Positions 1-64,000 of a stretch of 64,000 nucleotides of DNA are shown piece by piece. This stretch comes from Niastella vici (GTDB lineage Bacteria > Bacteroidota > Bacteroidia > Chitinophagales > Chitinophagaceae). Where the stretch lies: NCBI RefSeq assembly GCF_002077945.1, contig NZ_LVYD01000048.1, positions 62,001 to 126,000 on the forward strand, written 5' to 3'. The translations under genes and the position numbers were made by a program. Each line of letters starts with the position of its first letter. The stretch's first letter is position 1. The notes below the pieces were generated by a model. The model had not been told where the DNA came from and did no database searches. It saw only the letters and a program-made list of their open reading frames with translations.

Positions 1-435
1 CGCCAGTGGCGCGCCTCCTTCATTGGTGACGAGGCCGCTTACGACGGCATTGAGCTTTCCATTGATGTCTTTTGAGATAATGATCACCTCATTATCGACC
101 AGGTTAAAGTTCAAACCTGTTTCAGACAGGGCCGTCTTCAATACCGAAGAAACAGGTGTTTCCTTTACGGTAATGGTTACAAAGAAGTCGTGCGGCAAAA
201 TATCGTTGCTGTAAGCAAACCGGTAATCGGTGAGCTTTTCAATACTTTTAAACAATTGCGGGATGGATGCGTTTTTCAACGACAGGGTAACTTTCTCTTC
301 CTGTGAAAGTCCTTTCGCTGATACATGCAGGCAACCAATGATTAGTAAAGCAGTCGTTAGTTTCATAATCCTTACAGCTTTGGCATATGCCGTGTAAAGA
401 AATGGCTCCGCCTCTGGCGGAATGAATTTTTTCAT
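1..435 (-). CDS. SusC/RagA-type TonB-dependent receptor, N-terminal part (cut by window edge)
   Basis: Reading the minus strand from the ATG at 435 gives 145 open codons to the window edge, so only the N-terminus is present. After a basic start and a hydrophobic segment (about residues 24-45, ending near GLSQ) comes an STN/secretin-like domain (about 50-110), then the beginning of a carboxypeptidase-like beta-sandwich (VSGLVTNEGGAPLA). STN domains mark SusC receptors that signal through a FecR anti-sigma factor. The FecR and ECF sigma genes directly upstream on the same strand (571-2353) fit that arrangement. The full protein would be an outer-membrane importer of about 1,000-1,200 residues. 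The substrate is unknown; the nearby pectin genes suggest a uronate-rich glycan, which is inference. Confidence 0.85.
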   Translation of the reverse strand, partial: MKKFIPPEAEPFLYTAYAKAVRIMKLTTALLIIGCLHVSAKGLSQEEKVTLSLKNASIPQLFKSIEKLTDYRFAYSNDILPHDFFVTITVKETPVSSVLKTALSETGLNFNLVDNEVIIISKDINGKLNAVVSGLVTNEGGAPLA

Positions 436-570
436 ACCTTTAGAAAGTTTAAAGATGAATAATGGAAACAGGGCAAACCAATCACGTTAACCTGTTTCGG
501 CTTTAAGCAGGGGAATGTTGCCGCATTCCCCTATTTATTTATTTTACATACGGTCCTTGCTTGCGGGTGG

Positions 571-1662
571 TTACTTATATATGACGATGTGCTGTGCTCC
601 TTCAAACCGGTAATTGAACTTTTTTGAGGCTTTCAGGATCTCCAGCACCTGTTCAATTTTTTCCTTTTTAAAGGTGGCGGTAAAATGATATTGTTTTACG
701 TCGCTTGTTTCAAATTGAATATCTACATTATACCAACGGTTAAGCTGATACGCTATTTCTTCAAACGCTTCGTCTTCAAAGGCCAGGTTATTCTGTACCC
801 AGGCCAGTTCCTTTACGTTGCCATTATCTAGTTTTTTGACAGGTTTTATAACGCCCTGTTCGGGGTTGGTCTTTATGGTTGATGCGGGTGTTGCTTCGTT
901 GGCCCGGGCTTCGGTCCATAATACTTTTTCATCGGGATGCAGGTACAATTTGCGGTTATTGTCTTTTTTCAGCGTTACTTCAACCAGGCCGCGTATGAGT
1001 ACGGCTTCGGTCCTGTTTTCGTTATTATATGATTTTACATTAAAGGCCGTGCCCACCGCTTTTACATCCATGCTGGAAGTATGTACAATAAATGGAACCG
1101 CTGCATTGTGCTGCACTTCAAAAAAAGCTTCGCCTTTCAGGTATACTTCACGGGTGTTTTTGGCATAATGCTCATTCAGGGATATTTCACTGCCGGCATT
1201 GAGGATCACCTGCGTGCCATCGGGCATTTGAAAACTTTTGCGCTCACCGGGTTTGCATGCATACTGAATGACACTGATTTGGGATGGTATACGTTGTACC
1301 ATGCGATACAGGTACCCTCCTATGATCATCACTGCCAGTGCGGCTACGGCAACGTAGCTGAAACGCCGGTAAAAGGATGTATGCGACGGGGCAGCCCGCT
1401 TTAATTCAACGACCGGTGCATCTTCGCCGTTCGCCATCTTCTTCTTAAGGTTATTCAGCTGGTCTTCCAGATCAGCATGGGCCAGGGCAGAAAACAACAA
1501 CCGGTACTCCTGCACCGCTTCTTCTACCAGCCCTTTCCTGTCGGGATGTTCCACCACATACTGCTCCCAGAAATGAACGTCCTGTTCATTTTTCCGGAGA
1601 CAATAATTAATGAAAGATTCATCCTTTAACAGGTCTTCAACTGTCCGGTACTTATGTTGCAT
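571..1662 (-). CDS. FecR-family anti-sigma factor
   Basis: This 363-residue protein has the usual FecR layout. A cytoplasmic N-terminal region of about 100 residues would bind the sigma factor. One membrane helix lies at about 102-119 (FSYVAVAALAVMIIGGYLY). A periplasmic FecR domain at about 135-235 contains PDGTQVILNAGSEI, and a C-terminal DUF4974-type domain (about 290-360) would contact the STN domain of the receptor. It sits between the ECF sigma gene (64 bases upstream) and the STN-SusC gene (135 bases downstream), all on the minus strand. It should relay substrate binding at the receptor to the sigma factor. Start is the ATG at 1662. Confidence 0.92.
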   Translation of the reverse strand: MQHKYRTVEDLLKDESFINYCLRKNEQDVHFWEQYVVEHPDRKGLVEEAVQEYRLLFSALAHADLEDQLNNLKKKMANGEDAPVVELKRAAPSHTSFYRRFSYVAVAALAVMIIGGYLYRMVQRIPSQISVIQYACKPGERKSFQMPDGTQVILNAGSEISLNEHYAKNTREVYLKGEAFFEVQHNAAVPFIVHTSSMDVKAVGTAFNVKSYNNENRTEAVLIRGLVEVTLKKDNNRKLYLHPDEKVLWTEARANEATPASTIKTNPEQGVIKPVKKLDNGNVKELAWVQNNLAFEDEAFEEIAYQLNRWYNVDIQFETSDVKQYHFTATFKKEKIEQVLEILKASKKFNYRFEGAQHIVIYK

Positions 1663-1726
1663 GTCCGCGCTTTTATAAGCAGAGTACCCGGACCATCGTT
1701 TTTACCCTTCTTTTTAAAAATATTTT

Positions 1727-2353
1727 TCAGAAAAGAAATGAGGAGGCTATAATGAGGAGAATAAGTGATTGAATGCCAGATACGACAGCCGGCTGTACCA
1801 GCCCCTGTTTTATTTTATAGAGCGCTTCATGAATTTTGTTATACACCGTACGATGCGTGAGCCCTGTTCTTTGCGTGATATCGTCATAGCTTAAACCTTC
1901 GTAATATTTAAGCAGAATGAGTTCGCGCTGGCGCGCAGGCAGTGCATTGATGACGGTCATCAGGTTTTTGCTGATCGCTTCGTTATCGTCCCTCCCGATC
2001 AGGGTTTCTTCCCAGGAGGTTTCAAACCCCTCTTCTTCTTTTTTACTATACGCCACTTCGAGGTTAACCGTGCGGCGGGCTTTCAACCAATCGCTTGTTA
2101 AGCGGCGTAAAAAAGATATAATGATATAACTGCGTACATTTTTGGCTTCCATCAACGTGTGGCGCTTTTCCCACAAATACAGGAATTGCTGTTGAATTAC
2201 ATCCTTCACGAGATCGCTGTCGTGAATTTGCCTGAGACCAATAAATAGTAAGGTATGATAGTATCGGGTATAGAGCTCGTACAGGGCTTCCTTGTCGCCT
2301 TGCAGCAGACGCTCCCAACATATGTTGTCGGTATTACAAGCAGTTTTGATCAT
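1727..2353 (-). CDS. ECF RNA polymerase sigma factor with hydrophobic C-terminal tail
   Basis: This 208-residue protein has sigma-70 region 2 (about 25-95, with DVIQQQFLYLWEKR) and region 4 (about 135-185, helix-turn-helix around YDDITQRTGLTHRTVYNKI). The last 23 residues (from about 186) are strongly hydrophobic and end LILLIIASSFLF, which could be a membrane-binding tail. It is the first gene of a sigma/FecR/SusC signalling set and probably drives transcription of the adjacent receptor and perhaps the pectin genes. The regulon is inferred from position only. Confidence 0.93.
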   Translation of the reverse strand: MIKTACNTDNICWERLLQGDKEALYELYTRYYHTLLFIGLRQIHDSDLVKDVIQQQFLYLWEKRHTLMEAKNVRSYIIISFLRRLTSDWLKARRTVNLEVAYSKKEEEGFETSWEETLIGRDDNEAISKNLMTVINALPARQRELILLKYYEGLSYDDITQRTGLTHRTVYNKIHEALYKIKQGLVQPAVVSGIQSLILLIIASSFLF

Positions 2354-2553
2354 TATTGGCAGTCAATCGTTCCTCATAAATTTAAAATGTATTCGCCACA
2401 TTTAAAAAATATTTTTCTAAATGGTTCACTACGAGCAGGTAAAATAATTTTAAGTGCAGAGTTTTTCAGTTTTAAGTGCAGGGCAGCATATTGGGTTGCA
2501 GGTTGGCAAAAAAAAACGACTTCCCTGTTTACAGAAAAGCCGTGGTTCATTTT
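2354..2553. other. Intergenic region upstream of the sigma gene
   Basis: About 200 bases lie between the sigma start and the hairpin element that ends at the kduI stop. The stretch is AT-rich, with runs of A and T around 2400-2470. I see no convincing gene, and a promoter for the sigma gene would be expected here but I could not assign one. Confidence 0.4.
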
Positions 2554-2667
2554 AGGAGGTATGAGGTAAGAAGTAGGATGTAAGAAGTTCCCGATATTTG
2601 AGATTCAAAACAAATAGCGAGGCTGGGCACTCAAACTCTTCTTACTTCTTACCTCTTACTTCCTGCA
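2554..2667. repeat. Iterated-word inverted repeat, GAAGTAAG family, copy 1
   Basis: The left arm (about 2554-2588) is built from repeats of a word like GAGGTAAGAAGTAGGA. The right arm (about 2637-2667) carries its reverse complement, CTTCTTACTTCTTACCTC. The loop of about 50 bases (2588-2638) is about 90% identical to the loop of the copy at 20781 (5 mismatches in 51 by eye). The right end stops 2 bases from the kduI stop codon. Confidence 0.85.
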
Positions 2668-2669
2668 TC

Positions 2670-3500
2670 TTATCTCAGTGCATTGATGGTACAATGGTCC
2701 ATATCACCATAATCGAGGTTTTCACCAGCCATACCCCAAATGAAGGTATAGTTAGAGGTGCCGGCGCCGGAGTGAATGCTCCAGTTGGGTGATATCACCG
2801 CCTGTTCATTCTGCATCCAGATATGGCGGGTTTCCTGCGGCTCACCCATGAAATGACAAACGCTTTGATTTTCCGGTACCTCAAAGTAAAAATATACTTC
2901 CATGCGGCGGTCATGGGTGTGCGCAGGCATGGTGTTCCATACGCTGCCGCTTTTCAGTTCCGTCATACCCATTTGCAACTGGCAAACTTCCAGCACGCTG
3001 GCAACGATCAGTTTGTTGATGACGCGGTGATTGGCTGTGGCCGGGCTGCCCAGCTCTACCACTTCGGCATTGGCGCGGGCGATCTTTTTTGTTGGGTAGG
3101 TATGATGCGCGGGCGCTGCATTGATGTAGAATTTGGCGGGCTTGCTGCTATCGGCCGAAGCAAATTGCACCTGCTGTGTTCCCTTGCCAATATATAATGC
3201 TTCTTTATAATCCAGCTCATAGGTTTGTCCGTCGGCAGTGATGGTGCCCTTACCACCCACGTTGATGATGCCCATTTCCCTTCTTTCGAGGAAGTATTGC
3301 GCTTTCAGCTTTTCGGGGTTGGGCAGCGCCACTGCTTTTGTTACCGGCATAATGCCGCCGGCAATATAGCGGTCGTAATGCGACAGGGTAAAAAGCGCCT
3401 GGTCTGCTTCAAATATTTTATCTATTAAAAAAGCCTTCCGCAAAGCAGCCGTATCCATTTGCTTTGCTTCATTGGGGCTTATAGCTAATCGGTTATCCAT
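2670..3500 (-). CDS. kduI: 5-dehydro-4-deoxy-D-glucuronate isomerase (4-deoxy-L-threo-5-hexosulose-uronate ketol-isomerase)
   Basis: KduI interconverts 4-deoxy-L-threo-5-hexosulose uronate and 3-deoxy-D-glycero-2,5-hexodiulosonate, a cytoplasmic step in breakdown of unsaturated galacturonate from pectin. The protein is 276 residues, close to the usual 278 or so. The metal-binding pattern H-x-H-x4-E is visible as HTHDRRMEVYFYF, and the second conserved stretch is SIHSGAGTSNYTFIWGMAGEN. It precedes kduD in reverse order on the same strand (kduD is transcribed first, 105 bases away). Recognition is strong. Confidence 0.95.
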   Translation of the reverse strand: MDNRLAISPNEAKQMDTAALRKAFLIDKIFEADQALFTLSHYDRYIAGGIMPVTKAVALPNPEKLKAQYFLERREMGIINVGGKGTITADGQTYELDYKEALYIGKGTQQVQFASADSSKPAKFYINAAPAHHTYPTKKIARANAEVVELGSPATANHRVINKLIVASVLEVCQLQMGMTELKSGSVWNTMPAHTHDRRMEVYFYFEVPENQSVCHFMGEPQETRHIWMQNEQAVISPNWSIHSGAGTSNYTFIWGMAGENLDYGDMDHCTINALR

Positions 3501-3502
3501 TT

Positions 3503-3603
3503 TTTTAGTTTCTTAGTTTTTTAGTTCTTAGTTCTAAGTTAACTCCTAACGACATTGCCTACTGCCTTCCATTATCACATTATTACATTCAATTAGCACA
3601 TTC
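3503..3603. repeat. Iterated-word intergenic tracts between kduD and kduI
   Basis: Positions 3503-3542 repeat the word TTAGTT (TTAGTTTCTTAG, TTAGTTCTTAGTTC). Positions 3570-3603 repeat a CATTATCACATTATTACATT-like word. The second tract ends against the kduD stop codon at 3606. The two tracts are not reverse complements of one another, so they look like half elements of two different word families. Confidence 0.6.
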
Positions 3604-3605
3604 TG

Positions 3606-4376
3606 CTATCTTCCCATCCAGCCGCCATCAACAGTGATAATAGTTCCGGTAACATAATCAGAGGCAGGAGAAGCGAGGTATACGGCAGCGCCTTTCATGT
3701 CTTCGCCTTCGCCCCAGCGGCCGGCTGGGATACGCGACAGGATCGATTTGGCACGATCGGGATCATTGCGCAATGCTTCAGTATTGTCGGTAGAAATATA
3801 ACCGGGTGCAATGGCATTCACCTGCACGCCTTTGGATGCCCATTCGTTCGACAGGGCCATCGTTAAACGGGCAATAGCGCCTTTGCTGGCTGCATAACCC
3901 GGAACGGTAATACCACCCTGGAAGCTCAATAAGGAGGCGGTGAAAATGATCTTACCGCTTTCCCGCTGTATCATATCCTTCCCGAATTCGCGGGCTAATA
4001 TGAACTGGGCGTTCAGGTTCACATTGATCACTTCGTCCCAGTATTCATCAGGATGTTCGGCGGCGGGTTTACGCATGATGGTTCCCGCGTTACAGAATAA
4101 AATATCAACCGGCGCGCATTCACCTTTTACTTTGTCGATAAAGGAGTAAATAGCTTTGCGATCGTTAAAATCGGCCTGGTAGGCTTTAAAAGAACGGCCG
4201 GTAGCTTCCACTTCCTGCTGTACTTTGCTGCCTGTTAATTCCAGCGTGGCCGATACGCCAATGATGTTGGCGCCTGCTTCGGCCAGTGCAACAGCAATTG
4301 ATTGACCAATGCCTCTTTTGCAACCAGTAACCAGTGCGGTTTTGCCTGCCAATGAAAATTTTGAAAGAATGCTCAT
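3606..4376 (-). CDS. kduD: 2-dehydro-3-deoxy-D-gluconate 5-dehydrogenase (short-chain dehydrogenase)
   Basis: KduD reduces 3-deoxy-D-glycero-2,5-hexodiulosonate to 2-keto-3-deoxygluconate, the step after KduI. The protein has 256 residues, the normal length. It shows the Rossmann motif TGCKRGIG near residue 17, the NAG motif in LFCNAGTI, and the catalytic Ser and Tyr-x3-Lys in SLLSFQG and YAASKGA. The C-terminus YVTGTIITVDGGWMGR is typical of the family. The pairing with kduI supports the specific name over a generic SDR. Confidence 0.92.
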   Translation of the reverse strand: MSILSKFSLAGKTALVTGCKRGIGQSIAVALAEAGANIIGVSATLELTGSKVQQEVEATGRSFKAYQADFNDRKAIYSFIDKVKGECAPVDILFCNAGTIMRKPAAEHPDEYWDEVINVNLNAQFILAREFGKDMIQRESGKIIFTASLLSFQGGITVPGYAASKGAIARLTMALSNEWASKGVQVNAIAPGYISTDNTEALRNDPDRAKSILSRIPAGRWGEGEDMKGAAVYLASPASDYVTGTIITVDGGWMGR

Positions 4377-4540
4377 AATGATTTTAGTTAACTAGATACA
4401 ATGGTAGTAAAGGTGAGTTCCCCCTTCCGGAACAGCTGCGCTGCCCGATAAACAGGGCTGCAATTTCCTGCATGAGGGGTAGACTACCAAATTTAATGGA
4501 TGAGCAAGTCTATCTATTTGCTGTTCATTGGTTTACAGGG

Positions 4541-6082
4541 TCATTTCAACACTTTTACGGCTTTACTGTTATCGAACGGGAGTTTCATGGAAGAGAGTGC
4601 GGGCGATGGTACATCTTTCAATACGATCACCGGGGCCGACTGGGCTGAAGGGACCAGCAGGGACTGCACCTGTAATTGTTGTACGTCATCAAAAACAGCG
4701 GCAGGCCTGAAATCGGCTTTCTTATAGGCCAGCTTTATATTTTTCAATGTTATACCGCTGGCATGCCGTACATACAATCCCCAGCAGGGCAGCTCGCCAA
4801 ACATGGAGAATTCAGGGTAATCAGGCGCTTGTTCGGGTATATTTTGCAGGGAGTCGAGCCCCACATATGCTACTTTTTTATCGGCGCCGCCACCATAGGT
4901 AATTGAGATATTTTCGAGCGTAACATTTTCAACAGGATGGCCGGGTAAACCGGTAATGGAAGCGGGAAACAAATTATGCGGAACCCTCACTACCGGCCCT
5001 TCCATTTCGTAGCCCCTGTCGGGTTTGCCGGAAGGAACTTCTACTGTTACATTTGAAATTTTGATATTCCGCACCTTGCCAATAGGCGCCTGGGTTTTAC
5101 GATGCCCGAGGCGAATAAAAATGGCGTTGCCGGTATTTGTTGCTTTTACGTTTTCGATGGTCACATCTTCGAGCGTTCCGCCATCAACCGATTCAAGCGC
5201 AATGGCCGAACGAAAAGTATTGAAGATGTTTAAATTTTTAACTTTAATATGTTTGAACCCGCCGTGCGAAGCCGTACCAAATTTCAGGGCGCTGGCGCTG
5301 GAACGGATGGTGCAATCGCTGATCTCGATGCTATCGCAAAATGCATTGGGGTTGTGTGATTTCAAACAAATGCCATCATCGTCGGCATCGACATTGCAGC
5401 CGGTAACTTTTACGTTGCGGCAATCAGCGATATCGATGCCATCATTGTTATAGTAAGCTGTGCTTTTTACCCTTATATTTTTGATGGTGAGGTTGGTGCA
5501 TTCGCTGTAGGTTTGCACCCAGCAGGCCGCATCCTTAAATAACACCCCTTCAATAGTTACATGGTCGCAATTCATGAAGGTGAGCAGGTGGGGCCGGTTA
5601 GATTCATCAGATCTTTTCTGCCCCCAGGGATTAACGGTTTGCCAGGAGGGATCTTGTAAGGTTCCTTCTTTTAACATGCGGTCAACATCGGCCACCACTT
5701 CACGGCCACGGCCATCGATGGTGCCGCCGCCACGAATAGCAATATGATGCTGGTTGTTGGCAATGATGAGGGCCGATGCACGACGCGACTGGCCATAATC
5801 GCTTCTTTTGGTGCTGCCCAATAACATCGCAGTTGGCGATACAAATAACTCAACACCCGAACGCAGGGTTATTACACCGGTTACAAATTTCCCTTTCGGA
5901 ACCAATATCTTCCCGCCACCGGCTGCTGATGCGTCGTCGATCGCTTTTTGAATAACCGCCGTATTATCGGTTACACCATCGCCTTTGGCGCCCAGGGTGG
6001 TGATATCATAGGTCTTTGCAGTTTGTGCAACTACGCTTGTGGAAACAATTACGAGCAGAAGAAATAGTCCGGTTCCTTTCAT
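4541..6082 (-). CDS. GH28 family polygalacturonase-like glycoside hydrolase
   Basis: This 513-residue protein starts with a signal peptide (about 1-19, cleaved near VVAQ). The pectin-lyase-fold beta-helix opens with the family signature TLGAKGDGVTDNTAVIQKAI. GH28 active-site elements are visible: NNDGIDI (about 212), DADDDGICLKS (about 233, the paired aspartates) and ASHGG (about 272). The family hydrolyses galacturonan or rhamnogalacturonan. Its neighbours kduI and kduD process the uronates released from pectin, so a periplasmic exo-acting pectinase is likely. It starts 22 bases after the stop of the GH92 gene, so the two are probably co-transcribed. Confidence 0.92.
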   Translation of the reverse strand: MKGTGLFLLLVIVSTSVVAQTAKTYDITTLGAKGDGVTDNTAVIQKAIDDASAAGGGKILVPKGKFVTGVITLRSGVELFVSPTAMLLGSTKRSDYGQSRRASALIIANNQHHIAIRGGGTIDGRGREVVADVDRMLKEGTLQDPSWQTVNPWGQKRSDESNRPHLLTFMNCDHVTIEGVLFKDAACWVQTYSECTNLTIKNIRVKSTAYYNNDGIDIADCRNVKVTGCNVDADDDGICLKSHNPNAFCDSIEISDCTIRSSASALKFGTASHGGFKHIKVKNLNIFNTFRSAIALESVDGGTLEDVTIENVKATNTGNAIFIRLGHRKTQAPIGKVRNIKISNVTVEVPSGKPDRGYEMEGPVVRVPHNLFPASITGLPGHPVENVTLENISITYGGGADKKVAYVGLDSLQNIPEQAPDYPEFSMFGELPCWGLYVRHASGITLKNIKLAYKKADFRPAAVFDDVQQLQVQSLLVPSAQSAPVIVLKDVPSPALSSMKLPFDNSKAVKVLK

Positions 6083-6103
6083 ATGGTTTTTGTTTTGCGA
6101 AGG

Positions 6104-8347
6104 TCAATTCCCTGGCCTGTTCTCCTGAAGTTTGCCGAATGCAACATTCGGTTTGCTTCCCATCACAATCGTCATATTGCCGCCCTGCATGATCTGCTGG
6201 TGCGTAATATAGGTATTGGGCCAGGGTTTACCATTCATGATTACGCGTTGAATATAGATATTCTTTGGACTGTTCTGTTGTACTATTAACGAAAACGTTT
6301 TCTTGTTTGGCAGTTGTAGGGTAGCTTTATCGAACAAAGGACTGCCCAATACGTAGGTACCGCTGGCGGGGTAAACGGGATAAAATCCCAATGAAGAGAA
6401 GATATACCAGGCCGACATTTGCCCGCAATCTTCATTACCACTGATGCCATCGGTGCTGTCGAGGTACTGTTCTTTCAATATATACCGCACTTTTTCCGCC
6501 GTTTTCCATTGCTGGCCGGCATAAGTATATAAGTACGTGGTGTGATGCCCCGGTTCATTGCCATGCGCATACTGACCTATCATACCTGAAATATCGGGCG
6601 GCGATTGCGGATCGAATTCAATTTTCAATTTAAAGAACGAATCGAGGCGGTTTACAAACGCCGCATCGCCACCAAGCAGTTGAATGAGCCCTTTTACATC
6701 CTGCGGTACCAGCCAGGTATATTGCCAGGCATTGCCTTCGCAATAATCGTCGATGTAGGGATGGCTGGTGCGGCCCGGACCAAAGGTCTGGTTCCAGTTG
6801 CCCTGTGCATTTTTACCGCGGAAGAAACGGGTGGTGCTGTCGAAATAATGCCGGTAATAAAGAGAACGCTTTACAAAAAGTGCTGCGTCTTCTTTCCGGC
6901 CCATTTTGGTTGCCATTAATGCAATGCTGCCATCGCTGATGCAATATTCCATGGCCTTTGCCACCGATTCCTGCATTTTATCATTGGGAATGTATTCAAG
7001 CGATTTTACATAATCGAGACCGAACTCATTGCGCAGCGAAGTATTTTTCACTGCTTCATAGGCGAGCACCGTATCGAAACCGCGATAGCCTTTCAGGTAT
7101 GCCTCAGCCACAATTTGCACGCCGCTCATGCCCGGCATCAGGTTGGTTTCATTACCGGCCAGGTGCCAGATGGGTAATTTTCCCTGCTGCTGATAAATAG
7201 CCAGCATGGTATTGATGAAATCATTTACCCGTTCGGGCTGCGTGATGGTATATAAAGGATTCAGGGCACGATAGGTATCCCACAGGGAAAAGATGGTATA
7301 GTTTTGAAAAGAGGCTTTGTGCACGTTCTTATCGGGCCCACGGTATTCACCATTCACATCGTTGAACAAAGCGGGATCGATCATGGTGTGAAACAAAGCG
7401 GTGTAGAATATTTTTTTGGCTGTAGCATTGGAAGTTTCAATGCGTACCTTGCCCAATTCTTTGTTCCATTTGGCATCAGCATCCTGCACAACTTTATTAA
7501 AATTCCAGTGCGGGATCTCCGCATTTATATTGGCGAGGGCATTTTCTGCACTTACCGGTGAAATGCCTACTTTAAATTGTAAGGTGTTCGCCTTATTAAA
7601 GTGGCAAACAGCTTTTACCGCATTGCCTTTTACAGCCGTTCCTTCCCCTTTTGTGCTATTATCAAAAACTTCGAATTGCGCTATAGGTTGAGATAGCCTG
7701 ATCGCAAAATACAGGCGCTGATCGGAGGCCCAGCCTTTTGAATAGCGGTAACCATAAATGGTGGAATCATTTATTTTTTCGATATAGGCATCGGTGGTTT
7801 TATCGCCAATGCCTTCCTGCAGATCGATCAGGATGCGGGCGGGGTTACCGGCCGGGAACTGATATTGATGGAACCCTACACGCGCTGTAGCGGTTAATTG
7901 CACGTTGATGTTATAATCGTCTAATGTGACCGCATAATAACCCGGCCGTACTTTTTCATTTTTGTGTGAGAAGTGGGAAGAAGGGCCCGCAGTGGGTGCT
8001 TCCGCAGTTACCTTTCCGGTTTTTATGGTACCGGTAAAAGGCATGATGAGCACATCGCCGAGGTCGGGCATGCCGGTACCGCTTAAATGGGTGTGAGAAA
8101 AACCCTTTATGATGCTGTCGGTATAATTATAACCCGAGCACCAGTCCCACCCTCTGAATACATTATCGGGCCCCAGTTGTACGGCGCCGAAGGGCACACT
8201 GGCACCGAGGAACACATGCGCATGCCCCGCCGTGCCAATATAGGGGTTTACATAATCAGTAAAGCGCTGTGAAAACGCCCCCTCATGGAACAATACAAAA
8301 CCAGCAACGAGAACGAAACTTTTTACCCTGCTCAAACTACCTTTCAT
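6104..8347 (-). CDS. GH92 family alpha-mannosidase
   Basis: This is a 747-residue secreted protein with a signal peptide (about 1-26, ending GAFSQ). GH92 signatures are clear: VNPYIGTAGHAHVFLGASVPFGAVQLGPD at the N-terminus (quoted in parts: NPYIGT, PFGAVQLGPD), GFSHTHLSGTG, the inverting catalytic region GNEDCGQMSAWYIFSSLG near residue 635, and the C-terminal beta domain. GH92 enzymes are calcium-dependent exo-alpha-mannosidases acting mostly on alpha-1,2 or related linkages. It is the first gene of the GH92-GH28 pair. Linkage specificity cannot be read from the sequence. Confidence 0.93.
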   Translation of the reverse strand: MKGSLSRVKSFVLVAGFVLFHEGAFSQRFTDYVNPYIGTAGHAHVFLGASVPFGAVQLGPDNVFRGWDWCSGYNYTDSIIKGFSHTHLSGTGMPDLGDVLIMPFTGTIKTGKVTAEAPTAGPSSHFSHKNEKVRPGYYAVTLDDYNINVQLTATARVGFHQYQFPAGNPARILIDLQEGIGDKTTDAYIEKINDSTIYGYRYSKGWASDQRLYFAIRLSQPIAQFEVFDNSTKGEGTAVKGNAVKAVCHFNKANTLQFKVGISPVSAENALANINAEIPHWNFNKVVQDADAKWNKELGKVRIETSNATAKKIFYTALFHTMIDPALFNDVNGEYRGPDKNVHKASFQNYTIFSLWDTYRALNPLYTITQPERVNDFINTMLAIYQQQGKLPIWHLAGNETNLMPGMSGVQIVAEAYLKGYRGFDTVLAYEAVKNTSLRNEFGLDYVKSLEYIPNDKMQESVAKAMEYCISDGSIALMATKMGRKEDAALFVKRSLYYRHYFDSTTRFFRGKNAQGNWNQTFGPGRTSHPYIDDYCEGNAWQYTWLVPQDVKGLIQLLGGDAAFVNRLDSFFKLKIEFDPQSPPDISGMIGQYAHGNEPGHHTTYLYTYAGQQWKTAEKVRYILKEQYLDSTDGISGNEDCGQMSAWYIFSSLGFYPVYPASGTYVLGSPLFDKATLQLPNKKTFSLIVQQNSPKNIYIQRVIMNGKPWPNTYITHQQIMQGGNMTIVMGSKPNVAFGKLQENRPGN

Positions 8348-8697
8348 GCCAATGAATTTACATTATTTTACAAAATCCGGTCGCAATATAGCACGCTTAA
8401 TGCAATCAGCATAAAGCGAGCAGTCGTCATATAGTGCGCCCTGCAGCATAAATGTAATAGGTGGAAAAGGAAAAAATGACGTTAAAAATGAGGGCTGATT
8501 GTTTGAAACGCCTATTGATAATAAACAGGTGGCTACAATTTTTTACTTACTAAAGTACAGTTTTGTACTCCACCACTTGACGATAATCAATTTATAAAAT
8601 CATTTCGAATGCCCACTAACATACAGGAATATATATCCGTATATTTACTTACATGTTTATGAAATAAGACACTAACTGTATTACACATCTCATAATT
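8348..8697. other. Divergent intergenic region between GH92 and the protease-like islet
   Basis: About 350 AT-rich bases lie between two divergent genes, so promoters for both are expected. An inverted repeat AGTACA-N4-TGTACT lies at 8554-8569, about 128 bases before the start at 8698, and could be an operator. I see no small gene with clear support. Confidence 0.4.
8554..8569. promoter_or_regulatory. Possible operator: AGTACA-N4-TGTACT palindrome
   Basis: A perfect 6-base inverted repeat with a 4-base spacer lies upstream of the protease-like gene. The length and symmetry suit a small dimeric regulator, but no regulator is encoded next to it and the match could be chance. Confidence 0.25.
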
Positions 8698-9915
8698 ATG
8701 GGCAGTATACTACACGAATATATCTCAAGGCGGCCAGGACTGTTAGACCTACAAAATGAGCTGCAAGGATTGATTAAGTTATATAACAATCATACAGGCC
8801 GGTACATGTTTGTTTACGCAGCAGATATAAACAAAGGGAGAAACAGAGGTATCGATATCAGTCTTGTACAGGATGATTTTTATAATATTCAGGATATTCT
8901 TCGTGAATCCCCTCAAACCAAAATTGATTTCTATATAGAAACACCTGGCGGTAGCGGTGAGGCTGCTGAAGAAATTGCAAAATTCTTAAGAAAGAAATTT
9001 GATGAAGTAAATTTTGTCATAGCAGGTGAAGCCAAAAGCGCCGGAACAATTCTTGTTTTATCGGGAGACAATATTTATATGACCGATACTGGAAGTTTAG
9101 GTCCAATTGATGCACAGGTGAGAATTGGCAGATCTGTAGTTTCGGCCCATGATTATAAAGAATGGGTAGAATTGAGAAGAGATGAAGCCGCTCAAACCGG
9201 GAAATTGAATGCTTTTGATGCTGAAATGATTGCCCAAATTTCCCCAGGCGAACTGTATGGGGTTATTAATTCCTTGGAATTTGCAAAAGATCTGGTTAAG
9301 TGTTGGCTGGAACAATATAAGTTTAAGAACTGGACTGAAACTAACACCAATAAACAACCAGTTACACCTGAATTAAGGAAACAACGGGCACATGAGGTAG
9401 CAGAAATGTTATGCGACCATACTACCTGGCGAACACATGGCCGGTCCTTGAAAATTGAAGACCTAATAGAAGATTTATTCATAGAACGAATAGATGACGA
9501 TAAAGATCTTGCAGATATTGTATATAGAATTAAAACAGTTATTCGCTTACTTTTTGACTCATCAAATATTTACAAGATGTTCTTTATTGATGATCTTAAA
9601 TTATCAAAAACATTTACAGTTAATCCGGGTAATAATTTGCCTGTATCTATACCCCTTGAAAAAGGTAATGGTCAACATAAAAAAATTGATGACATTGAAT
9701 TAGATATAACCTGTCCAAAATGCGGAAAAGAACACCAGGTAAATGGCTATATAGACATTGATAATGAGTTAATTAAGCGCCAAAACTTAAAACCTAACCC
9801 CAATATAAAAGACCAAGACAAACTTGTTTGCGATAATTGTAATTTTGCTATGGATCTAAAACCAATAATTAATCAACTTGAATTACAAACAAGAAAAAAA
9901 GTAACCATTAAATAA
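8698..9915 (+). CDS. ClpP-class serine protease-like protein (SDH_sah type) with C-terminal zinc ribbon
   Basis: The N-terminal half of this 405-residue protein carries a ClpP/crotonase-like fold signature: ETPGGSGEAAEEIAKFLRKK, then AGEAKSAGTILVLSGD with the presumed nucleophile Ser114, then TDTGSLGPIDAQ. This pattern matches serine dehydrogenase proteinase-like proteins (SDH_sah family). The C-terminal part (about 337-385) has two Cys pairs, CPKC and CDNC, typical of a zinc ribbon. No signal peptide or membrane helix is evident, unlike many SppA-type relatives. Codon use is more AT-rich than the flanking genes, which suggests transfer. It is followed 7 bases later by a small gene, so the two form an operon. 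Substrate and role are unknown. Confidence 0.8.
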   Translation: MGSILHEYISRRPGLLDLQNELQGLIKLYNNHTGRYMFVYAADINKGRNRGIDISLVQDDFYNIQDILRESPQTKIDFYIETPGGSGEAAEEIAKFLRKKFDEVNFVIAGEAKSAGTILVLSGDNIYMTDTGSLGPIDAQVRIGRSVVSAHDYKEWVELRRDEAAQTGKLNAFDAEMIAQISPGELYGVINSLEFAKDLVKCWLEQYKFKNWTETNTNKQPVTPELRKQRAHEVAEMLCDHTTWRTHGRSLKIEDLIEDLFIERIDDDKDLADIVYRIKTVIRLLFDSSNIYKMFFIDDLKLSKTFTVNPGNNLPVSIPLEKGNGQHKKIDDIELDITCPKCGKEHQVNGYIDIDNELIKRQNLKPNPNIKDQDKLVCDNCNFAMDLKPIINQLELQTRKKVTIK

Positions 9916-9922
9916 ACATTAT

Positions 9923-10135
9923 ATGGCAGAACCATTAAAAATAAAAGTTGATTTTAGCAGTGAAGGGAAAGCCCTATTGCATTTTATTACCGAAACCCAG
10001 GAAGGGAAATATACCGCAATAAAACCTGATCTAACCCAGATCAAATACAAGCGGCTCAAAATTCAGGAGCGGGAAAATAGCGATTCTTTTGACAATGAAA
10101 ATGAGGGGAATCTGCTTTTGGGACTTTCTTTTTAA
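9923..10135 (+). CDS. Small hypothetical protein, 70 residues, partner of the protease-like gene
   Basis: The protein begins MAEPLKIKVDFSSEGKALL, is acidic near its end (SDSFDNENEG) and has a hydrophobic last stretch (LLLGLSF). It starts 7 bases after the stop of the protease-like gene and is followed by a strong terminator, so the two are almost certainly one transcript. I do not recognise a family. An adaptor or substrate of the protease is possible but only by position. Confidence 0.65.
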   Translation: MAEPLKIKVDFSSEGKALLHFITETQEGKYTAIKPDLTQIKYKRLKIQERENSDSFDNENEGNLLLGLSF

Positions 10136-10168
10136 TTTGTAATCAAAATGTCTTTAAATATACCTATT

Positions 10169-10210
10169 AAATTAAATAGGCCCGGGGATATACCCGGGCT
10201 TGTTTAATTT
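10169..10210. terminator. Bidirectional intrinsic terminator
   Basis: The hairpin has a GCCCGGG/CCCGGGC core (10180-10186 with 10193-10199), extended by AAATTAAA and TTTAATTT outside it. It lies between the convergent small gene and glpQ-like gene and would serve both. Confidence 0.85.
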
Positions 10211-10222
10211 AAAAAAGATTAT

Positions 10223-11137
10223 CTACTTCCCTATCTCCGCAAAATAATTAGGATAATCAGTGATGATGCCATCAACACCATCGGCTATGAGGTTTTTCAT
10301 TTTCTCTTTGTCGTTCACCGTCCACGGAACCAGCTTCATATTTCTGCTGTGGCAATAATCGGCCATGGCTTTATTCACCAGGCTGTACTCCGGACTGTAA
10401 ATATGTGGCATAAAACCCAGCTGTTTGAGATTACTGTCGAGGTTTTTACCTGCTGTTAAAAAACCAACAACAATTTCCGGATGTTCCCTGTGCACCACCT
10501 GCAATGGGCGCACATCAAATGACTGAATGTAAAAACGGTTCCCGATGTTGCGGGGCGTTACATCGGCCAGCACGGCTTTTACCACTTCGGCCGGCCCAGA
10601 ATTATATTGCAGGCTATCGTATTTGGCAGAGGTCTTTAATTCGATATTATAAATGGGTTTGGGCAGGTTGTTGGCGCTTACATATGCTTCCACCGAATCG
10701 ATGAGCTCGCCCAGCAATGGCATGCTGACCTTTTTCTTTTGTTGTTGCGGAAAAGCCGCATATGGTTTTGAACCTACATCAAACTTCCGGATGTCTTCAT
10801 AGTTCATCTGATGCCAGCTATATTTTTTGGCGTCGCCTTTCGCAATTTCACTGCCATCTTGGTACAACGAATGGTTCACGTTCACAAACGGATCATGCGC
10901 AATGAGCACTTTGCCATCCTTGGTAAGATATACATCCACTTCAATGCAGTTGGCGCCTACTTCAACGCCTTTCTTCATGGCTGGGATGGTATTCTCGGGC
11001 ATTAACCCACGCGTACCCCGGTGGCCTTCTTTATAAAACGACGGATAGTTTTGCGGAACCGTTATTTGCTTCGATGCCGTGCAGGCGGCCACACTGCCTG
11101 CGATCGCAGCCAGTACCCAAATGCATTTTGAGTTCAT
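10223..11137 (-). CDS. glpQ: Glycerophosphodiester phosphodiesterase lipoprotein
   Basis: The enzyme cleaves glycerophosphodiesters from phospholipid head groups to glycerol 3-phosphate and an alcohol. The 304-residue protein begins with a lipoprotein signal whose lipobox is VAAC (Cys near residue 19), so it should be membrane-anchored outside the cytoplasm. GDPD motifs are clear: GHRGTRGLMPENTIPA, the metal-binding EVDVYLTKDG and IAHDP, and the C-terminal VDGIITDYPN. It is the last gene of a minus-strand glycerol cluster; glpF starts just upstream with 9 bases between them, so they are probably co-transcribed. Confidence 0.93.
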   Translation of the reverse strand: MNSKCIWVLAAIAGSVAACTASKQITVPQNYPSFYKEGHRGTRGLMPENTIPAMKKGVEVGANCIEVDVYLTKDGKVLIAHDPFVNVNHSLYQDGSEIAKGDAKKYSWHQMNYEDIRKFDVGSKPYAAFPQQQKKKVSMPLLGELIDSVEAYVSANNLPKPIYNIELKTSAKYDSLQYNSGPAEVVKAVLADVTPRNIGNRFYIQSFDVRPLQVVHREHPEIVVGFLTAGKNLDSNLKQLGFMPHIYSPEYSLVNKAMADYCHSRNMKLVPWTVNDKEKMKNLIADGVDGIITDYPNYFAEIGK

Positions 11138-11146
11138 GCTATATAT

Positions 11147-11884
11147 TTATTTTATTTGTTCTAACCCTAAAAATAACAGGGCGGCAATGGCCGCGCCAAT
11201 GATGGGACCAATAATGGGTATCCACGCATATTTCCAGTTGCTGCCGCCTTTTTGCTTTATGGGCAACAGTGCATGTACTATACGCGGCCCCAGATCGCGG
11301 GCGGGGTTAATGGCATAACCGGTTGTTCCACCCAATGACAAACCAATGGCCCATACCAGGAAGGCCACCGGAAGCGCGCCCAATGAGCCAAGCCCGATCT
11401 TTGTTTTGGGCGTTTCCATCTCTGCTCCGGTGAAATAGAACACCACAAACAGGAGCACGAAAGTACCAATGATCTCACTCAACAGGTTAAACGTAGTATT
11501 TTTTATGGCAGGTCCGGTACTGAACACGGCTAACTGCGTACCGGGATCGTTGGTTGCATCAAAATGGTCTCTGTATATCACCCAGGTCAGAAAAGCGCCC
11601 AACATGGCGCCCAGCAGCTGCGCCAGAATGTACATAGGAACGTTGGCCCACTCGAATTTTCCGGCAATGGCCAACCCTATTGATACGGCAGGGTTCAGGT
11701 GCGCGCCGCTGTACGGACCGGCAACGGTAACACCTACAAATACGGCCAGCGCCCAACCGGTGGTGATCACCATCCAGCCGCCACTATAGCCCTTTGTTCC
11801 TTTTAAAATTACATTCGCCACAACACCTGCTCCCAATAAGATCAAAAACATAGTGCCGATGAGTTCGGCGATAAATGGAGACAT
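11147..11884 (-). CDS. glpF: Glycerol facilitator (aquaglyceroporin)
   Basis: This 245-residue MIP-family channel has six predicted membrane spans and the two NPA pore loops: HLNPAVS (N64) and [11 protein letters not shown] (N193). The Asp after NPAR in the second loop is typical of glycerol-conducting members rather than strict water channels. It would let glycerol cross the inner membrane for trapping by GlpK. It lies between glpK (215 bases upstream) and glpQ (9 bases downstream). Confidence 0.94.
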
Positions 11885-11929
11885 ACAATCGTAGTTTACC
11901 CCCCGCCCTCCTAAAGGGAAAGGGTTTGT

Positions 11930-12098
11930 TATTGAAGTTTGTGGTTTATAGTTTATGGCTGGTGGTAATTTCCAGTTAAAGCCCTGATTTTATTCGAACT
12001 TCACGATTTTTCACCATTAGCCAATGACCGTTGACGTTTCACATTTTCTTACATCCCTTTCTTATTTTTCTGTTTCTCATTTTTCATTCTTCATTTCC
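11930..12098. repeat. Iterated-word tracts between glpK and glpF
   Basis: Positions about 11930-11960 repeat a GTTTATAGTTTATGG-like word. Positions about 12046-12098 are a pyrimidine-rich tract repeating TTTCTCATTTTTCATTCTTC-like words and ending at the glpK stop codon (12100). They resemble the arms of the other iterated-word elements, but the arms here are not clearly complementary. The middle (11965-12045) shows nothing else that I can identify. Confidence 0.5.
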
Positions 12099-12099
12099 C

Positions 12100-13584
12100 C
12101 TACTCTTCCCCCCACGCTCTCGCAGCCCTGATGGCTTTCTGCCATCCTTTGGTAAGCTCTCCGGCATTGCTGCCATCGGGTGTAAAACTCTTATTAAGCT
12201 TCCATTGCTTTTTGATCTCATCAATATTCTTCCAGAAGCCAACTGCCAAACCAGCCAGGTAGGCTGCACCAATGGCTGTTGTTTCGGTAATGTCGGGGCG
12301 TATCACCGTTGCCTGTAATACATTCGCCTGAATTTGCAGCAGCAGATCATTGGCCGTAGCACCGCCATCAACGCGCAATTCTTTAATGGGCGATCCGGCA
12401 TCGGCCTGCATGGCAGTCAATACATCCATGGTTTGCAGGGCAATGCTTTCAAGCGCCGCGCGGGCAATATGGGCCGATGTAGAACCTCGGGTCAACCCCA
12501 CAATGGTACCGCGGGCGTGTTGATCCCAGTAAGGGGCGCCCAGGCCGGCAAAGGCAGGCACCAGGTATACGCCCCCGTTATCAGTTACTTCTTTTGCCAG
12601 CGCTTCTACTTCAGCCGAATGTTTTATGATGCCTAATCCATCACGTAACCATTGCACCACGGCGCCACCGATAAAGATGCTGCCTTCGAGGGCGTATTGC
12701 ACTTTACCATCAATTTGCCAGGCAATGGTTGTAACCAGGTTATTTTTTGAAAGAATAGGTTTGTCGCCAATGTTCATCAACATAAAGCAACCGGTCCCAT
12801 ACGTATTTTTTACCATGCCGGGCTCGGTGCACATTTGTCCGAACAGGGCAGCCTGCTGATCACCGGCAATACCGGCAATGGGTATTTGCGCGGCAAGGAT
12901 CTGCGCATCTGTTTGCCCGAACACTTCGCTCGATGAACGCACCTGCGGTAACATAGCGGCTGGCACTTCCAGTATTTTCAACAGTTCCTCATCCCAGCTG
13001 CAGGTATGAATATTGAACAGCATGGTGCGGGAAGCATTGGTGATATCGGTAGCATGTACTTTACCGCCGGTGAGCTTCCATACCAGCCAGGTATCAATGG
13101 TGCCAAAGGCCAGTTTTCCTTCTTCTGCTTTTTTACGCGCACCGGCTACATTATCGAGTATCCAGCGGATCTTGGTGGCAGAGAAATAAGCGTCTACAAT
13201 AAGCCCGGTTTTTTCCTGGATCAGCTTGCCGCTCTTTACCTTCAGCTGGTCGCAAAAAGTAGCCGTGCGGCGGTCCTGCCAAACGATCGCATTATGTACC
13301 GGCAGGCCGGTTTCTTTATCCCAAACAACGGTAGTTTCGCGCTGGTTGGTAATGCCGATGGCGGCTATATCGGTTGCTTTCAACCCGGCCTTGCTCACGG
13401 CTTCTACCGCCACAGCCAGTTGGGTAGCCCAAATTTCACTGGCATCATGCTCAACCCAACCTGGTTGCGGATACAGTTGGGTAAATTCTTTTTGTGCTAT
13501 GGAAATAATGCTGCCGGCATGATCGAATATAATGGCACGCGAACTGGTAGTACCCTGGTCGAAAGAGAGTATGTATTGTGGCAT
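12100..13584 (-). CDS. glpK: Glycerol kinase
   Basis: GlpK phosphorylates glycerol to glycerol 3-phosphate with ATP. The 494-residue length is standard for this FGGY-family kinase. Signatures include [16 protein letters not shown] at the N-terminus, [19 protein letters not shown], and the C-terminal ATP-domain block [20 protein letters not shown] (read in parts: VDGGATAND). It lies between the SGNH hydrolase gene (30 bases upstream) and glpF, in one minus-strand cluster. Confidence 0.97.
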
Positions 13585-13614
13585 TCCTTTTTTATTAATC
13601 GTTAGATATTAAAC

Positions 13615-14289
13615 TTACAGATACTGTTTCAAAATTCCCGCCCACACTTTATATCCTTCTGCATTCAAATGCAACCCATCCTGTGTGTACTTTTTATCCA
13701 GCTTATTAGCTGCATCCAGAAAATGCGGATGCAGATCGATCAATGTGATGTTTTCTTCTGCTGCAATCTTTTTTAACTCCGTATTGACAAATAAAATATG
13801 TTCGTCTTTGTTATAATGCTTTTTAAACTGCGTGAACTCGTTATTCACGGGTAACAGGGTATGAAAATAAATTTTCGTTCTGGGCGATTCTGCTTTTATC
13901 TGTCTGATGATACGGCGATAATTATTTACGATCAGGCTGTCGGGAATATTATGCTCAATATCGTTAATTCCGATCAATACAAAAACTTTTGCCGGTTGGC
14001 CTTCTGTTACTTCGCTCAGCCGTTCCAGTACGCCATAGGTAATATCGCCCGAGATGCCGCGGTTGCGTGCATGTTTATTCTGTAATAATTCAGCCCAGTC
14101 TACCCCCTGTGTAATACTGTTGCCAAGAAATATGATATCTTTTTTTGAATTGGGATAACTTTTAAACAACCCCAACCGCAAACTGTAACTGGCGGGGCGT
14201 ACGGTACTGTCGACTGTTGGTTGTTGCGCGAGTACGTTTAAGGATATCGTTAGCAAACTGGCAACAATGCCAGGGACAATTTTTTTCAT
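13615..14289 (-). CDS. Secreted SGNH/GDSL-family hydrolase
   Basis: The 224-residue protein has a signal peptide (about 1-21, ending VLAQ). SGNH blocks are visible: block I FLGNSITQG (a GNSI variant of GDSL), block III GINDIEHN, and block V DGLHLNAEGYKVW with the catalytic Asp and His. These are esterases or lipases, including lysophospholipase-like and carbohydrate acetyl esterases. Placed between glpK and a metallophosphoesterase in a glycerol cluster, deacylation of lipid-derived substrates is a reasonable guess, but the family is too broad to say. Confidence 0.88.
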   Translation of the reverse strand: MKKIVPGIVASLLTISLNVLAQQPTVDSTVRPASYSLRLGLFKSYPNSKKDIIFLGNSITQGVDWAELLQNKHARNRGISGDITYGVLERLSEVTEGQPAKVFVLIGINDIEHNIPDSLIVNNYRRIIRQIKAESPRTKIYFHTLLPVNNEFTQFKKHYNKDEHILFVNTELKKIAAEENITLIDLHPHFLDAANKLDKKYTQDGLHLNAEGYKVWAGILKQYL

Positions 14290-14356
14290 ATGTAGCTGTA
14301 AGTATGTTATTAAGAATATATTTTATTTAAAATGGCTCCTCATAATGTTAAGTTAC

Positions 14357-14466
14357 CGAAGTAAGAGGTAAGAAGTATGAAAACCCGTAATTCGAGCTTC
14401 CCGATTGGATAAATATGTTCAGCAACTCCAGAAATCGGACTCTTCTTTCTTCCTATTTCCTACTTC
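14357..14466. repeat. Iterated-word inverted repeat, GAAGTAAG family, copy 2
   Basis: The left arm (about 14357-14377) reads CGAAGTAAGAGGTAAGAAG. The right arm (about 14439-14466) reads CTCTTCTTTCTTCC then TATTTCCTACTTC. The loop is about 60 bases and shares only TTCCCGAT with copies 1 and 3. The right end is 4 bases from the metallophosphoesterase stop codon. Confidence 0.8.
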
Positions 14467-14470
14467 ATAA

Positions 14471-15889
14471 TCATGCATTATACTCTGAAGTATATTTCTT
14501 ACCAAATCGATCAATGGCAACTATCTTAACGTTCTTTGCAGACGCCGGTATAACTGCATTGAACAAATGATCTGTTTTCTTTGGTTCTGCAAAACCACGC
14601 ACTTTGGGCAGTTGCGGGCCTTCATATAATGATACCGCCAGCACATCGAACCCATGTTCCTGTTTTAAAGCCTCGTGTTTTGCGCCATCTACATAGCATT
14701 CTACCTTCCAGGCCGGATCATAATTCCAAACATTCACCTGCAGTTTTTTGCTGCCGGCATCCTGGTCCTCTACGTTCAAACTTACCTGGTGACTGGCTTC
14801 TTTGCCGGTGCTCTGATAATACCAGCTTAACTCCGTTCCTTTTACGGTATACACGCCGTAGCCCGAAGGCGTTCCATCGCCACAGATGGGGCCCGTCCAC
14901 CACGCGCCGCAAACGGTGCCATGATTATGTTCAAATATATCGTTCTTTATTACATTTTTATGGTAATGTGTATGGCCCGACATGATATGCACATTACGGC
15001 CTTTCAGCACCGCATACAAGGCTTCATTATTCTTTACTTCATTGTGCACCGGAATGTGCAGGCATACAATAACCAGGTGATCGTTTGGTACAAACGACAG
15101 GTCTTTCTGCAACCAGCTCAGTTGTTCTTCTGAAACATAGCCATCGTATTCGCGGTCTTTGCCCAGGTAACGCACATCATCGAGCACCACATAGTGCACT
15201 TTACCGCGGTTGAATGAATACCAGGTTGGCCCGTAATGTTGTTGAAAGGTATCGTCACTTGTGTCATCGCCCCCCTTGTTATAATCCATATCGTGGTTGC
15301 CGATGCATTGAAAGAAAGGAATGCCCATTTTTTCCACGGCTTCGTTATAGTTCGGGAACAGGGCGTGGTTATCCCACACAATATCGCCTACAGTAATGCC
15401 ATGCAGTAAAGCGCCATTGGCGGCCTGTACAAATTTTTGTACATCGGGTACCGATTCGGCCATCATTCTTTGCACATCTTTTTCGGTCTTCACCTGCGGA
15501 TCGGCCCAAATAATGAACTGGTGATCGGTATCGTCGACAGTGAGGGGTTCCAGCTCAAAATCGTTGCCTTTGCGTTTGCTGATATCCTGTACCATGCGGT
15601 AATGGCGGGAAAGTCCTTTTTCATGATTGAACGCATAGCCGGCAGGGGTAGAAACAAAAACGGCCACGGCATTGGGATGTATCTCCAGTTCATATTTGCC
15701 CGAACCATCGGTGGTCACTACAGAAAAGCCATCACTTACCACTACATCTTTGAGCCCTTTTCCTTTTGCCAGCACGGCGCCTTTAATTTTTTTTCCTGTG
15801 CCTGCGAATGCTTTTGCAGGTGATAATGGAGCCAATGCCCAACCGGCAGTAAGTATACCAAGGGAGGCAATGAATTTGCGTCTTTTCAT
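14471..15889 (-). CDS. Exported calcineurin-like metallophosphoesterase
   Basis: This 472-residue protein begins KRRKFIASLG, a twin-arginine-like signal, with a hydrophobic stretch to about residue 30. An N-terminal beta-sandwich is followed by the phosphoesterase domain. Metal-ligand motifs are WADPQV (Asp with Gln in place of the usual His), GDIVWDN, GNHDMDYN, CLHIPVHN and SGHTHYH. A C-terminal beta domain follows. Family members hydrolyse phosphomonoesters or diesters in the periplasm. Its place among glp genes suggests phosphate release from lipid-derived compounds, which is inference. Confidence 0.9.
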   Translation of the reverse strand: MKRRKFIASLGILTAGWALAPLSPAKAFAGTGKKIKGAVLAKGKGLKDVVVSDGFSVVTTDGSGKYELEIHPNAVAVFVSTPAGYAFNHEKGLSRHYRMVQDISKRKGNDFELEPLTVDDTDHQFIIWADPQVKTEKDVQRMMAESVPDVQKFVQAANGALLHGITVGDIVWDNHALFPNYNEAVEKMGIPFFQCIGNHDMDYNKGGDDTSDDTFQQHYGPTWYSFNRGKVHYVVLDDVRYLGKDREYDGYVSEEQLSWLQKDLSFVPNDHLVIVCLHIPVHNEVKNNEALYAVLKGRNVHIMSGHTHYHKNVIKNDIFEHNHGTVCGAWWTGPICGDGTPSGYGVYTVKGTELSWYYQSTGKEASHQVSLNVEDQDAGSKKLQVNVWNYDPAWKVECYVDGAKHEALKQEHGFDVLAVSLYEGPQLPKVRGFAEPKKTDHLFNAVIPASAKNVKIVAIDRFGKKYTSEYNA

Positions 15890-15910
15890 TTATACAGATT
15901 AGTTTGTTCG

Positions 15911-15938
15911 TGAATGGTCAATGGTAAATGGTCAATAG
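15911..15938. repeat. Half element of the TGGTCAATGG word family
   Basis: This tract reads GAATGGTCAATGGTAAATGG followed by TCAATAG, the same word as the left arm of the element at 62503. No complementary arm is present before the glpD stop codon at 16023, although a small hairpin TCCTGC/GCAGGA lies at 15982-15996. Confidence 0.65.
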
Positions 15939-16022
15939 ATCAACCTCAATATTTTTTGCCTCCTGAGACGTTCGTAGCAAGTCCTGCGTTGCAGGAATTG
16001 AAACTTTAATGAAACAATTGCC

Positions 16023-17597
16023 CTATTTCAACAAATACCCCTCAGCCAGTTTTGTATACGCCGCCACCTGTTCCTTCACCCAGTTGGCATCTTTTTTCAA
16101 CAGGGTCGCCATAATGTTGGCAACCGCTTCTGCCATGCGAATGCTTTCCTTTGCATCGAGCAACAGCGCCCGCGTTCTGCGCGATAGTACATCTTCTACG
16201 GTTCTTGCCATCTCATGTTTAACAGCCCAAATTACCTGCGCTTCGTGTATCTGTAAACTTGTGCTCAACCATTGATTGGCATGGCCATTCATCAATGCTT
16301 TCACCTGCGGGGCATCGCTGCCATAGAAATATAAAGGATCACTCTGATTCACATTGGCAATGGCGCCATGAATGGCCAAATGCCGGGTCGCCGTTTTTTG
16401 ATGCAGCCATTGCAATTCCTTTTCTACCCGGTCAACCATATCCTCACCCATTTTGCGGAAGGTGGTCCATTTACCACCCAAAATGGTGAAGAGTCTTGAA
16501 GGGGTGACCATGATCTTATGACTGCGCGAGATCTCTTTTGTTTTTGCATTCTCTTTTTGCGGCGCTGCGAGCGGACGTAACCCCGCAAACACACTCAGCA
16601 CATCGCTGCGTTTTGGCTGCTGCACAAAATAGCGCGATGCATTTTCGAGTATGAAAGTTATTTCCCTTTCCAGGGCCTGCGGTTCCAGCGAAGCCTGGCT
16701 CACCGGTGTATCGGTGGTGCCCACTACAACTTTGCCATGCCAGGGCACAGCAAACAGCACCCGTCCATCACTGGTAGCCGGTATCATCAACGCATCTTCT
16801 GAGGGATAGAATTTTTTATCGAGCACCAGGTGCACGCCCTGGCTGGCAGTAATGCTTTTAGCGCCGGCCGGATTGTCCATATGCAGGATGGCATCAACAA
16901 ACACGCCGGTGGCGTTGATCACTGCTTTGGCTTTGCAGGCAAATGACCGCCCGGTTTCCACATCGGTGAGGGTAACACCCGAAATGTGCTGCCCATCACC
17001 CTTGAGTAAACCGGTTACCTTCATATAGTTCAATGCCACCCCACCCTGCTCAATGATGGTTTGCACCAGGTTAATGGCCAGGCGCGAATCGTCGAACTGT
17101 CCATCGTGATATTGAACTCCGCCTACCAATCCATCGGCTTTAATGTTGGGTAGTTTCTGCAGGGCCTTTGCACGTGGAATAAAAACAGAAGAACCAAGGC
17201 TCAGGCGGCCCGCTATCCAGTCGTATAATTTAAGGCCGATGGTATATTTCAACCGGTCGAACCAGGTATAAACAGGAATAATAAAGGTTTGGTTCTTAAC
17301 GAGGTGCGGTGCATTGCGCCACAACAGGCCCCGTTCTATGCTGGCTTCCCTAACCAGTTGAATATCACCTTGTGCCAGGTATCTTACGCCGCCATGCACC
17401 AGTTTGGTACTGCGGCTGGATGTGCCTTTGGCAAAATCGGCCTGTTCGGTCAACAGCACGGAATATCCCCTGCTAACTGCTTCTAAAGCAATGCCTAAAC
17501 CGGTGGCGCCGCCGCCAATTACGATCAGGTCCCATTCGGTTTGGGTTGACAGTCTGCTTACCAGGGTATTACGATCCTGTACGGTTTCGACTTCCAT
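16023..17597 (-). CDS. glpD: Glycerol-3-phosphate dehydrogenase, FAD-dependent
   Basis: GlpD oxidises glycerol 3-phosphate to dihydroxyacetone phosphate and passes electrons to the quinone pool at the inner membrane. The 524-residue protein has the FAD dinucleotide motif VIGGGATGLGIALEA near residue 26, followed by TSSRSTKLVHGGVRYLAQGD, which is diagnostic for GlpD. ILGGKWTTFRKM near residue 365 and the C-terminal DAO_C domain complete it. It is the first gene of the minus-strand glycerol cluster and is divergent from the DeoR-type regulator. Confidence 0.97.
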   Translation of the reverse strand: MEVETVQDRNTLVSRLSTQTEWDLIVIGGGATGLGIALEAVSRGYSVLLTEQADFAKGTSSRSTKLVHGGVRYLAQGDIQLVREASIERGLLWRNAPHLVKNQTFIIPVYTWFDRLKYTIGLKLYDWIAGRLSLGSSVFIPRAKALQKLPNIKADGLVGGVQYHDGQFDDSRLAINLVQTIIEQGGVALNYMKVTGLLKGDGQHISGVTLTDVETGRSFACKAKAVINATGVFVDAILHMDNPAGAKSITASQGVHLVLDKKFYPSEDALMIPATSDGRVLFAVPWHGKVVVGTTDTPVSQASLEPQALEREITFILENASRYFVQQPKRSDVLSVFAGLRPLAAPQKENAKTKEISRSHKIMVTPSRLFTILGGKWTTFRKMGEDMVDRVEKELQWLHQKTATRHLAIHGAIANVNQSDPLYFYGSDAPQVKALMNGHANQWLSTSLQIHEAQVIWAVKHEMARTVEDVLSRRTRALLLDAKESIRMAEAVANIMATLLKKDANWVKEQVAAYTKLAEGYLLK

Positions 17598-17681
17598 TTT
17601 ATATCAGAAACTTTCGTTTTATTTCACTTTGTTTCAGAAGCAATAATAATGAAACAATTTGAAACCATAAATAAAATATTT

Positions 17682-17695
17682 CGAAAGCGTTTTCG
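17682..17695. promoter_or_regulatory. LacI/cre-like palindromic operator upstream of glpD
   Basis: CGAAAGCGTTTTCG is a 14-base palindrome with one mismatched pair and a central CG, the form bound by LacI/GalR-family regulators. It sits 85 bases before the glpD start. A partial similar motif, GGACGCTTTCAGG, occurs near 17738. No LacI-family gene is in the window, so the cognate regulator would be encoded elsewhere. Confidence 0.5.
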
Positions 17696-17835
17696 CCGCG
17701 CCTTTCTATATAACAAGCACTTTCTTAATCCGTATTATGGACGCTTTCAGGGATGGGGAGGTACTAGAGGCGGGCAAGATTTCAGGCAGTTCATGGTATG
17801 AAGCAGCGCATCAATCGATATTTTATTGGGTATTT

Positions 17836-17879
17836 CAGGGACCTCACAGGGGCATAACAGGGACCTCACAGGGACCTTA
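17836..17879. repeat. Four tandem 11-base repeats (CAGGGACCTCA)
   Basis: The units are CAGGGACCTCA (17836), CAGGGGCATAA (17847), CAGGGACCTCA (17858) and CAGGGACCTTA (17869). The period is exactly 11 bases. An inverted part, TGAGGTCC, follows at 17896-17903 and can pair with GGACCT of the last unit. Confidence 0.9.
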
Positions 17880-18076
17880 AAAGGATCTTTTCCCTTTGAG
17901 GTCCAGGTTAGCTCCTTATCATTTCCTTATTTTTTGATATTGAATTCCCCCAAATACCATACATAAGGCCAGCAAACGCCCAACCCATACTCATTATTAA
18001 TTAAGGTAAAGGCCCAGGCTAACTCCCCTAAAAGGGTTGAATAAGGGATCTTCCCTGCACTAACCCTACCATCGTA

Positions 18077-18131
18077 GTTGCACTGAATTCAAGGGCTGCA
18101 GTGCAACCCCAGTGCAACTCCAGTGCAACCC
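18077..18131. repeat. Three tandem 11-base repeats (CAGTGCAACCC) with an upstream inverted copy
   Basis: The units are CAGTGCAACCC (18099), CAGTGCAACTC (18110) and CAGTGCAACCC (18121). The inverted copy GTTGCACTG lies at 18077-18085, exactly two periods before the first unit. The array ends about 170 bases before the regulator start. Confidence 0.9.
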
Positions 18132-18304
18132 ATACCGCTTACCAGGCATTCTATTACCGCACCGGATAGTAGCAGAAGACCATTAGAGCCGTGGATTTTC
18201 GCTTCCACCGCATTTTTAACCCATGATAATCAACAAATTTCTTCAGCCGGCAAACGCCCCCCATGCCGCCAATTTGCCAATTTTGCTTTAATTTGTTGAA
18301 CCAT

Positions 18305-19072
18305 ATGATCACACAAACCGAACGCCATCAATTCATTCTGACCAAACTAAGCAAGGAAAGCTTTGTAAATGTGCTGGACCTTTGCAAGGAACTGGATGTT
18401 TCTTCTGTTACCATTCGTAAGGACCTGAAACTGCTGGAAGATAAAAACCTGCTTTTCCGCACACATGGCGGCGCCACGCTCAACAATCCGTATACGATTG
18501 ACCGGCCAGTGAATGAAAAGGAGAAATTGCAATCGGGCGAGAAAATGAAGATCGGCGCAATGGCTGCGCAATTGATTGCTGAGAACGATTCTATCATTAT
18601 TGCCTCGGGCACCACTGTGCTGGCGCTGGCTAAAAATATTCCCCCCAAATTAAATGCAACGGTGATCACTGCTTCGCTGCAGGTAGCGCAGGAATTAAAT
18701 AAACATCCCGATATAGAGGTAATGATGCTGGGTGGTATACTGCGTAAGAGCTCTTCTTCGGTAACCGGCCCATACGCGCAAAAGATACTCACCGATTTTT
18801 TCTGCAGTAAACTATTTCTTGGCGTTGATGGTATTGATCTCGAATTCGGCCTTACCACTACCAGTGTAATGGAAGCGCATTTGAACCGCCAAATGATAGA
18901 TGTATCGCAAAAAGTGATCGTGCTTTCCGACTCAACCAAATTTGGCAAACGGGGCTTTGGCCGCATTTGCGGACTGGAAGAGATTGACCAGGTGATCACC
19001 GACAGCGGTATCTCGGACCATTATGTGAATCAGTTGGAGAGCAGAGGTATTGAGGTTACGATAGTCAATTAG
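18305..19072 (+). CDS. DeoR-family transcriptional regulator, GlpR-like
   Basis: I chose the ATG at 18305, giving 255 residues that start MITQTERHQFILTKL as usual for the family; an in-frame ATG at 18263 would add 14 atypical residues. A DeoR helix-turn-helix occupies about 1-55 (FVNVLDLCKELDVSSVTIRKDL, in part VSSVTIRKDLKLLE) followed by the family's RTHGGA motif. The sugar-phosphate-sensing DeoRC domain (about 75-235) contains IASGTTVLALAKNI and LGVDGID. Such regulators usually repress sugar-catabolism operons and respond to a phosphorylated sugar. Its divergent position next to glpD makes glycerol 3-phosphate control likely. Confidence 0.92.
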   Translation: MITQTERHQFILTKLSKESFVNVLDLCKELDVSSVTIRKDLKLLEDKNLLFRTHGGATLNNPYTIDRPVNEKEKLQSGEKMKIGAMAAQLIAENDSIIIASGTTVLALAKNIPPKLNATVITASLQVAQELNKHPDIEVMMLGGILRKSSSSVTGPYAQKILTDFFCSKLFLGVDGIDLEFGLTTTSVMEAHLNRQMIDVSQKVIVLSDSTKFGKRGFGRICGLEEIDQVITDSGISDHYVNQLESRGIEVTIVN

Positions 19073-19170
19073 CTAATTAGCTAATATGATAATGAAATAC
19101 ACGTGAACTCCGGTTTAATAGCAACTGCCGACCTTGAAGCATTATCAAATTATCGAATTATCACATTATC
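19067..19170. repeat. Iterated-word inverted repeat, GATAATG family
   Basis: The left arm (about 19067-19099) reads TAGCTAATTAGCTAATATGA then TAATGAAAT. The right arm (about 19138-19170) repeats ATTATCAAATTATCGAATTA and ATCACATTATC. The element lies between the convergent regulator and orphan sigma genes and could act as a two-way terminator, although it lacks a GC-rich stem. Confidence 0.65.
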
Positions 19171-19181
19171 ACATTGATCTT

Positions 19182-19721
19182 TCACGCTTGCATATGACTC
19201 TTCAGCAACCGCAACGCAGCCACCATATGATTCTCCACGGTGTTTTTTGATAATTGTAATCTATTGGCAATTTCTTTATAGGAGCTGCCCTCATCACGGC
19301 TCATGGTAAAGATGCGTTTCTTTTGCGGCGGCAGCCGGTTAAGCGAAGACCTGTATAAATGTTCCAGCTCTTTATGCAGTAAACGGCTATCGGTAATAAA
19401 TGAAGAAGGTGGTTCTACAGTGGTTTGATCGAGCGAAACCGTGGGTATATTTTGTTTCCGCAAATGATCGATCAACCGGTTCCTGACCGACCGGTATAAA
19501 TACGCAGATAACGACAGGCTGGTATTCAGCCTATCACGCTTTTGCCAAACGGCCAGCATAACGTCCATCACTATCTCCTCAGAGATCCTTTTATCGGGCA
19601 CCAGTTTCGACGTATAATTATACAGCTTGTAAAAATACCGGTCGAATAATGCACGATACGCTTTTTCATTGCCCGTACGCCAAAGCTCTATCAAATGGCT
19701 ATCAGTTAAGTTGCCGTTCAT
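19182..19721 (-). CDS. Orphan ECF RNA polymerase sigma factor
   Basis: This 179-residue protein has sigma-70 region 2 (about 20-90, with EEIVMDVMLAVWQKRD) and region 4 (about 125-172, with SYKEIANRLQLSKNTVENHM). In this phylum such genes are normally followed by FecR, but the next gene downstream is convergent and unrelated, and no FecR lies nearby. The partner anti-sigma must be elsewhere or absent. The start at 19721 is divergent from the AraC regulator gene with 137 bases between. Confidence 0.93.
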   Translation of the reverse strand: MNGNLTDSHLIELWRTGNEKAYRALFDRYFYKLYNYTSKLVPDKRISEEIVMDVMLAVWQKRDRLNTSLSLSAYLYRSVRNRLIDHLRKQNIPTVSLDQTTVEPPSSFITDSRLLHKELEHLYRSSLNRLPPQKKRIFTMSRDEGSSYKEIANRLQLSKNTVENHMVAALRLLKSHMQA

Positions 19722-19858
19722 ATCAAATGGTTTACAATCGTTTTATTGCTTGTGCGTGTTGACCTGTACCAGGGAATTGTGCTCAGTAAAATTATCGTTA
19801 TAATTGTGGTAGCTAATTATCTGATTTGATATTTGCGTTGTACTTTTTGATATAAATA

Positions 19859-20740
19859 ATGATCAATTACTATAAATACCTGCCAGTTAGTGAAACAGAT
19901 GAAAACTGGGGACTGAGCGTGTTAAATACCGGCTGCACGCATATTGTGGCCGGTTCGCCGTACCCGTATGCAACGCACCCGGCCCATCATTATTTCGATT
20001 GGGAAAAAGGAAGGGTATTACATGAATTCCAGGTTATTTACATCACCAATGGCGGCGGCATTTTTGATTCAAAAAGCAGCGGTAAACAAACTATTGAAGC
20101 AGGTTCCATCATTATACTATTTCCCGGTGAACGCCACCGGTATAAACCCGATAAGAAAACAGGCTGGGATGAATACTGGGTAGGTTTTGATGGCCGCATT
20201 ATAAAAAATTTGCTCAGTAATAAATTCTTTACACCGGCCAACCCGGTAATACCGGTTGGCTATCATGAACCATTGCTGCATTTATTTGAGGAGATCATTG
20301 ACCGAACAAAAGAGGAGAAAGCAGGTTATCAGCCGCTGATCGCCGGTACGGTGTTGCATATGCTGGGTTATATTTATTCATTGTCGCAACAGGAGAAATT
20401 CAGCGGACAGAACATCGATGATATCGTAAATAAAGCGCGCCTGCTTTTCAGATCGAATATCGACAAACATTTTTCACCCGAGGATGTTGCACAGGAATTG
20501 CAGATCAGTTATTCGCGGTTCAGAAAAATATTTAAAGAATATACCGGCCTGGCGCCCGGCCAGTTTCAGATACAGTTAAAAATACACAAAGCAAAGGAAC
20601 TGCTCACGAACACTTCAAAATCGGTAAAAGAAATTGCCTTCGAGCTCAACTTCGAATCGAATTTTTATTTCTCCAAATTGTTCAAAGAAAAAACCGGGGT
20701 AACACCGAAAGAGTTTAGAAGTAAGCATTTGAAATCATAA
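19859..20740 (+). CDS. AraC-family transcriptional regulator
   Basis: The 293-residue protein has an N-terminal cupin-like sensing domain (about 20-165, with GERHRYKPDKKTGWDEYWVG, in part WDEYWVGFDG) and a C-terminal AraC double helix-turn-helix (about 190-290). The second helix-turn-helix block, IAFELNFESNFYFSKLFKEK followed by TGVTPKEFR, is a classical match. Members of this group often sense sugars and activate nearby catabolic genes. Its targets here are not evident; the glycosyltransferase gene starts about 350 bases downstream. Confidence 0.94.
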   Translation: MINYYKYLPVSETDENWGLSVLNTGCTHIVAGSPYPYATHPAHHYFDWEKGRVLHEFQVIYITNGGGIFDSKSSGKQTIEAGSIIILFPGERHRYKPDKKTGWDEYWVGFDGRIIKNLLSNKFFTPANPVIPVGYHEPLLHLFEEIIDRTKEEKAGYQPLIAGTVLHMLGYIYSLSQQEKFSGQNIDDIVNKARLLFRSNIDKHFSPEDVAQELQISYSRFRKIFKEYTGLAPGQFQIQLKIHKAKELLTNTSKSVKEIAFELNFESNFYFSKLFKEKTGVTPKEFRSKHLKS

Positions 20741-20780
20741 GATGCCTTGTTTTAAAGGTATCAACTTCTACCTATGCAAC

Positions 20781-20880
20781 AGAAGTAAGAGGTAAGAAGT
20801 TCCCGATATCTGAGACTCAAAACAAATAGCGGGGCTGGGCATCCAAACTCTTCTTACTTCTTACCTCCTGCTTCCTACTT
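20781..20880. repeat. Iterated-word inverted repeat, GAAGTAAG family, copy 3
   Basis: The left arm is AGAAGTAAGAGGTAAGAAGT (20781-20800). The right arm (20850-20880) reads CTTCTTACTTCTTACCTCCT then GCTTCCTACTT. The 51-base loop matches that of copy 1 except at five positions, including the core CAAATAGCGGGGCTGGG. It starts 40 bases after the AraC gene stop. Confidence 0.9.
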
Positions 20881-20966
20881 CAAATTCCCCTGGCACTTTT
20901 ATTGCGTAATCTGTGTAGATATATTACATAAGCTGTTCATTCAGATACTAAACCCGGATCGTAATT

Positions 20967-21059
20967 ATGACCAGTTTCATACGCTATAAACCACCTGACG
21001 CAAATTTTCCCCAACCCGAACAGCCTGCCCTTGTACCAACCAACAACATTAAATTTTAA
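20967..21059 (+). CDS. Possible 30-residue leader peptide upstream of the GT4 gene
   Basis: An ATG frame of 30 codons encodes MTSFIRYKPPDANFPQPEQP followed by ten more residues, with six prolines overall. It ends 29 bases before the GT4 start. Short proline-rich frames can act as leader peptides, but a frame this short may occur by chance and I have no other support. Confidence 0.2.
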   Translation: MTSFIRYKPPDANFPQPEQPALVPTNNIKF

Positions 21060-21088
21060 AATGAATCAATAAACAGAAAAGTTTGATT

Positions 21089-22156
21089 ATGTTGAGAATT
21101 GCACAGATAGCCCCGTTGATAGAATCGGTTCCGCCCAAATTTTATGGCGGTACAGAGCGGGTGGTAGCCTATCTCACCAACGCATTAGTGAAATTAGGAC
21201 ATGAGGTAACGTTATTTGCATCGGGCGACTCTATAACAAAAGCACGCCTGATATCAGTAACCCCCACCGCCTTGCGATTAAGTAATTGCATTGATCATAT
21301 GGCCGGTAATGTACTGCAATTGCAGGAAGTAATGGACCGGGCCCATGAATTTGATCTTCTGCATTTTCATACCGATTATTTGCACTTCCCGGTCACGCGC
21401 TTAAGTCATAAAAAAACGCTGACCACCCTGCACGGCCGGTTAGATATTCCGGAGTTGAAACCATTGTATAAAAAATTCACCGATATACCGGTAATTTCTA
21501 TTTCGAACTCGCAACGGCGGCCATTGCCTATGGCCAATTGGGTTGGAACCGTTTATCATGGCCTGCCCGAAGACCTTTACCAGCCGGGAAATGGGGAGGG
21601 CGATTATGTGGTTTTCCTGGGGCGGTTCTCGCCTGAAAAACGGGCCGACCGCGCCATTGAGATCGCGCGCCAGGCTGGCATTAAAATAAAGATCGCCGCA
21701 AAAGTTGATAAGGCCGATGAACGGTATTTTGAAACGGAGATCCGTCATCTGCTCGATCTGCCGCATGTTGAATACCTGCACGAAATTGGCGAGGCAGAAA
21801 AAGGGCCCCTGCTGGCGAATGCAAAAGCTTTATTATTTCCTATCGACTGGCCCGAACCATTTGGTATGGTGCTTATAGAAGCCCTGGCCTGTGGCACACC
21901 GGTGATTGCGTATAACCACGGTTCGGTACCTGAGCTCATTGAACCCGGAAAAACCGGGTTTATAGTAGACAGTATCGACAAGGCCGCAGCCGCCCTGCAA
22001 AATATACATTTAATAAGCCGCAAAGCATGCCGTGAAACTTTCGAAAGAAAGTATAGTGATATCGTGATGGCTAAAAATTATGTTCAACTATACGAAAAGT
22101 CTGTACGAAAACAGCCAGAAAGAAAATTTTACTTAACACAAGCGTATAGAAAATAA
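21089..22156 (+). CDS. GT4-family glycosyltransferase
   Basis: I chose the ATG at 21089 (355 residues, MLRIAQIAPLIESVPPKFYG); a TTG two codons earlier is the alternative. The N-terminal Rossmann domain has the PPKFYGGTERVV motif of GT4 enzymes. The C-terminal domain has FLGRFSPEKRADRAIEIA and the nucleotide-sugar motif DWPEPFGMVLIEALACGTPV (Glu pair near 256 and 264). GT4 enzymes are retaining transferases using activated sugars. It precedes a debranching-like enzyme by 25 bases, so the two are probably one operon dealing with an alpha-glucan or similar polymer; that is inference. Confidence 0.9.
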   Translation: MLRIAQIAPLIESVPPKFYGGTERVVAYLTNALVKLGHEVTLFASGDSITKARLISVTPTALRLSNCIDHMAGNVLQLQEVMDRAHEFDLLHFHTDYLHFPVTRLSHKKTLTTLHGRLDIPELKPLYKKFTDIPVISISNSQRRPLPMANWVGTVYHGLPEDLYQPGNGEGDYVVFLGRFSPEKRADRAIEIARQAGIKIKIAAKVDKADERYFETEIRHLLDLPHVEYLHEIGEAEKGPLLANAKALLFPIDWPEPFGMVLIEALACGTPVIAYNHGSVPELIEPGKTGFIVDSIDKAAAALQNIHLISRKACRETFERKYSDIVMAKNYVQLYEKSVRKQPERKFYLTQAYRK

Positions 22157-22181
22157 GCATCCGGTACATAAAATCAATGTT

Positions 22182-24362
22182 ATGAAAAAACATGACACCC
22201 TGGTCAAGCTGCATGATGACAAGTATTACATCCTGGCTTCTTCCTCGTATGCTGATGATCGTGTGCTCACTTTAAATTACGGTGATACGTTTGGTATTTT
22301 CGACCGGTGGGGCGATATCAAGCAATTCGGCACCTGTGTACAGGGCATTTATCACCAGGGCACCCGCTTTCTCAGCGATATGGAACTGGAGATAAACCAT
22401 TACCGCCCCATGCTGCTCAGTTCCAATATCAAGAACGAAAATGAAATGCTGTCGGTAGATCTTACCAATCCCGATATCAGCAATGAACGCGACGTAGTGA
22501 TACCCAAGGGCACTTTACATATTTCACGCAGTAAATTCCTGCAGGATGGGGCCTGCCATGAACTGATCATGCTGTTCAATTATGGCTCCATGTCGTATGA
22601 AATGGAACTGGAGATCACCTTCGACGCCGACTTCAGGGATATTTTTGAAGTGCGGGGTATGGATAGAAAACAACGCGGCAAACAGCAGATCCCGGTAGTA
22701 TCTTCCAGCAATCATGTGCTGCTATCTTATAAGGGCCTTGATGGCATAGAACGGCATACCAACCTGCATTTTGATCCGGCACCGGCTACCATAAAAGAAA
22801 ACCGGGTTTTCTATAAGATCAGAATTGCGCCCAAGGAAGCCTTCAGCCTCAACTGCACTACCATTTGTTCGGTTCATGCCACGCCGGTACAATTTGAGTC
22901 TTATACTGAAGCGTTCACCAAGATCAGAAGCGGTATGGAAAAGACCCGGGGAACCATTGCCGAGATCTTTACCGATAATGAGCAATTCAATAACTGGATC
23001 AACCGCTCGAAAAACGATCTGCTGTCGTTACTGGTGCAAACCCCTTATGGCAGCTATCCATATGCCGGCGTGCCCTGGTACAATACGGTATTTGGCCGCG
23101 ATGGCACCTTCACCGCGCTGGAAACTTTGTGGGTGGCGCCCAGTATTGCCAAAGGCGTTTTACTGTACCAGGCCAACAGGCAGGCTACCGAGCTCAAACC
23201 GTTGCAGGATGCTGAACCGGGAAAGATATTGCATGAGATCCGTTCGGGAGAAATGGCCGAGACCGGTGAAATTCCCTTTAAACTGTATTATGGCAGCATT
23301 GATACCACGCCCCTGTTCATTGTGCTGGCGGGGCATTACCTCAAACGCACCGATGACCTGGCCACCATTAAAGACATTTGGGAAAATATTTTACAGGCGC
23401 TGAACTGGATCAAAAAGTATGGCGATATGGATGCGGATGGTTTTGTTGAATACCAGCGCAAAGCCGAAAGCGGACTGGCCAACCAGGGTTGGAAAGATTC
23501 GCATGATTCCATTTCGCATCAGAACGGCGAGCTGGCCAGCTTTCCCATTGCACTGTGCGAAGTGCAGGGGTATGTGTATGATGCCAAAAAACAGGCTGCC
23601 TATATGGCCCAGCGCCTGGGATTTACCGATATGGCCGAACAATTGAAACAAGAAGCGGAAGACCTGAAGCAACGCTTTAACGAAGTATTCTGGGACGATG
23701 AGCTGGGCACGTATATACTGGCGCTGGATGGCGATAAAAAGCCCTGCCGCGTAGTTTCATCGAATGTAGGGCATTTGTTATTCTCTGGCATTGCCACCCC
23801 TGAAAGAGCGGCTAAAACGGCTACCATGCTTATGGATGACGATATGTTCAGCGGCTGGGGTGTTCGTACGCTTTCGACCCGGGCGGCGCGGTATAACCCG
23901 ATGTCGTACCATAACGGTTCGGTATGGCCGCATGATACGGCTATTATCGCCTACGGTTTTGCCCGGTACGGGCTCATGCCACAGGCGTTGCGGTTGATGC
24001 AGGGATTGTTCGATGCCTCCCTGTTCATTGAGCTGCAGCGCTTACCTGAATTATTTTGCGGGTTCCCGTTCCGCCGGGGCGAATCGCCCACAGCTTACCC
24101 GGTTGCCTGTTCGCCACAAGCCTGGTCGGTGGCTGCGGTATTCCTGCTGATACAGAGCTGCCTGCGTATTACCTTCGACGCCTACAACAAGAAACTGACA
24201 TTATACAAACCCATGTTGCCTGATTATATAAAACAGATCAGGATCTCGAACCTGCGGTTCGGCAATGAAAATTTTGAAATTGACCTGGTAAAGTATGAAC
24301 ATGACCTGGGGATACATCTGATAACGAAGCCTGTTGGATGGGAGATTGTGACGATAAAATAA
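22182..24362 (+). CDS. Amylo-alpha-1,6-glucosidase / glycogen-debranching-like enzyme
   Basis: The 726-residue protein has an N-terminal beta domain of the GDE_N_bis type (about 25-220, with VQGIYHQGTRFLSDMEL) and a C-terminal alpha/alpha-toroid catalytic domain (about 265-690). In the latter I read PWYNTVFGRDGTFTALETLW, FKLYYGSIDTTPLFIVLAGH, GLANQGWKDSHDSISH and MSYHNGSVWPHDTA, all typical of GH133-like debranching enzymes. No signal peptide is seen, so it acts in the cytoplasm. It is encoded just after a GT4 gene. Substrate may be glycogen or another alpha-linked oligomer. Confidence 0.88.
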   Translation: MKKHDTLVKLHDDKYYILASSSYADDRVLTLNYGDTFGIFDRWGDIKQFGTCVQGIYHQGTRFLSDMELEINHYRPMLLSSNIKNENEMLSVDLTNPDISNERDVVIPKGTLHISRSKFLQDGACHELIMLFNYGSMSYEMELEITFDADFRDIFEVRGMDRKQRGKQQIPVVSSSNHVLLSYKGLDGIERHTNLHFDPAPATIKENRVFYKIRIAPKEAFSLNCTTICSVHATPVQFESYTEAFTKIRSGMEKTRGTIAEIFTDNEQFNNWINRSKNDLLSLLVQTPYGSYPYAGVPWYNTVFGRDGTFTALETLWVAPSIAKGVLLYQANRQATELKPLQDAEPGKILHEIRSGEMAETGEIPFKLYYGSIDTTPLFIVLAGHYLKRTDDLATIKDIWENILQALNWIKKYGDMDADGFVEYQRKAESGLANQGWKDSHDSISHQNGELASFPIALCEVQGYVYDAKKQAAYMAQRLGFTDMAEQLKQEAEDLKQRFNEVFWDDELGTYILALDGDKKPCRVVSSNVGHLLFSGIATPERAAKTATMLMDDDMFSGWGVRTLSTRAARYNPMSYHNGSVWPHDTAIIAYGFARYGLMPQALRLMQGLFDASLFIELQRLPELFCGFPFRRGESPTAYPVACSPQAWSVAAVFLLIQSCLRITFDAYNKKLTLYKPMLPDYIKQIRISNLRFGNENFEIDLVKYEHDLGIHLITKPVGWEIVTIK

Positions 24363-24367
24363 TTACC

Positions 24368-24464
24368 GAAGTAAGAAGTATGAGGTAGGAAGTAAGAAGA
24401 GTCTTAATTTATTAGCTCATACTTTTTTCTTCGTCCTACTTCTTACGTCTTACTTCCTACTTCG
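24368..24464. repeat. Iterated-word inverted repeat, GAAGTAAG family, copy 4
   Basis: The left arm (24368-24400) reads GAAGTAAGAAGTATGAGGTA then GGAAGTAAGAAG. The right arm (24430-24464) reads CTTCGTCCTACTTCTTACGT then CTTACTTCCTACTTC. The loop is short, about 30 bases. It lies between convergent genes (debranching enzyme and isomerase-like), starting 6 bases after the first stop. Confidence 0.85.
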
Positions 24465-24479
24465 TTCACCAATAACCTG

Positions 24480-25910
24480 CTAACACACTTGCACCACCTC
24501 CATATTCAACAGGGCACCCAATTTTTTAACCTTCGACACAATATTCCCTACCCCAACGGCACAATGATGCGCGGGGCCATGGCTGTTCCAGTCGTTTACA
24601 AAACGGCGGGCGCCTATAGAGAATTTATAGCGGCTATTGGTATTGCCTATTTCCAGTATGGGGCCAGGGACCGATTCGGCGGCTGCCGTCAGTAACATCA
24701 GTTTACCATTTCCCTGTTGCACAACCGATAATAAAGTTACCGGTCCGTTCTTTACCGACATTTCAACCGACAAACCGCGGCCTACTTTTCCATGATACAC
24801 ATACAGCGGCCTTACTTTGGTTTTTCCTTCTGCAATGGCAATATGGCCCGGCCCATCGTGCCCCATCAATACCACATCTTCTTTAAAATCCATGGCATAA
24901 TATTCCGTGAACGACCCGCCGGCGCCAAAGCTGTCCATGATCTTCATGGCCTGTGCATTCTTGATCTCGTATTCACCGGCAACGGGAATACCGCGGGCGG
25001 TCAATAGGGAATTACCAAGTATGATGGAGCTGATGGTGTCTTCATTATCATCATTACCGGTGCCTTTGTAATAATAGGCCATGGAACCCAACTGGTATTG
25101 ATCGGTAAGGCGGTCGAGCGCTACCGAGGTACGGGCGGCACGTTGCAGCTCGGCCATTTCGCAATCGGCCTGAATATCAAAAGTGGTTTTGAATAATTGT
25201 ACACGGTCTTCGATCTCCTTTTCCGTTACGGTGCGGCGCAAGGCGGCGAGCTCATCCACTTCTATCAGTTCAATATGTCCGCCAAAGAAGCGGTATTGTT
25301 GGGTGAGGTCTGAATAAATATCGAGCATGCCGCTGTAGTAATGGCCCATACAACCCAGGCGGTTAAATGCCATGGTATGCGCTACTTTGGCTGCTTCCAC
25401 CCATTCCAGTATTTCTTTCCAGCATTCGGGGTCATTATACAGCATGCCGGTAACCTGGTAAAACTGCACGCCGGTGCGAAGGAATACATTGGCAATTTCA
25501 GGCACCGGACAGGCCGGGCAATAAGCCAGCCATTCTCCTGTCATACGGGTACGGTCGTTCATTTTATTAAATGCAGCATAGTCAATAGCCGCTTCGGGCG
25601 ACAGGTTCAACACGATCACCGGTACTTTTGCCTGTTGCACCATCGGCAATACGGTCGATGATAATGCATAAGTAGTAACATACAGGAAAATAATGTTTAC
25701 GCCTTCGGTCCTGAACCGGTGTCCCGCGGCAAAAGCTTTATCGGCTGTATCAACAAGGCCGGCATTTACAATATCAGGATGCAGGGCAGCGATGCGTTTA
25801 TGTACTTCGCCCAGGTAACCTTCGAGGCGCGCTTTCAACCCGTCAAATTGGGGCCAGTAGGTATTGAGTCCAATGCCAAAAAGACCAATTTTAAATGATG
25901 GCGTATTCAT
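24480..25910 (-). CDS. L-arabinose/L-fucose isomerase-family protein
   Basis: I chose the ATG at 25910, giving 476 residues starting MNTPSFKIGLFGIGL; an upstream in-frame start would add an unlikely 11-residue hydrophobic leader. The fold resembles L-arabinose isomerases of about 500 residues. Candidate metal and catalytic residues match the AraA pattern: Glu in GEYEIKNA, Glu in GSFTEYYAMDF, His in LMGHDGPGH, and a late His in HGPAHHCAVGVGN. The adjacent SusC/SusD locus with GH51 arabinofuranosidase supports arabinose or a related pentose as substrate. It is divergent from SusC with about 310 bases between. Confidence 0.85.
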   Translation of the reverse strand: MNTPSFKIGLFGIGLNTYWPQFDGLKARLEGYLGEVHKRIAALHPDIVNAGLVDTADKAFAAGHRFRTEGVNIIFLYVTTYALSSTVLPMVQQAKVPVIVLNLSPEAAIDYAAFNKMNDRTRMTGEWLAYCPACPVPEIANVFLRTGVQFYQVTGMLYNDPECWKEILEWVEAAKVAHTMAFNRLGCMGHYYSGMLDIYSDLTQQYRFFGGHIELIEVDELAALRRTVTEKEIEDRVQLFKTTFDIQADCEMAELQRAARTSVALDRLTDQYQLGSMAYYYKGTGNDDNEDTISSIILGNSLLTARGIPVAGEYEIKNAQAMKIMDSFGAGGSFTEYYAMDFKEDVVLMGHDGPGHIAIAEGKTKVRPLYVYHGKVGRGLSVEMSVKNGPVTLLSVVQQGNGKLMLLTAAAESVPGPILEIGNTNSRYKFSIGARRFVNDWNSHGPAHHCAVGVGNIVSKVKKLGALLNMEVVQVC

Positions 25911-26221
25911 GATTAACAATACGCAAAACAGCCATGCTACCACCAGTTGGGCTTAAAAACAAAACCTGCGGCGAGTGGCAGAAAGCATTTTCAATTGATC
26001 ATACTCCGCTTTCGGGAAGGCATACGCACAGATGATCATATTATACTTTTAACACATGGGTTAAAATATGTATCTAAAAGGATAATTAATGTTTATAATT
26101 TTTTTGATGATATTTAAGCTTATCTTGATAATTTGCTATCATAATTGGTTGCTGCCAGAACATGTTTTAATCAGGGATCTTTTACCTGTTTAAATATATC
26201 ACAAACCAAAATATCAGTCAC
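25911..26221. other. Divergent promoter region between isomerase and SusC genes
   Basis: About 310 AT-rich bases without a gene. A Bacteroidota-type promoter candidate for SusC lies at 26103-26135. No clear operator palindrome was found. Confidence 0.5.
26103..26135 (+). promoter_or_regulatory. Candidate Bacteroidota -33/-7 promoter for the SusC operon
   Basis: TTTG at 26103-26106 is followed after 22 bases by TAATTTG at 26129-26135, which resembles the phylum consensus TTTG / TAnnTTTG with one base short in the second box. It is 87 bases before the SusC start. AT-rich sequence makes chance matches common. Confidence 0.4.
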
Positions 26222-29200
26222 ATGAGAAAATTCCTACCACTGCTCGCAGTGCTGTTGGGCTGTACGCTATTGGCAGCTGCCCAAACAAAAGAAATATCCG
26301 GCAGGATCGTTGACAAAGCCGGCGCCCCCATTCCCAATGCTTCAGTTATTATCAAAGGCACAAATAAAGCCACTGTAGCCGATTTTGATGGTAACTTTTC
26401 AATCAAAACAAGCCCGGGAACGTCTCTTACCATTACAGCCGTTGGCTACAAAACAGTTTCCATCAAAACCCAGAATCAAACAGCTTTGACCATCGCACTT
26501 GAAAGTGCCGACAAACTGATGGATGAAGTAATTGTTACAGCCGGCGGTATTAAAGCAAAAAGAAAAGAGCTGGGATCTGTTAACACAGTAATAAAATCCG
26601 ATGCGCTTACTGCCGGAAAGGCCGTTGATATCGCAAACGGTTTACAGGGTAAAGTAGCCGGATTTATGATCAGCGGAACCGGTGGCGGCGTAAACCCTTC
26701 GTACAGGTTAATATTACGCGGACAACGGTCTTTAACAGGTAATAACCAGGCGCTGGTTGTATTGGACAACGTAGTAGTGCCCAATACTTTTTTAAGTGGC
26801 CTGAATCCTGAAGATATTGATGAAGTTACGGTATTGAATGGAGCAGGTGCAGCCGCGTTGTATGGTTCAATGGCTTCAAACGGCGCCCTCATCATCACCA
26901 CTAAAAAGGGTAAAAAAGGAACAACCAGTGTAGCAGTTTCCAATACGCTGACTGTTGAATCGGTTGGCTTCTATCCTAAAATTCAAAAGAAATTCGGCGC
27001 CGGTGGTAGCGCATATGGTTTGGATGCTAATGGTAAACCTCTTTTTAATTACCTGGAAAACCAATCGTACGGGCCTGCCTTTGATGGTGTAAAAAGACCT
27101 TTAGGTGCACCATTGGAAGGTGGTGGACAGGACTCTGCTGTTTATGCATACAACGCGGGGCATTTTAAATTCTGGGAAAAAGGCATAACCAACCAAACCG
27201 ATCTTTCATTACAAACCGGTGATGACAGATCGACCTTTTATCTTTCGGGGCAGTATGTAAAAGCCACTGGAACTACACCGGGCGATAAAATGAACCGTAC
27301 AACAGTTAGAATAAACGGTACCCGTAAAGTGGGTGAAAAAGTAAATGTTACCTATTCTTCCTCCTATTCACAAAAACGGTTAGACATAACTACCCAAACC
27401 GGAAGCATGTATGCCAATATGCTGAACATGCCTTCCAATGTGGATATTACAAAATATAAGAACTGGAGAACAGATTCATTTGCCAATCCTAATGGATATT
27501 ATAACCCCTGGTATGCAAATCCGTACTTTACTGCAGATAATAACAGGGCTAATTATCGCGACGATTATCTTACTGCAAGCGTTGAATTAAAGTTCACTCC
27601 TGTAAAGGGGCTCGACCTTATTGCCCGCCAGGGTATTTCAACGCATAACTATTCCGGCAAGAATACAGTAGGCGCTTTTACCTATACAGATTATGCCAAA
27701 CATACCGATCAAAGTTCGAAATCTGATATCTCAGCTTCGGTTAATGACTATGGCAGCTATAATACCAATCTTATAACCGACCTGTTCTTACAATATAATA
27801 AAACAGTAAGCGATTTTTCTTTTAATTTAACATCCGGGGCTCAGTTTACACAGAACCAGGCCAAGTATGTGGCCGTTTCGGCAAACGGATTGGTTATTCC
27901 CAACCTGTTCAATGTTAGCAATGGCGTTGGTACACCCGGCGCCAGTGAAGGTAACTTTAAAGCCCGCCAGGTGGGTGTATACGGAGACCTGAGAATAGGT
28001 TATAAAAACTACCTGTTCCTGCATGCTACCAGCCGTAACGACTGGGTTTCTATTTTGAATCCCGAAAACCGTTCTTTCTTTTACCCATCGGCAGAAGTTT
28101 CGTTCATAGCCAGTGAGGTTATTGACGCGCTTAAACAAACCCCCATCAGCTATCTTAAATTAAGGGCTAACTGGTCGAAAGTAGGGCAGGTAAACCTTGG
28201 TACAAGCAGCGATTTCGGCGCCTACTATCTGAATCCTATTTATAGCCCAACCAACGGTTTCCCCTATGGCAGCCTTGCCGGTTATTCTGTTGGTAATGGC
28301 CTGGTTTCCAAAAACCTCACCCCTGAATTTACAAAAGGCTATGAGTTTGGTTTTGACTTAAATGCCTGGCAAGACAGGATCACTACCAACTTCACCTACT
28401 TTGATACAAAAACAACTAATCAAACCGTAACAACTAATATTTCCAATGCAACTGGTTTTACCGGCCTGTTAACCAATGCCGGTCAAACCGAAACAAAAGG
28501 GGTAGAAGCTACAGCCAGTGTTGTTGCTTTTCAAAATAAAGACTGGCTGGTAAACGTTGGCGGTAACTATACCTACGAAGACAACTCAGTAATTTATATA
28601 ACAACCGACTTACCAAAATTGAGTTTGGCGAGCAGTGGCTCAGGTTCTTCTTACGCAGTAGCCGGAAGGACTTTCCCTGTGATTATGGGGTATGATTATG
28701 TGAGAGACCCCCAGGGTCATGTAATTGTAGACCGTACTACCGGGTTACCTACCAAAACTGCAGACATTGTTGTATTGGGTAATGCCACTCCCCGCCATCG
28801 TTTGGGTTTAAATGGTTCTGTTGAATACAAAGGCATTCGTTTATCATTTGTGTTAGAGCATCGCGGTGATTATAAAATATTCAACTCAATGGGTCCTGAA
28901 ATGGATTGGTCGGGTACCGGTTACCGTACTGCCGTGTATAACCGCGAAAGCTTTGTTTATCCCAACTCGGTGTACGAAGATCCCAGCAAACCAGGCACCT
29001 ATATTAAAAATACCAGCGTAGCTATTGCCAATGGCAATGGTAATAATGGTTTTTGGACAGACGGTATAAACAGGGATGTTACTTCGAACTATGTTACTTC
29101 TGCTGCCTTCTGGAAATTGAGAGAAGTTACCCTTTCGTATACTTTACCTGCAAGTGTTTTAGGTAAAGTTTCATTTATTAAACAGGCCACGTTCAGTATT

Positions 29201-29359
29201 CAGGGACGTAACCTGCTTATGTGGATGGCGAAAGATAACTTATATACCGACCCAGAATACAGCACTTCGGGTAACGAGAACAATGGAGTAGGTCTTACAG
29301 GTTTGAACTCAGCTCCGCCGTCACGCTTTTACGGCGCCAGCATTTCCCTGAAATTTTAA
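26222..29359 (+). CDS. SusC/RagA-type TonB-linked outer-membrane receptor
   Basis: This 1,045-residue protein begins with a signal peptide (about 1-20, LLAAAQ). A carboxypeptidase-regulatory-like domain (about 24-100, ISGRIVDKAGAPIPNASVII) is followed by the TonB box/plug start LMDEVIVTAGGIKAKRKELG and a plug domain (to about 225, ending ALIITTKKGKKG). A 22-strand barrel ends FYGASISLKF, with a terminal Phe. Unlike the receptor at 1-435 it lacks an STN domain, so it is probably not controlled by sigma/FecR. With the SusD that follows 87 bases later it should import oligosaccharides, probably arabinose-containing given the neighbours. Confidence 0.95.
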   Translation: MRKFLPLLAVLLGCTLLAAAQTKEISGRIVDKAGAPIPNASVIIKGTNKATVADFDGNFSIKTSPGTSLTITAVGYKTVSIKTQNQTALTIALESADKLMDEVIVTAGGIKAKRKELGSVNTVIKSDALTAGKAVDIANGLQGKVAGFMISGTGGGVNPSYRLILRGQRSLTGNNQALVVLDNVVVPNTFLSGLNPEDIDEVTVLNGAGAAALYGSMASNGALIITTKKGKKGTTSVAVSNTLTVESVGFYPKIQKKFGAGGSAYGLDANGKPLFNYLENQSYGPAFDGVKRPLGAPLEGGGQDSAVYAYNAGHFKFWEKGITNQTDLSLQTGDDRSTFYLSGQYVKATGTTPGDKMNRTTVRINGTRKVGEKVNVTYSSSYSQKRLDITTQTGSMYANMLNMPSNVDITKYKNWRTDSFANPNGYYNPWYANPYFTADNNRANYRDDYLTASVELKFTPVKGLDLIARQGISTHNYSGKNTVGAFTYTDYAKHTDQSSKSDISASVNDYGSYNTNLITDLFLQYNKTVSDFSFNLTSGAQFTQNQAKYVAVSANGLVIPNLFNVSNGVGTPGASEGNFKARQVGVYGDLRIGYKNYLFLHATSRNDWVSILNPENRSFFYPSAEVSFIASEVIDALKQTPISYLKLRANWSKVGQVNLGTSSDFGAYYLNPIYSPTNGFPYGSLAGYSVGNGLVSKNLTPEFTKGYEFGFDLNAWQDRITTNFTYFDTKTTNQTVTTNISNATGFTGLLTNAGQTETKGVEATASVVAFQNKDWLVNVGGNYTYEDNSVIYITTDLPKLSLASSGSGSSYAVAGRTFPVIMGYDYVRDPQGHVIVDRTTGLPTKTADIVVLGNATPRHRLGLNGSVEYKGIRLSFVLEHRGDYKIFNSMGPEMDWSGTGYRTAVYNRESFVYPNSVYEDPSKPGTYIKNTSVAIANGNGNNGFWTDGINRDVTSNYVTSAAFWKLREVTLSYTLPASVLGKVSFIKQATFSIQGRNLLMWMAKDNLYTDPEYSTSGNENNGVGLTGLNSAPPSRFYGASISLKF

Positions 29360-29446
29360 CCGGTAAAATCCAGAACAGAAAACATTCAAAGCAGATAAAC
29401 ACAGAACAAGTTCTTTGCGCTTATCGCTTTACTAAAATAATTAAAT

Positions 29447-30991
29447 ATGAGACATGTAATCACTGGTATTGTTATAGGAATGGTGGTTGTAAGCACTTCC
29501 TGTAAAAAATACCTCGACATAAATACCAATCCCAATTCGGCTACTACAGCCACACCCGAATTAATATTGCCGCAGGCCCTTGTAAATACAGCCAGTGCCA
29601 TTAATGCCTATAATACATATGGTTCACAAACAGGATTGTACGCGGCAAATGCCGGCGGCTATGGCGGTTTTGGCGAGTCCATTACTTATAATTATACCAC
29701 TTCATTTACCGGCCTTTGGGGAACCACTTATGACAACCTGGAAGATTATCAGGCGATCCTTGATAAAACAGATGGAACGGTGAAATATAACTACTTCAAT
29801 GCTGTTGCCAGGATCATGAAAGCATATGACTTTCAGTTGCTGACAGATGCATTTAACGATATTCCTTTTGAAGATGCGTTAAAAGGGGCCTCAAAATTAG
29901 CGCCAGCCTATACCGATGGAAAAACAATTTATAAAAGCCTGGCCGATGAACTGGATAAAGCCATTGCAACGATCAATCAAACATCAACGGGGGTAACTCC
30001 ATTAGGAAGTTCAGATGTGCTCTTTGCCGGCGATGTAAAAAAATGGAAGCAATTTGCCAACACTATAAAATTAAGGTTACTGATCCGTGGAAAAGGTAAA
30101 GTTACTTTTTCAAATTCCACTTTCAGCAGCGATGGCTTTCTTACCAGTGATGCGCTTATAAATCCGGGTTATGTACGCGATAACGGAAAACAAAATCCAG
30201 CCTGGAATACCTGGGCTTACGGCTATACCGGATCTGATGGAAATAAAGCATGGATGCCTGCCACCTTTATTTTTAGCTTTTACGATGGTCATATACTGAA
30301 TGATGCAGGCCGTGGAGCGGCTATTTATTATAAATTTCCGGGCACAGGAACTAACCGCCTTGGCATTGAAAATTATAATGTGGTGGCAAGTCCATCGGGC
30401 AGCTTCTGGTTTTCGGGTACCAACCGGGATGGAAAATCAAATGGCAGCCAGGTTGGGGTTTTAAAAGGGCCTAATGCCGGTTTACCCGCTATGCTGGCAG
30501 CTGAAAGTTATTTTCTGCAGGCCGAAGCCGTGTTGAGAGGTATAATAACCGGGTCGGACGAAACATTATTTTATAATGGAATAACAGCTTCGTTTAAATA
30601 CCTGTACACCCTGCCCGATGGTTCTACAACCGCAAGTGCTGCTGATAGTGTTGCGGCTTACAAGGCGAACAATCTATCAAGCGCCCTGGTGACTTATAGT
30701 CTTAATACAAGTACTGAGCAAAAAGTTCAGGCAATTATTACGCAGAAATTTATTGCATTGAATTTTATTCATGGGCATGAGGCCTGGAATGAATATCGCC
30801 GCACCCATTATCCTGCCATTGTATCTGGAGGAAATGCTTATCAAACGTTTGCTTCCAGTGTATCGGAAAGCCCGCGTACCGATAAACTGCCCACCAGGAT
30901 CTTATATCCTACTTCTGAAGGGTCGTATAATTCTGAAAATGTGCCTAAAAGCATCAGTCCATTTACCTCATTAATATTCTGGGCCCAATAA
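29447..30991 (+). CDS. SusD/RagB-family surface lipoprotein
   Basis: The 514-residue protein has a lipoprotein signal with Cys near residue 19 (VVVSTSCKKYLDINTNPN), the classic start of SusD-like proteins. The rest is rich in TPR-like helices, with LPAMLAAESYFLQAEAVLRG near 350, and ends with the family's ITQKFIALNFIHGHEAWNEY block. It fits the SusD-like_2 subgroup. It should form the lid of the SusC importer encoded just upstream. Confidence 0.94.
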   Translation: MRHVITGIVIGMVVVSTSCKKYLDINTNPNSATTATPELILPQALVNTASAINAYNTYGSQTGLYAANAGGYGGFGESITYNYTTSFTGLWGTTYDNLEDYQAILDKTDGTVKYNYFNAVARIMKAYDFQLLTDAFNDIPFEDALKGASKLAPAYTDGKTIYKSLADELDKAIATINQTSTGVTPLGSSDVLFAGDVKKWKQFANTIKLRLLIRGKGKVTFSNSTFSSDGFLTSDALINPGYVRDNGKQNPAWNTWAYGYTGSDGNKAWMPATFIFSFYDGHILNDAGRGAAIYYKFPGTGTNRLGIENYNVVASPSGSFWFSGTNRDGKSNGSQVGVLKGPNAGLPAMLAAESYFLQAEAVLRGIITGSDETLFYNGITASFKYLYTLPDGSTTASAADSVAAYKANNLSSALVTYSLNTSTEQKVQAIITQKFIALNFIHGHEAWNEYRRTHYPAIVSGGNAYQTFASSVSESPRTDKLPTRILYPTSEGSYNSENVPKSISPFTSLIFWAQ

Positions 30992-31015
30992 TCAACAATT
31001 AAACTCATTCAATAT

Positions 31016-31969
31016 ATGAATCATTTAAGAGTAAGCATATACATTACGTTTATAGCCCTGCTGGGCTTAACATCCTGCTTAAAGAAGGATGGCATGAACA
31101 TTGATCCCGATAATACCACCAGTAATATCGTTGAACTGCAATTTATTGAAGGCGGTAGCGGAACTACCATCAATTCGGGTATGCAATATTTTACTGGCGG
31201 GGCGCTTGTATATCCGCCGAGCGATTTAATGGATACAGCTAATTACAATATAAGTTTTGCCGGCAAAGGCACTTTAAGTAAAGACCTGACTGTATCAATA
31301 GCTGTGGACCCTACCAAGGTGCTTGATAACCTGGCAAACGATTCCATTAAATATGTTTTAATGCCCGACTCGTTGTATAAAATAGTTTCTACTACTGCTA
31401 CCATAAAAGCGGGAGGAAAGATCGCTCATATGCAAATAGTATTTTTCCCTTCAAAAGTTAATCCTGCTATTAGCTATATGTTACCTATTGTAATTAAAGA
31501 TGCGCAGGACCAAACTATCAGCTCAAATTTTTCAACTATTTACTTCCATTTTATAGGAAATCCATTAGCCGGCAGTTATACGGCTACCGGATATTTTTAT
31601 CATCCTTCCTCTCCAAGATCCCTTAGCAGGTCAAGGACCTTACCTGCGGCAAACGCCACCACTTTAATTACAGAATTAGGCGACCTGGGCGGAAGCGGGT
31701 ACTTTGTTGAAATATCTGTTCCCAATCCTTTTAACACTACCACCGTTCAAAATGTCACTATTGCGGTGCATTCAGGCAGCAGCCCCGACCCTGTTCTTAT
31801 ATGGTCAGGCGGTTTGCCTGCCGACAATCCGGGGTATACGGCGGCATGGAGTGGTTCTGCCATGTGTAATAATACATACGATCCCGCCACCCAAACCTTC
31901 TACTTAAGATATGGCTATCTTGGTGGAACCGGGTATCGTGTTGCGGAAGAATGGATCAAAAAGAATTAA
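31016..31969 (+). CDS. DUF1735-type (BT_3987-like) surface glycan-binding lipoprotein
   Basis: This is a 317-residue lipoprotein with its lipobox at LTSCLKKDG (Cys near 22). A DUF1735-type beta-sandwich occupies about 35-170, with DLTVSIAVDPTKVLDN and SYMLPIVIKDAQDQTISSN (in part LPIVIKDA). A second beta-rich domain runs to the end. Proteins of this type follow SusD in many polysaccharide loci and bind glycan at the surface. It starts 24 bases after the SusD stop and is the last gene before a strong terminator. Confidence 0.85.
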   Translation: MNHLRVSIYITFIALLGLTSCLKKDGMNIDPDNTTSNIVELQFIEGGSGTTINSGMQYFTGGALVYPPSDLMDTANYNISFAGKGTLSKDLTVSIAVDPTKVLDNLANDSIKYVLMPDSLYKIVSTTATIKAGGKIAHMQIVFFPSKVNPAISYMLPIVIKDAQDQTISSNFSTIYFHFIGNPLAGSYTATGYFYHPSSPRSLSRSRTLPAANATTLITELGDLGGSGYFVEISVPNPFNTTTVQNVTIAVHSGSSPDPVLIWSGGLPADNPGYTAAWSGSAMCNNTYDPATQTFYLRYGYLGGTGYRVAEEWIKKN

Positions 31970-31984
31970 ACGGTTAATAAACGT

Positions 31985-32014
31985 ACAACCCCTCCCGATG
32001 CATCGGGAGGGGTT
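31985..32014. terminator. Bidirectional intrinsic terminator, perfect 15-base palindrome
   Basis: CAACCCCTCCCGATG and its exact reverse complement abut with no spacer, followed by CTTATTTTAG. It separates the convergent DUF1735 and aldose epimerase genes. Confidence 0.92.
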
Positions 32015-32036
32015 GCTTATTTTAGTAAAGACCTGA

Positions 32037-33191
32037 TTACTGTAACGAAACTTTATACTTTGTTACACTATGGTATTTTTGATTGGGTTGCAGAATGGTA
32101 GTAGGGAAATTCGGCTTGTTGGGTGAATCGGGAAAGTGTTGTGTTTCGAGACACAACGCTGTACGGAAGTTCACCGGTTTGCCGCCGCTTACAAAGGTTC
32201 CATTGAGGAAGTTACCACTGTAGAACTGGATACCAGGTTCGGTAGTGAATACTTCCAGTTTGCGGCCGCTTGTTGTATCAGTCAGGGTGGCTACCAGTTG
32301 CAGGCTGCTGTCTTTACGGTTGATCACATAGTTATGATCGTAACCACCAGGCGCTGCACCAGGCACTGCATCGATGCGTGAACCGATGACCTCAGGTTTG
32401 GTAAAATCGAACGGTGTGCCGGCAACGGCTTTGATCTCACCGGTAGGGATCAGCGTAGTGTCAACCGGGGTAAAATGATCAGCCACTAATTGCAGGCTGT
32501 GGTTCAGAATAGTGTTCTCAGTACTGCCAGTGAGGTTAAAATAACTGTGGTTGGTTAAGTTAACCGGTGTGGCTTTATCGGTTTCTGCGGTATATTCGAT
32601 ATTCAGCTCATCTGCATCGGTAAGGGTATACACTACCGTTACTTTCAGATTGCCGGGGAAGCCTTCTTCGCCATCTTTGCTGAGGTACGACAGGGTAAGC
32701 GCGGGTGTGCTGTCTGCTGCGGGAGTAGCATCCCAAACTACTTTATCAAAACCTTTGTTACCACCGTGCAAATTGTTTTTACCGTTGTTGGCAGCCAGGG
32801 TATAGGTTTTGCCATCGAGCTTGAATTTGGCATCGCCAATGCGGTTGCCATAACGGCCAATAAGGGCGCCGAAATAGGGTGGCTTTTTCAGGTAGTCCTG
32901 CAGGCTATCCAAACCTACCACCACACTTGATCTATTGCCATGTTTATCGGGGGTAACCCAGGAGGTAACAATACCACCATAGTTGGTGATGCTAACGGTA
33001 ACCCCGTTTTTATTGGTAAGGGTGAACAACTGCACTTTCTTTCCATCTGTTTCACCCCAATCTTTTGTTGTAACGCCTTGTTTGATCATTGTTGCTGAAT
33101 TTTCTGTTGAAGGTTGTTTATTTTCGCCTCCGCATGATGCTATGCTGGTGATCAGCGATAACATGGCGACATGGCAAATCAATCTGTTCAT
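32037..33191 (-). CDS. galM: Aldose 1-epimerase (mutarotase) lipoprotein
   Basis: The 384-residue protein starts with a lipoprotein signal (lipobox IASCGG, Cys near 20), so it is an exported form. Mutarotase motifs are present: RYGNRIGDAKFKLDGKTYTL, the catalytic-His block NLTNHSYFNLTG, GGYDHNYVI and the catalytic-Glu block LCLETQHFPDSPN. It interconverts alpha and beta anomers of free aldoses. With GH51 encoded upstream (78 bases apart, same strand) it probably acts on released arabinose or galactose outside the cytoplasm. Confidence 0.93.
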   Translation of the reverse strand: MNRLICHVAMLSLITSIASCGGENKQPSTENSATMIKQGVTTKDWGETDGKKVQLFTLTNKNGVTVSITNYGGIVTSWVTPDKHGNRSSVVVGLDSLQDYLKKPPYFGALIGRYGNRIGDAKFKLDGKTYTLAANNGKNNLHGGNKGFDKVVWDATPAADSTPALTLSYLSKDGEEGFPGNLKVTVVYTLTDADELNIEYTAETDKATPVNLTNHSYFNLTGSTENTILNHSLQLVADHFTPVDTTLIPTGEIKAVAGTPFDFTKPEVIGSRIDAVPGAAPGGYDHNYVINRKDSSLQLVATLTDTTSGRKLEVFTTEPGIQFYSGNFLNGTFVSGGKPVNFRTALCLETQHFPDSPNKPNFPTTILQPNQKYHSVTKYKVSLQ

Positions 33192-33269
33192 ATGGTAATC
33201 CTTATTTGAGTTTACAAATGGGTTATTAGAAAATTTGTCAAATATCTGATATTTTCCCTATCAGCCAAC

Positions 33270-34808
33270 CTATTTTAACTCCAGCACCACCACTGAGAAA
33301 GGCGGCATTTTTACACTCAGCGTTTTGCCTTTGAGGGTAGCGCCCTGGAATGGGGCCGGTTTAATTTTCTCAGGTTCTTCAAAACTGTTATGGTCCTGCA
33401 GCTTGCCCGAACTCAGGATGCGGCCGCCTACAGTCTTCAGGTTACCGCCTTCGAGGTTGATGGTCACATCCTGGGTATTTTTTGCATCTATATTCACGAG
33501 GGAGATATGTACCAGGTTGTTCGAATCTTTTGAAGCCGAAGCTGAAATGGCCGGCAACGTCTCCTTACCAAACGTATAATTATTGCATTTGATGGTCAAA
33601 GGTATAAGTTTAGCATCCTGGTGCACATTATACATTTCCATTACATGGTAAGTAGGCGTCAGGATCATCTTTTCTTCCTTGGTAAGAATAACAGCCTGCA
33701 GCACATTCACGGTTTGCGCCAGGTTGGCCATACGAACGCGGTCGCAATGGTTATGGAAAATATTGAGCGTGGCGCCGGCGATCATGGCATCGCGCATGGT
33801 GTTCTGCTGATACAGGAAACCGGGATTGGTGCCTGCTTCCACATCGTACCAGCCGCCCCATTCATCCACGACCAGGGCTACGCGTTTTTGCGGATCGTAC
33901 TTATCCATGATGGCTGAATGCTTTATCACCAGCGAATCCATGAACAGGGCCTGTTTCATGATCTCGAAATATTGTTCTTCGGTGAAATCAACAGCGGGGC
34001 CTTTTTTATTCCAGTTTATCACGGAGTAATGATGCAGCGCCAAACCGCCCAGCATGTTGAGCGGAATATTTTTCATCAGCACTTCGGTCCAGTTATAATC
34101 CTTTGAATTGGCGCCGGAAGCAATGCGGAAGATCTTTGTTTCGTTCGACCAGCCGGTCATGAAGGTGGCATACTTGCGGTACACGTCGGCATAATATTCG
34201 GGTTTCATATTGCCACCGCAACCCCAGGCTTCGTTACCAACACCCCAGAACGATACACGCCAGGGTTTTTCGCGGCCATTTTGCCGGCGCAGATCGGCCA
34301 TGGGGCTTTTGCCCGCGAAGCTTACATATTGTACCCAGTCGATCAATTCCTGCACGGTGCCACTGCCTACATTACCGGCGAGGTATGGTTCGGTGCCAAT
34401 GAGCTCACACATATTTAAAAAATCGTGGGTACCAAAGCTGTTGTCTTCGGTAACACCACCCCACCAGGCGTTCACCATAGTAGGCCGTTTGTCTTTTGGC
34501 CCAATACCATCTTTCCAGTGATAGGTATCGGCAAAACAGCCGCCGGGCCAGCGCAGGTTGGCGATCTTTAATTTTTTGAGGGCGGCTATAACATCATTGC
34601 GTACCCCATTTGTGTTGGGGATGGTTGAATTTTTCTCCCCAACATAAAAACCACCATAGATACAATGGCCCAAATGCTCGGCAAAATGACCATAGATCTG
34701 CCGGCTGATGGTAGTTTTTGCAGCGTCTACATTAAATGAAAGGTTATTTTGGGCAAGCACTCCCAAAGCGATCAAACTGTTAGCAAATAGCAATGCAAAG
34801 CGTTTCAT
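33270..34808 (-). CDS. GH51 family alpha-L-arabinofuranosidase, secreted
   Basis: The 512-residue protein has a signal peptide (about 1-19, GVLAQ). GH51 motifs include [38 protein letters not shown], the acid/base region [12 protein letters not shown] and the nucleophile region [13 protein letters not shown]. The C-terminal beta domain ends [11 protein letters not shown]51 enzymes remove arabinofuranosyl side chains from arabinan or arabinoxylan. It is transcribed ahead of the galM-like gene and completes the arabinose locus. Confidence 0.95.
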
Positions 34809-35195
34809 GTAAAAGCTTTATGATGAATAATTAATGAATGTAAAGAATTGGTAGCTTATAGCAAGGTTGGGAACTGGCAGCATACTGATCGTTAATTTTA
34901 GTAAAAAGTTATCATGGAAACCGGGTTATTGGCTTGCCCGGGACGCGAAATCCTTTTTTTCCATTGGGACGTGAAACTAAGATAAAACCATATATATGTC
35001 AATTTTACGCTTAATTATTTTTGGTTACCGGTTTCCAGGTTCCGGTTACCGGGCAAAAAATTCGGAGACTCCAACTGCAGGGGAGTGGCCGCCACTCAAG
35101 GCCCGGCAACTGGTAACAGGTAACCGGCACCTATTGCCTAATATCCCATTTGACCACTCCCCACTCACTAAAGCCATTTAGTGTAACTTTACACC
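34809..35195. other. Divergent intergenic region between GH51 and fdhD
   Basis: About 390 bases between divergent genes. The right half holds the GGTTACC-family inverted repeat (35022-35132). The left half (34809-35010) shows no gene; promoters are expected but not assigned. Confidence 0.4.
35022..35132. repeat. Iterated-word inverted repeat, GGTTACC family, copy 1
   Basis: The left arm (35022-35053) reads GGTTACCGGTTTCCAGGTTC then CGGTTACCGGGC. The right arm (35101-35132) reads GCCCGGCAACTGGTAACAGG then TAACCGGCACC. The loop shares GGGCAAAAA and GGAGA with the copy at 47812. It lies between divergent genes, so it cannot simply be a terminator of either. Confidence 0.85.
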
Positions 35196-36017
35196 ATGCA
35201 ACTTCCCGTGGCCCATATTAAAATTAAAAAGATCAATGCCGGTGAACAAACGGAAGTAGATGATGAACTGGCCGTTGAAGAACCGCTGGAGATACAATTG
35301 TCGTGGCAGCAGGCAGGCGGTTACGTGCAAAAAAACATTTCTGTGACCATGCGCACGCCCGGTCATGATGCCGAACTGGCCGCCGGTTTTTTATTTACCG
35401 AAGGCATTGTTCAGCACATTGATCAAATACAACATATACAGCCGCATCAAAACAGCGTACTGGTTACGCTGGCGCCGGGGTTTGTTCCGCAACTGCAACA
35501 GGCCGAACGTAATTTCTATACAACATCCAGCTGCGGTGTTTGCGGTAAAACGGGTATCGACGCCATTAAAACGGTTCCGGCCCATACCCCGCCACCCGAT
35601 GCGCTGGTGGTGCCGGCCGGTTTATTTTACGGATTGCAGCAGGCCCTTCAGCAAAATCAGGTGGTATTTACCAGCACCGGCGGATTGCATGCGGCCGCCC
35701 TGTTCGATGTGAGCGGACAATGCTCCCTGTTGCGTGAGGATGTGGGGCGCCATAATGCGGTTGACAAAGTGATTGGCGCCGCGCTGCAGAACCGGCAATT
35801 GCCATTGCCCCAACATATTTTGTTATTGAGCGGAAGGGCCGGTTTTGAATTGATCCAGAAAGCCGTTATGGCGGGCATAAGGGTGATTGCAGCGGTAGGC
35901 GCCCCATCGAGCCTGGCCGTAGAGCTGGCGACGGAGCATGGTGTTACTTTGATAGGGTTTCTTCGAAAGGATAGATTCAATGTGTATAGTGGAGCGGAGC
36001 GGGTGAAAGTGGGTTGA
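35196..36017 (+). CDS. fdhD: Formate dehydrogenase accessory sulfurtransferase
   Basis: FdhD transfers sulfur to the bis-MGD molybdenum cofactor of formate-dehydrogenase-type enzymes. The 273-residue protein has the early block DDELAVEEPLEIQL, the loop HDAELAAGFLFTEGIV, the essential Cys pair in TTSSCGVCGKTGID, and GRAGFELIQKAVMAGI. The following gene encodes a molybdopterin oxidoreductase of the type that needs this step, and it is on the same strand. Confidence 0.95.
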   Translation: MQLPVAHIKIKKINAGEQTEVDDELAVEEPLEIQLSWQQAGGYVQKNISVTMRTPGHDAELAAGFLFTEGIVQHIDQIQHIQPHQNSVLVTLAPGFVPQLQQAERNFYTTSSCGVCGKTGIDAIKTVPAHTPPPDALVVPAGLFYGLQQALQQNQVVFTSTGGLHAAALFDVSGQCSLLREDVGRHNAVDKVIGAALQNRQLPLPQHILLLSGRAGFELIQKAVMAGIRVIAAVGAPSSLAVELATEHGVTLIGFLRKDRFNVYSGAERVKVG

Positions 36018-36044
36018 GTTTGTAAAGGTTAGTTTTGTAAACGT

Positions 36045-36191
36045 AGGTATAAGAAATAGGAAGTAAGAAGTACGAGGTAAGAAGATAACTAATTTTGAAA
36101 TTTATTATAAATGACCAGCAGATGGCCGAATGCTATGCATCAGTTACCAATTTTGGGTTCTTCTTATTTCCTACCTCTTACCTCCTACTTC
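36045..36191. repeat. Iterated-word inverted repeat, GAAGTAAG family, copy 5
   Basis: The left arm (36045-36084) reads TAAGAAATAGGAAGTAAGAA then GTACGAGGTAAGAAG. The right arm (36158-36191) reads TTCTTCTTATTTCCTACCTC then TTACCTCCTACTTC. The loop is about 73 bases and differs from copies 1 and 3. It lies between fdhD and the oxidoreductase gene. Confidence 0.85.
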
Positions 36192-36245
36192 ATAAACTTA
36201 GTACCCCAATGAATCATTTTAAAAAACAGCTTCATTAGAACAATC

Positions 36246-38558
36246 ATGAGTGACACTCAACATATTCCCGGTGCTGAAAATCCAGAAAAATTCACAGGAT
36301 TACAGCTCGGTTCCATCAAAAAAACCGCGGCCGGCCTGCCGGCAGTGGTGGAAGCCTTTAAACAGGTGGCCGGTGAAGCCGGTTTGGTACGCGGACTGAA
36401 GGCCCTGGCGCATATGAATAAAAAAGACGGGTTCGATTGTCCCAGCTGCGCCTGGCCCGACCCCGATGATGACCGCTCGCCCTTCGGCGAATATTGCGAG
36501 AACGGCGCCAAGGCCATTGCCGAAGAAGCCACCCTCAAAAAATTAACCGCCGATTTTTTTGCCGAAAACGCGGTGCAGGACCTGGCCGCCCTTACCGATT
36601 ATGAAATTGGCCGCAAAGGCCGTATTGCCCAACCCGTATTTTTGCCGGCAGGCGGCACCCATTACCAGCCCATTACCTGGGACGAGGCCTTCAACAAAAT
36701 TGGCCGGGCCCTCAACAGCCTGTCGTCGCCCGATGAAGCCATTTTTTATACCTCGGGCCGCACCAGCAACGAAGCGGCCTTTCTATACCAGCTTTTTGTG
36801 CGCGCCTATGGCACCAACAACCTGCCCGATTGCAGCAACATGTGCCATGAAAGCAGTGGCGTAGCGCTTGGTGAGTCGCTGGGCATTGGCAAAGGATCGG
36901 TAAAGCTGGAAGATTTTTATGAAGCGGAAGTGATCATCATCCTCGGGCAAAACCCGGGCACCAATCACCCCCGCATGCTCACCGCCTTACAAAAGGCCAA
37001 GGCCAAAGGCGCCCGCATTATTGCGGTGAACCCGTTGCCCGAAACCGGCCTCATGGGTTTCAACAACCCGCAACAGGTAAAGGGACTGCTGGGTATGGAT
37101 TCCCACCTCACCGATATTTTTCTACCGGTGAAGATCAATGGCGATATGGCCCTGCTGAAAGCCATTGAATACCTGTTATGGCAACACGAACAGGCACAGC
37201 CCGGCCAGGTGTTCGACCGCCCGTTCATTGAAAACAACACCCTTGACTTTGATGCCTTCATCAACGACCTGCAACAACAAAACATTGAACAATTAGCACA
37301 GGCATGCGGCATTTCTATTGCCCAGCTTACCGAAGTGGCCACCCTGTTAAAAGATAAAACCAGGATCATCGCCTGCTGGGCCATGGGGCTTACGCAGCAT
37401 GTAAATGCAGTAGATACCATTAAAGAGGTGGTGAACCTGCTACTGCTGAAAGGCAGTATTGGCAAACCCGGGGCAGGCACCTGCCCTGTGAGGGGCCACA
37501 GCAATGTACAGGGCGACCGCACCATGGGTATTTATGAAAAACCGGGCAAACTCTTTCTGGATACCATTGCGGCGAATTTCAGCTTTCAGCCGCCCCAGCA
37601 CCCCGGTTATGATGTAGTAGAAGCCATCAAAGCTATGCATGGCGGAAGGGCTTCAGTATTTATTGCCATGGGTGGTAATTTTCTATCGGCCACGCCCGAT
37701 ACCAATTACACCGCCAATGCCCTGCGTAAATGCACGCTCACCGTTCATGTATCAACCAAGCTCAACCGAAGCCACCTGGTACATGGACAGGAAGCACTGA
37801 TACTTCCCTGCCTTGGCCGCAGTGATAAAGACCTGCTGAACGGCGAGGAACAATTTGTTTCGTGTGAGAATAGCATGGGCGTAATTCAGTGGTCGAAGGG
37901 TGTTTTGCCACCGGTATCGGAGCAGTTGCTGAGCGAACCGGTGATCGTTTGCCGCCTGGCCAAAGCCACCCTGGGCAGCCGCAGCCCCATTGACTGGGAT
38001 AAATACCTGCAACATTATGACCATATCAGGGACGATATCGAGCGTACCATTCCCGGTTTTGGCGAATACAATAAACGGGTGCGCCAGCCGGGCGGGTTTT
38101 ATTTACCTAATTGCAACCGAGAAGGGTCATTCAATACCGCATCGAAAAAAGCGCATTTCAATATTGGGCACCATACCCCCATTCATATGTCGGCCGACGA
38201 GCTGCTGATGATGACCATTCGCAGCCACGATCAGTTCAATACCACTATTTACGGGCTTAACGACCGGTACCGGGGCATTTATAAAGAAAGGCGGGTGATA
38301 TTGATGAACCAGCAGGATATGAACAGTCGTGATCTGAAATCAGGCGATGTGGTTGATATTTACAACCACCATGGCGGGGTTGAACGGGTGGCCCATAAAT
38401 TCATTGTGGTGCCCTATCCTATTCCGGAACAATGCATGGCCACTTATTTTCCCGAGACCAATGTGCTGGTGCCGGTGAACAGCGTGGCGAAGAAAAGTAA
38501 CACGCCGGTTTCGAAGGCGGTCGTTGTAAGGGTGAAGAAAGTGAGTATTAGTTCGTGA
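36246..38558 (+). CDS. FdhF/YdeP-family molybdopterin oxidoreductase
   Basis: This 770-residue protein is close in length to E. coli YdeP. It has an N-terminal Cys-containing stretch (DGFDCPSCAWPDPDDD), the molybdopterin domains with YTSGRTSNEAAFLYQLFVRA, the probable Mo-ligand Cys in DCSNMCHESSG, ILGQNPGTNHPRML, and GAGTCPVRGHSNVQGDRT. The C-terminal dinucleotide-binding domain begins near 655. Relatives are linked to acid resistance or formate-like oxidation, but the physiological substrate is not established. It follows fdhD, whose product probably sulfurates its cofactor. Confidence 0.92.
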   Translation: MSDTQHIPGAENPEKFTGLQLGSIKKTAAGLPAVVEAFKQVAGEAGLVRGLKALAHMNKKDGFDCPSCAWPDPDDDRSPFGEYCENGAKAIAEEATLKKLTADFFAENAVQDLAALTDYEIGRKGRIAQPVFLPAGGTHYQPITWDEAFNKIGRALNSLSSPDEAIFYTSGRTSNEAAFLYQLFVRAYGTNNLPDCSNMCHESSGVALGESLGIGKGSVKLEDFYEAEVIIILGQNPGTNHPRMLTALQKAKAKGARIIAVNPLPETGLMGFNNPQQVKGLLGMDSHLTDIFLPVKINGDMALLKAIEYLLWQHEQAQPGQVFDRPFIENNTLDFDAFINDLQQQNIEQLAQACGISIAQLTEVATLLKDKTRIIACWAMGLTQHVNAVDTIKEVVNLLLLKGSIGKPGAGTCPVRGHSNVQGDRTMGIYEKPGKLFLDTIAANFSFQPPQHPGYDVVEAIKAMHGGRASVFIAMGGNFLSATPDTNYTANALRKCTLTVHVSTKLNRSHLVHGQEALILPCLGRSDKDLLNGEEQFVSCENSMGVIQWSKGVLPPVSEQLLSEPVIVCRLAKATLGSRSPIDWDKYLQHYDHIRDDIERTIPGFGEYNKRVRQPGGFYLPNCNREGSFNTASKKAHFNIGHHTPIHMSADELLMMTIRSHDQFNTTIYGLNDRYRGIYKERRVILMNQQDMNSRDLKSGDVVDIYNHHGGVERVAHKFIVVPYPIPEQCMATYFPETNVLVPVNSVAKKSNTPVSKAVVVRVKKVSISS

Positions 38559-38586
38559 GTTTGTTAGTTTGGGAAAACTTAAAAAC

Positions 38587-39075
38587 TTATCTCCTCTTAT
38601 ATTTACCAACCAATTCTCCATAAGCCACCACATGCCCCTGCATGGCTTTTTCCAGTTCGTTCTTACCGGTATTGGCCGGCAGGGCCAGCTGCGAATCGAG
38701 GGCATACACTTTGAAATAATAGCGGTGTACTCCATACGGCGGACAGGGCCCGCCATATCTGTTCTGTCTAAAATCATTGATGCCCTGTTCCCTGAGCGGC
38801 GAATCTTCGTGTAAGTGCTTAACCACCGGAATATTCCATGCCAGCCAGTGCACCCAGGCCCTGATGGGCGCATCGGGGTCATCAACGATCAGCGCCAGGC
38901 ATTTCGCCGAAGAGGGAACGTCGGCAATATCGAGCGGGGGGTTAATATTGGCCCCATCACAGGTAAAGCGCGAAGGAATAAAACCATTGGCATCAAATTC
39001 GGGACTGCTTATTTCCAACGCATGCATTTCACGGAACGTTTGCCTGGTTGATGGATCTGAAGAGGTAAATTTCAT
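38587..39075 (-). CDS. YbhB/YbcL-family (PEBP/Raf kinase inhibitor-like) protein
   Basis: The protein is 162 residues from the ATG at 39075; the ATG at 39027 (MHALEISSPEF, 146 residues) is equally plausible because the family usually begins just before the LxSPxF motif. PEBP signatures are SRFTCDGANINPPLDI, ALIVDDPDAP, HWLAWNIP, and GPCPPYGVHRYYFKVYALD (in part PCPPYGVHRY). No signal peptide. The biochemical role of bacterial members is unclear. Confidence 0.92.
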   Translation of the reverse strand: MKFTSSDPSTRQTFREMHALEISSPEFDANGFIPSRFTCDGANINPPLDIADVPSSAKCLALIVDDPDAPIRAWVHWLAWNIPVVKHLHEDSPLREQGINDFRQNRYGGPCPPYGVHRYYFKVYALDSQLALPANTGKNELEKAMQGHVVAYGELVGKYKRR

Positions 39076-39487
39076 GGCTACACTTTTGATGTTGTTTGCG
39101 GATATTTTTCAAACTGCCGGCCCCCGTATTACCTGTTTTAATGACCTTTTATCAAATATATTATCCGAAATAAACTTTAACAATGACGATGATCACACAT
39201 TGTTGTGATTGCGGGAATAAGGAGAGTGGGTATCTTTTATTCCAAACCAGTTATGAAGCACAATTTTGGTGAATTTACCCAATAAGTTGTCGCACTTTAC
39301 CGTTATATATACGCAAATACACTCCATTAAACTTTCCCAAAGCCCCTACGTCATACATAATAATGATTAGTGGCCGGTATATTAACCAGTAATCACATGG
39401 ATTACAGACTAATATACTTGCAATCCGCCCTGTAGCAGTTGTATTATTGTGATGTGGTTTTCATTCCTTCACTAAAAAATCACTGTT
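39076..39487. other. Divergent intergenic region, no gene seen
   Basis: About 410 bases between the YbhB-like gene and an unknown plus-strand gene. I see AT-rich sequence with no clear frame, repeat or terminator. Confidence 0.4.
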
Positions 39488-40213
39488 ATGTCCAGCTATC
39501 CTTTCAACCCAAGCTTCACCAAGCAATTCAGGCAGGAACAAGCCGTTAGTTTTTGCGCTGAAGAAAAACCGTACGAGAACATCGTTTTAAGCACTTATGG
39601 CCGCATCACTGAATCTGAAATAAATTTCCTGGGTAGTTCGCTGAACGAACAAATGTGCGATAATGCCATCATTCATCGCCTGCTTAACAAATTGACCCAG
39701 AAAGATAGCCAGGATGAAGCCCGCCTGTTGGCCTTTATTCAGGAAACCCACCAGGAATTAAGCGCTCATGCCAATGCCGAACCTTTTACTGCCCAATATT
39801 ATAAGCACCTCATTGAGTTATTAGCCTCCTTCCTTGACCTGGTAAATGAATATGATACAAACGGACAGGAATTATTACTGGGCAACCTGAATACCTGCTA
39901 TTTTAATGAAACCAGCTTTGCCGTTAATCAGTCGGTCGACAGTGAAGAAGTTGCTACCATGCACCGCATCATTGAAGATTTCCTGTACCAGATAGGCGAA
40001 TATTACCAGTATTTTCACATTCTTTTACAGAAAGAAACAGAAAAGGAAAACGATAAGAGCCGGGTACTGGTTATGTCGCATGTAGCTTATTACCTCGATA
40101 CCCTGATCACCTGCACCGAAAAGATGATCATTAATATTGAAAGCACGCTCGATATGCTGCTGGAATGGGAAACATCCCTGCAAAGCCGCGAGTCGCAGGA
40201 ATTGTTCAATTAA
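39488..40213 (+). CDS. Hypothetical protein, helical, 241 residues
   Basis: I do not recognise a family. The protein has no signal peptide or membrane helix and looks mostly alpha-helical, with charged heptad-like stretches (HRIIEDFLYQIGEYYQYFHI and IINIESTLDMLLEWE). Codon use matches the neighbourhood. It is followed directly by an iterated-word repeat and a convergent HTH-like gene. A structural or regulatory cytoplasmic role is possible but unsupported. Confidence 0.75.
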   Translation: MSSYPFNPSFTKQFRQEQAVSFCAEEKPYENIVLSTYGRITESEINFLGSSLNEQMCDNAIIHRLLNKLTQKDSQDEARLLAFIQETHQELSAHANAEPFTAQYYKHLIELLASFLDLVNEYDTNGQELLLGNLNTCYFNETSFAVNQSVDSEEVATMHRIIEDFLYQIGEYYQYFHILLQKETEKENDKSRVLVMSHVAYYLDTLITCTEKMIINIESTLDMLLEWETSLQSRESQELFN

Positions 40214-40283
40214 GTTAAAAATTAACAGTTCAAAGTTACCAGTTCACAGTTTTCAGTTACCAGTTCAAAGTTTTAAGTTCAGA
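40214..40283. repeat. Iterated-word tract, CAGTTCAAAG family
   Basis: This tract repeats words such as CAGTTCAAAGTTACCAGTTC and CAGTTTTCAGTTACCAGTTC. It starts at the stop codon of the upstream gene and runs into the last codons of the convergent gene at 40257, whose C-terminus is partly encoded by the repeat word. Confidence 0.75.
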
Positions 40284-40667
40284 GTTCCCGCTTTTGCCGG
40301 CAACGGCACTATTCAGCATTTCCACAGTATATTGCCGTTTAATTTCATGCTCAATCTGGCGCGCTGCCAGGTGCATGCGCACCCTGTTTTTTCTTATACC
40401 GGTAAACGCGCAAAATTCTTCAACCGTTATTACATCACGTTTTGATTTCCCGAAGAAATTACGCAGTTCCTGCATAAGCTGCCGGGCTTCTGCCCTGCTT
40501 ACACTTAGTATTTTGGTAATATCGATCGCATGAATATGCCATTGCCTGAAATAAGGCGTACTGGTTGTAACAGGAATTTTACTGAAGCAGGCCAGCATAG
40601 CCGACCTTATACGCGTTTTGCGAAAGCTGGTTTGTGTAGCAGTAACGGATTTAGGTACAAAGGTCAT
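40257..40667 (-). CDS. Small helix-turn-helix-like protein
   Basis: I chose the ATG at 40667 (136 residues); a GTG at 40697 would add ten. The middle region (about 45-105) reads HAIDITKILSVSRAEARQLM and ITVEEFCAFTGIRKNRVRMH, which looks like one or two helix-turn-helix units and resembles small proteins common in Bacteroidota. Its last ten residues (SELKTLNW at the end) come from the iterated repeat and may be recent. Function unknown; DNA binding is likely. Confidence 0.65.
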   Translation of the reverse strand: MTFVPKSVTATQTSFRKTRIRSAMLACFSKIPVTTSTPYFRQWHIHAIDITKILSVSRAEARQLMQELRNFFGKSKRDVITVEEFCAFTGIRKNRVRMHLAARQIEHEIKRQYTVEMLNSAVAGKSGNSELKTLNW

Positions 40668-40958
40668 ACTGATGATTTCGTTTAAATGGCGCCCCACTGA
40701 ACAACGCGTTCAGGAGAGTTTTGCCACCATGGCTTTTAGCTACCAATCAGAATGCCTGTTAAAAGTATTATAAACCTTAGGGTAGGCTAATTTACAACTT
40801 TTATGCATAAACGGAAATGAGCCCAACGACAATTGATAATAATCAATTCATTACCTCATTTACTCTAAAATTTCGTTAACAATCTCCGGGAAAAAGCCGG
40901 CTTTCTACCCTTCTGGCATAAAAATTATGTGTGAAGTAGTAGTCATAACCCGGGGCAT
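40668..40958. other. Divergent region upstream of the TreS fusion gene
   Basis: About 290 bases between the HTH-like gene and treS. A hairpin GAAAAAGCCGGCTTTC near 40889 is the only evident structure. No gene is visible. Confidence 0.35.
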
Positions 40959-43900
40959 ATGGAACCTACAAAACACATTCTCGACGATAAATTGCATTGG
41001 TATAAGGATGCTATTATATACGAACTGCACATTAAAGCCTTTTGCGACAGCAATGGCGATGGCATTGGCGATTTTGGCGGACTACTGCAAAAGCTTGATT
41101 ATTTGCAGGAACTGGGTGTAAACGTCATCTGGTTACTGCCTTTTTATCCTTCACCGCTGCGCGACGACGGATACGATATTGCCGATTATTATAGCATCAA
41201 TACCTCTTATGGCAACATTTCGCAGTTAAAGACCCTGCTCGATGAGGCCCACCAGCGCAACCTGAAAATAATCACCGAGCTGGTAATAAACCACACGAGC
41301 GACCAGCACCCCTGGTTTCAGCGGGCGCGCAATGCCGAAAAAGGTTCGCCGGGGAGAGATTATTATGTGTGGACCGACGATCCCAGCCAGTACAAGGATG
41401 TGCGCATCATTTTCCAGGATTTTGAAACCTCCAACTGGACCTGGGACCCCGTTGCCCAGCAATATTACTGGCACCGCTTCTTTCATCACCAGCCCGATCT
41501 CAATTATGACAACCCGCTGGTGCAACAGGAAGTGTTCAACCTCATCGATTTCTGGTGCAATATGGGCGTTGATGGTTTCCGCCTCGATGCCGTGCCTTAC
41601 TTATATGAACGCGAAGGCACCAATGGGGAGAACCTGCCCGAAACCCATGCCTTCCTCAAGAAATTACGGGCTCATGTAGACGCGAAATTTCCGGGCACGG
41701 TATTACTGGCCGAAGCCAATATGTGGCCCGAAGATTCAGCCAGCTATTTTGGCGAAGGCGATGAATGCCATATGAACTATCATTTCCCGGTAATGCCGCG
41801 CATGTTCATGGCCCTGCAAATGGAAGACCGCTACCCTATCACTGATATTTTCGATCAAACCCCGGCCATACCCCCCACCTGTCAGTGGGCTATCTTTTTG
41901 CGCAACCACGATGAGCTCACGTTGGAAATGGTGACCGATGAAGAGCGCGATTACATGTATAAAGTGTACGCAAAGGACCCCAAGGCGCGCATCAACCTGG
42001 GCATACGCCACCGGCTGGCGCCCCTGATGGAAAATAACCGCGAAAAAATTGAATTGCTTAACTCGCTGCTGTTCTCATTGCCCGGCACGCCGGTGATCTA
42101 TTACGGCGATGAGATTGGCATGGGTGATAATTTCTATTTAGGCGACCGCGACGGCGTACGCACGCCCATGCAATGGTCGCCCGACCGCAATGCGGGGTTC
42201 TCGCATAGCAACCCGCATCAATTATACCTGCCGCTGATACTTGACCCCGAATACCATTACGAATCGGTGAACGTGGAAATGCAGCGTCGCAATACCTCGT
42301 CGTTGTTCTGGTTCATGAAACGCATGATCAACATGCGTAAAAAACACAAAGCCTTCGGGCGCGGCGATCTCACCTTTCTTAATGTCGACAACCCCAAGGT
42401 GCTGGCCTTTTTGCGCCGGTACGAAGAGGAAACGTTGCTGATAGTGGTGAACCTGTCGAAGTTTGCGCAGGTGGCAGAAGTGCCATTAGAAGGATACAAG
42501 GGGTTTGCATTGATAGAATTGATGAGCAGGAACAAATTTCCCGCAGTGGGTAAGGGCGAAACTTACTTTTTTACATTGGGCCCGCACACCTGGTTGTGGT
42601 TATCGTTAGAAAAAGCGCATCCTGAAATTGATGCCCAAAAAGCGATACCGCTGTTGCAGCTGAATAAATGGGAAGATGTGGTGAGTAAAACCACCCGGGC
42701 CGAACTGGAGAACGCCATTCTGCCGGTTTACCTCAAACAAAGCAAATGGTTTACCGGCCGGGCCCGAACCGTACATAATGTGGAGATCATCAATTATGTG
42801 AACCTTCCTGCAACACCGCACGAGGCCATGCTGTTGTTGTTTGAAGTTACGTACGAAAGCGGCCTGCCCGAAATGTACCAGTTGATCGTAATGTTTGCCA
42901 CGAATGCAGTGGCCCAAAAACTGGGGAACAGTTTTCCTCATTCCATTATAGCCTATATGCATATAGGTGAGCAGGACGGCATTTTATGCGATGCATTGTT
43001 TGTTACCAGTTTCCAGCAATGGCTGTTTCAGCAATTGACGCGCAATGAAACGCTGGCCGGCCGCGATAATAACCAGATCCGGTTCTACAACAACGGTACA
43101 TTAAACACCTACGCTACCCAACACGATGATATCAAATCAAAAGTATACGAAGGCGACCGCTTTCATGGGGCTATAACCTACGATAATAATTTCTTCCTTA
43201 CCTTTTACCGGCGGGTCGATTATTTTATTAATCCCGATGCAGAGATCTCCCATTTTCTGAGCGAAAAAGTCAGGTATGAACATATCCCTGCTTTTTTAGG
43301 CGCCATGGAATGGATGACAGAAAAAGGAATGATCACCATGGGCATGATGCAGGTGATGGTTGAGAACCATGGTAACGGCTACACGTATATGTTGGAGCGG
43401 GTGCATAACTATATTGAACGCATTTTGGCCATGAACCAGGACAACCTGCCTTCCTGGGAACACCAGGGCAACCTCACCGAGCCGGTGGCGTTTGAGCAAA
43501 TACCCAATGGATTGAAAGAACTGTTGGGCGGCCGCGCGGCCGATCAGGCGCGCCTTATAGGTACGCGCACCGGCGAAATGCACCTGGCGCTGGCTGCGGG
43601 TTTTGAGTTGAAAGATTTTAAACCCGAAGAATTCTCGCTGCATTATCAGCGGTCATTATTCTCGGCCATGGTATCGCTGGTGCGGGAAGTTTTTCAGAAC
43701 CTGAAAAGGAACCTTGCCCGCCTGCCTGAAGATATGCGCATTGAAGCGGAAGAGCTGCTCAAACACCGCGATGATGTGTTGAATGTGTTCAAAAAGATAT
43801 ACACCAAAAAACTGGATGTACTAAAGATCCGCATTCATGGGTATTACACCCTGAGCCAGGTACTGTTGACGGGGAAAGATATTGCCATTCAGGGTTATGG

Positions 43901-44276
43901 CGGCGATCCGCTTCGCCCTTACAGCGAAAGAAGGTTGAAAAGATCACCGCTGCACGATGTAGCCACCATGCTGCGCTCCATTCACAATACAGGTTATGAT
44001 GGCTTTCACCGCAACCATCATATATTAAAAGATAATATACCGAAGTATGTTCCTTTTATTCGGCTGTGGGCGCATTATATGGGTGGATTTTTTATGAAAG
44101 CCTATCTCGATACCGTTAAAGGCAGCCGGTTTGTGCCTGCAGATAAAACTGATTTCAGGGTAATGATACAAACATTTTTACTCGAAAAATCGTTATTAGA
44201 TCTGAACCATGCGTTGAATAACGGTTTTGGTTCAATGGTGGTGCCAATGAGAACTATAAAGACTATCATTAAGTAG
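40959..44276 (+). CDS. treS: Trehalose synthase (maltose alpha-D-glucosyltransferase) fused to a degenerate maltokinase-like domain
   Basis: The 1,105-residue protein has an N-terminal GH13 TreS domain (about 1-550). Its catalytic residues are intact: nucleophile Asp in DGFRLDAVPYL, acid/base Glu in LLAEANMWPED, and Asp in FLRNHDELTLEM. TreS interconverts maltose and trehalose. The C-terminal part (about 575-1100) has the shape of a Pep2-type maltokinase, starting PVYLKQSKWFTGRAR. Its kinase motifs are altered: the expected Lys before YRR is Thr748, HGD is HGYY (Tyr962), and IDFEGEP is IQGYGGDP (Gly979, Gly981). It therefore looks like a pseudokinase. Normal fusions make maltose 1-phosphate for the GlgE pathway; this one probably cannot. 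Confidence 0.92.
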   Translation: MEPTKHILDDKLHWYKDAIIYELHIKAFCDSNGDGIGDFGGLLQKLDYLQELGVNVIWLLPFYPSPLRDDGYDIADYYSINTSYGNISQLKTLLDEAHQRNLKIITELVINHTSDQHPWFQRARNAEKGSPGRDYYVWTDDPSQYKDVRIIFQDFETSNWTWDPVAQQYYWHRFFHHQPDLNYDNPLVQQEVFNLIDFWCNMGVDGFRLDAVPYLYEREGTNGENLPETHAFLKKLRAHVDAKFPGTVLLAEANMWPEDSASYFGEGDECHMNYHFPVMPRMFMALQMEDRYPITDIFDQTPAIPPTCQWAIFLRNHDELTLEMVTDEERDYMYKVYAKDPKARINLGIRHRLAPLMENNREKIELLNSLLFSLPGTPVIYYGDEIGMGDNFYLGDRDGVRTPMQWSPDRNAGFSHSNPHQLYLPLILDPEYHYESVNVEMQRRNTSSLFWFMKRMINMRKKHKAFGRGDLTFLNVDNPKVLAFLRRYEEETLLIVVNLSKFAQVAEVPLEGYKGFALIELMSRNKFPAVGKGETYFFTLGPHTWLWLSLEKAHPEIDAQKAIPLLQLNKWEDVVSKTTRAELENAILPVYLKQSKWFTGRARTVHNVEIINYVNLPATPHEAMLLLFEVTYESGLPEMYQLIVMFATNAVAQKLGNSFPHSIIAYMHIGEQDGILCDALFVTSFQQWLFQQLTRNETLAGRDNNQIRFYNNGTLNTYATQHDDIKSKVYEGDRFHGAITYDNNFFLTFYRRVDYFINPDAEISHFLSEKVRYEHIPAFLGAMEWMTEKGMITMGMMQVMVENHGNGYTYMLERVHNYIERILAMNQDNLPSWEHQGNLTEPVAFEQIPNGLKELLGGRAADQARLIGTRTGEMHLALAAGFELKDFKPEEFSLHYQRSLFSAMVSLVREVFQNLKRNLARLPEDMRIEAEELLKHRDDVLNVFKKIYTKKLDVLKIRIHGYYTLSQVLLTGKDIAIQGYGGDPLRPYSERRLKRSPLHDVATMLRSIHNTGYDGFHRNHHILKDNIPKYVPFIRLWAHYMGGFFMKAYLDTVKGSRFVPADKTDFRVMIQTFLLEKSLLDLNHALNNGFGSMVVPMRTIKTIIK

Positions 44277-44286
44277 TGGAAAAATT

Positions 44287-44356
44287 TGATATTGTTAAGA
44301 TTTGATAATGAGATAATGAAAGGCAGAAGTAAGATGTAAGAAGTAGGAAGTAAGAA
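44287..44356. repeat. Two adjacent half elements (GATAATG and GAAGTAAG words)
   Basis: Positions 44287-44320 carry TTTGATAATGAGATAATGAA. Positions 44326-44356 carry GAAGTAAGATGTAAGAAGTA then GGAAGTAAG. No complementary arm of either word follows. This is the only place where two word families touch on the same side. Confidence 0.75.
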
Positions 44357-44367
44357 ATTTCAATTGC

Positions 44368-44426
44368 GCCCCCTTTAGGGGGCTGGTGGGCATAAAAAAG
44401 GACGGACCTTTCGGTCCGCCCCCGTC
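44368..44426 (-). terminator. Pair of hairpins; second reads as a minus-strand terminator
   Basis: The first hairpin is GCCCCC-TTTA-GGGGGC (44368-44383). The second is CGGACC-TTTC-GGTCCG (44403-44418). Read on the minus strand, the second is followed by TCCTTTTTTATG, as in an intrinsic terminator. The plus strand lacks a T-run after either stem, so termination of treS by them is less clear. Confidence 0.6.
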
Positions 44427-44878
44427 TAACGTTGGTAGCTTGTAGTTACTATTAATAACCTTTATGCTATCAGCGTTTGCTTAACCAAATCAGGTTTTCG
44501 AGTTAAGATAACAGATATGCTCTGTTTTTTCAGTGGATAGTTTCCTGTTCCCGTTCTTGCCTCTTTTCAAACAATAGCTGAAACAGATACCTATCTTCCG
44601 CCTTAACCGATCGCCTTTTTGATTAATCCGACATAAAGATACTATTAGAGAGAAGTGGAAAACAATGACGGTGATCATATCAACTTTATTTTGATGATCC
44701 CCAATAATTTCGATGATCTTAATCAATATCCTGCTACTAATTTAATTTGTATCTGCTTAATCATCACACAATTGTATTTTGTGGTAAACAAGAATGGTTT
44801 TTAAATCGTTATTGATACAATTGAAGTAATAATAATTGGTAAATTACTGGCAAAATCGATCGGGTTCCGGTACAAATT

Positions 44879-45505
44879 ATGACATCATTCTGGACTGAAA
44901 ATAGCATCCTTACTAATCAAAGCGAAAATACGCCGCCGGCAGAAATCTTCGACGAATTCTGCCAGGCGATAGGATACTATTATCAACAGAAAGGATACAA
45001 GTACAACAAGAGCCGCCCCAAAGTGAAGATAGAATCGAAAGACCTTTTTGTGGAGATCAATTTCTGGAGCTCTAGAAGTAATATGGCCGGCAGCAGCGTT
45101 GGCCTCGAAATATTACCCTATGTAGGTTCCAAAAAATTGAAGAAATGGATCAAGACCAACAAAACCGGGCGCAACGAATACATCTACGGCCCCACCAAAT
45201 ATGATTTCCGCTTTCAGAATATTTATGGCGCATCCGTCGATTTCTATCTTGACCTTATTCTTAAAATAGATAAATACATAGCTGCCCAGCTTGATATAGA
45301 AGACAACAAGCAATTCATTGATAAATTACTGGCCGATAGCAACAGCGAGCTCATCATCGATAATTTTGCCTGCTACCTGGCCATGACCAATGACCCGCGC
45401 TTATCAGCATACATTGAAGAACATCCCGATGGTGTTGGTGAAGAGTTGGCGGGTAAATTAAGAGCGTTGAGTACCATTGACACCAACAACTCAATAACCC
45501 AATAA
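44879..45505 (+). CDS. Hypothetical protein, 208 residues
   Basis: I do not recognise the family with confidence. A predicted alpha/beta N-terminal region (about 20-125) has FCQAIGYYYQQKGYKYNKSR and VKIESKDLFVEINFWSSRSN, reminiscent of DUF4304-like proteins. The C-terminal part is helical. There is no signal or membrane segment. Its last 15 bases overlap the convergent end of the GHL10 gene, and it is preceded by a 602-base gap, so it is probably transcribed alone. Confidence 0.7.
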   Translation: MTSFWTENSILTNQSENTPPAEIFDEFCQAIGYYYQQKGYKYNKSRPKVKIESKDLFVEINFWSSRSNMAGSSVGLEILPYVGSKKLKKWIKTNKTGRNEYIYGPTKYDFRFQNIYGASVDFYLDLILKIDKYIAAQLDIEDNKQFIDKLLADSNSELIIDNFACYLAMTNDPRLSAYIEEHPDGVGEELAGKLRALSTIDTNNSITQ

Positions 45506-46999
45506 CTCCATTTTACTTTCATTTCCGGTTCTATCAACTGCCGATACTGCAATTCGGTTCAATGTATCTTTTCCTGCAAGCAAACTCACCACAAAAGAAC
45601 GGTCGCGCCGGTTGAGGATCGTGTAACTCCATTTGTTTCCATATTGATAATACACTACCCAATGAAAAACAGCCTGTTCATTGGTATGCGTCCAGCTTAT
45701 TTGTAATGAATCGCCTGCCTTCTTTGTATTTACGCGTGGCAATTCGGGCGCCGTAGCATTGAGCCAGGGGCAGGCCGGCACCAGCGCCTGCTTTTTATAC
45801 GGACCTTCAACCACTGCTTTTGCCAGGTTGCTATCCTTTGTTAAGGAACCTATGCTCCAATGCACATCACCACTATTATCGGGCAACATACCGCGGGTGA
45901 CCATGATCTGGTTCAACACTTCGGTTGTATTGGCAGCAGTGGTATCGCGGCCAACACTGATGCCCGGCCATAAATGACGGTGCATTTTATTTTCATTTGC
46001 CCACCAGCCTAACAAAATGGGAAAGCTTACAGTTGGGCTGCTTATTTTCCAGTACAATTGCGGAGTAAAATAATCTATCCAGCCTTCATTCAGCCATAAG
46101 CGGGCATCGGCATACAACTGGTTATACTGATCAAACCCTTCCACAATAGAAGGATAACCGGGCCGCCAGGTTCCAAACGGACTAAGCCCAAACTTTACAT
46201 ACGGCTTTTCGGCTTTTATATTTTTATATAACTCCTGAATGAAGGTGTTCACACTATTCCGCCGCCAGTCGCCGCGGCTTAGTTTGCCACCATGCTGCAC
46301 ATATTGCTGCCAGCTGACCGAATCAGGGAAATCGGCATTACCGTTATAGGAAGGATAGGGATAAAAATAATCATCGAAGTGAATGCCATCAACATCATAG
46401 CGCTTTACAATATCCATCACCACGGCTGTTGCGTGTTCCTGCGTTCCGGGTTTTGAGGGGTCGAACCACCAGTGACCGTCTTTCAGGTTTACCACCAGGC
46501 CGGGTTTCTTTTTAACCAGCGAACTGTCGGTGACAGCGCCACCGGCCGGCGAATGCGCCCGGTATGGGTTTAACCAGGCATGTAGTTCAAGGCCGCGGTC
46601 ATGCGCTGCTTCAATCCAGAACTGCAATGGATCATAATAAGGCTCGGGCGCTTTTCCCTGTGTACCCGTAAGAAAATACGACCAGGGCTCCAGATCGCTT
46701 TGGTACAAAGCATCGGCCTGCGGCCTTATTTGAAGGATCACCGCATTAAAATGATGCGCCTGTAAAAAGTCGAGTAACTGAATGGCCTCCCGTTGTTGCT
46801 CTTCGGTTGTTAAGCCACGTTTGCTGGGCCAGTTGATATTGGCTACCGACGCCACCCAGGCAGCACGAAATTCGGCAGCTGCTTTGGGCAATTGCAATTG
46901 TTGTTGAGCTGGCTCCTTAGTTGGTTTGGAAGCAGCGCAGGAATGCAGTAACACAAGAAAAAAGCAGGTGGCTGCAAACAAGGATAGCCTTCCTAACAT
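45491..46999 (-). CDS. GHL10 family (DUF187/YngK-like) glycoside hydrolase lipoprotein
   Basis: The 502-residue protein has a lipoprotein signal (LLHSCAAS, Cys near 21). The GHL10 TIM barrel (about 40-370) shows EFRAAWVASVANINWPS, NAVILQIRPQADALY, HAWLNPYRAH and VDGIHFDDYFYPYPSY, where the Asp pair is probably catalytic. A C-terminal fibronectin-like domain (about 410-500) follows. Relatives cleave peptidoglycan-derived glycans or related polymers; the substrate here is unknown. Confidence 0.92.
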   Translation of the reverse strand: MLGRLSLFAATCFFLVLLHSCAASKPTKEPAQQQLQLPKAAAEFRAAWVASVANINWPSKRGLTTEEQQREAIQLLDFLQAHHFNAVILQIRPQADALYQSDLEPWSYFLTGTQGKAPEPYYDPLQFWIEAAHDRGLELHAWLNPYRAHSPAGGAVTDSSLVKKKPGLVVNLKDGHWWFDPSKPGTQEHATAVVMDIVKRYDVDGIHFDDYFYPYPSYNGNADFPDSVSWQQYVQHGGKLSRGDWRRNSVNTFIQELYKNIKAEKPYVKFGLSPFGTWRPGYPSIVEGFDQYNQLYADARLWLNEGWIDYFTPQLYWKISSPTVSFPILLGWWANENKMHRHLWPGISVGRDTTAANTTEVLNQIMVTRGMLPDNSGDVHWSIGSLTKDSNLAKAVVEGPYKKQALVPACPWLNATAPELPRVNTKKAGDSLQISWTHTNEQAVFHWVVYYQYGNKWSYTILNRRDRSFVVSLLAGKDTLNRIAVSAVDRTGNESKMELLGY

Positions 47000-47004
47000 A
47001 GCGT

Positions 47005-47118
47005 GTGATTTCTGATTTCGGGATTTAGAGATTTTGAGATTTCTTTTATCCGGTCAGGTTTACTGATCATTCTTAATGAAATCTCAAAATCCAGAAATCT
47101 CCAAATCTCAAAATCAAA
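47005..47118. repeat. Iterated-word inverted repeat, GATTTTGAGA family
   Basis: The left arm (47005-47043) reads GTGATTTCTGATTTCGGGAT then TTAGAGATTTTGAGATTTC. The right arm (47079-47118) reads AAATCTCAAAATCCAGAAAT then CTCCAAATCTCAAAATCAAA. The right end is 1-2 bases from the DUF1080 stop codon. Architecture matches the GAAGTAAG elements although the word differs. Confidence 0.85.
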
Positions 47119-47119
47119 A

Positions 47120-47767
47120 TTAAGGGGTATCGGGCAAAATTTGAACCTGAATATTCTTAAAGTATACCTTACTGTTGGGGTCGTGGCCCTGTAAGGCGAA
47201 GGTGCCGCTTGAAAACACCCGGTCCTTCATATCGGCGGGCCGTTGTACATCGGCCGGTTCAGTATAATCAACTACTACTTTACCATTCACTTTAATGGTC
47301 ACATGCTTATCCTTTACAATGAACTCTTCGGTAAACCATTCGTTATCCTTTGCGTAAACCTCTTTTACATCCTGTACGGCATACAGGCTGCCTGTACGGC
47401 GCCAGTCGGTATGCGAATTGTTCACCTGCACCTCATAACCTTTGGAAGGCCAGCTTTTTTCCTGGTAAGCAGTATGGAAATATATGCCTGAGTTAGAACC
47501 GGGCGTGGTTTTTACCTGAGCTTTAAAATGGAAGTTCTTGAAATTATGGTCCTGCACAGGGCCGTTATAAAACAAATGCGCAGTAGGTCCATGGGCAATG
47601 ATCATTCCGCTGTCGACTGTAAAAGTAGCAGCGTTCTCCCCTACTTTCCAGTTAGTAAGTGTTTTACCGTCGAAGAGGGAGATCCATTTACCGGTTTGTT
47701 TTTGAGCAACTGCCATACCAGCCAGCAAACAACCGGCGATCGTTAACAGGCATGATAATTTTTTCAT
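47120..47767 (-). CDS. DUF1080 / 3-keto-disaccharide hydrolase-domain protein, secreted
   Basis: I chose the ATG at 47767 (215 residues), which places a clean signal peptide first (MKKLSCLLTIAGCLLAGMAV, cleaved near AVAQ); an ATG at 47782 is possible. The rest is one concanavalin-like beta-sandwich with the family start WISLFDGKTLTNWKVG, SGIYFHTAYQEKSWPSKGYE and the end VYFKNIQVQ. Such domains hydrolyse 3-keto-glycosides or bind sugars. It is upstream of the GHL10 gene on the same strand. Confidence 0.9.
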   Translation of the reverse strand: MKKLSCLLTIAGCLLAGMAVAQKQTGKWISLFDGKTLTNWKVGENAATFTVDSGMIIAHGPTAHLFYNGPVQDHNFKNFHFKAQVKTTPGSNSGIYFHTAYQEKSWPSKGYEVQVNNSHTDWRRTGSLYAVQDVKEVYAKDNEWFTEEFIVKDKHVTIKVNGKVVVDYTEPADVQRPADMKDRVFSSGTFALQGHDPNSKVYFKNIQVQILPDTP

Positions 47768-47811
47768 TTGTCTAATTTGCATGAAGGTACGCGTTTAGCA
47801 AACTAAAAAAA

Positions 47812-47919
47812 GTTACCGGTTACCTGTTTCCTGTCACCGGGCAAAAATCTGGAGATCACGACTAAATGCAGTGTGCTCGAAATTCAAGTCCTGGTAACTG
47901 GTAACTGGTAACCGGTACC
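47812..47919. repeat. Iterated-word inverted repeat, GGTTACC family, copy 2
   Basis: The left arm (47812-47842) reads GTTACCGGTTACCTGTTTCC then TGTCACCGGGC. The right arm (47890-47919) reads CCTGGTAACTGGTAACTGGT then AACCGGTACC. The loop shares GGGCAAAAA, GGAGA and a GCAG core with the copy at 35022. Confidence 0.85.
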
Positions 47920-47965
47920 CGTGGTAGGCATCAAGCGCCTCCGACTTCATCGGGGCAAGCGCTGC

Positions 47966-48316
47966 CTAGCTCTTCTTGTTCTCTTTATACCGCTTATCGG
48001 GCGTACCATTTTTCTTCATATGCTTTGTGGTATCAGCGGCTGCCTTGTTGGCTTTGTAACGCATATCGGGCGTGCCATCTTTTTTTGTTGGAGCAGCTTC
48101 TTTTTTTGTTGGAGCAGCTTCCTTTTTTGCCGGAGCTGCTTTTTTAGCGGGCGCAGCCTGTGCTTCTTTTTTAGCGGGCGCTGCCTGCGCATCTTTTTTA
48201 GCAGGGGCAGCTTGAGCTACTTTTTTAGGGGCCTCTTTTTTAGCCGGTGCGGTTTGAGCGAAGCCAAAACCTGCGCAAGCAAGCATCAGGCCTACAGCCA
48301 TAATGAACTTTTTCAT
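47966..48316 (-). CDS. Secreted Lys/Ala/Pro-rich low-complexity protein with two GTPDxRYKxNK motifs
   Basis: I chose the ATG at 48316 (116 residues); a GTG at 48325 is the alternative. A signal peptide (1-21, GFGFAQ) is followed by tandem AQAAPAKKE/D units (about 25-77), giving a very basic, probably unfolded chain. Two copies of a 14-residue motif follow at 78-91 (KKDGTPDMRYKANK) and 101-114 (KKNGTPDKRYKENK). It resembles small basic proteins seen in this phylum, but the function is unknown. Binding to acidic surface polymers or nucleic acid outside the cell is a guess. Confidence 0.8.
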   Translation of the reverse strand: MKKFIMAVGLMLACAGFGFAQTAPAKKEAPKKVAQAAPAKKDAQAAPAKKEAQAAPAKKAAPAKKEAAPTKKEAAPTKKDGTPDMRYKANKAAADTTKHMKKNGTPDKRYKENKKS

Positions 48317-48481
48317 ACGTGTCACTTTTTTTGTTTTTTTAATAAACCATTAAATGGGTATACATCAAATATAAATCCAAAGGACCAATTAAAAATTGCA
48401 TTAACTTTCTATTAAAGAAATACTTTGGCATCAGTAGCCGAACGCATACTACAGTACCACAGCAACCGTATACCTACGTAA

Positions 48482-49657
48482 ATGGCCCTGAAATACCGGG
48501 CAATGGCCAGGGACCCATTCTATTTTTTCAGGGGTACCGCCCATTTGTTTTATGAAGATCTGGCCAACGCCAGCGCCATGCCTCCTTCGCCCCTTACCTG
48601 GGTTTGCGGCGACCTGCATATTGAGAATTTTGGCAGCTTTAAAGCCGATAACCGGCTGGTATATTTCGATTTGAACGATTTTGACGAAGCCGCCCTGGCC
48701 CCCGCCAGCTGGGAACTGGTGCGTATGGTCACGAGCATTTTTGTGGCCCTGGTAACCATGGGCACCACCAACGCAGAGGCCAAAAACATGGCCTTATTAT
48801 TCCTGGAAAGGTATGCCGCTGTAGCCGGCAAAGGCCGGGCGCGGTATATTGAACCACAAACCGCCAAAGGCATTGTTCGGTCGTTCCTGTTAAAGGTAAG
48901 TGAACGCAAACAGAAAGAACTGGTTAAAGAACGAACGGTAAAAAAGAACGGACAACTGGCATTACAGGCCGACAATAAACGCCTTTTTACAATTGACCCT
49001 TCCCTGGCTGCTTCCTTATCGGGTTTTATCAATGAGTGGTTAACGGCTAACCTGCTTCATAACCGTTTCAATGTTATAGACGCCGGTTTTCGTATAGCCG
49101 GAACAGGCAGCATTGGGGTTAATCGCTATGTGTTTTTACTGGAAAAAGTAAATGGCGACCGCAAATACCTGTTGCTTGATATGAAACAAACCCTTCCTTC
49201 CACGTTGCAATCACATTTAACCCCCTCCGAACGGCTCGGCCGGGCGGGCATTCAACAACCCGACTGGCATTCAGAAGCTGCCCGGGTGGTGGCCATTCAG
49301 GAACGCATGCAGAACATTTCCCCGGCACTGCTGGGTACGGGTATATTTAATAAAGAATCGTACGTAATTAAGGAAATGCAGCCAACGGCCGACAAGATCA
49401 ATTTCGACCTGCTCGAAAACAGGTATAATGATATAGAAGAAGTGCTGGAGAATATGGCTTTGCTCACCGCATCTGCCCAATTGAGAAGTTCGGGCCGGCA
49501 GGGTGCGGCGGTAGCCGATGAGCTCATTGCCTTTGGCCGTGATTGTTCATGGATACCATCCATTATTAACTATGCCGGGCAGTATGCCCGCCAGGTAACA
49601 GCTGATTATAACAATTACCTGGGGGCTTATAATAGTGGTTATTTTGAGAATGTTTAA
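48482..49657 (+). CDS. DUF2252-family protein
   Basis: The 391-residue protein carries the DUF2252 pattern: YRAMARDPFYFFRGTAHLFY at the start, WVCGDLHIENFGSFKADN, FDLNDFDEAALAPASWELVR, and the later ARVVAIQERMQNISPALLG. The DLHxxNFG and DxNDFDE blocks resemble the catalytic loop and metal-binding Asp of aminoglycoside-phosphotransferase-like kinases, so a kinase-like fold is likely. Substrate unknown. Its stop overlaps that of the convergent aldo/keto reductase gene by 4 bases. Confidence 0.92.
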   Translation: MALKYRAMARDPFYFFRGTAHLFYEDLANASAMPPSPLTWVCGDLHIENFGSFKADNRLVYFDLNDFDEAALAPASWELVRMVTSIFVALVTMGTTNAEAKNMALLFLERYAAVAGKGRARYIEPQTAKGIVRSFLLKVSERKQKELVKERTVKKNGQLALQADNKRLFTIDPSLAASLSGFINEWLTANLLHNRFNVIDAGFRIAGTGSIGVNRYVFLLEKVNGDRKYLLLDMKQTLPSTLQSHLTPSERLGRAGIQQPDWHSEAARVVAIQERMQNISPALLGTGIFNKESYVIKEMQPTADKINFDLLENRYNDIEEVLENMALLTASAQLRSSGRQGAAVADELIAFGRDCSWIPSIINYAGQYARQVTADYNNYLGAYNSGYFENV

Positions 49658-50652
49658 CGTTTGCCTACCCAATGCGGATAAATAGGAATTTGTTCACTCA
49701 CTGCATCCAGCTTTTGCAAATGGTGTTGCGATAAACGCCAACCGGTTGCTTCGAGGTTTTCAAGCAATTGCTTTTCGTTGCGGGCGCCAATAACAACATT
49801 TGAAACGGTGTTATTATTCAGCAGCCAGTTAATAGCCACCTGCGAAACTGTTTTTCCGGTTTCCGCAGCAACCCCGTCCAATACCTCTATCACATTATAC
49901 AGGTGTTCGTCTGCCACCGGCGGTGCGCCTATTAATCCACCAGCTTTTACCCGGCCTTCGGGCAAAGGATTATTCCGCCTGATCTTACCGGTTAACCGTC
50001 CCCAGCCAAGCGGGCTCCAGACCATCAGTCCCAGTCCCTGATCTTGCAGCAATGGCATTAACTCCTGTTCATAATCCCTTCCTATGAGGGAATAATAGCC
50101 CTGGTAGATGATGTATTTTTCAAGGTTGTTCCTTTCTGAGATGACCAATGATTTCATAAGCTGCCAGGCAGTAAAATTCGAACAACCAATGTATCTTACT
50201 TTTCCACTGGTAACCAGATAGTCTAACGTTCTCAGGGTTTCCTCTACCGGAGTTTCATCATCGTACCCATGCATAAAATATACATCGATATAATCTGTAC
50301 CCAAACGTTTCAGGCTGTCTTCAGCGGCTTTAATAAGGTGGAACCGGGAAGAACCTTTGTCATTCGGCTGTTCGCCCATACTGAAAGTGGCTTTGGTAGA
50401 AATGATGACTTTATCCCTTCTTCCCTTAATTGCTGCGCCCAGGATCTCTTCTGAAGCACCCTGCGAGTACACATTCGCGGTATCAAAAAAATTCAAGCCT
50501 CGTTCCAGACAGATATCAACAAGCCGGGTAGCGTCTTTTGCATCCGTTTCGCCCCAGCGTTGAAAAAACTCATTGGTTCCGCCAAATGTTCCGGTTCCCA
50601 GGCTTAATACCGGCACCTTCAACCCTGAATTACCTAATTTTCTGTATTCCAT
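49654..50652 (-). CDS. Aldo/keto reductase
   Basis: I chose the ATG at 50652 (332 residues, MEYRKLGNSGLKVPVLSLGT), because the frame upstream to 50739 encodes residues atypical of the family. Catalytic residues are visible: Asp and Tyr in FFDTANVYSQGASE, Lys in VIISTKATFS, and His in VYFMHGYDDETP. NADPH-binding residues lie in the C-terminal VVIGARNEKQLLENLEA. It belongs to the YajO/YdhF-like branch and reduces aldehydes or ketones; the substrate cannot be read. A Crp/Fnr gene lies 111 bases upstream on the same strand. Confidence 0.94.
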   Translation of the reverse strand: MEYRKLGNSGLKVPVLSLGTGTFGGTNEFFQRWGETDAKDATRLVDICLERGLNFFDTANVYSQGASEEILGAAIKGRRDKVIISTKATFSMGEQPNDKGSSRFHLIKAAEDSLKRLGTDYIDVYFMHGYDDETPVEETLRTLDYLVTSGKVRYIGCSNFTAWQLMKSLVISERNNLEKYIIYQGYYSLIGRDYEQELMPLLQDQGLGLMVWSPLGWGRLTGKIRRNNPLPEGRVKAGGLIGAPPVADEHLYNVIEVLDGVAAETGKTVSQVAINWLLNNNTVSNVVIGARNEKQLLENLEATGWRLSQHHLQKLDAVSEQIPIYPHWVGKR

Positions 50653-50702
50653 GTTTCCGATTTTCAATTGTGATAGATGATATGCTTTACTATCACAAAG
50701 TT

Positions 50703-50728
50703 GTATAACCGGTAACCGGGCAAAAAGG
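50703..50728. repeat. Short partial copy of the GGTTACC-family element
   Basis: The sequence ATAACCGGTAACCGGGCAAA followed by AAGG matches the inner left arm and loop start of the elements at 35022 and 47812. No right arm is present. It lies between the Crp/Fnr and aldo/keto reductase genes. Confidence 0.65.
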
Positions 50729-50763
50729 ACATTTATCACGAAAATGATGTGATAATTATCACG

Positions 50764-51333
50764 CTAGTTATTATTGGCCAGGCGGCTAAGCGTTTCGCGG
50801 GTTACACCCAGGTAAGAAGCGATCAATGATTTGGGTACGCGTTGAAAAAGACCGGGATATTGTGTCAGCAGGTTTTCATACCGTTCTTTGGCGGTGCTGC
50901 TGATCAAACATAAGATCCTTCGCTGCAGGGCAATATAACCGGCCGTTGTTTTCTTTCTGAAGAAATATTCCATTTTCTGCATTTCCCGGCAAAGCTTCTC
51001 CCGGTTTTCCAGGGTAATGAACAGGGTTTCGCTGTCTTCGAGGCAATCGACCTGCAGCGTGGCCTTTGTTTCGTTATGATAAGCCTGCGGATCGGTTATC
51101 CACCAGTCCTGCATCGCGAATTGAATAATGTGTTCCCTGCCTTCAGGATTTATATGCGATGATTTCATGAGGCCGCTGAGCAGGAAATAGTCATTGTGAA
51201 CGTATTCGCCTTCCCGGATGATGATCTGGTGCTTTTTGAATTTCTTTGAGGTGAAGTGAGACAGCACAAACGCATATTCTTCATCGGTCAATGACACAAT
51301 GCGTTCGATCTGTTGCCGCAGGATGTTGCTCAT
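50764..51333 (-). CDS. Crp/Fnr-family transcriptional regulator
   Basis: The 189-residue protein has a cyclic-nucleotide-binding-like beta-roll (about 20-115, with IIIREGEYVHNDYFLLSGLM) and a compact C-terminal helix-turn-helix (about 145-189, PKSLIASYLGVTRETLSRLA). No Fe-S cysteine cluster is seen, so it is not a classical Fnr. This type is common in Bacteroidota and usually controls a gene next door; the aldo/keto reductase gene downstream is the obvious candidate. Confidence 0.94.
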   Translation of the reverse strand: MSNILRQQIERIVSLTDEEYAFVLSHFTSKKFKKHQIIIREGEYVHNDYFLLSGLMKSSHINPEGREHIIQFAMQDWWITDPQAYHNETKATLQVDCLEDSETLFITLENREKLCREMQKMEYFFRKKTTAGYIALQRRILCLISSTAKERYENLLTQYPGLFQRVPKSLIASYLGVTRETLSRLANNN

Positions 51334-51357
51334 GAGTTGTTGATTGAAAGTTGATGC

Positions 51358-52608
51358 CTACTTATTACTGCGTTTGATCACCAGGAAGTTGGCCAGCCAC
51401 TGAAAGGCAACGAATGCTATAATAAATGCTTTTATAATGATTGTAGTAGCGCTATTGTTTGTAAATGCCATCCATATTGCAACCAGCCCGAATACAGCCA
51501 TTGCAATAGTGTAGAGCATTATTGAATTGTACTTTGAAGGCCAAAACATCATGCCGCATAAAACCATCATGGCAAAGCCATAGATAGCCACCACCAGGTA
51601 TTTATCCTGCATTGAGTATATAAACATAAACAGCCCACTCAACAAAACAACCAGGCTTATAGCAACAAAATTGGAACTCATTTTTTCCTTTTTGTTGAGC
51701 AGGAATTTGCCATAGGCATTAAACCGCAGGAACAAATTGCTGATTGGTTTTATGACCCAGGTTGAAAAAGCAAACAATGCCAGTACAATGACTACCGGAA
51801 TAAGAAATGGCTGCAGGCTGGGGTTTGCATCTGCCAGCCTACTTAACGCCTGCGTACCAACAAAAAGCCCCACAATAAAAGCCCATTGATATTTGGCCGA
51901 AAGGTTACCCATCCAAAATGAGAACTTCAGGAACATTCTGTACACCGGATTGCTGGCTTTCAGCGCTTCAATCATTCCGCGTTGCGCATACTCAAAATTG
52001 GGATCGTTCTTCAACGCTTCCTTAAAATGCTTTAATGCCTTTTTATGATCGCCTTTCTCAAGCAGTCCCCAGCCATAGTTGGCATGCGTATAGGCATCAT
52101 TGGGATTATATCGTAACGCACCTTCGATCGTTTGGAACGATTCGTTTTTTCTATTCAGCTTTATCAAAGCGGTACTTCGCACATTCAGGCCCAGCAGGTT
52201 TTCGGGGTCTACCGCCAATGCCTGATTGGCCAGGCGCAGGGATTCGTCAAACTGTTTGCGGCCTAATTTTATATGTGCCCACCAGGCAAAATAATCAGCT
52301 GTATAGGGATCCAGTTCAACGGCCTGTCTAATACTGTTTTCAGCATCATCATACTTATCTTTCTGAATATCGACCCGCGATTTAATGAAGTATAAATGCG
52401 GCGTATCAGGAGAAAGGCCAATGGCGTCTTCCACAATGCTTTCAGCCTGGCTTAACCGGTCCTGCTGCAAATTTATTTCTGCCAGCAGCGATAAATAATG
52501 AATATTGGTGGGCTCCTGGGCCAGTAACTGTCTTAATATTTTTTCTGCAGCGTCGTACTTCTTTTGTTGAATAAGAATACCAACTTTCGAGATGCTATGC
52601 TCCGTCAT
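51358..52608 (-). CDS. TPR-repeat protein with C-terminal membrane domain
   Basis: The 416-residue protein has tetratricopeptide repeats over about 1-225 (for example YDDAENSIRQAVELDPYTAD and KALKHFKEALKNDPNFEYA). The C-terminal half has about six hydrophobic helices (about 242-405), with FIVGLFVGTQAL, PFLIPVVIVLALFAFSTWVI and LMFIYSMQ. The TPR region should face the cytoplasm. Its ATG begins one base after the stop of the AAA-ATPase gene, so translation is probably coupled and the two proteins may interact. Function unknown. Confidence 0.85.
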   Translation of the reverse strand: MTEHSISKVGILIQQKKYDAAEKILRQLLAQEPTNIHYLSLLAEINLQQDRLSQAESIVEDAIGLSPDTPHLYFIKSRVDIQKDKYDDAENSIRQAVELDPYTADYFAWWAHIKLGRKQFDESLRLANQALAVDPENLLGLNVRSTALIKLNRKNESFQTIEGALRYNPNDAYTHANYGWGLLEKGDHKKALKHFKEALKNDPNFEYAQRGMIEALKASNPVYRMFLKFSFWMGNLSAKYQWAFIVGLFVGTQALSRLADANPSLQPFLIPVVIVLALFAFSTWVIKPISNLFLRFNAYGKFLLNKKEKMSSNFVAISLVVLLSGLFMFIYSMQDKYLVVAIYGFAMMVLCGMMFWPSKYNSIMLYTIAMAVFGLVAIWMAFTNNSATTIIIKAFIIAFVAFQWLANFLVIKRSNK

Positions 52609-52609
52609 G

Positions 52610-53920
52610 TCACTTCTTTATTTTTAAATAGGATAGAATGTCGTCGTACAAACCGGCGTCATTGGCAAACATCGCAAAATTCTTTGCGGTCATAAACCAT
52701 TCCTGGGTGCTTGCCTTATGCTTTTTAACGGCATTCAACAGGTCCTTTGTTTCAATGGGTTTGGGCACACCATCTTCGAAAGAGGATTCCAGTTTTAATT
52801 CAATAGCAATATCAATGATGGCATCAAGATCGGCGCCTGAGTAGTGTTCTGTCTTTTTTGCCAGCTGTGAATAATCGATGGAGCTAACCGGTTTGTTCTT
52901 CAATTTCAATTGTAAGATCGACTCGCGGGTTGTTTCGTCTGGCGGGGGAACAAACACGATGCGGTCGAACCGGCCCGGCCGTCTGAATGCAGGGTCCAGG
53001 TTCCAGGGCGTATTGGTGGCGCCAATGATCAAAACGCCTTCGTTGGTTTTATCTATTCCATCCAGCTCCTGTAGAAATTGATTGATGAGGTGGCGGCCGG
53101 CCGATTGTTTCATATCGCTTCTGCTGGCGCCCAACGCATCTATTTCATCAATAAACAAAATGCAGGGGGTATTAAAACGGGCCAGCTCGAATATTTCATG
53201 CAGGTTCTTCTCGCTGTTCCCGATCCACATGTCAAGGATATCGTTCAATCCTACGCTGATGAATTTTGCATTTACCTGTCCGGCAGTTGCTTTTGCCAGG
53301 AAGGTTTTTCCGCATCCCGGCGGGCCATACAACAAAATACCACCGCCTATCTTTTTACCGTATGCTTTGTACAGTTCAGGATGCAACAGGGGTTTTATGA
53401 TCTTTAATTCGATCTCTTTTTTAACGGCGTCCATGCCGCCCACATCACTGAAATTGATGGAAGGCTTTTGTAAAAAACGGCTGTCGTATACCTCTTCTTC
53501 CGGTTCGCTGGTTTCACGGCCGCCTTTTACCCGCAACTGGCTATCGAGCTCCTCATCAAAGAAGTTCGGGTCAATGGACAATACTCTTTTATACGTTTCT
53601 ATAGCCCGTGAAACAGAATTTTCTTTTAGCAACCCTTTGGCATACCAGGTAAGCGCCTCAAGATCTTCGTGGCCGTTCTCGATAAATTCTTCCAGTATTA
53701 CATTACAGGCAGAATAATTTCCTTTTTTGTAGAAGACTTTCGCCAGCCCGATCGTTGCTTTTGTGTCGTTCGATGATTTCAGCACCAACCTGTATTCAAC
53801 CTCTGCTTCTTCCAACCGGTTCAAACCCAATAAAGTGTCGGCCAGCAGCAATCTTAATGGCGTATTATTGGGTGAGTGTTTTAATGCTTCCCGCAAACTC
53901 TCAATTGTGTTCTCGTTCAT
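52610..53920 (-). CDS. AAA-ATPase with N-terminal TPR repeats
   Basis: The 436-residue protein has TPR-like helices at about 5-125, a linker, and one classical AAA module (about 155-430). Walker A is GPPGCGKT (199-206), Walker B is ILFIDEID (Asp258, Glu259), sensor 1 is GATN (Asn303), and arginine fingers lie in FRRPGRFDR. A pore-loop-like WIGNSEKN resembles katanin/Cdc48-type AAA proteins that thread or remodel polypeptides. It is coupled to the TPR-membrane gene downstream. A remodelling ATPase docked at the membrane is a reasonable model but unproven. Confidence 0.9.
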   Translation of the reverse strand: MNENTIESLREALKHSPNNTPLRLLLADTLLGLNRLEEAEVEYRLVLKSSNDTKATIGLAKVFYKKGNYSACNVILEEFIENGHEDLEALTWYAKGLLKENSVSRAIETYKRVLSIDPNFFDEELDSQLRVKGGRETSEPEEEVYDSRFLQKPSINFSDVGGMDAVKKEIELKIIKPLLHPELYKAYGKKIGGGILLYGPPGCGKTFLAKATAGQVNAKFISVGLNDILDMWIGNSEKNLHEIFELARFNTPCILFIDEIDALGASRSDMKQSAGRHLINQFLQELDGIDKTNEGVLIIGATNTPWNLDPAFRRPGRFDRIVFVPPPDETTRESILQLKLKNKPVSSIDYSQLAKKTEHYSGADLDAIIDIAIELKLESSFEDGVPKPIETKDLLNAVKKHKASTQEWFMTAKNFAMFANDAGLYDDILSYLKIKK

Positions 53921-54126
53921 TATTATTTCGTATTACTGTCGACTTGAATATTTCTTAATGGAACGTTAAAACGGCGAGCAGGGTCATTATCTCCTCCGGT
54001 CCAAATTCCAAAACGGGCGAAATATACAAAATAGCCGGTAACAACGGTGTTTCAATTTAAGACCGGTTACAAAATATCCATTGAACGTCCTGTTGATCGG
54101 TGCGGGCGCAGGTGGCGGGGAAATGA

Positions 54127-54708
54127 TCAATGCATACAGCCCATGTATACATCCTGTTTAACTATTTTTGTGGTTGGAATTTTATTTTTCAGGAGCGCAG
54201 CTACACTATCAGCTGCCTTTTGTTCGGCGTACATGCCGGCTACCGCTACCATTTTTAATTTATCTGCGTTCTCATCATCGAATTCATTCGACATTTCTAT
54301 ACTAACGAAATTACCTTCATGGTATGGTCTTCTTGGATAATATTCACCCCGGTATATTTCATCATCAGAATTGTCTGGAACAACGATCCCTTTTCCTGAT
54401 TTATAAATACGGTCAAGCATACTGAACTTTGAGCTCAGGATGGTAACAGCATTTGATGAAATGCTTTTTAAAGAATCGAAGTTATGGCCGGTAGCCACTT
54501 CAACAATATAATAGGGTGCATTTTGCGAACCGGTGTCAGATACAGAGAGTTTATCAAAATCAATCGCGGTATCAGAAGCAGCTGCTACTTTCAGTGTGTC
54601 TGTTGGAACCTTATTGGCTGAAGCGGGTTTTTGTGAGCAGGAGGCAAGTAGCAATAAAATAACAAAAGAGCTTATTGGTGTAATAGTGCGCCTTACTGGT
54701 GTGTACAT
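54127..54708 (-). CDS. Hypothetical lipoprotein, 193 residues
   Basis: The signal has a lipobox at LLLASCSQKPAS (Cys near 24), so the protein is a lipoprotein. The mature part has a compact alpha/beta region (about 68-190, with APYYIVEVATGHNFDSLKSI and KLKMVAVAGMYAEQKAADSV) whose two halves look like a SPOR-type duplication, which I do not regard as secure. The last residues are DVYMGCMH. It lies between the AAA-ATPase gene and the PNGase F-like gene on the same strand, with about 180 bases on each side. Function unknown. Confidence 0.7.
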   Translation of the reverse strand: MYTPVRRTITPISSFVILLLLASCSQKPASANKVPTDTLKVAAASDTAIDFDKLSVSDTGSQNAPYYIVEVATGHNFDSLKSISSNAVTILSSKFSMLDRIYKSGKGIVVPDNSDDEIYRGEYYPRRPYHEGNFVSIEMSNEFDDENADKLKMVAVAGMYAEQKAADSVAALLKNKIPTTKIVKQDVYMGCMH

Positions 54709-54891
54709 AGTAATTGATTGGGTTTGCCGTAAGAATACAAATAAATTTCATTTCCGGCAACCGGCAACAACAAAACAAATATACAAACGACCTATTACAG
54801 GCTCAGCGAATTGGATGGTCAAAAAGACTTTACCTATAATACCCAAACTCCTTTAACACCTACAATCCATTGTTGAATCTATCCTGCAACC

Positions 54892-56868
54892 CTAGCCGGG
54901 CATCCTTTGCACTACACGTATCCGTTTATTGAAAACCAGTTTGCCTTTTATAAATACTTTCAAATAATATCGTTGTGGTGAGCGGTAAGAAAGATCATAT
55001 TGAAATACACCTTCTTTAAGATTATGATATTGGTGTTCTTCCACCACTTCATTATTGCCGCCATCGGCAACAATTTGAACCAACGGATCTTGTGGCCCAT
55101 TGCTGAAATAATCCATCGTTACATTCCCTTTCGTCATTGTCGGAAACAGACCAACTAATATTTCCTCACTGGGCTTTGACCATTGCAGGCTATCGGGCGA
55201 CACTATAAATTCATAATTCAATGAGTTGCCAAAGTCTGATTCAAAGTTTTTCAACAGCTGTCCTTTTGCATCCAGTAACTGGCAGGTTCCGCGTCCGGCT
55301 TTAACCGCATACCAGAATTCAAGCCCATTTCCTGCTGTATCCTGCACGTCAAAACGATAACCACCCGGCTGCAGCTCAATGGTATCCCTATACAAAGTAT
55401 CTTTTTTGAGCGACCCCAACGGGCGTTCAAAAACGGATTGTCCCGCAACATTTTTAACACTGAAACTATTATCCATGGGCCGGTTATTCGTCCTGAATTG
55501 TATAATGACCTTATTGCCGTGAACGGGAACGCTTTGAAAATTGCTTATGATCTTATTATCGGCCAGGTAGCCGTCCTTTTTGCCGTTTGGCTCATCAATA
55601 ACAACAGCAAACTCATTCAGCCCTTTATTACTTTCAATATTTCCCGGCAAAGAGATCTCTTCGGTTTGATTGAAAGCAAGATCACCTTTCCATTTGAAAA
55701 CCCGGGTAGGAAATCCTTTGGTTCCATACCTGATAAGACAGGAAGTTAAATTCGAAGCGCCATTGTTTTTAATAACGATAACCGGGTTTATACAGGCCGG
55801 ATTCTTTCTGCGGTAAATATCAGTTGTTGATGGCACTATTACTTCTTCGAGCGAAGCATCGGTTGTTGAGGCAGGTGAAGCATATTCGATGAGGTAGGCA
55901 AAAATATTTTCCTGCACATTGCGATCGCTCGTTTGGTAAGGCTCCATTTGAATATCGAATACATTTTCCTGTTTGGCAACGATCGGCTCACTAAGGACCT
56001 CAGGTTGGTTCAAATACCCGGGGCACCAGTTGGCGCGATCGATCACCCAGGTGCCGGCTTGTGGATACAACGGATTATCACCGCATTTTTTCCAGAGGTT
56101 TGTTTTCTTTGCCAGCTTGTTATTCCACCATATTTCCCGGTAACGGCTGCAAAATTCGCCACAATCGGAACTATCCATTCCATGGCCTGTTTGCAATACA
56201 TACAACCGTGCATTAGTGCTTTTGTCTGCGGGTTGAAAGCGGTAAGGGCGCAGCTCATTCTCTATGGGCGCCGCCGCATTCCCATACTGGAACGTGGCGT
56301 TATAAACCGGGTGAAAGGCTACCGGCTGGGCTATTGCCGGTCCTTTAATGAAAGAAAAAGCCAGTTGGATCTTCCAGCCGCGATCTTTATTTTCTTCATA
56401 CCCCGAATGAATATATTCTATTTCAACGCTGTCTCTTAACACCAGACTGAAATCGGTAATCTCAACCTGCCATTGAAAATGCCAGTCTTTTGAAAAAGCG
56501 CCGCCATAAGGCGTAAGCATTTGAGCAATGGTATAGTTGAGAACGGGAGCGCTTTGACTACCCTTCCGTTTCAGCACGATGCGGTCTGAATAATCCCAGT
56601 CGGCACAACGCATGGAATCGGGACAGCCAAATTTCACATACAGCATGATCTTTCGTATGGGCAAATCTTTGCCGGGGAACAGGGCCCAGCGACTGTAGGG
56701 GTTCACGCCTTTTGATGGATCGGTCACCACTTTATCAAATGAAACTACAACGGTGGAAGTATCAGAAGCAAAGGAAACAATTCCCTGCACCATACAGGCA
56801 AACAGAAAGATTGCTGTCCTTTGCCATTTGATAAAAGTTCTGGTTGTTCTCATATTACCTGGCTTCAT
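54892..56868 (-). CDS. PNGase F-like secreted glycoamidase with type IX-like C-terminal domain
   Basis: The start is the ATG at 56868 (658 residues); a TTG three codons upstream is less likely. A signal peptide ends near residue 35 (VSFAS). PNGase F landmarks follow: FGCPDSMRCADWDYSDR, where Asp92 lines up with catalytic Asp60 of PNGase F; DCGEFCSRYREIWW, where Glu238 lines up with Glu206; and WVIDRANWCPG. The position of Glu118 appears to be His154 or nearby. A C-terminal beta domain (about 575-658, with LVGLFPTMTKGNVTMDYF) looks like a type IX sorting domain. The known family removes N-glycans from proteins; activity here is likely but altered residues leave doubt. Confidence 0.82.
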   Translation of the reverse strand: MKPGNMRTTRTFIKWQRTAIFLFACMVQGIVSFASDTSTVVVSFDKVVTDPSKGVNPYSRWALFPGKDLPIRKIMLYVKFGCPDSMRCADWDYSDRIVLKRKGSQSAPVLNYTIAQMLTPYGGAFSKDWHFQWQVEITDFSLVLRDSVEIEYIHSGYEENKDRGWKIQLAFSFIKGPAIAQPVAFHPVYNATFQYGNAAAPIENELRPYRFQPADKSTNARLYVLQTGHGMDSSDCGEFCSRYREIWWNNKLAKKTNLWKKCGDNPLYPQAGTWVIDRANWCPGYLNQPEVLSEPIVAKQENVFDIQMEPYQTSDRNVQENIFAYLIEYASPASTTDASLEEVIVPSTTDIYRRKNPACINPVIVIKNNGASNLTSCLIRYGTKGFPTRVFKWKGDLAFNQTEEISLPGNIESNKGLNEFAVVIDEPNGKKDGYLADNKIISNFQSVPVHGNKVIIQFRTNNRPMDNSFSVKNVAGQSVFERPLGSLKKDTLYRDTIELQPGGYRFDVQDTAGNGLEFWYAVKAGRGTCQLLDAKGQLLKNFESDFGNSLNYEFIVSPDSLQWSKPSEEILVGLFPTMTKGNVTMDYFSNGPQDPLVQIVADGGNNEVVEEHQYHNLKEGVFQYDLSYRSPQRYYLKVFIKGKLVFNKRIRVVQRMPG

Positions 56869-56918
56869 AATGTACAAAGAAAAGCCATTAGCAATACAGT
56901 GAGCATAAAAAAATTGAA

Positions 56919-57071
56919 TTACTTCTTAAGAAGGCGCTTTATATACTCATAGTTACAATCCTTTTCGTCGAGTATTTTCATAACAAACGTTTGCGCTTTT
57001 GTATCAGCGGTAATATTAGTCCAGTTATAGGCATCTTCGGTTTGTTTGGCTAGGAAAGAGACCTGGTTCAT
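56919..57071 (-). CDS. Small hypothetical protein, 50 residues
   Basis: An ATG frame of 50 codons (MNQVSFLAKQTEDAYNWTNI at the start, YEYIKRLLKK at the end) begins 4 bases after the stop of the preceding membrane-protein gene, so it is likely the last gene of that operon. The first 20 residues recall the start of DinB-like proteins (KQTEDAYxWT), which would make this a remnant, but the rest does not fit. It is shorter than most automatic gene cut-offs and may be missed elsewhere. Confidence 0.45.
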   Translation of the reverse strand: MNQVSFLAKQTEDAYNWTNITADTKAQTFVMKILDEKDCNYEYIKRLLKK

Positions 57072-57075
57072 ATAA

Positions 57076-57525
57076 TTATTGTTTATCTGAAAATATTTTC
57101 GGAATTAATTTTCTGCAAACGAAATACGACAAAGTGTTAATCACTCCAAGCATACATCCCATCAGAAAAAGATTCACTGCAACCATTGCCTCTGGTTTTC
57201 CATTTACCAATAATATTAATAGTGATGCTACCGAAATAAATAAAGCAAATGCAAGTATTTTAATTATGTAACTGGAAAAGCCTTTATTATTTACGTGCCT
57301 GTTCAATAGCTCAGCTATGGTCAGTTGATAAAAAGTGGTTATGGCAACTATTACAAAAATACTAACCAGGTAAAAAGTGTTGCTAAGGTTATATACCTCG
57401 CAGTCTTTGACATCGGTCTCTAAAGTATGTTTATCAATAAGCCAAAAACAGCCAACAAAAACAGTCGTTCCAATTGTAACTGGAACGACTGTATTGATCA
57501 ATATGTTAAGAATCTTATTCATCAT
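57076..57525 (-). CDS. Small four-helix membrane protein, unknown
   Basis: The 149-residue protein has four hydrophobic segments (about 12-30, 47-68, 85-108 and 115-137). I do not recognise a family. Its start overlaps the stop of the upstream lipoprotein gene by four bases (ATGA), and a small frame starts 4 bases after its end. This tight packing places it in an operon with the ABC ATPase at 59658. Confidence 0.75.
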   Translation of the reverse strand: MMNKILNILINTVVPVTIGTTVFVGCFWLIDKHTLETDVKDCEVYNLSNTFYLVSIFVIVAITTFYQLTIAELLNRHVNNKGFSSYIIKILAFALFISVASLLILLVNGKPEAMVAVNLFLMGCMLGVINTLSYFVCRKLIPKIFSDKQ

Positions 57526-58136
57526 TTATAATTTTTAGGGTCAAACCCCTCTAAATAACTGATCTTCCATATTCCGTTATTCCCGGATGCTTTTACCTTA
57601 TACATAAACCCACCGCCCCAGGTCCAGGAGAAGGTTGCCTGATCATTAATGATCTTGAGATCTGTAATTCTTAAAATATCCCAAAAATTATCCTGGGGAG
57701 TATCCTGACAATTGCACCAGGGATTGGTATCATCTCCAAATGGTGACAGCTCTCCAACCTGCCAGGTCTTTATTCCATTTTGTAATTCCGAATCAATATG
57801 TGTAGCAATGGCCGCATAATTTGTGATAAACTGCTGGTCGAAATAATTGCTTTTTACAATGGTATTTAGCAGCTTATTATACGCATCCCAATTTATTCCG
57901 GAATATAAAGTATCTGAAGGTTTATTTGTTTCCACATCAAAATCTAAAGGATGATCTATTTTTTCATGCCATTCATACATCTGCCTGACGAGTTTCGTCA
58001 ATGCAATACTGTCCTTACTGTTATCAGCATTTTTAACAGTGGGGCTTTCTACCTTACCAGAGCTTCCTGCATTATTGCAACCTGCTAACAATAATAATGT
58101 ACTTACAATGAAAACAACTGAATTTACAATTTTCAT
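57522..58136 (-). CDS. Hypothetical lipoprotein, 204 residues
   Basis: The signal has a lipobox LLLLAGCNN (Cys near 20). The mature domain is unknown to me: an N-terminal linker, helices with LTKLVRQMYEWHEKIDHPLD, then a beta-rich part with DILRITDLKIINDQATFSWT that resembles lumazine-binding/DUF3828-like folds. Position in a packed operon (16 bases after the permease-like gene, 4-base overlap with the next) suggests a link to the ABC system. Confidence 0.75.
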   Translation of the reverse strand: MKIVNSVVFIVSTLLLLAGCNNAGSSGKVESPTVKNADNSKDSIALTKLVRQMYEWHEKIDHPLDFDVETNKPSDTLYSGINWDAYNKLLNTIVKSNYFDQQFITNYAAIATHIDSELQNGIKTWQVGELSPFGDDTNPWCNCQDTPQDNFWDILRITDLKIINDQATFSWTWGGGFMYKVKASGNNGIWKISYLEGFDPKNYK

Positions 58137-58152
58137 CTTATGAATTTAGTAA

Positions 58153-59646
58153 TTAATTCTCCGGCAACGAATACCACCTCCGGTAAACCTTGTGGATATA
58201 GGTTGCCAGTAAAACGAGTAATAATAACGAACCGCCGATCTCTGCATACAGAAAATAATGGTCCCAAATACCTTTTGGATCAAATGGAGTATCTACCTGT
58301 TTATAATGCCGGTTCCTCGCAATGGCACGACACCAGCCAACGATCACTATAGGCAAAATTGTTATAATAAATACAAACAGGTTGATTCCGATACCTGTTA
58401 TTGCGAATCTTTTTTTGTTTGCCCATGCTGCCAGTGAAAAAATGAAAAACAGGAACACATAAATAACAAACATGGCATAAACAGCTATTTCATCAAAATG
58501 GGAAAATGAAAATAGCAACGCTGAAAAAATAACCAGTAATACGCCCGTCAGCAATGACAGAAAAAATGCGCGCACAGTTGAATGTCTGAAAATAAAGATC
58601 AGCAAAGTGATACCCAGGGTTAAATAATAAAATATTCTCACCCCTTCAGTCAGCCACCTGCCTTCCCAGCGGTATTTCTTTACAACAACATTTGAAATAC
58701 TACTATTTACAGGTTCTAGCTGATATTTATCATAAATCCTCGCAAATGGACCAGGACGCTCAACATCAGCCGCTCCCCAATCCAATTTTTCAGAGTACCT
58801 GTATTTATGAAGCAATACATTTAGTTCTTTACTGATCTTTTCCCGGGCGGCCGGTGCAGGTGGATGCCTATGTATTTTGTGAAAAAGTTCAAAAGCAGTT
58901 AACACCTTCGTTTTTGTATTATCATCTGCTGAATAGCCGGAAACAAAATCAAAGGGCGGCGTATTGTACATCAGATACATGGTATCATTCATCTTAATCA
59001 AACTATCTGTCATGCTCATAGTTCTATAAAACCCTGCAGAATCTAACCTGAAAAAAAGAGGTTTCTCTTTCGCCGTATCTAAATCATTGTAGTCGGAATA
59101 ACGCAATGCATCCTCAGATATTTCATTCTCACTTTTTTTCAGGACTATGGTATCGTATCTCCAGGCTGTCTTATATAAAGAGTATTCCAGCTGGCCTAAT
59201 TTAAAGTTGATATCATTTACATCCCGCACTATTTCTTCGTCGCCATAAGCAATATTTGCTCTAATGCTTTCAACAACCGGATGTACGAAGGCAAACAATA
59301 TAATAATGCCTGTAGCAATAAAATATAAGATAAACGAAACAAGCCCATGCATTGGCTTAATGTTACCATACTTTTTAAATACATTGAACCGAAGCAGGTA
59401 TATAAGCCATACAATAAGCCCTATTACTGAAATAATTGATACAAACCCTATCCAGTATTCAGTGGTGGAGTTGGCCCTTACATCCTTTGGTTCCAGAAAA
59501 CAAAGCGCCGCAAGAGTCAGTATAAACAAAATACCATAATACAATACCAGCTGTATACGCGTACTCCAAATGCCGGGATTATTCAGCAATAATTTCTGCT
59601 CAGCTCTTTTAAGAAACCCTGGCATCAGGGGTCTTTCTATATTCAT
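58153..59646 (-). CDS. Membrane protein with large extracytoplasmic loop, candidate ABC permease
   Basis: The 497-residue protein has about three N-terminal helices (near 30-50, 65-86 and 100-122), a soluble loop of about 200 residues (125-325), then five or so helices (to about 490). Extended loops of this kind occur in ABC exporter permeases, but no conserved motif identifies the family. It starts 11 bases after the ABC ATPase stop. A partner permease is the simplest reading; the substrate is unknown. Confidence 0.7.
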   Translation of the reverse strand: MNIERPLMPGFLKRAEQKLLLNNPGIWSTRIQLVLYYGILFILTLAALCFLEPKDVRANSTTEYWIGFVSIISVIGLIVWLIYLLRFNVFKKYGNIKPMHGLVSFILYFIATGIIILFAFVHPVVESIRANIAYGDEEIVRDVNDINFKLGQLEYSLYKTAWRYDTIVLKKSENEISEDALRYSDYNDLDTAKEKPLFFRLDSAGFYRTMSMTDSLIKMNDTMYLMYNTPPFDFVSGYSADDNTKTKVLTAFELFHKIHRHPPAPAAREKISKELNVLLHKYRYSEKLDWGAADVERPGPFARIYDKYQLEPVNSSISNVVVKKYRWEGRWLTEGVRIFYYLTLGITLLIFIFRHSTVRAFFLSLLTGVLLVIFSALLFSFSHFDEIAVYAMFVIYVFLFFIFSLAAWANKKRFAITGIGINLFVFIITILPIVIVGWCRAIARNRHYKQVDTPFDPKGIWDHYFLYAEIGGSLLLLVLLATYIHKVYRRWYSLPEN

Positions 59647-59657
59647 GGGTAATAGTA

Positions 59658-60788
59658 TTAAATAAAGCGTTTGGTTGAATGGGTAATGTCGCGGAAGTAG
59701 GTAATGGGAATATTTCCTTTGACCAGTTTTGCTAAAATATCCTGTGCCCGCAAAGCGGAGGAAGTAATGGTATAGAAGCCGCCATTATATTGTAATACGC
59801 CCTGTCCATTCAACGCATTCACCAACGCCGCTCTGCTGGCGGTTGTTTCCAGTTCCACCACGAATGCGGTGGCAGTCTTTTCCAGTTCACCGGTCCTGAA
59901 CAAACACGAACCATTTTTGATAAGCAATACAGTATCTGCAATTTTTTCTACCTCGTGCAATTGCTGCGAGCTCAACAGTATGCCCATGGGGTTGTGCACC
60001 GATTTGGCCATGAACTGCAGATCGGTCAAAATGCTTTGCTGTGCATTGATGTCAAGATTGGCTAACGGCTCATCCAATATCAGCAGCCTGGGTTTCTGTA
60101 ATAAAATGCGTGCTATCTCGAACCGGGTGCGGTAGCCGCTGCTGATCTGGCTCCAGGTAAGATGGGCATAAGGCGTGAGATCGAGCCGTTCGAGCATGAA
60201 GTCAACCATAACGTTATTCACTTCACCAGTGACTCCCGAAATGGCTGCGGAAAAGTGGAGATTGTCTTTTAATGATCCATACCACCTGGGTATACGCTGC
60301 GGTATAAATGCGAGGTGGTGTTTTATATCGTAGTGATCAGGTTCTTTTAGCTGTGCAAAATCAAGGTCGCCCGAATCCAATGCCAGTTGCCCCGCTATAC
60401 AACGCAACAGGGTGGTTTTACCATTGCCATTCTCCCCTACCACGCCAATCACATCACCGGTATGTATCTGAAGGCTTATTGGCCGCAAACTGAAATTACC
60501 TGCAGCATACGTTTTAATAATGTCCCGGGCGGTGACCAACAGGGTGGTTTGATAAGTAAACCGTTCGGTAGCATTATTGATCCTGTTCAGTAGTGCATGG
60601 GCCGATTCAAAGAAAGCTGGTGGTACTATCGTTTCTTTATATTGCCGGTAACTTTGGCTAACCTGAATGGCTTCTTTTAGCAATGTCATATCGGCCGTAT
60701 CAAGCGAAGCATCCAGTATCCGTCTTACTGCTAATGAATGGTCATTGTGCTGCAGGTAGCTTTGAATTTCTCCAATTCTTGTATGCAT
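59658..60788 (-). CDS. ABC transporter ATP-binding protein with extra N-terminal region
   Basis: I chose the ATG at 60788 (376 residues); the upstream frame to 60848 is hydrophobic and unlikely. About 85 helical residues precede the ATPase domain. Walker A is GENGNGKTT (near 119), the signature is ISSGYRTRFEIARIL, and Walker B is LLILDEPLANLD. The H-loop position reads SSQQLHEVEKIAD, so His is replaced by Gln. It heads an operon with a permease-like gene, a lipoprotein and two small genes. Substrate unknown; an exporter is more likely than an importer, since no binding protein is visible. Confidence 0.88.
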   Translation of the reverse strand: MHTRIGEIQSYLQHNDHSLAVRRILDASLDTADMTLLKEAIQVSQSYRQYKETIVPPAFFESAHALLNRINNATERFTYQTTLLVTARDIIKTYAAGNFSLRPISLQIHTGDVIGVVGENGNGKTTLLRCIAGQLALDSGDLDFAQLKEPDHYDIKHHLAFIPQRIPRWYGSLKDNLHFSAAISGVTGEVNNVMVDFMLERLDLTPYAHLTWSQISSGYRTRFEIARILLQKPRLLILDEPLANLDINAQQSILTDLQFMAKSVHNPMGILLSSQQLHEVEKIADTVLLIKNGSCLFRTGELEKTATAFVVELETTASRAALVNALNGQGVLQYNGGFYTITSSALRAQDILAKLVKGNIPITYFRDITHSTKRFI

Positions 60789-60914
60789 GGGGTTTTTGGT
60801 TGGTATAAAGATGCAGGAAAAAAAAGAAAATTGAAATACCAAACGCAAAAGCTCCGCCCCTTATTTTCATAAAGTAATGCTAATTCCAAAACAGATGCCG
60901 TATTTTTACTATAC

Positions 60915-60953
60915 AAAAAGTCCCGTCACGGCTACACCAGGACGGGACTTTTT
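60915..60953 (-). terminator. Intrinsic terminator of the GH32 gene
   Basis: AAAAAGTCCCGTC (60915-60927) pairs with GACGGGACTTTTT (60941-60953) around a 13-base loop. On the minus strand the stem is followed by TTTTTGTATAG. It lies 4 bases beyond the GH32 stop codon. Confidence 0.93.
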
Positions 60954-60956
60954 ATT

Positions 60957-62468
60957 TTACCAGATACCCATATAATCAGTATAGAGGATCTTTTTAAAGG
61001 TAGTACCTCCCGGCGATCGAAGGCGTATATGATCAAATGGCTTCGAGGGAAAGAAGATCGAAGTCATAACCGTAATCCCATCATCTGCAAACAATTCCAC
61101 AGAACTAACATCAATGACCAGCTTAAGGTCCATACTACCTGTTTTGCGTAGCCGGGGTGCTACCGCCCGGCCGGCAAAATCTTTCTGAAAATCTACCTTA
61201 CCCGATCTGCTGCGGTCAATATAATATTGCTGTTGCTTACTGTCATATCCAATTTCCAGTTCTTCCCCGGCATCGTTGGCAAGAATGACCGCAAAATCAT
61301 TGGGCTTTTCGAGGTTCAGGTCAAGACGGCCGGGTAATACAATTTTACTGGCTTTCGTACCCACTTCAAATGTATTTTGAACACGTATATTTTGCCAGGC
61401 AACCGGGTTCAGGCGGATCGCATTCAATTCTGCTACCGGCGTTGAAGCTATATACCTGCTCGTACCCGCCTGTTTTATCGTTAACTCGCGGGGTACCGTC
61501 ATCGCATTGCGCCAGGTGGTGGTGGGCACTACGTTCGCATACTGCCAGTTGCTCATCCAACCCAGAAATAGCTTTCTGTTTCCTGTGTTGCTCCAGGTGA
61601 TTCCGGCATATTCATCGGGCCCATAGTCGAGCCATCTGGTAGCGCTATCTGCAGGTGTAAATTTATTACCGTTAAAATCACCCATAAAATATTGGGTAGC
61701 CGAACCGCCATTAGGCCCACCGGGGTTCAGGTTAACGATGAGCACCCACACCTTCTTTCCGTTATCTTCTAGCGTGAAAAGATCGGGACATTCCCATACG
61801 CCACCATGCGCGCCCAGTTCCTTTCCAAATTCGCTTTCTTTTGTCCAGCCCTTTAAATCGGGAGAAGAATAAAAGGTGATCCGGTCTTTGGTGGCCAGGG
61901 TCATGATCCATTTCTTTTCCGGTTCATACCACGATACTTTGGGATCGCGGAAATCGGTAATGCCCGGGTTCTTCAGCACCGGATTACCGGCATATTTCGT
62001 CCAGGTTTTTCCGTTATCGACACTATACGCCAGGCTTTGGTTCTGAAAATTGTTCCGGCCAGCTTTCTCTCCGTTGGGGTCATGATGTGTAAAGATGGCT
62101 ACCAATGGCGGCTGACCATTTTTGCCAAACCCCGATGTATTATTCTTATCCACTACCGCGCTGCCCGAAAATATATAGCCAAGGCTATCGGGGAAAAGTG
62201 CCACCGGCTGCTGCTGCCAGTGAACCAGGTCTTTACTGGTGGCATGCCCCCAATGCATAGGTCCCCATACGGTACTGTCGGGATAATATTGAAAGAATAA
62301 ATGATATACGCCGTTATAATATACCATTCCGTTGGGATCGTTGGTCCATTTTTCGCGGGGCGAAAAATGGACCTGTGGACGATACATTTCATGATATACG
62401 GTCTGTGCATGCAATGATGCGGCACAGCAGGTTGAGATAATACATATAGCAGCAAAAACCAGTCTCAT
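60957..62468 (-). CDS. GH32 family fructan hydrolase (levanase/inulinase/invertase type)
   Basis: The 503-residue protein has a signal peptide (about 1-21, SLHAQ). GH32 catalytic motifs are intact: WTNDPNG (nucleophile Asp near 43), FRDPKV (transition-state Asp) and WECPDLF (acid/base Glu). A C-terminal beta-sandwich follows (about 355-503). The enzyme hydrolyses beta-fructosides such as levan, inulin or sucrose in the periplasm. The SusD gene upstream on the same strand suggests a fructan utilisation locus continuing beyond the window. Confidence 0.95.
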   Translation of the reverse strand: MRLVFAAICIISTCCAASLHAQTVYHEMYRPQVHFSPREKWTNDPNGMVYYNGVYHLFFQYYPDSTVWGPMHWGHATSKDLVHWQQQPVALFPDSLGYIFSGSAVVDKNNTSGFGKNGQPPLVAIFTHHDPNGEKAGRNNFQNQSLAYSVDNGKTWTKYAGNPVLKNPGITDFRDPKVSWYEPEKKWIMTLATKDRITFYSSPDLKGWTKESEFGKELGAHGGVWECPDLFTLEDNGKKVWVLIVNLNPGGPNGGSATQYFMGDFNGNKFTPADSATRWLDYGPDEYAGITWSNTGNRKLFLGWMSNWQYANVVPTTTWRNAMTVPRELTIKQAGTSRYIASTPVAELNAIRLNPVAWQNIRVQNTFEVGTKASKIVLPGRLDLNLEKPNDFAVILANDAGEELEIGYDSKQQQYYIDRSRSGKVDFQKDFAGRAVAPRLRKTGSMDLKLVIDVSSVELFADDGITVMTSIFFPSKPFDHIRLRSPGGTTFKKILYTDYMGIW

Positions 62469-62502
62469 TGTATTAAACAGGATTTGTTTACAATATTCAA
62501 AT

Positions 62503-62614
62503 TGGCCAATGGGGAATGGTCAATGGTCAATAGAACCCAATTGTGCAGGCTTTGAAATAAATAGCGAAGCTCAAAATTGAGACGCCCTTTCACCATTGAC
62601 CATTCACCATTCAC
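62503..62614. repeat. Iterated-word inverted repeat, TGGTCAATGG family
   Basis: The left arm (62503-62532) reads TGGCCAATGGGGAATGGTCA then ATGGTCAATAG. The right arm (62591-62614) reads CACCATTGACCATTCACCAT then TCAC. The loop contains AAATAGCGAAGCT, one base different from AAATAGCGAGGCT in the loop of the GAAGTAAG element at 2554. The right end is 2 bases from the SusD stop codon. Confidence 0.85.
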
Positions 62615-62616
62615 GA

Positions 62617-64000
62617 TCAGTAGCCGGGGTTTTGCTTGTACAACCCTTTGGTAAATGTAATTTCCGACTGCGGTATTGGTAAATACTCATCCCGGCCGGC
62701 AGTAAATACAGCAGTAGCCAAAAATGTTCGCCTGCTTTTTTCAATGCTTATATAATCGTTCAGCACCTGTGCAGCGAGGCCCCAGCGAACCAGATCAAAG
62801 AAACGCTGGCCTTCTGTGGCGAACTCTAACCGCCGCTCCCACTGCAGCGCTGTACGGGCATACGCCTGTGTAAAGCCTATAGCCCCATACGGTTGAATAT
62901 TATAGGTAGAAGCAAAGGTACCATCTGCCTTTTTCAACCTTCCTGTACTTGCTGCCGCGCGGGTCCTTATCTGGTTAATAAGCGGCAGGGCTTTGGCCGG
63001 CTGCCCCAGTTCAATATAGGCTTCTGCCTGCATTAATAAAACCTCGTCGTACCGCAGTAGATCATAATTCTTTGCAACGCCCATAAACGGACCATTTTTA
63101 AAATAAGAGGAACTGGTTGCCAATTGCTGGTTACGCATCGTATGAAAATAGCCATATACACCCGGGTCGCGTACCCAGCTATTGCTGAAGGGCTTTGTAT
63201 TATCATATTTGTACACATGCCCGTCGATGCCTACTGTATGATCAATGCGCACATCAACCGTTGTGGTGCTTAAATTGGCTATGCTGTTGTTAAATGTAGT
63301 AAAATTAGGCAAACCAGATGCGTTGGTCGTGTAGGCATTCACGAGGTTCTGACTGGCCGCATGAAAACCGCAGCAACCGTATTGTGGTGCGCCATGCGGA
63401 TAGTTCAACCCATCTTCATAATTCAACCGGCCCGAAGTAGTGCCATCGTTGATGGTGAACTGAATGGCGAAGACCGATTCCTTTCCATTCTCTGTTTCGG
63501 GTAAAAAATTATCGGCTATATCGGCGCTTAAGGCATACTTACCCGACGCAATAACCGACTGGCACAGGTCAACCACTTCCTGCAACCTCGATTGATTAAT
63601 ATTGATCACCTTATGGGTGGCATTCTGTTCGTAGGCCTGAAATAACCGCAGCTTTGCCAGGTAAGCCTGCGCCGCATATTTATTTGGCCGGCCGATCTGT
63701 GACTGGGTCTCGGGCAAATTATCCACGGCATATTGAAAATCAGCCGCGATCTTATTCCAGGAGTCTTCCCACGACAGATCGTTCGACACGGTTAATATAT
63801 CTTCCGAAGTAGCGTTCTCATCAAAGATGGGAATGTTCTTATACAGGAGTTTCATGGTAAAATAACTATGCGCCCGTAAGAACTTTAATTCGGCCAGTCT
63901 TGACTTTTTATCCGGAAAGCTTGCATCTGAAATATTATTCACTGCCCGTAGCGCTACATTGGCGCGGGAAATGGATTTAAATAAATTTTTCCAGGTGCGT
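62617..64000 (-). CDS. SusD/RagB-family lipoprotein, N-terminus beyond window edge
   Basis: The frame is open to the right edge of the window (codons from 63999 read RTWKNLFKSISRANVALRAV), so the gene is cut and the M at 63942 is internal. About 461 residues are visible. SusD features include ELKFLRAHSYFTMKLLYKNI, the helical block YDEVLLMQAEAYIELGQPAK and ERRLEFATEGQRFFDLVRWG near the C-terminus. It would pair with a SusC receptor upstream, outside the window, and with GH32 for fructan capture and cleavage. Confidence 0.93.
   Translation of the reverse strand, partial: RTWKNLFKSISRANVALRAVNNISDASFPDKKSRLAELKFLRAHSYFTMKLLYKNIPIFDENATSEDILTVSNDLSWEDSWNKIAADFQYAVDNLPETQSQIGRPNKYAAQAYLAKLRLFQAYEQNATHKVININQSRLQEVVDLCQSVIASGKYALSADIADNFLPETENGKESVFAIQFTINDGTTSGRLNYEDGLNYPHGAPQYGCCGFHAASQNLVNAYTTNASGLPNFTTFNNSIANLSTTTVDVRIDHTVGIDGHVYKYDNTKPFSNSWVRDPGVYGYFHTMRNQQLATSSSYFKNGPFMGVAKNYDLLRYDEVLLMQAEAYIELGQPAKALPLINQIRTRAAASTGRLKKADGTFASTYNIQPYGAIGFTQAYARTALQWERRLEFATEGQRFFDLVRWGLAAQVLNDYISIEKSRRTFLATAVFTAGRDEYLPIPQSEITFTKGLYKQNPGY

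Follow-up and report, generated by a model that had tools for sequence, protein, structure and literature searches.

A conserved ATPase and membrane-protein pair, probably a two-gene ABC machine of Bacteroidota

Five closely packed frames on the minus strand of Niastella vici, led by a gene for an ABC ATPase, raise the question of whether they encode a single uncharacterised ABC system or whether only some of them belong together. Within the window (the whole stretch of DNA that was analysed, 64,000 nucleotides), we re-read the coordinates and gaps of the five frames and found them as the earlier note had given them, with spacings of 11, 16, -4 and 4 bases; the tight packing is real. The ATPase gene (59658..60788, minus strand) encodes 376 amino acids from its ATG, or 396 from an alternative TTG start upstream at 60848, and is followed on the same strand by genes for a membrane subunit of 497 amino acids (58153..59646), a lipoprotein of 204 amino acids (57522..58136), a four-helix membrane protein of 149 amino acids (57076..57525) and a 50-amino-acid frame (56919..57071). 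A scan with the Bacteroidetes-type promoter pattern gave 2 matches in the window against 2.45 expected, neither of them at the five-gene locus.

What is conserved is a unit of two genes, the ATPase and the membrane protein, and not one of five. In all 26 of the loci examined that contain a relative of the membrane subunit (the window counted, drawn from the order and class of the host within Bacteroidota, the sole phylum sampled), the family ATPase directly adjoins that relative. At two of these loci (L047 and L048) the membrane subunits are weakly similar to that of the window (E 6e-8 and 1.4e-5, respectively), and at another (G638) the ATPase is split into two frames. Three further genomes (G151, G517 and G670) gave weak membrane-profile matches at loci containing no family ATPase and were excluded from the 26; among them, only G517 has a frame touched by the membrane profile (307 amino acids, 14.2 bits). 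The shortened membrane protein of L013 was left out of A1, and the ATPase of L041 (350 amino acids from the chosen start) was left out of A4. The ATPases are 80–85% identical within the genus and 59–64% identical in two other genera, and six other members of the genus hold the pair with none of the three genes that follow it in the window.

Those three genes have a different history. The third encodes a lipoprotein, as previously proposed, with the signal LLLLAGC visible in its sequence; both it and the four-helix protein are variable accessory genes, with relatives in just 3 and 2, respectively, of 59 near genomes, the host's own genome counted in each case. Together they stand beside the pair in only 1 of the 22 relatives' loci compared (G001), where the copy of the four-helix protein is 24% identical to ours. 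Weak Pfam and NCBIfam matches of the 149-amino-acid protein to MFS and holin families were taken as chance. The 50-amino-acid frame, which has no Pfam match and had been counted as a fifth operon gene, is instead the 5' remnant of a truncated DinB-family gene: its first 19 residues are 74% identical to a 174-amino-acid protein encoded at the same place in G001, which is a DinB_2 protein (E 1.5e-14), and 30 of 35 bases of the stub match the G001 DNA (E 3e-8 in a two-sequence comparison), whereas the remainder of the domain is absent and the frame runs on into unrelated sequence. The frame is probably not a functional gene. Within the start of the 149-amino-acid gene lies a terminator-like hairpin (57461..57492, minus strand) with a perfect 14-pair stem and a 4-base loop followed by TTTT (-20.4 kcal/mol); a scan of the G001 copy of this gene found no such hairpin on that strand. 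Lying between the pair and a PNGase F-like gene, these three genes (lipoprotein, four-helix protein and DinB stub) are a local insertion that has partly decayed.

The ATPase itself comprises a helical, EAD11-like N-domain (residues ~1–80), an ABC cassette (~85–300) and a ferredoxin-like C-domain (~305–371). The cassette matches Pfam ABC_tran ( E 9.7e-25, 88.2 bits against a cut-off of 25), and the Walker A Lys, Q-loop Gln, Walker B Asp-Glu and D-loop Asp are kept in 13 of 13 family rows, a pattern that leads us to expect that the family ATPase should hydrolyse ATP. Two features set the family apart: an invariant Tyr in the signature motif, and, in 22/22 and 13/13 family rows, a Gln where the H-loop would normally have its His. 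His is usual at the H-loop of ABC ATPases, though not universal, and among 69 other cassettes of the same genome this position holds His in 59, Gln in 3, a gap in 5 and another residue in 2. In a tree of cassettes, 13 of the 22 family rows grouped as a single clade (100/100) with a long stem, and none of the 69 other cassettes of this genome was a supported neighbour. A PADLOC match to mad3 (E 4.6e-21, the better of two stretches listed) covers cassette residues 213–293, and we make no defence assignment from it.

Comparisons with known structures point in more than one direction. The single window ATPase found ABCA transporters as its best matches among PDB sequences, while the family profile placed OpuCA and ABCE-type proteins on top and ABCA3 next. 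When the predicted model of the ATPase was used in a Foldseek search, the best match was to the PmtCD exporter (6xji_C, E 1.1e-3, probability 0.97), followed at lower ranks by ABCA4 (E 0.22) and the PmtCD basket domains (E ~0.6); the PmtCD match is weakened because the cassette of the model (overall pLDDT 47.6) lies mostly below 50, leaving the N- and C-domains as the usable parts. The C-domain is ferredoxin-like in VIA-align (Z up to 7.4), with mostly copper-chaperone/HMA and ACT-type proteins among the 50 matches listed, but we do not claim kinship to them, the ferredoxin-like arrangement being a common one. In three of the genome's ABC-2-type ATPases (L174, L189 and L166), the match to the family profile extends into the C-terminal part; a profile comparison of the C-domain alone with ABC-2 ATPases found no match (0.8%).

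The N-domain is likely, although not proven, to be related to EAD11. Against the Pfam profile (PF19964, cut-off 26 bits), the N-domain of one distantly related family member passes (L048, 43.9 bits), that of another falls just short (L047, 21.3 bits), and that of the window gives a weak match of 13.3 bits, under the cut-off and in register; some other family N-domains also match weakly in the same register. A profile of 20 other N-domains, from which L220 and L221, with partial EAD11, were excluded, scored 23.2 against EAD11, where the highest score among 300 column shuffles was 14.8, and hhalign gave a probability of 40.8%. When 847 proteins were ranked by their EAD11 match, the ATPase of the window took fifth place with 7.4 bits (E 0.075); an unrelated protein scored higher, at 9.1 bits, and of the 22 family members just L048 and L047 beat that protein. 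The genomes of the two best-matching ATPases contain 44 (G208) and 4 (G158) EAD11 matches, the ATPase itself counted in each; of the 11 pair-bearing genomes tested, the remaining 9 have none, and none was found in the window's own genome (G000) at E<=0.01. A domain scan that covered 10 of the 30 loci found, in ten other EAD11 proteins of G208 and G158, TIR (2), SIR2 (2), CHAT, trypsin, iSTAND, FGE-sulfatase and DUF4384 domains, as well as one ZapB match under the cut-off. The family resembles EAD11 proteins in its N-domain, but differs in that the domain is here fused to an ABC cassette rather than to an effector, and in that the window's copy has no EAD11 partner in its own genome.

For the membrane subunit, hydropathy averaged over 23 relatives gave 12 raw peaks, several of them overlapping, which, merged with the helices of a low-confidence model, yield eight predicted transmembrane helices. 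A domain of ~210 residues, predicted to be extracytoplasmic, separates the first three of them from the last five, where the earlier note had an outer loop of 200 residues. That AlphaFold2 model, built from four rows, reached a pLDDT of 46.6, and a Foldseek search with it returned nothing at E<=0.001, so that we claim no fold. The 497-amino-acid protein has no match over the Pfam or NCBIfam cut-offs and no significant relative in the PDB. At E<=10 it has no Pfam match to ABC2_membrane, to LptF_LptG (PF03739) or to FtsX or MacB_PCD, and ABC2_membrane is likewise absent, at E<=1, among the 25 of 29 families listed for 23 family members. In that same list, matches to 7TMR-DISM (1 of 23 members, E 0.0007) and Acyl_transf_3 (4 of 23, E 0.003) were attributed to chance, as were matches to BasA of the bindosome (2 of 23 members, best E 0.0028) and to J-domains (E 1.6–10). 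Profile comparison by hhalign gave 0.2–1.5% against ABC-2 permeases, a figure to be read alongside the 0.8% between disjoint ABC-2 sets (14 versus 8 proteins); two sets that matched each other at 100% share 11 identical proteins of 30. Since the searches found no homologue of this subunit among transporters, transport is a putative activity of the pair. The membrane part has no recognised family: a clear match to ABC-2 or MacAB, which the earlier note had named as refuting its idea, did not turn up in Pfam for this protein, although distant kinship to ABC-2 permeases is quite possible. Our literature searches found no description of the pair, and the idea of an uncharacterised ABC system stands for these two genes but is not supported for the five as one.

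Taken together, we favour a reading, with a probability of roughly 0.55, in which the two genes make up an ABC machine of Bacteroidota with an adaptor-like cytosolic domain, an exporter or flippase being its most likely kind. By analogy with other ABC proteins, we infer a 2+2 stoichiometry, in which two ATPases would power two copies of the eight-helix inner-membrane subunit with its large periplasmic domain, and the machine would most likely export or flip an envelope or amphipathic substrate. The helical N-domain may dock a cytosolic partner, for regulation or for cargo delivery, and the ferredoxin-like C-domain may form an interface with the other ATPase or with the membrane subunit.

How does this two-gene machine compare with known ABC systems, which are grouped into types I to VII according to membrane fold, each type V subunit having six helices as well as an amphipathic elbow helix (PMC8386196)? 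It is quite possible, as a special case of the favoured reading, that the pair belongs with the ordinary ABC-2 (type V) exporters and that its permease is too diverged to be recognised. Like PmtCD, ABCA and DrrAB, it has a stand-alone ATPase with a ferredoxin-like C-terminal domain, paired with a polytopic membrane subunit, and the ATPase finds PmtCD by structure and ABCA by single sequence; moreover, the membrane subunit has a predicted N-terminal helix ahead of helix 1, and the loop that joins predicted helices 2 and 3 is conserved and basic. However, that N-terminal helix has a moderate amphipathicity, which ranks 59 among 483 windows, the model has a pLDDT of 46.6, the predicted helices number eight and not six, no ABC2_membrane domain is recognisable in the searches described above, and the ATPase differs in its H-loop Gln and extra helical N-domain. 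We consider it rather unlikely that the pair instead performs mechanical work without transmembrane transport, with an ATP-driven periplasmic domain that would extract lipids, activate an enzyme or signal. LptFG, FtsX and MacB use ATP hydrolysis for mechanical work through a periplasmic domain, and LptF/G are laid out as three helices, a large periplasmic domain and further helices. The predicted layout here recalls that of LptF/G (LptB2FG, type VI), and the lack of a recognised transporter fold in the membrane subunit is in keeping with such a role. The pair nonetheless departs from type VI in having five predicted helices after the domain and two added domains on the ATPase; none of the LptF/G, FtsX or MacB families matches in Pfam, the genus already has LptF/G genes of its own, and comparison with 30 LptF/G proteins gave 2.8% (0.4% with a 9-row profile), although the power of this comparison is unproven, the disjoint ABC-2 control having failed.

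It seems distinctly unlikely that the pair serves an EAD-type conflict network as its effector or sensor arm, in which the N-domain would recruit TIR, SIR2, CHAT or protease effectors: the abundance of EAD11 matches in G208 and G158, and the TIR, SIR2, CHAT and trypsin domains found there, would suit such a network, but the window's genome and 9 of the 11 pair-bearing genomes tested contain no EAD11 match, and no effector gene lies regularly beside the pair in the loci compared. Most improbable is the proposal of the earlier note that the five genes form one dedicated export or envelope-remodelling system. Their tight packing is in its favour, as is G001, where genes for the lipoprotein and the four-helix protein and an intact DinB gene follow in the same order, and the presence after the pair at L017 and L018 of another lipoprotein, a 51–53% relative of the product of 54127–54708 in the window. 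The proposal is largely refuted, however, by the six members of the genus that hold the pair alone, by the truncation of the fifth frame and by the strong hairpin inside the fourth gene.

The favoured two-gene machine would matter in several ways. An improbable version is that these Bacteroidota have a new class of ABC machine whose membrane fold is unrecognised and whose ATPase has a helical adaptor of EAD11 lineage, which would link membrane work to predicted conflict or cell-death signalling; as part of that same joint claim, the link would run through EAD11–EAD11 contacts with proteins carrying TIR, SIR2 or CHAT in relatives of the G208 kind, and through a diverged private partner in the lineage of the window. 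Because its conserved membrane subunit is unassignable by sequence to types I–VII (PMC8386196), the family may represent a strongly modified type or an additional one. With its invariant H-loop Gln, it is also a natural test of how far the H-loop His can be replaced. Our literature searches found no earlier report of an ABC ATPase with an EAD11 domain. Adaptor networks are known for several kinds of effector, caspase-like and trypsin-like ones among them (PMC7159879), and an ABC ATPase with EAD11, if true, would connect ABC machines to those networks in a new way.

The five minus-strand frames at 56919-60788 lie exactly as the earlier note described, with spacings of 11, 16, -4 and 4 bases. 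In order, they encode an ABC ATPase (59658-60788, 376 aa), a membrane subunit (58153-59646, 497 aa), a lipoprotein (57522-58136), a four-helix protein (57076-57525, 149 aa) and a 50-residue frame (56919-57071). Pfam recognized the ATPase (ABC_tran, E 9.7e-25) and, as had been claimed, matched none of the last four genes above cut-off; no NCBIfam cut-off was passed by any of the five proteins (for the ATPase, among the best 25 of 193 matches listed).

The same note had suggested that the five genes could be one undescribed export or envelope-remodelling system; comparison of gene neighbourhoods supports the first two genes as a unit and not the other three. Neighbourhoods were read at 26 loci holding a relative of the membrane subunit (the window plus 9, 13 and 3 from separate readings). 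At every one of them a family ATPase directly adjoined the membrane subunit on the same strand, and among the loci compared no third gene was seen to accompany this pair throughout. The 26 include two loci, L047 and L048, whose membrane subunits are weakly similar to the window's (E 6e-8 and 1.4e-5); at three other weak matches, in genomes G151, G517 and G670, we found no family ATPase. The membrane subunit was matched in 10 of the 59 near genomes (including the 10.06 Mb genome containing the window), 13 of 298 genomes of the host order and, in a phylum-wide draw, 6/296 with a narrow profile and 9/395 with a broad one, tallies that are rough because few candidates were scored per genome, such that true relatives can escape, and a few listed matches are not genuine. 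The pair's spread is patchy: G004, a fully assembled genome from this genus, lacks a membrane-subunit match. In another of the 26 loci (L254:3927-5072, genome G638), the family ATPase is split over two reading frames, through either gene disruption or a sequencing error, and sits next to an intact membrane subunit.

The pair occurs without genes 3–5 in six genus members (L012, L013, L014, L016, L017 and L018). At L016 only 84 bases separate the membrane subunit from a gene for a PNGase F-like protein, which in the window follows gene 5 (54892-56877, minus strand; N-glycanase_C, E 4.5e-13), and at L017 and L018 the pair is followed by a different lipoprotein, related to the window's 54127-54708. 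Among the loci compared, relatives of genes 3 and 4 were found at this place in one genome only, G001, where an intact DinB_2 gene of 174 residues (E 1.5e-14) comes next. The first 19 residues of gene 5 are 74% identical to that protein, with 30 of 35 bases equal, and the two diverge thereafter, so gene 5 is the stub of a DinB-family gene. The lipoprotein also has a relative in G029, in which we found no membrane-subunit relative. The lipoprotein and the four-helix protein lie outside the conserved machine, and they may aid the pair in two species. Within codons 12-22 of gene 4 is a terminator-like hairpin (57461-57492, minus strand), a perfect 14-pair stem followed by TTTT; a scan of the G001 copy showed none on that strand.

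Other genes also recur near the pair. A PNGase F-like gene is near it at L016, L017 and L018, and two adjoining minus-strand genes at 51358-53920, encoding a 436-aa AAA+ ATPase with TPRs (assigned from its L016 relative) and a 416-aa neighbour, are kept near it at L012, L015, L016, L017 and L018 and, by eye, at L013.

The membrane subunit is predicted to have eight helices, with helices 3 and 4 flanking its large domain; basic loops on the side presumed to face inwards are conserved. For the window's protein Pfam returned no transporter match at E≤10, 23 members of the family gave scattered, weak families among the matches listed, and the best PDB sequence match was no better than E 0.2. Profile–profile comparison with 30 ABC2_membrane_3, 30 ABC2_membrane_2 and 30 LptF/G proteins from related genomes (the two ABC-2 sets having 11 of 30 proteins in common) gave probabilities of 0.3–2.8%, although even disjoint ABC-2 subsets find each other at just 0.8%, so that such low values say little for or against distant kinship. 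The structure model of this subunit was too poor for use. The periplasmic domains at L047:4410-5936 and L048:5441-7318 are packed with short LSY/SYR-type repeats, unlike the remaining alignment. Part of this domain may be dispensable, because it is shortened in the Niastella soli protein (L013:7001-8299), which totals 432 aa.

The family ATPase preserves the catalytic motifs and stands apart by two features. A Tyr follows the signature Gly in 13/13 family rows, versus 1 of the 69 other cassettes of the window's genome, and the H-loop His, present in 59 of those 69, is Gln in all 13 rows and in 22/22 of a larger alignment. In a tree with the 69 cassettes, the 13 rows formed one clade (100/100) on a long stem, with no supported neighbour among them. 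The C-terminal 65 residues were modelled as a ferredoxin-like fold (pLDDT about 80). In Foldseek, the best match to the ATPase model was PmtCD (E 1.1e-3, probability 0.97), with the ABCA4 and PmtCD basket domains lower, and a sequence search with the single ATPase placed ABCA transporters first. These matches lean towards the type V (ABC-2-type) exporters, but the lean is weak because ferredoxin-like folds are common, VIA-align ranks proteins other than PmtCD and ABCA first for the C-domain (among the matches listed), and a family-profile search places OpuCA and ABCE-type proteins first.

The extra N-terminal region of the ATPase is EAD-like and probably homologous to effector-associated domain 11 (EAD11). 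Pfam EAD11 matched the N-domain of the distant relative at L048 with 43.9 bits (cut-off 26) and that at L047 with 21.3 bits, below cut-off; among ten N-domains of shorter length, the window's and two more aligned in the same register at E 0.05–0.08 and seven gave no match. A profile of 20 N-domains, built without L047 and L048, matched EAD11 of other genomes over residues 5–48 (score 23.2, probability 40.8%), compared with ≤14.8 in 300 column shuffles and 14.3 for the reversed profile; a smaller EAD11 set gave 20.7, compared with ≤18.0 in 200 shuffles. When 22 family and 825 other proteins were ranked for EAD11, the window's ATPase came fifth, outranked by one unrelated protein.

Passages in two papers describe effector-associated domains as small, mainly helical and thought to couple effectors to conflict systems via like-with-like contacts (PMC7159879, PMC8195603); a text search of the latter did not find EAD11. 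The best EAD11 matches come from two genomes, one of which, G208, had 44 EAD11 matches. A scan of ten EAD11 proteins drawn from G208 and G158 gave each a second match, including TIR, SIR2, CHAT and trypsin, and in one case ZapB, below its cut-off. Several in G208 (among L223-L252) are fused to TIR, SIR2, CHAT, iSTAND or FGE-sulfatase domains, indicating a large EAD11 network. In N. yeongjuensis (G009), two EAD11 proteins lie close by on one contig (L214 and L216); judged by eye, one seems to be fused to a TIR-like domain and the other to a SIR2-like domain. No such network extends to the window in recognizable form, because neither its genome nor 9 of 11 pair-bearing genomes tested had an EAD11 match.

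In the open-licence literature searched, a single paper has the terms 'effector-associated domain' and 'ABC transporter' together, and it applies them to other things. The pair is a member of the ABC superfamily with a so far unassigned membrane partner, and neither it nor an EAD11-bearing ABC ATPase was found described in the open-licence literature searched. In ABC systems generally, two ATPases clamp on ATP and shift two membrane subunits; by analogy, the pair would run as two ATPases that clamp on ATP and drive two membrane subunits.
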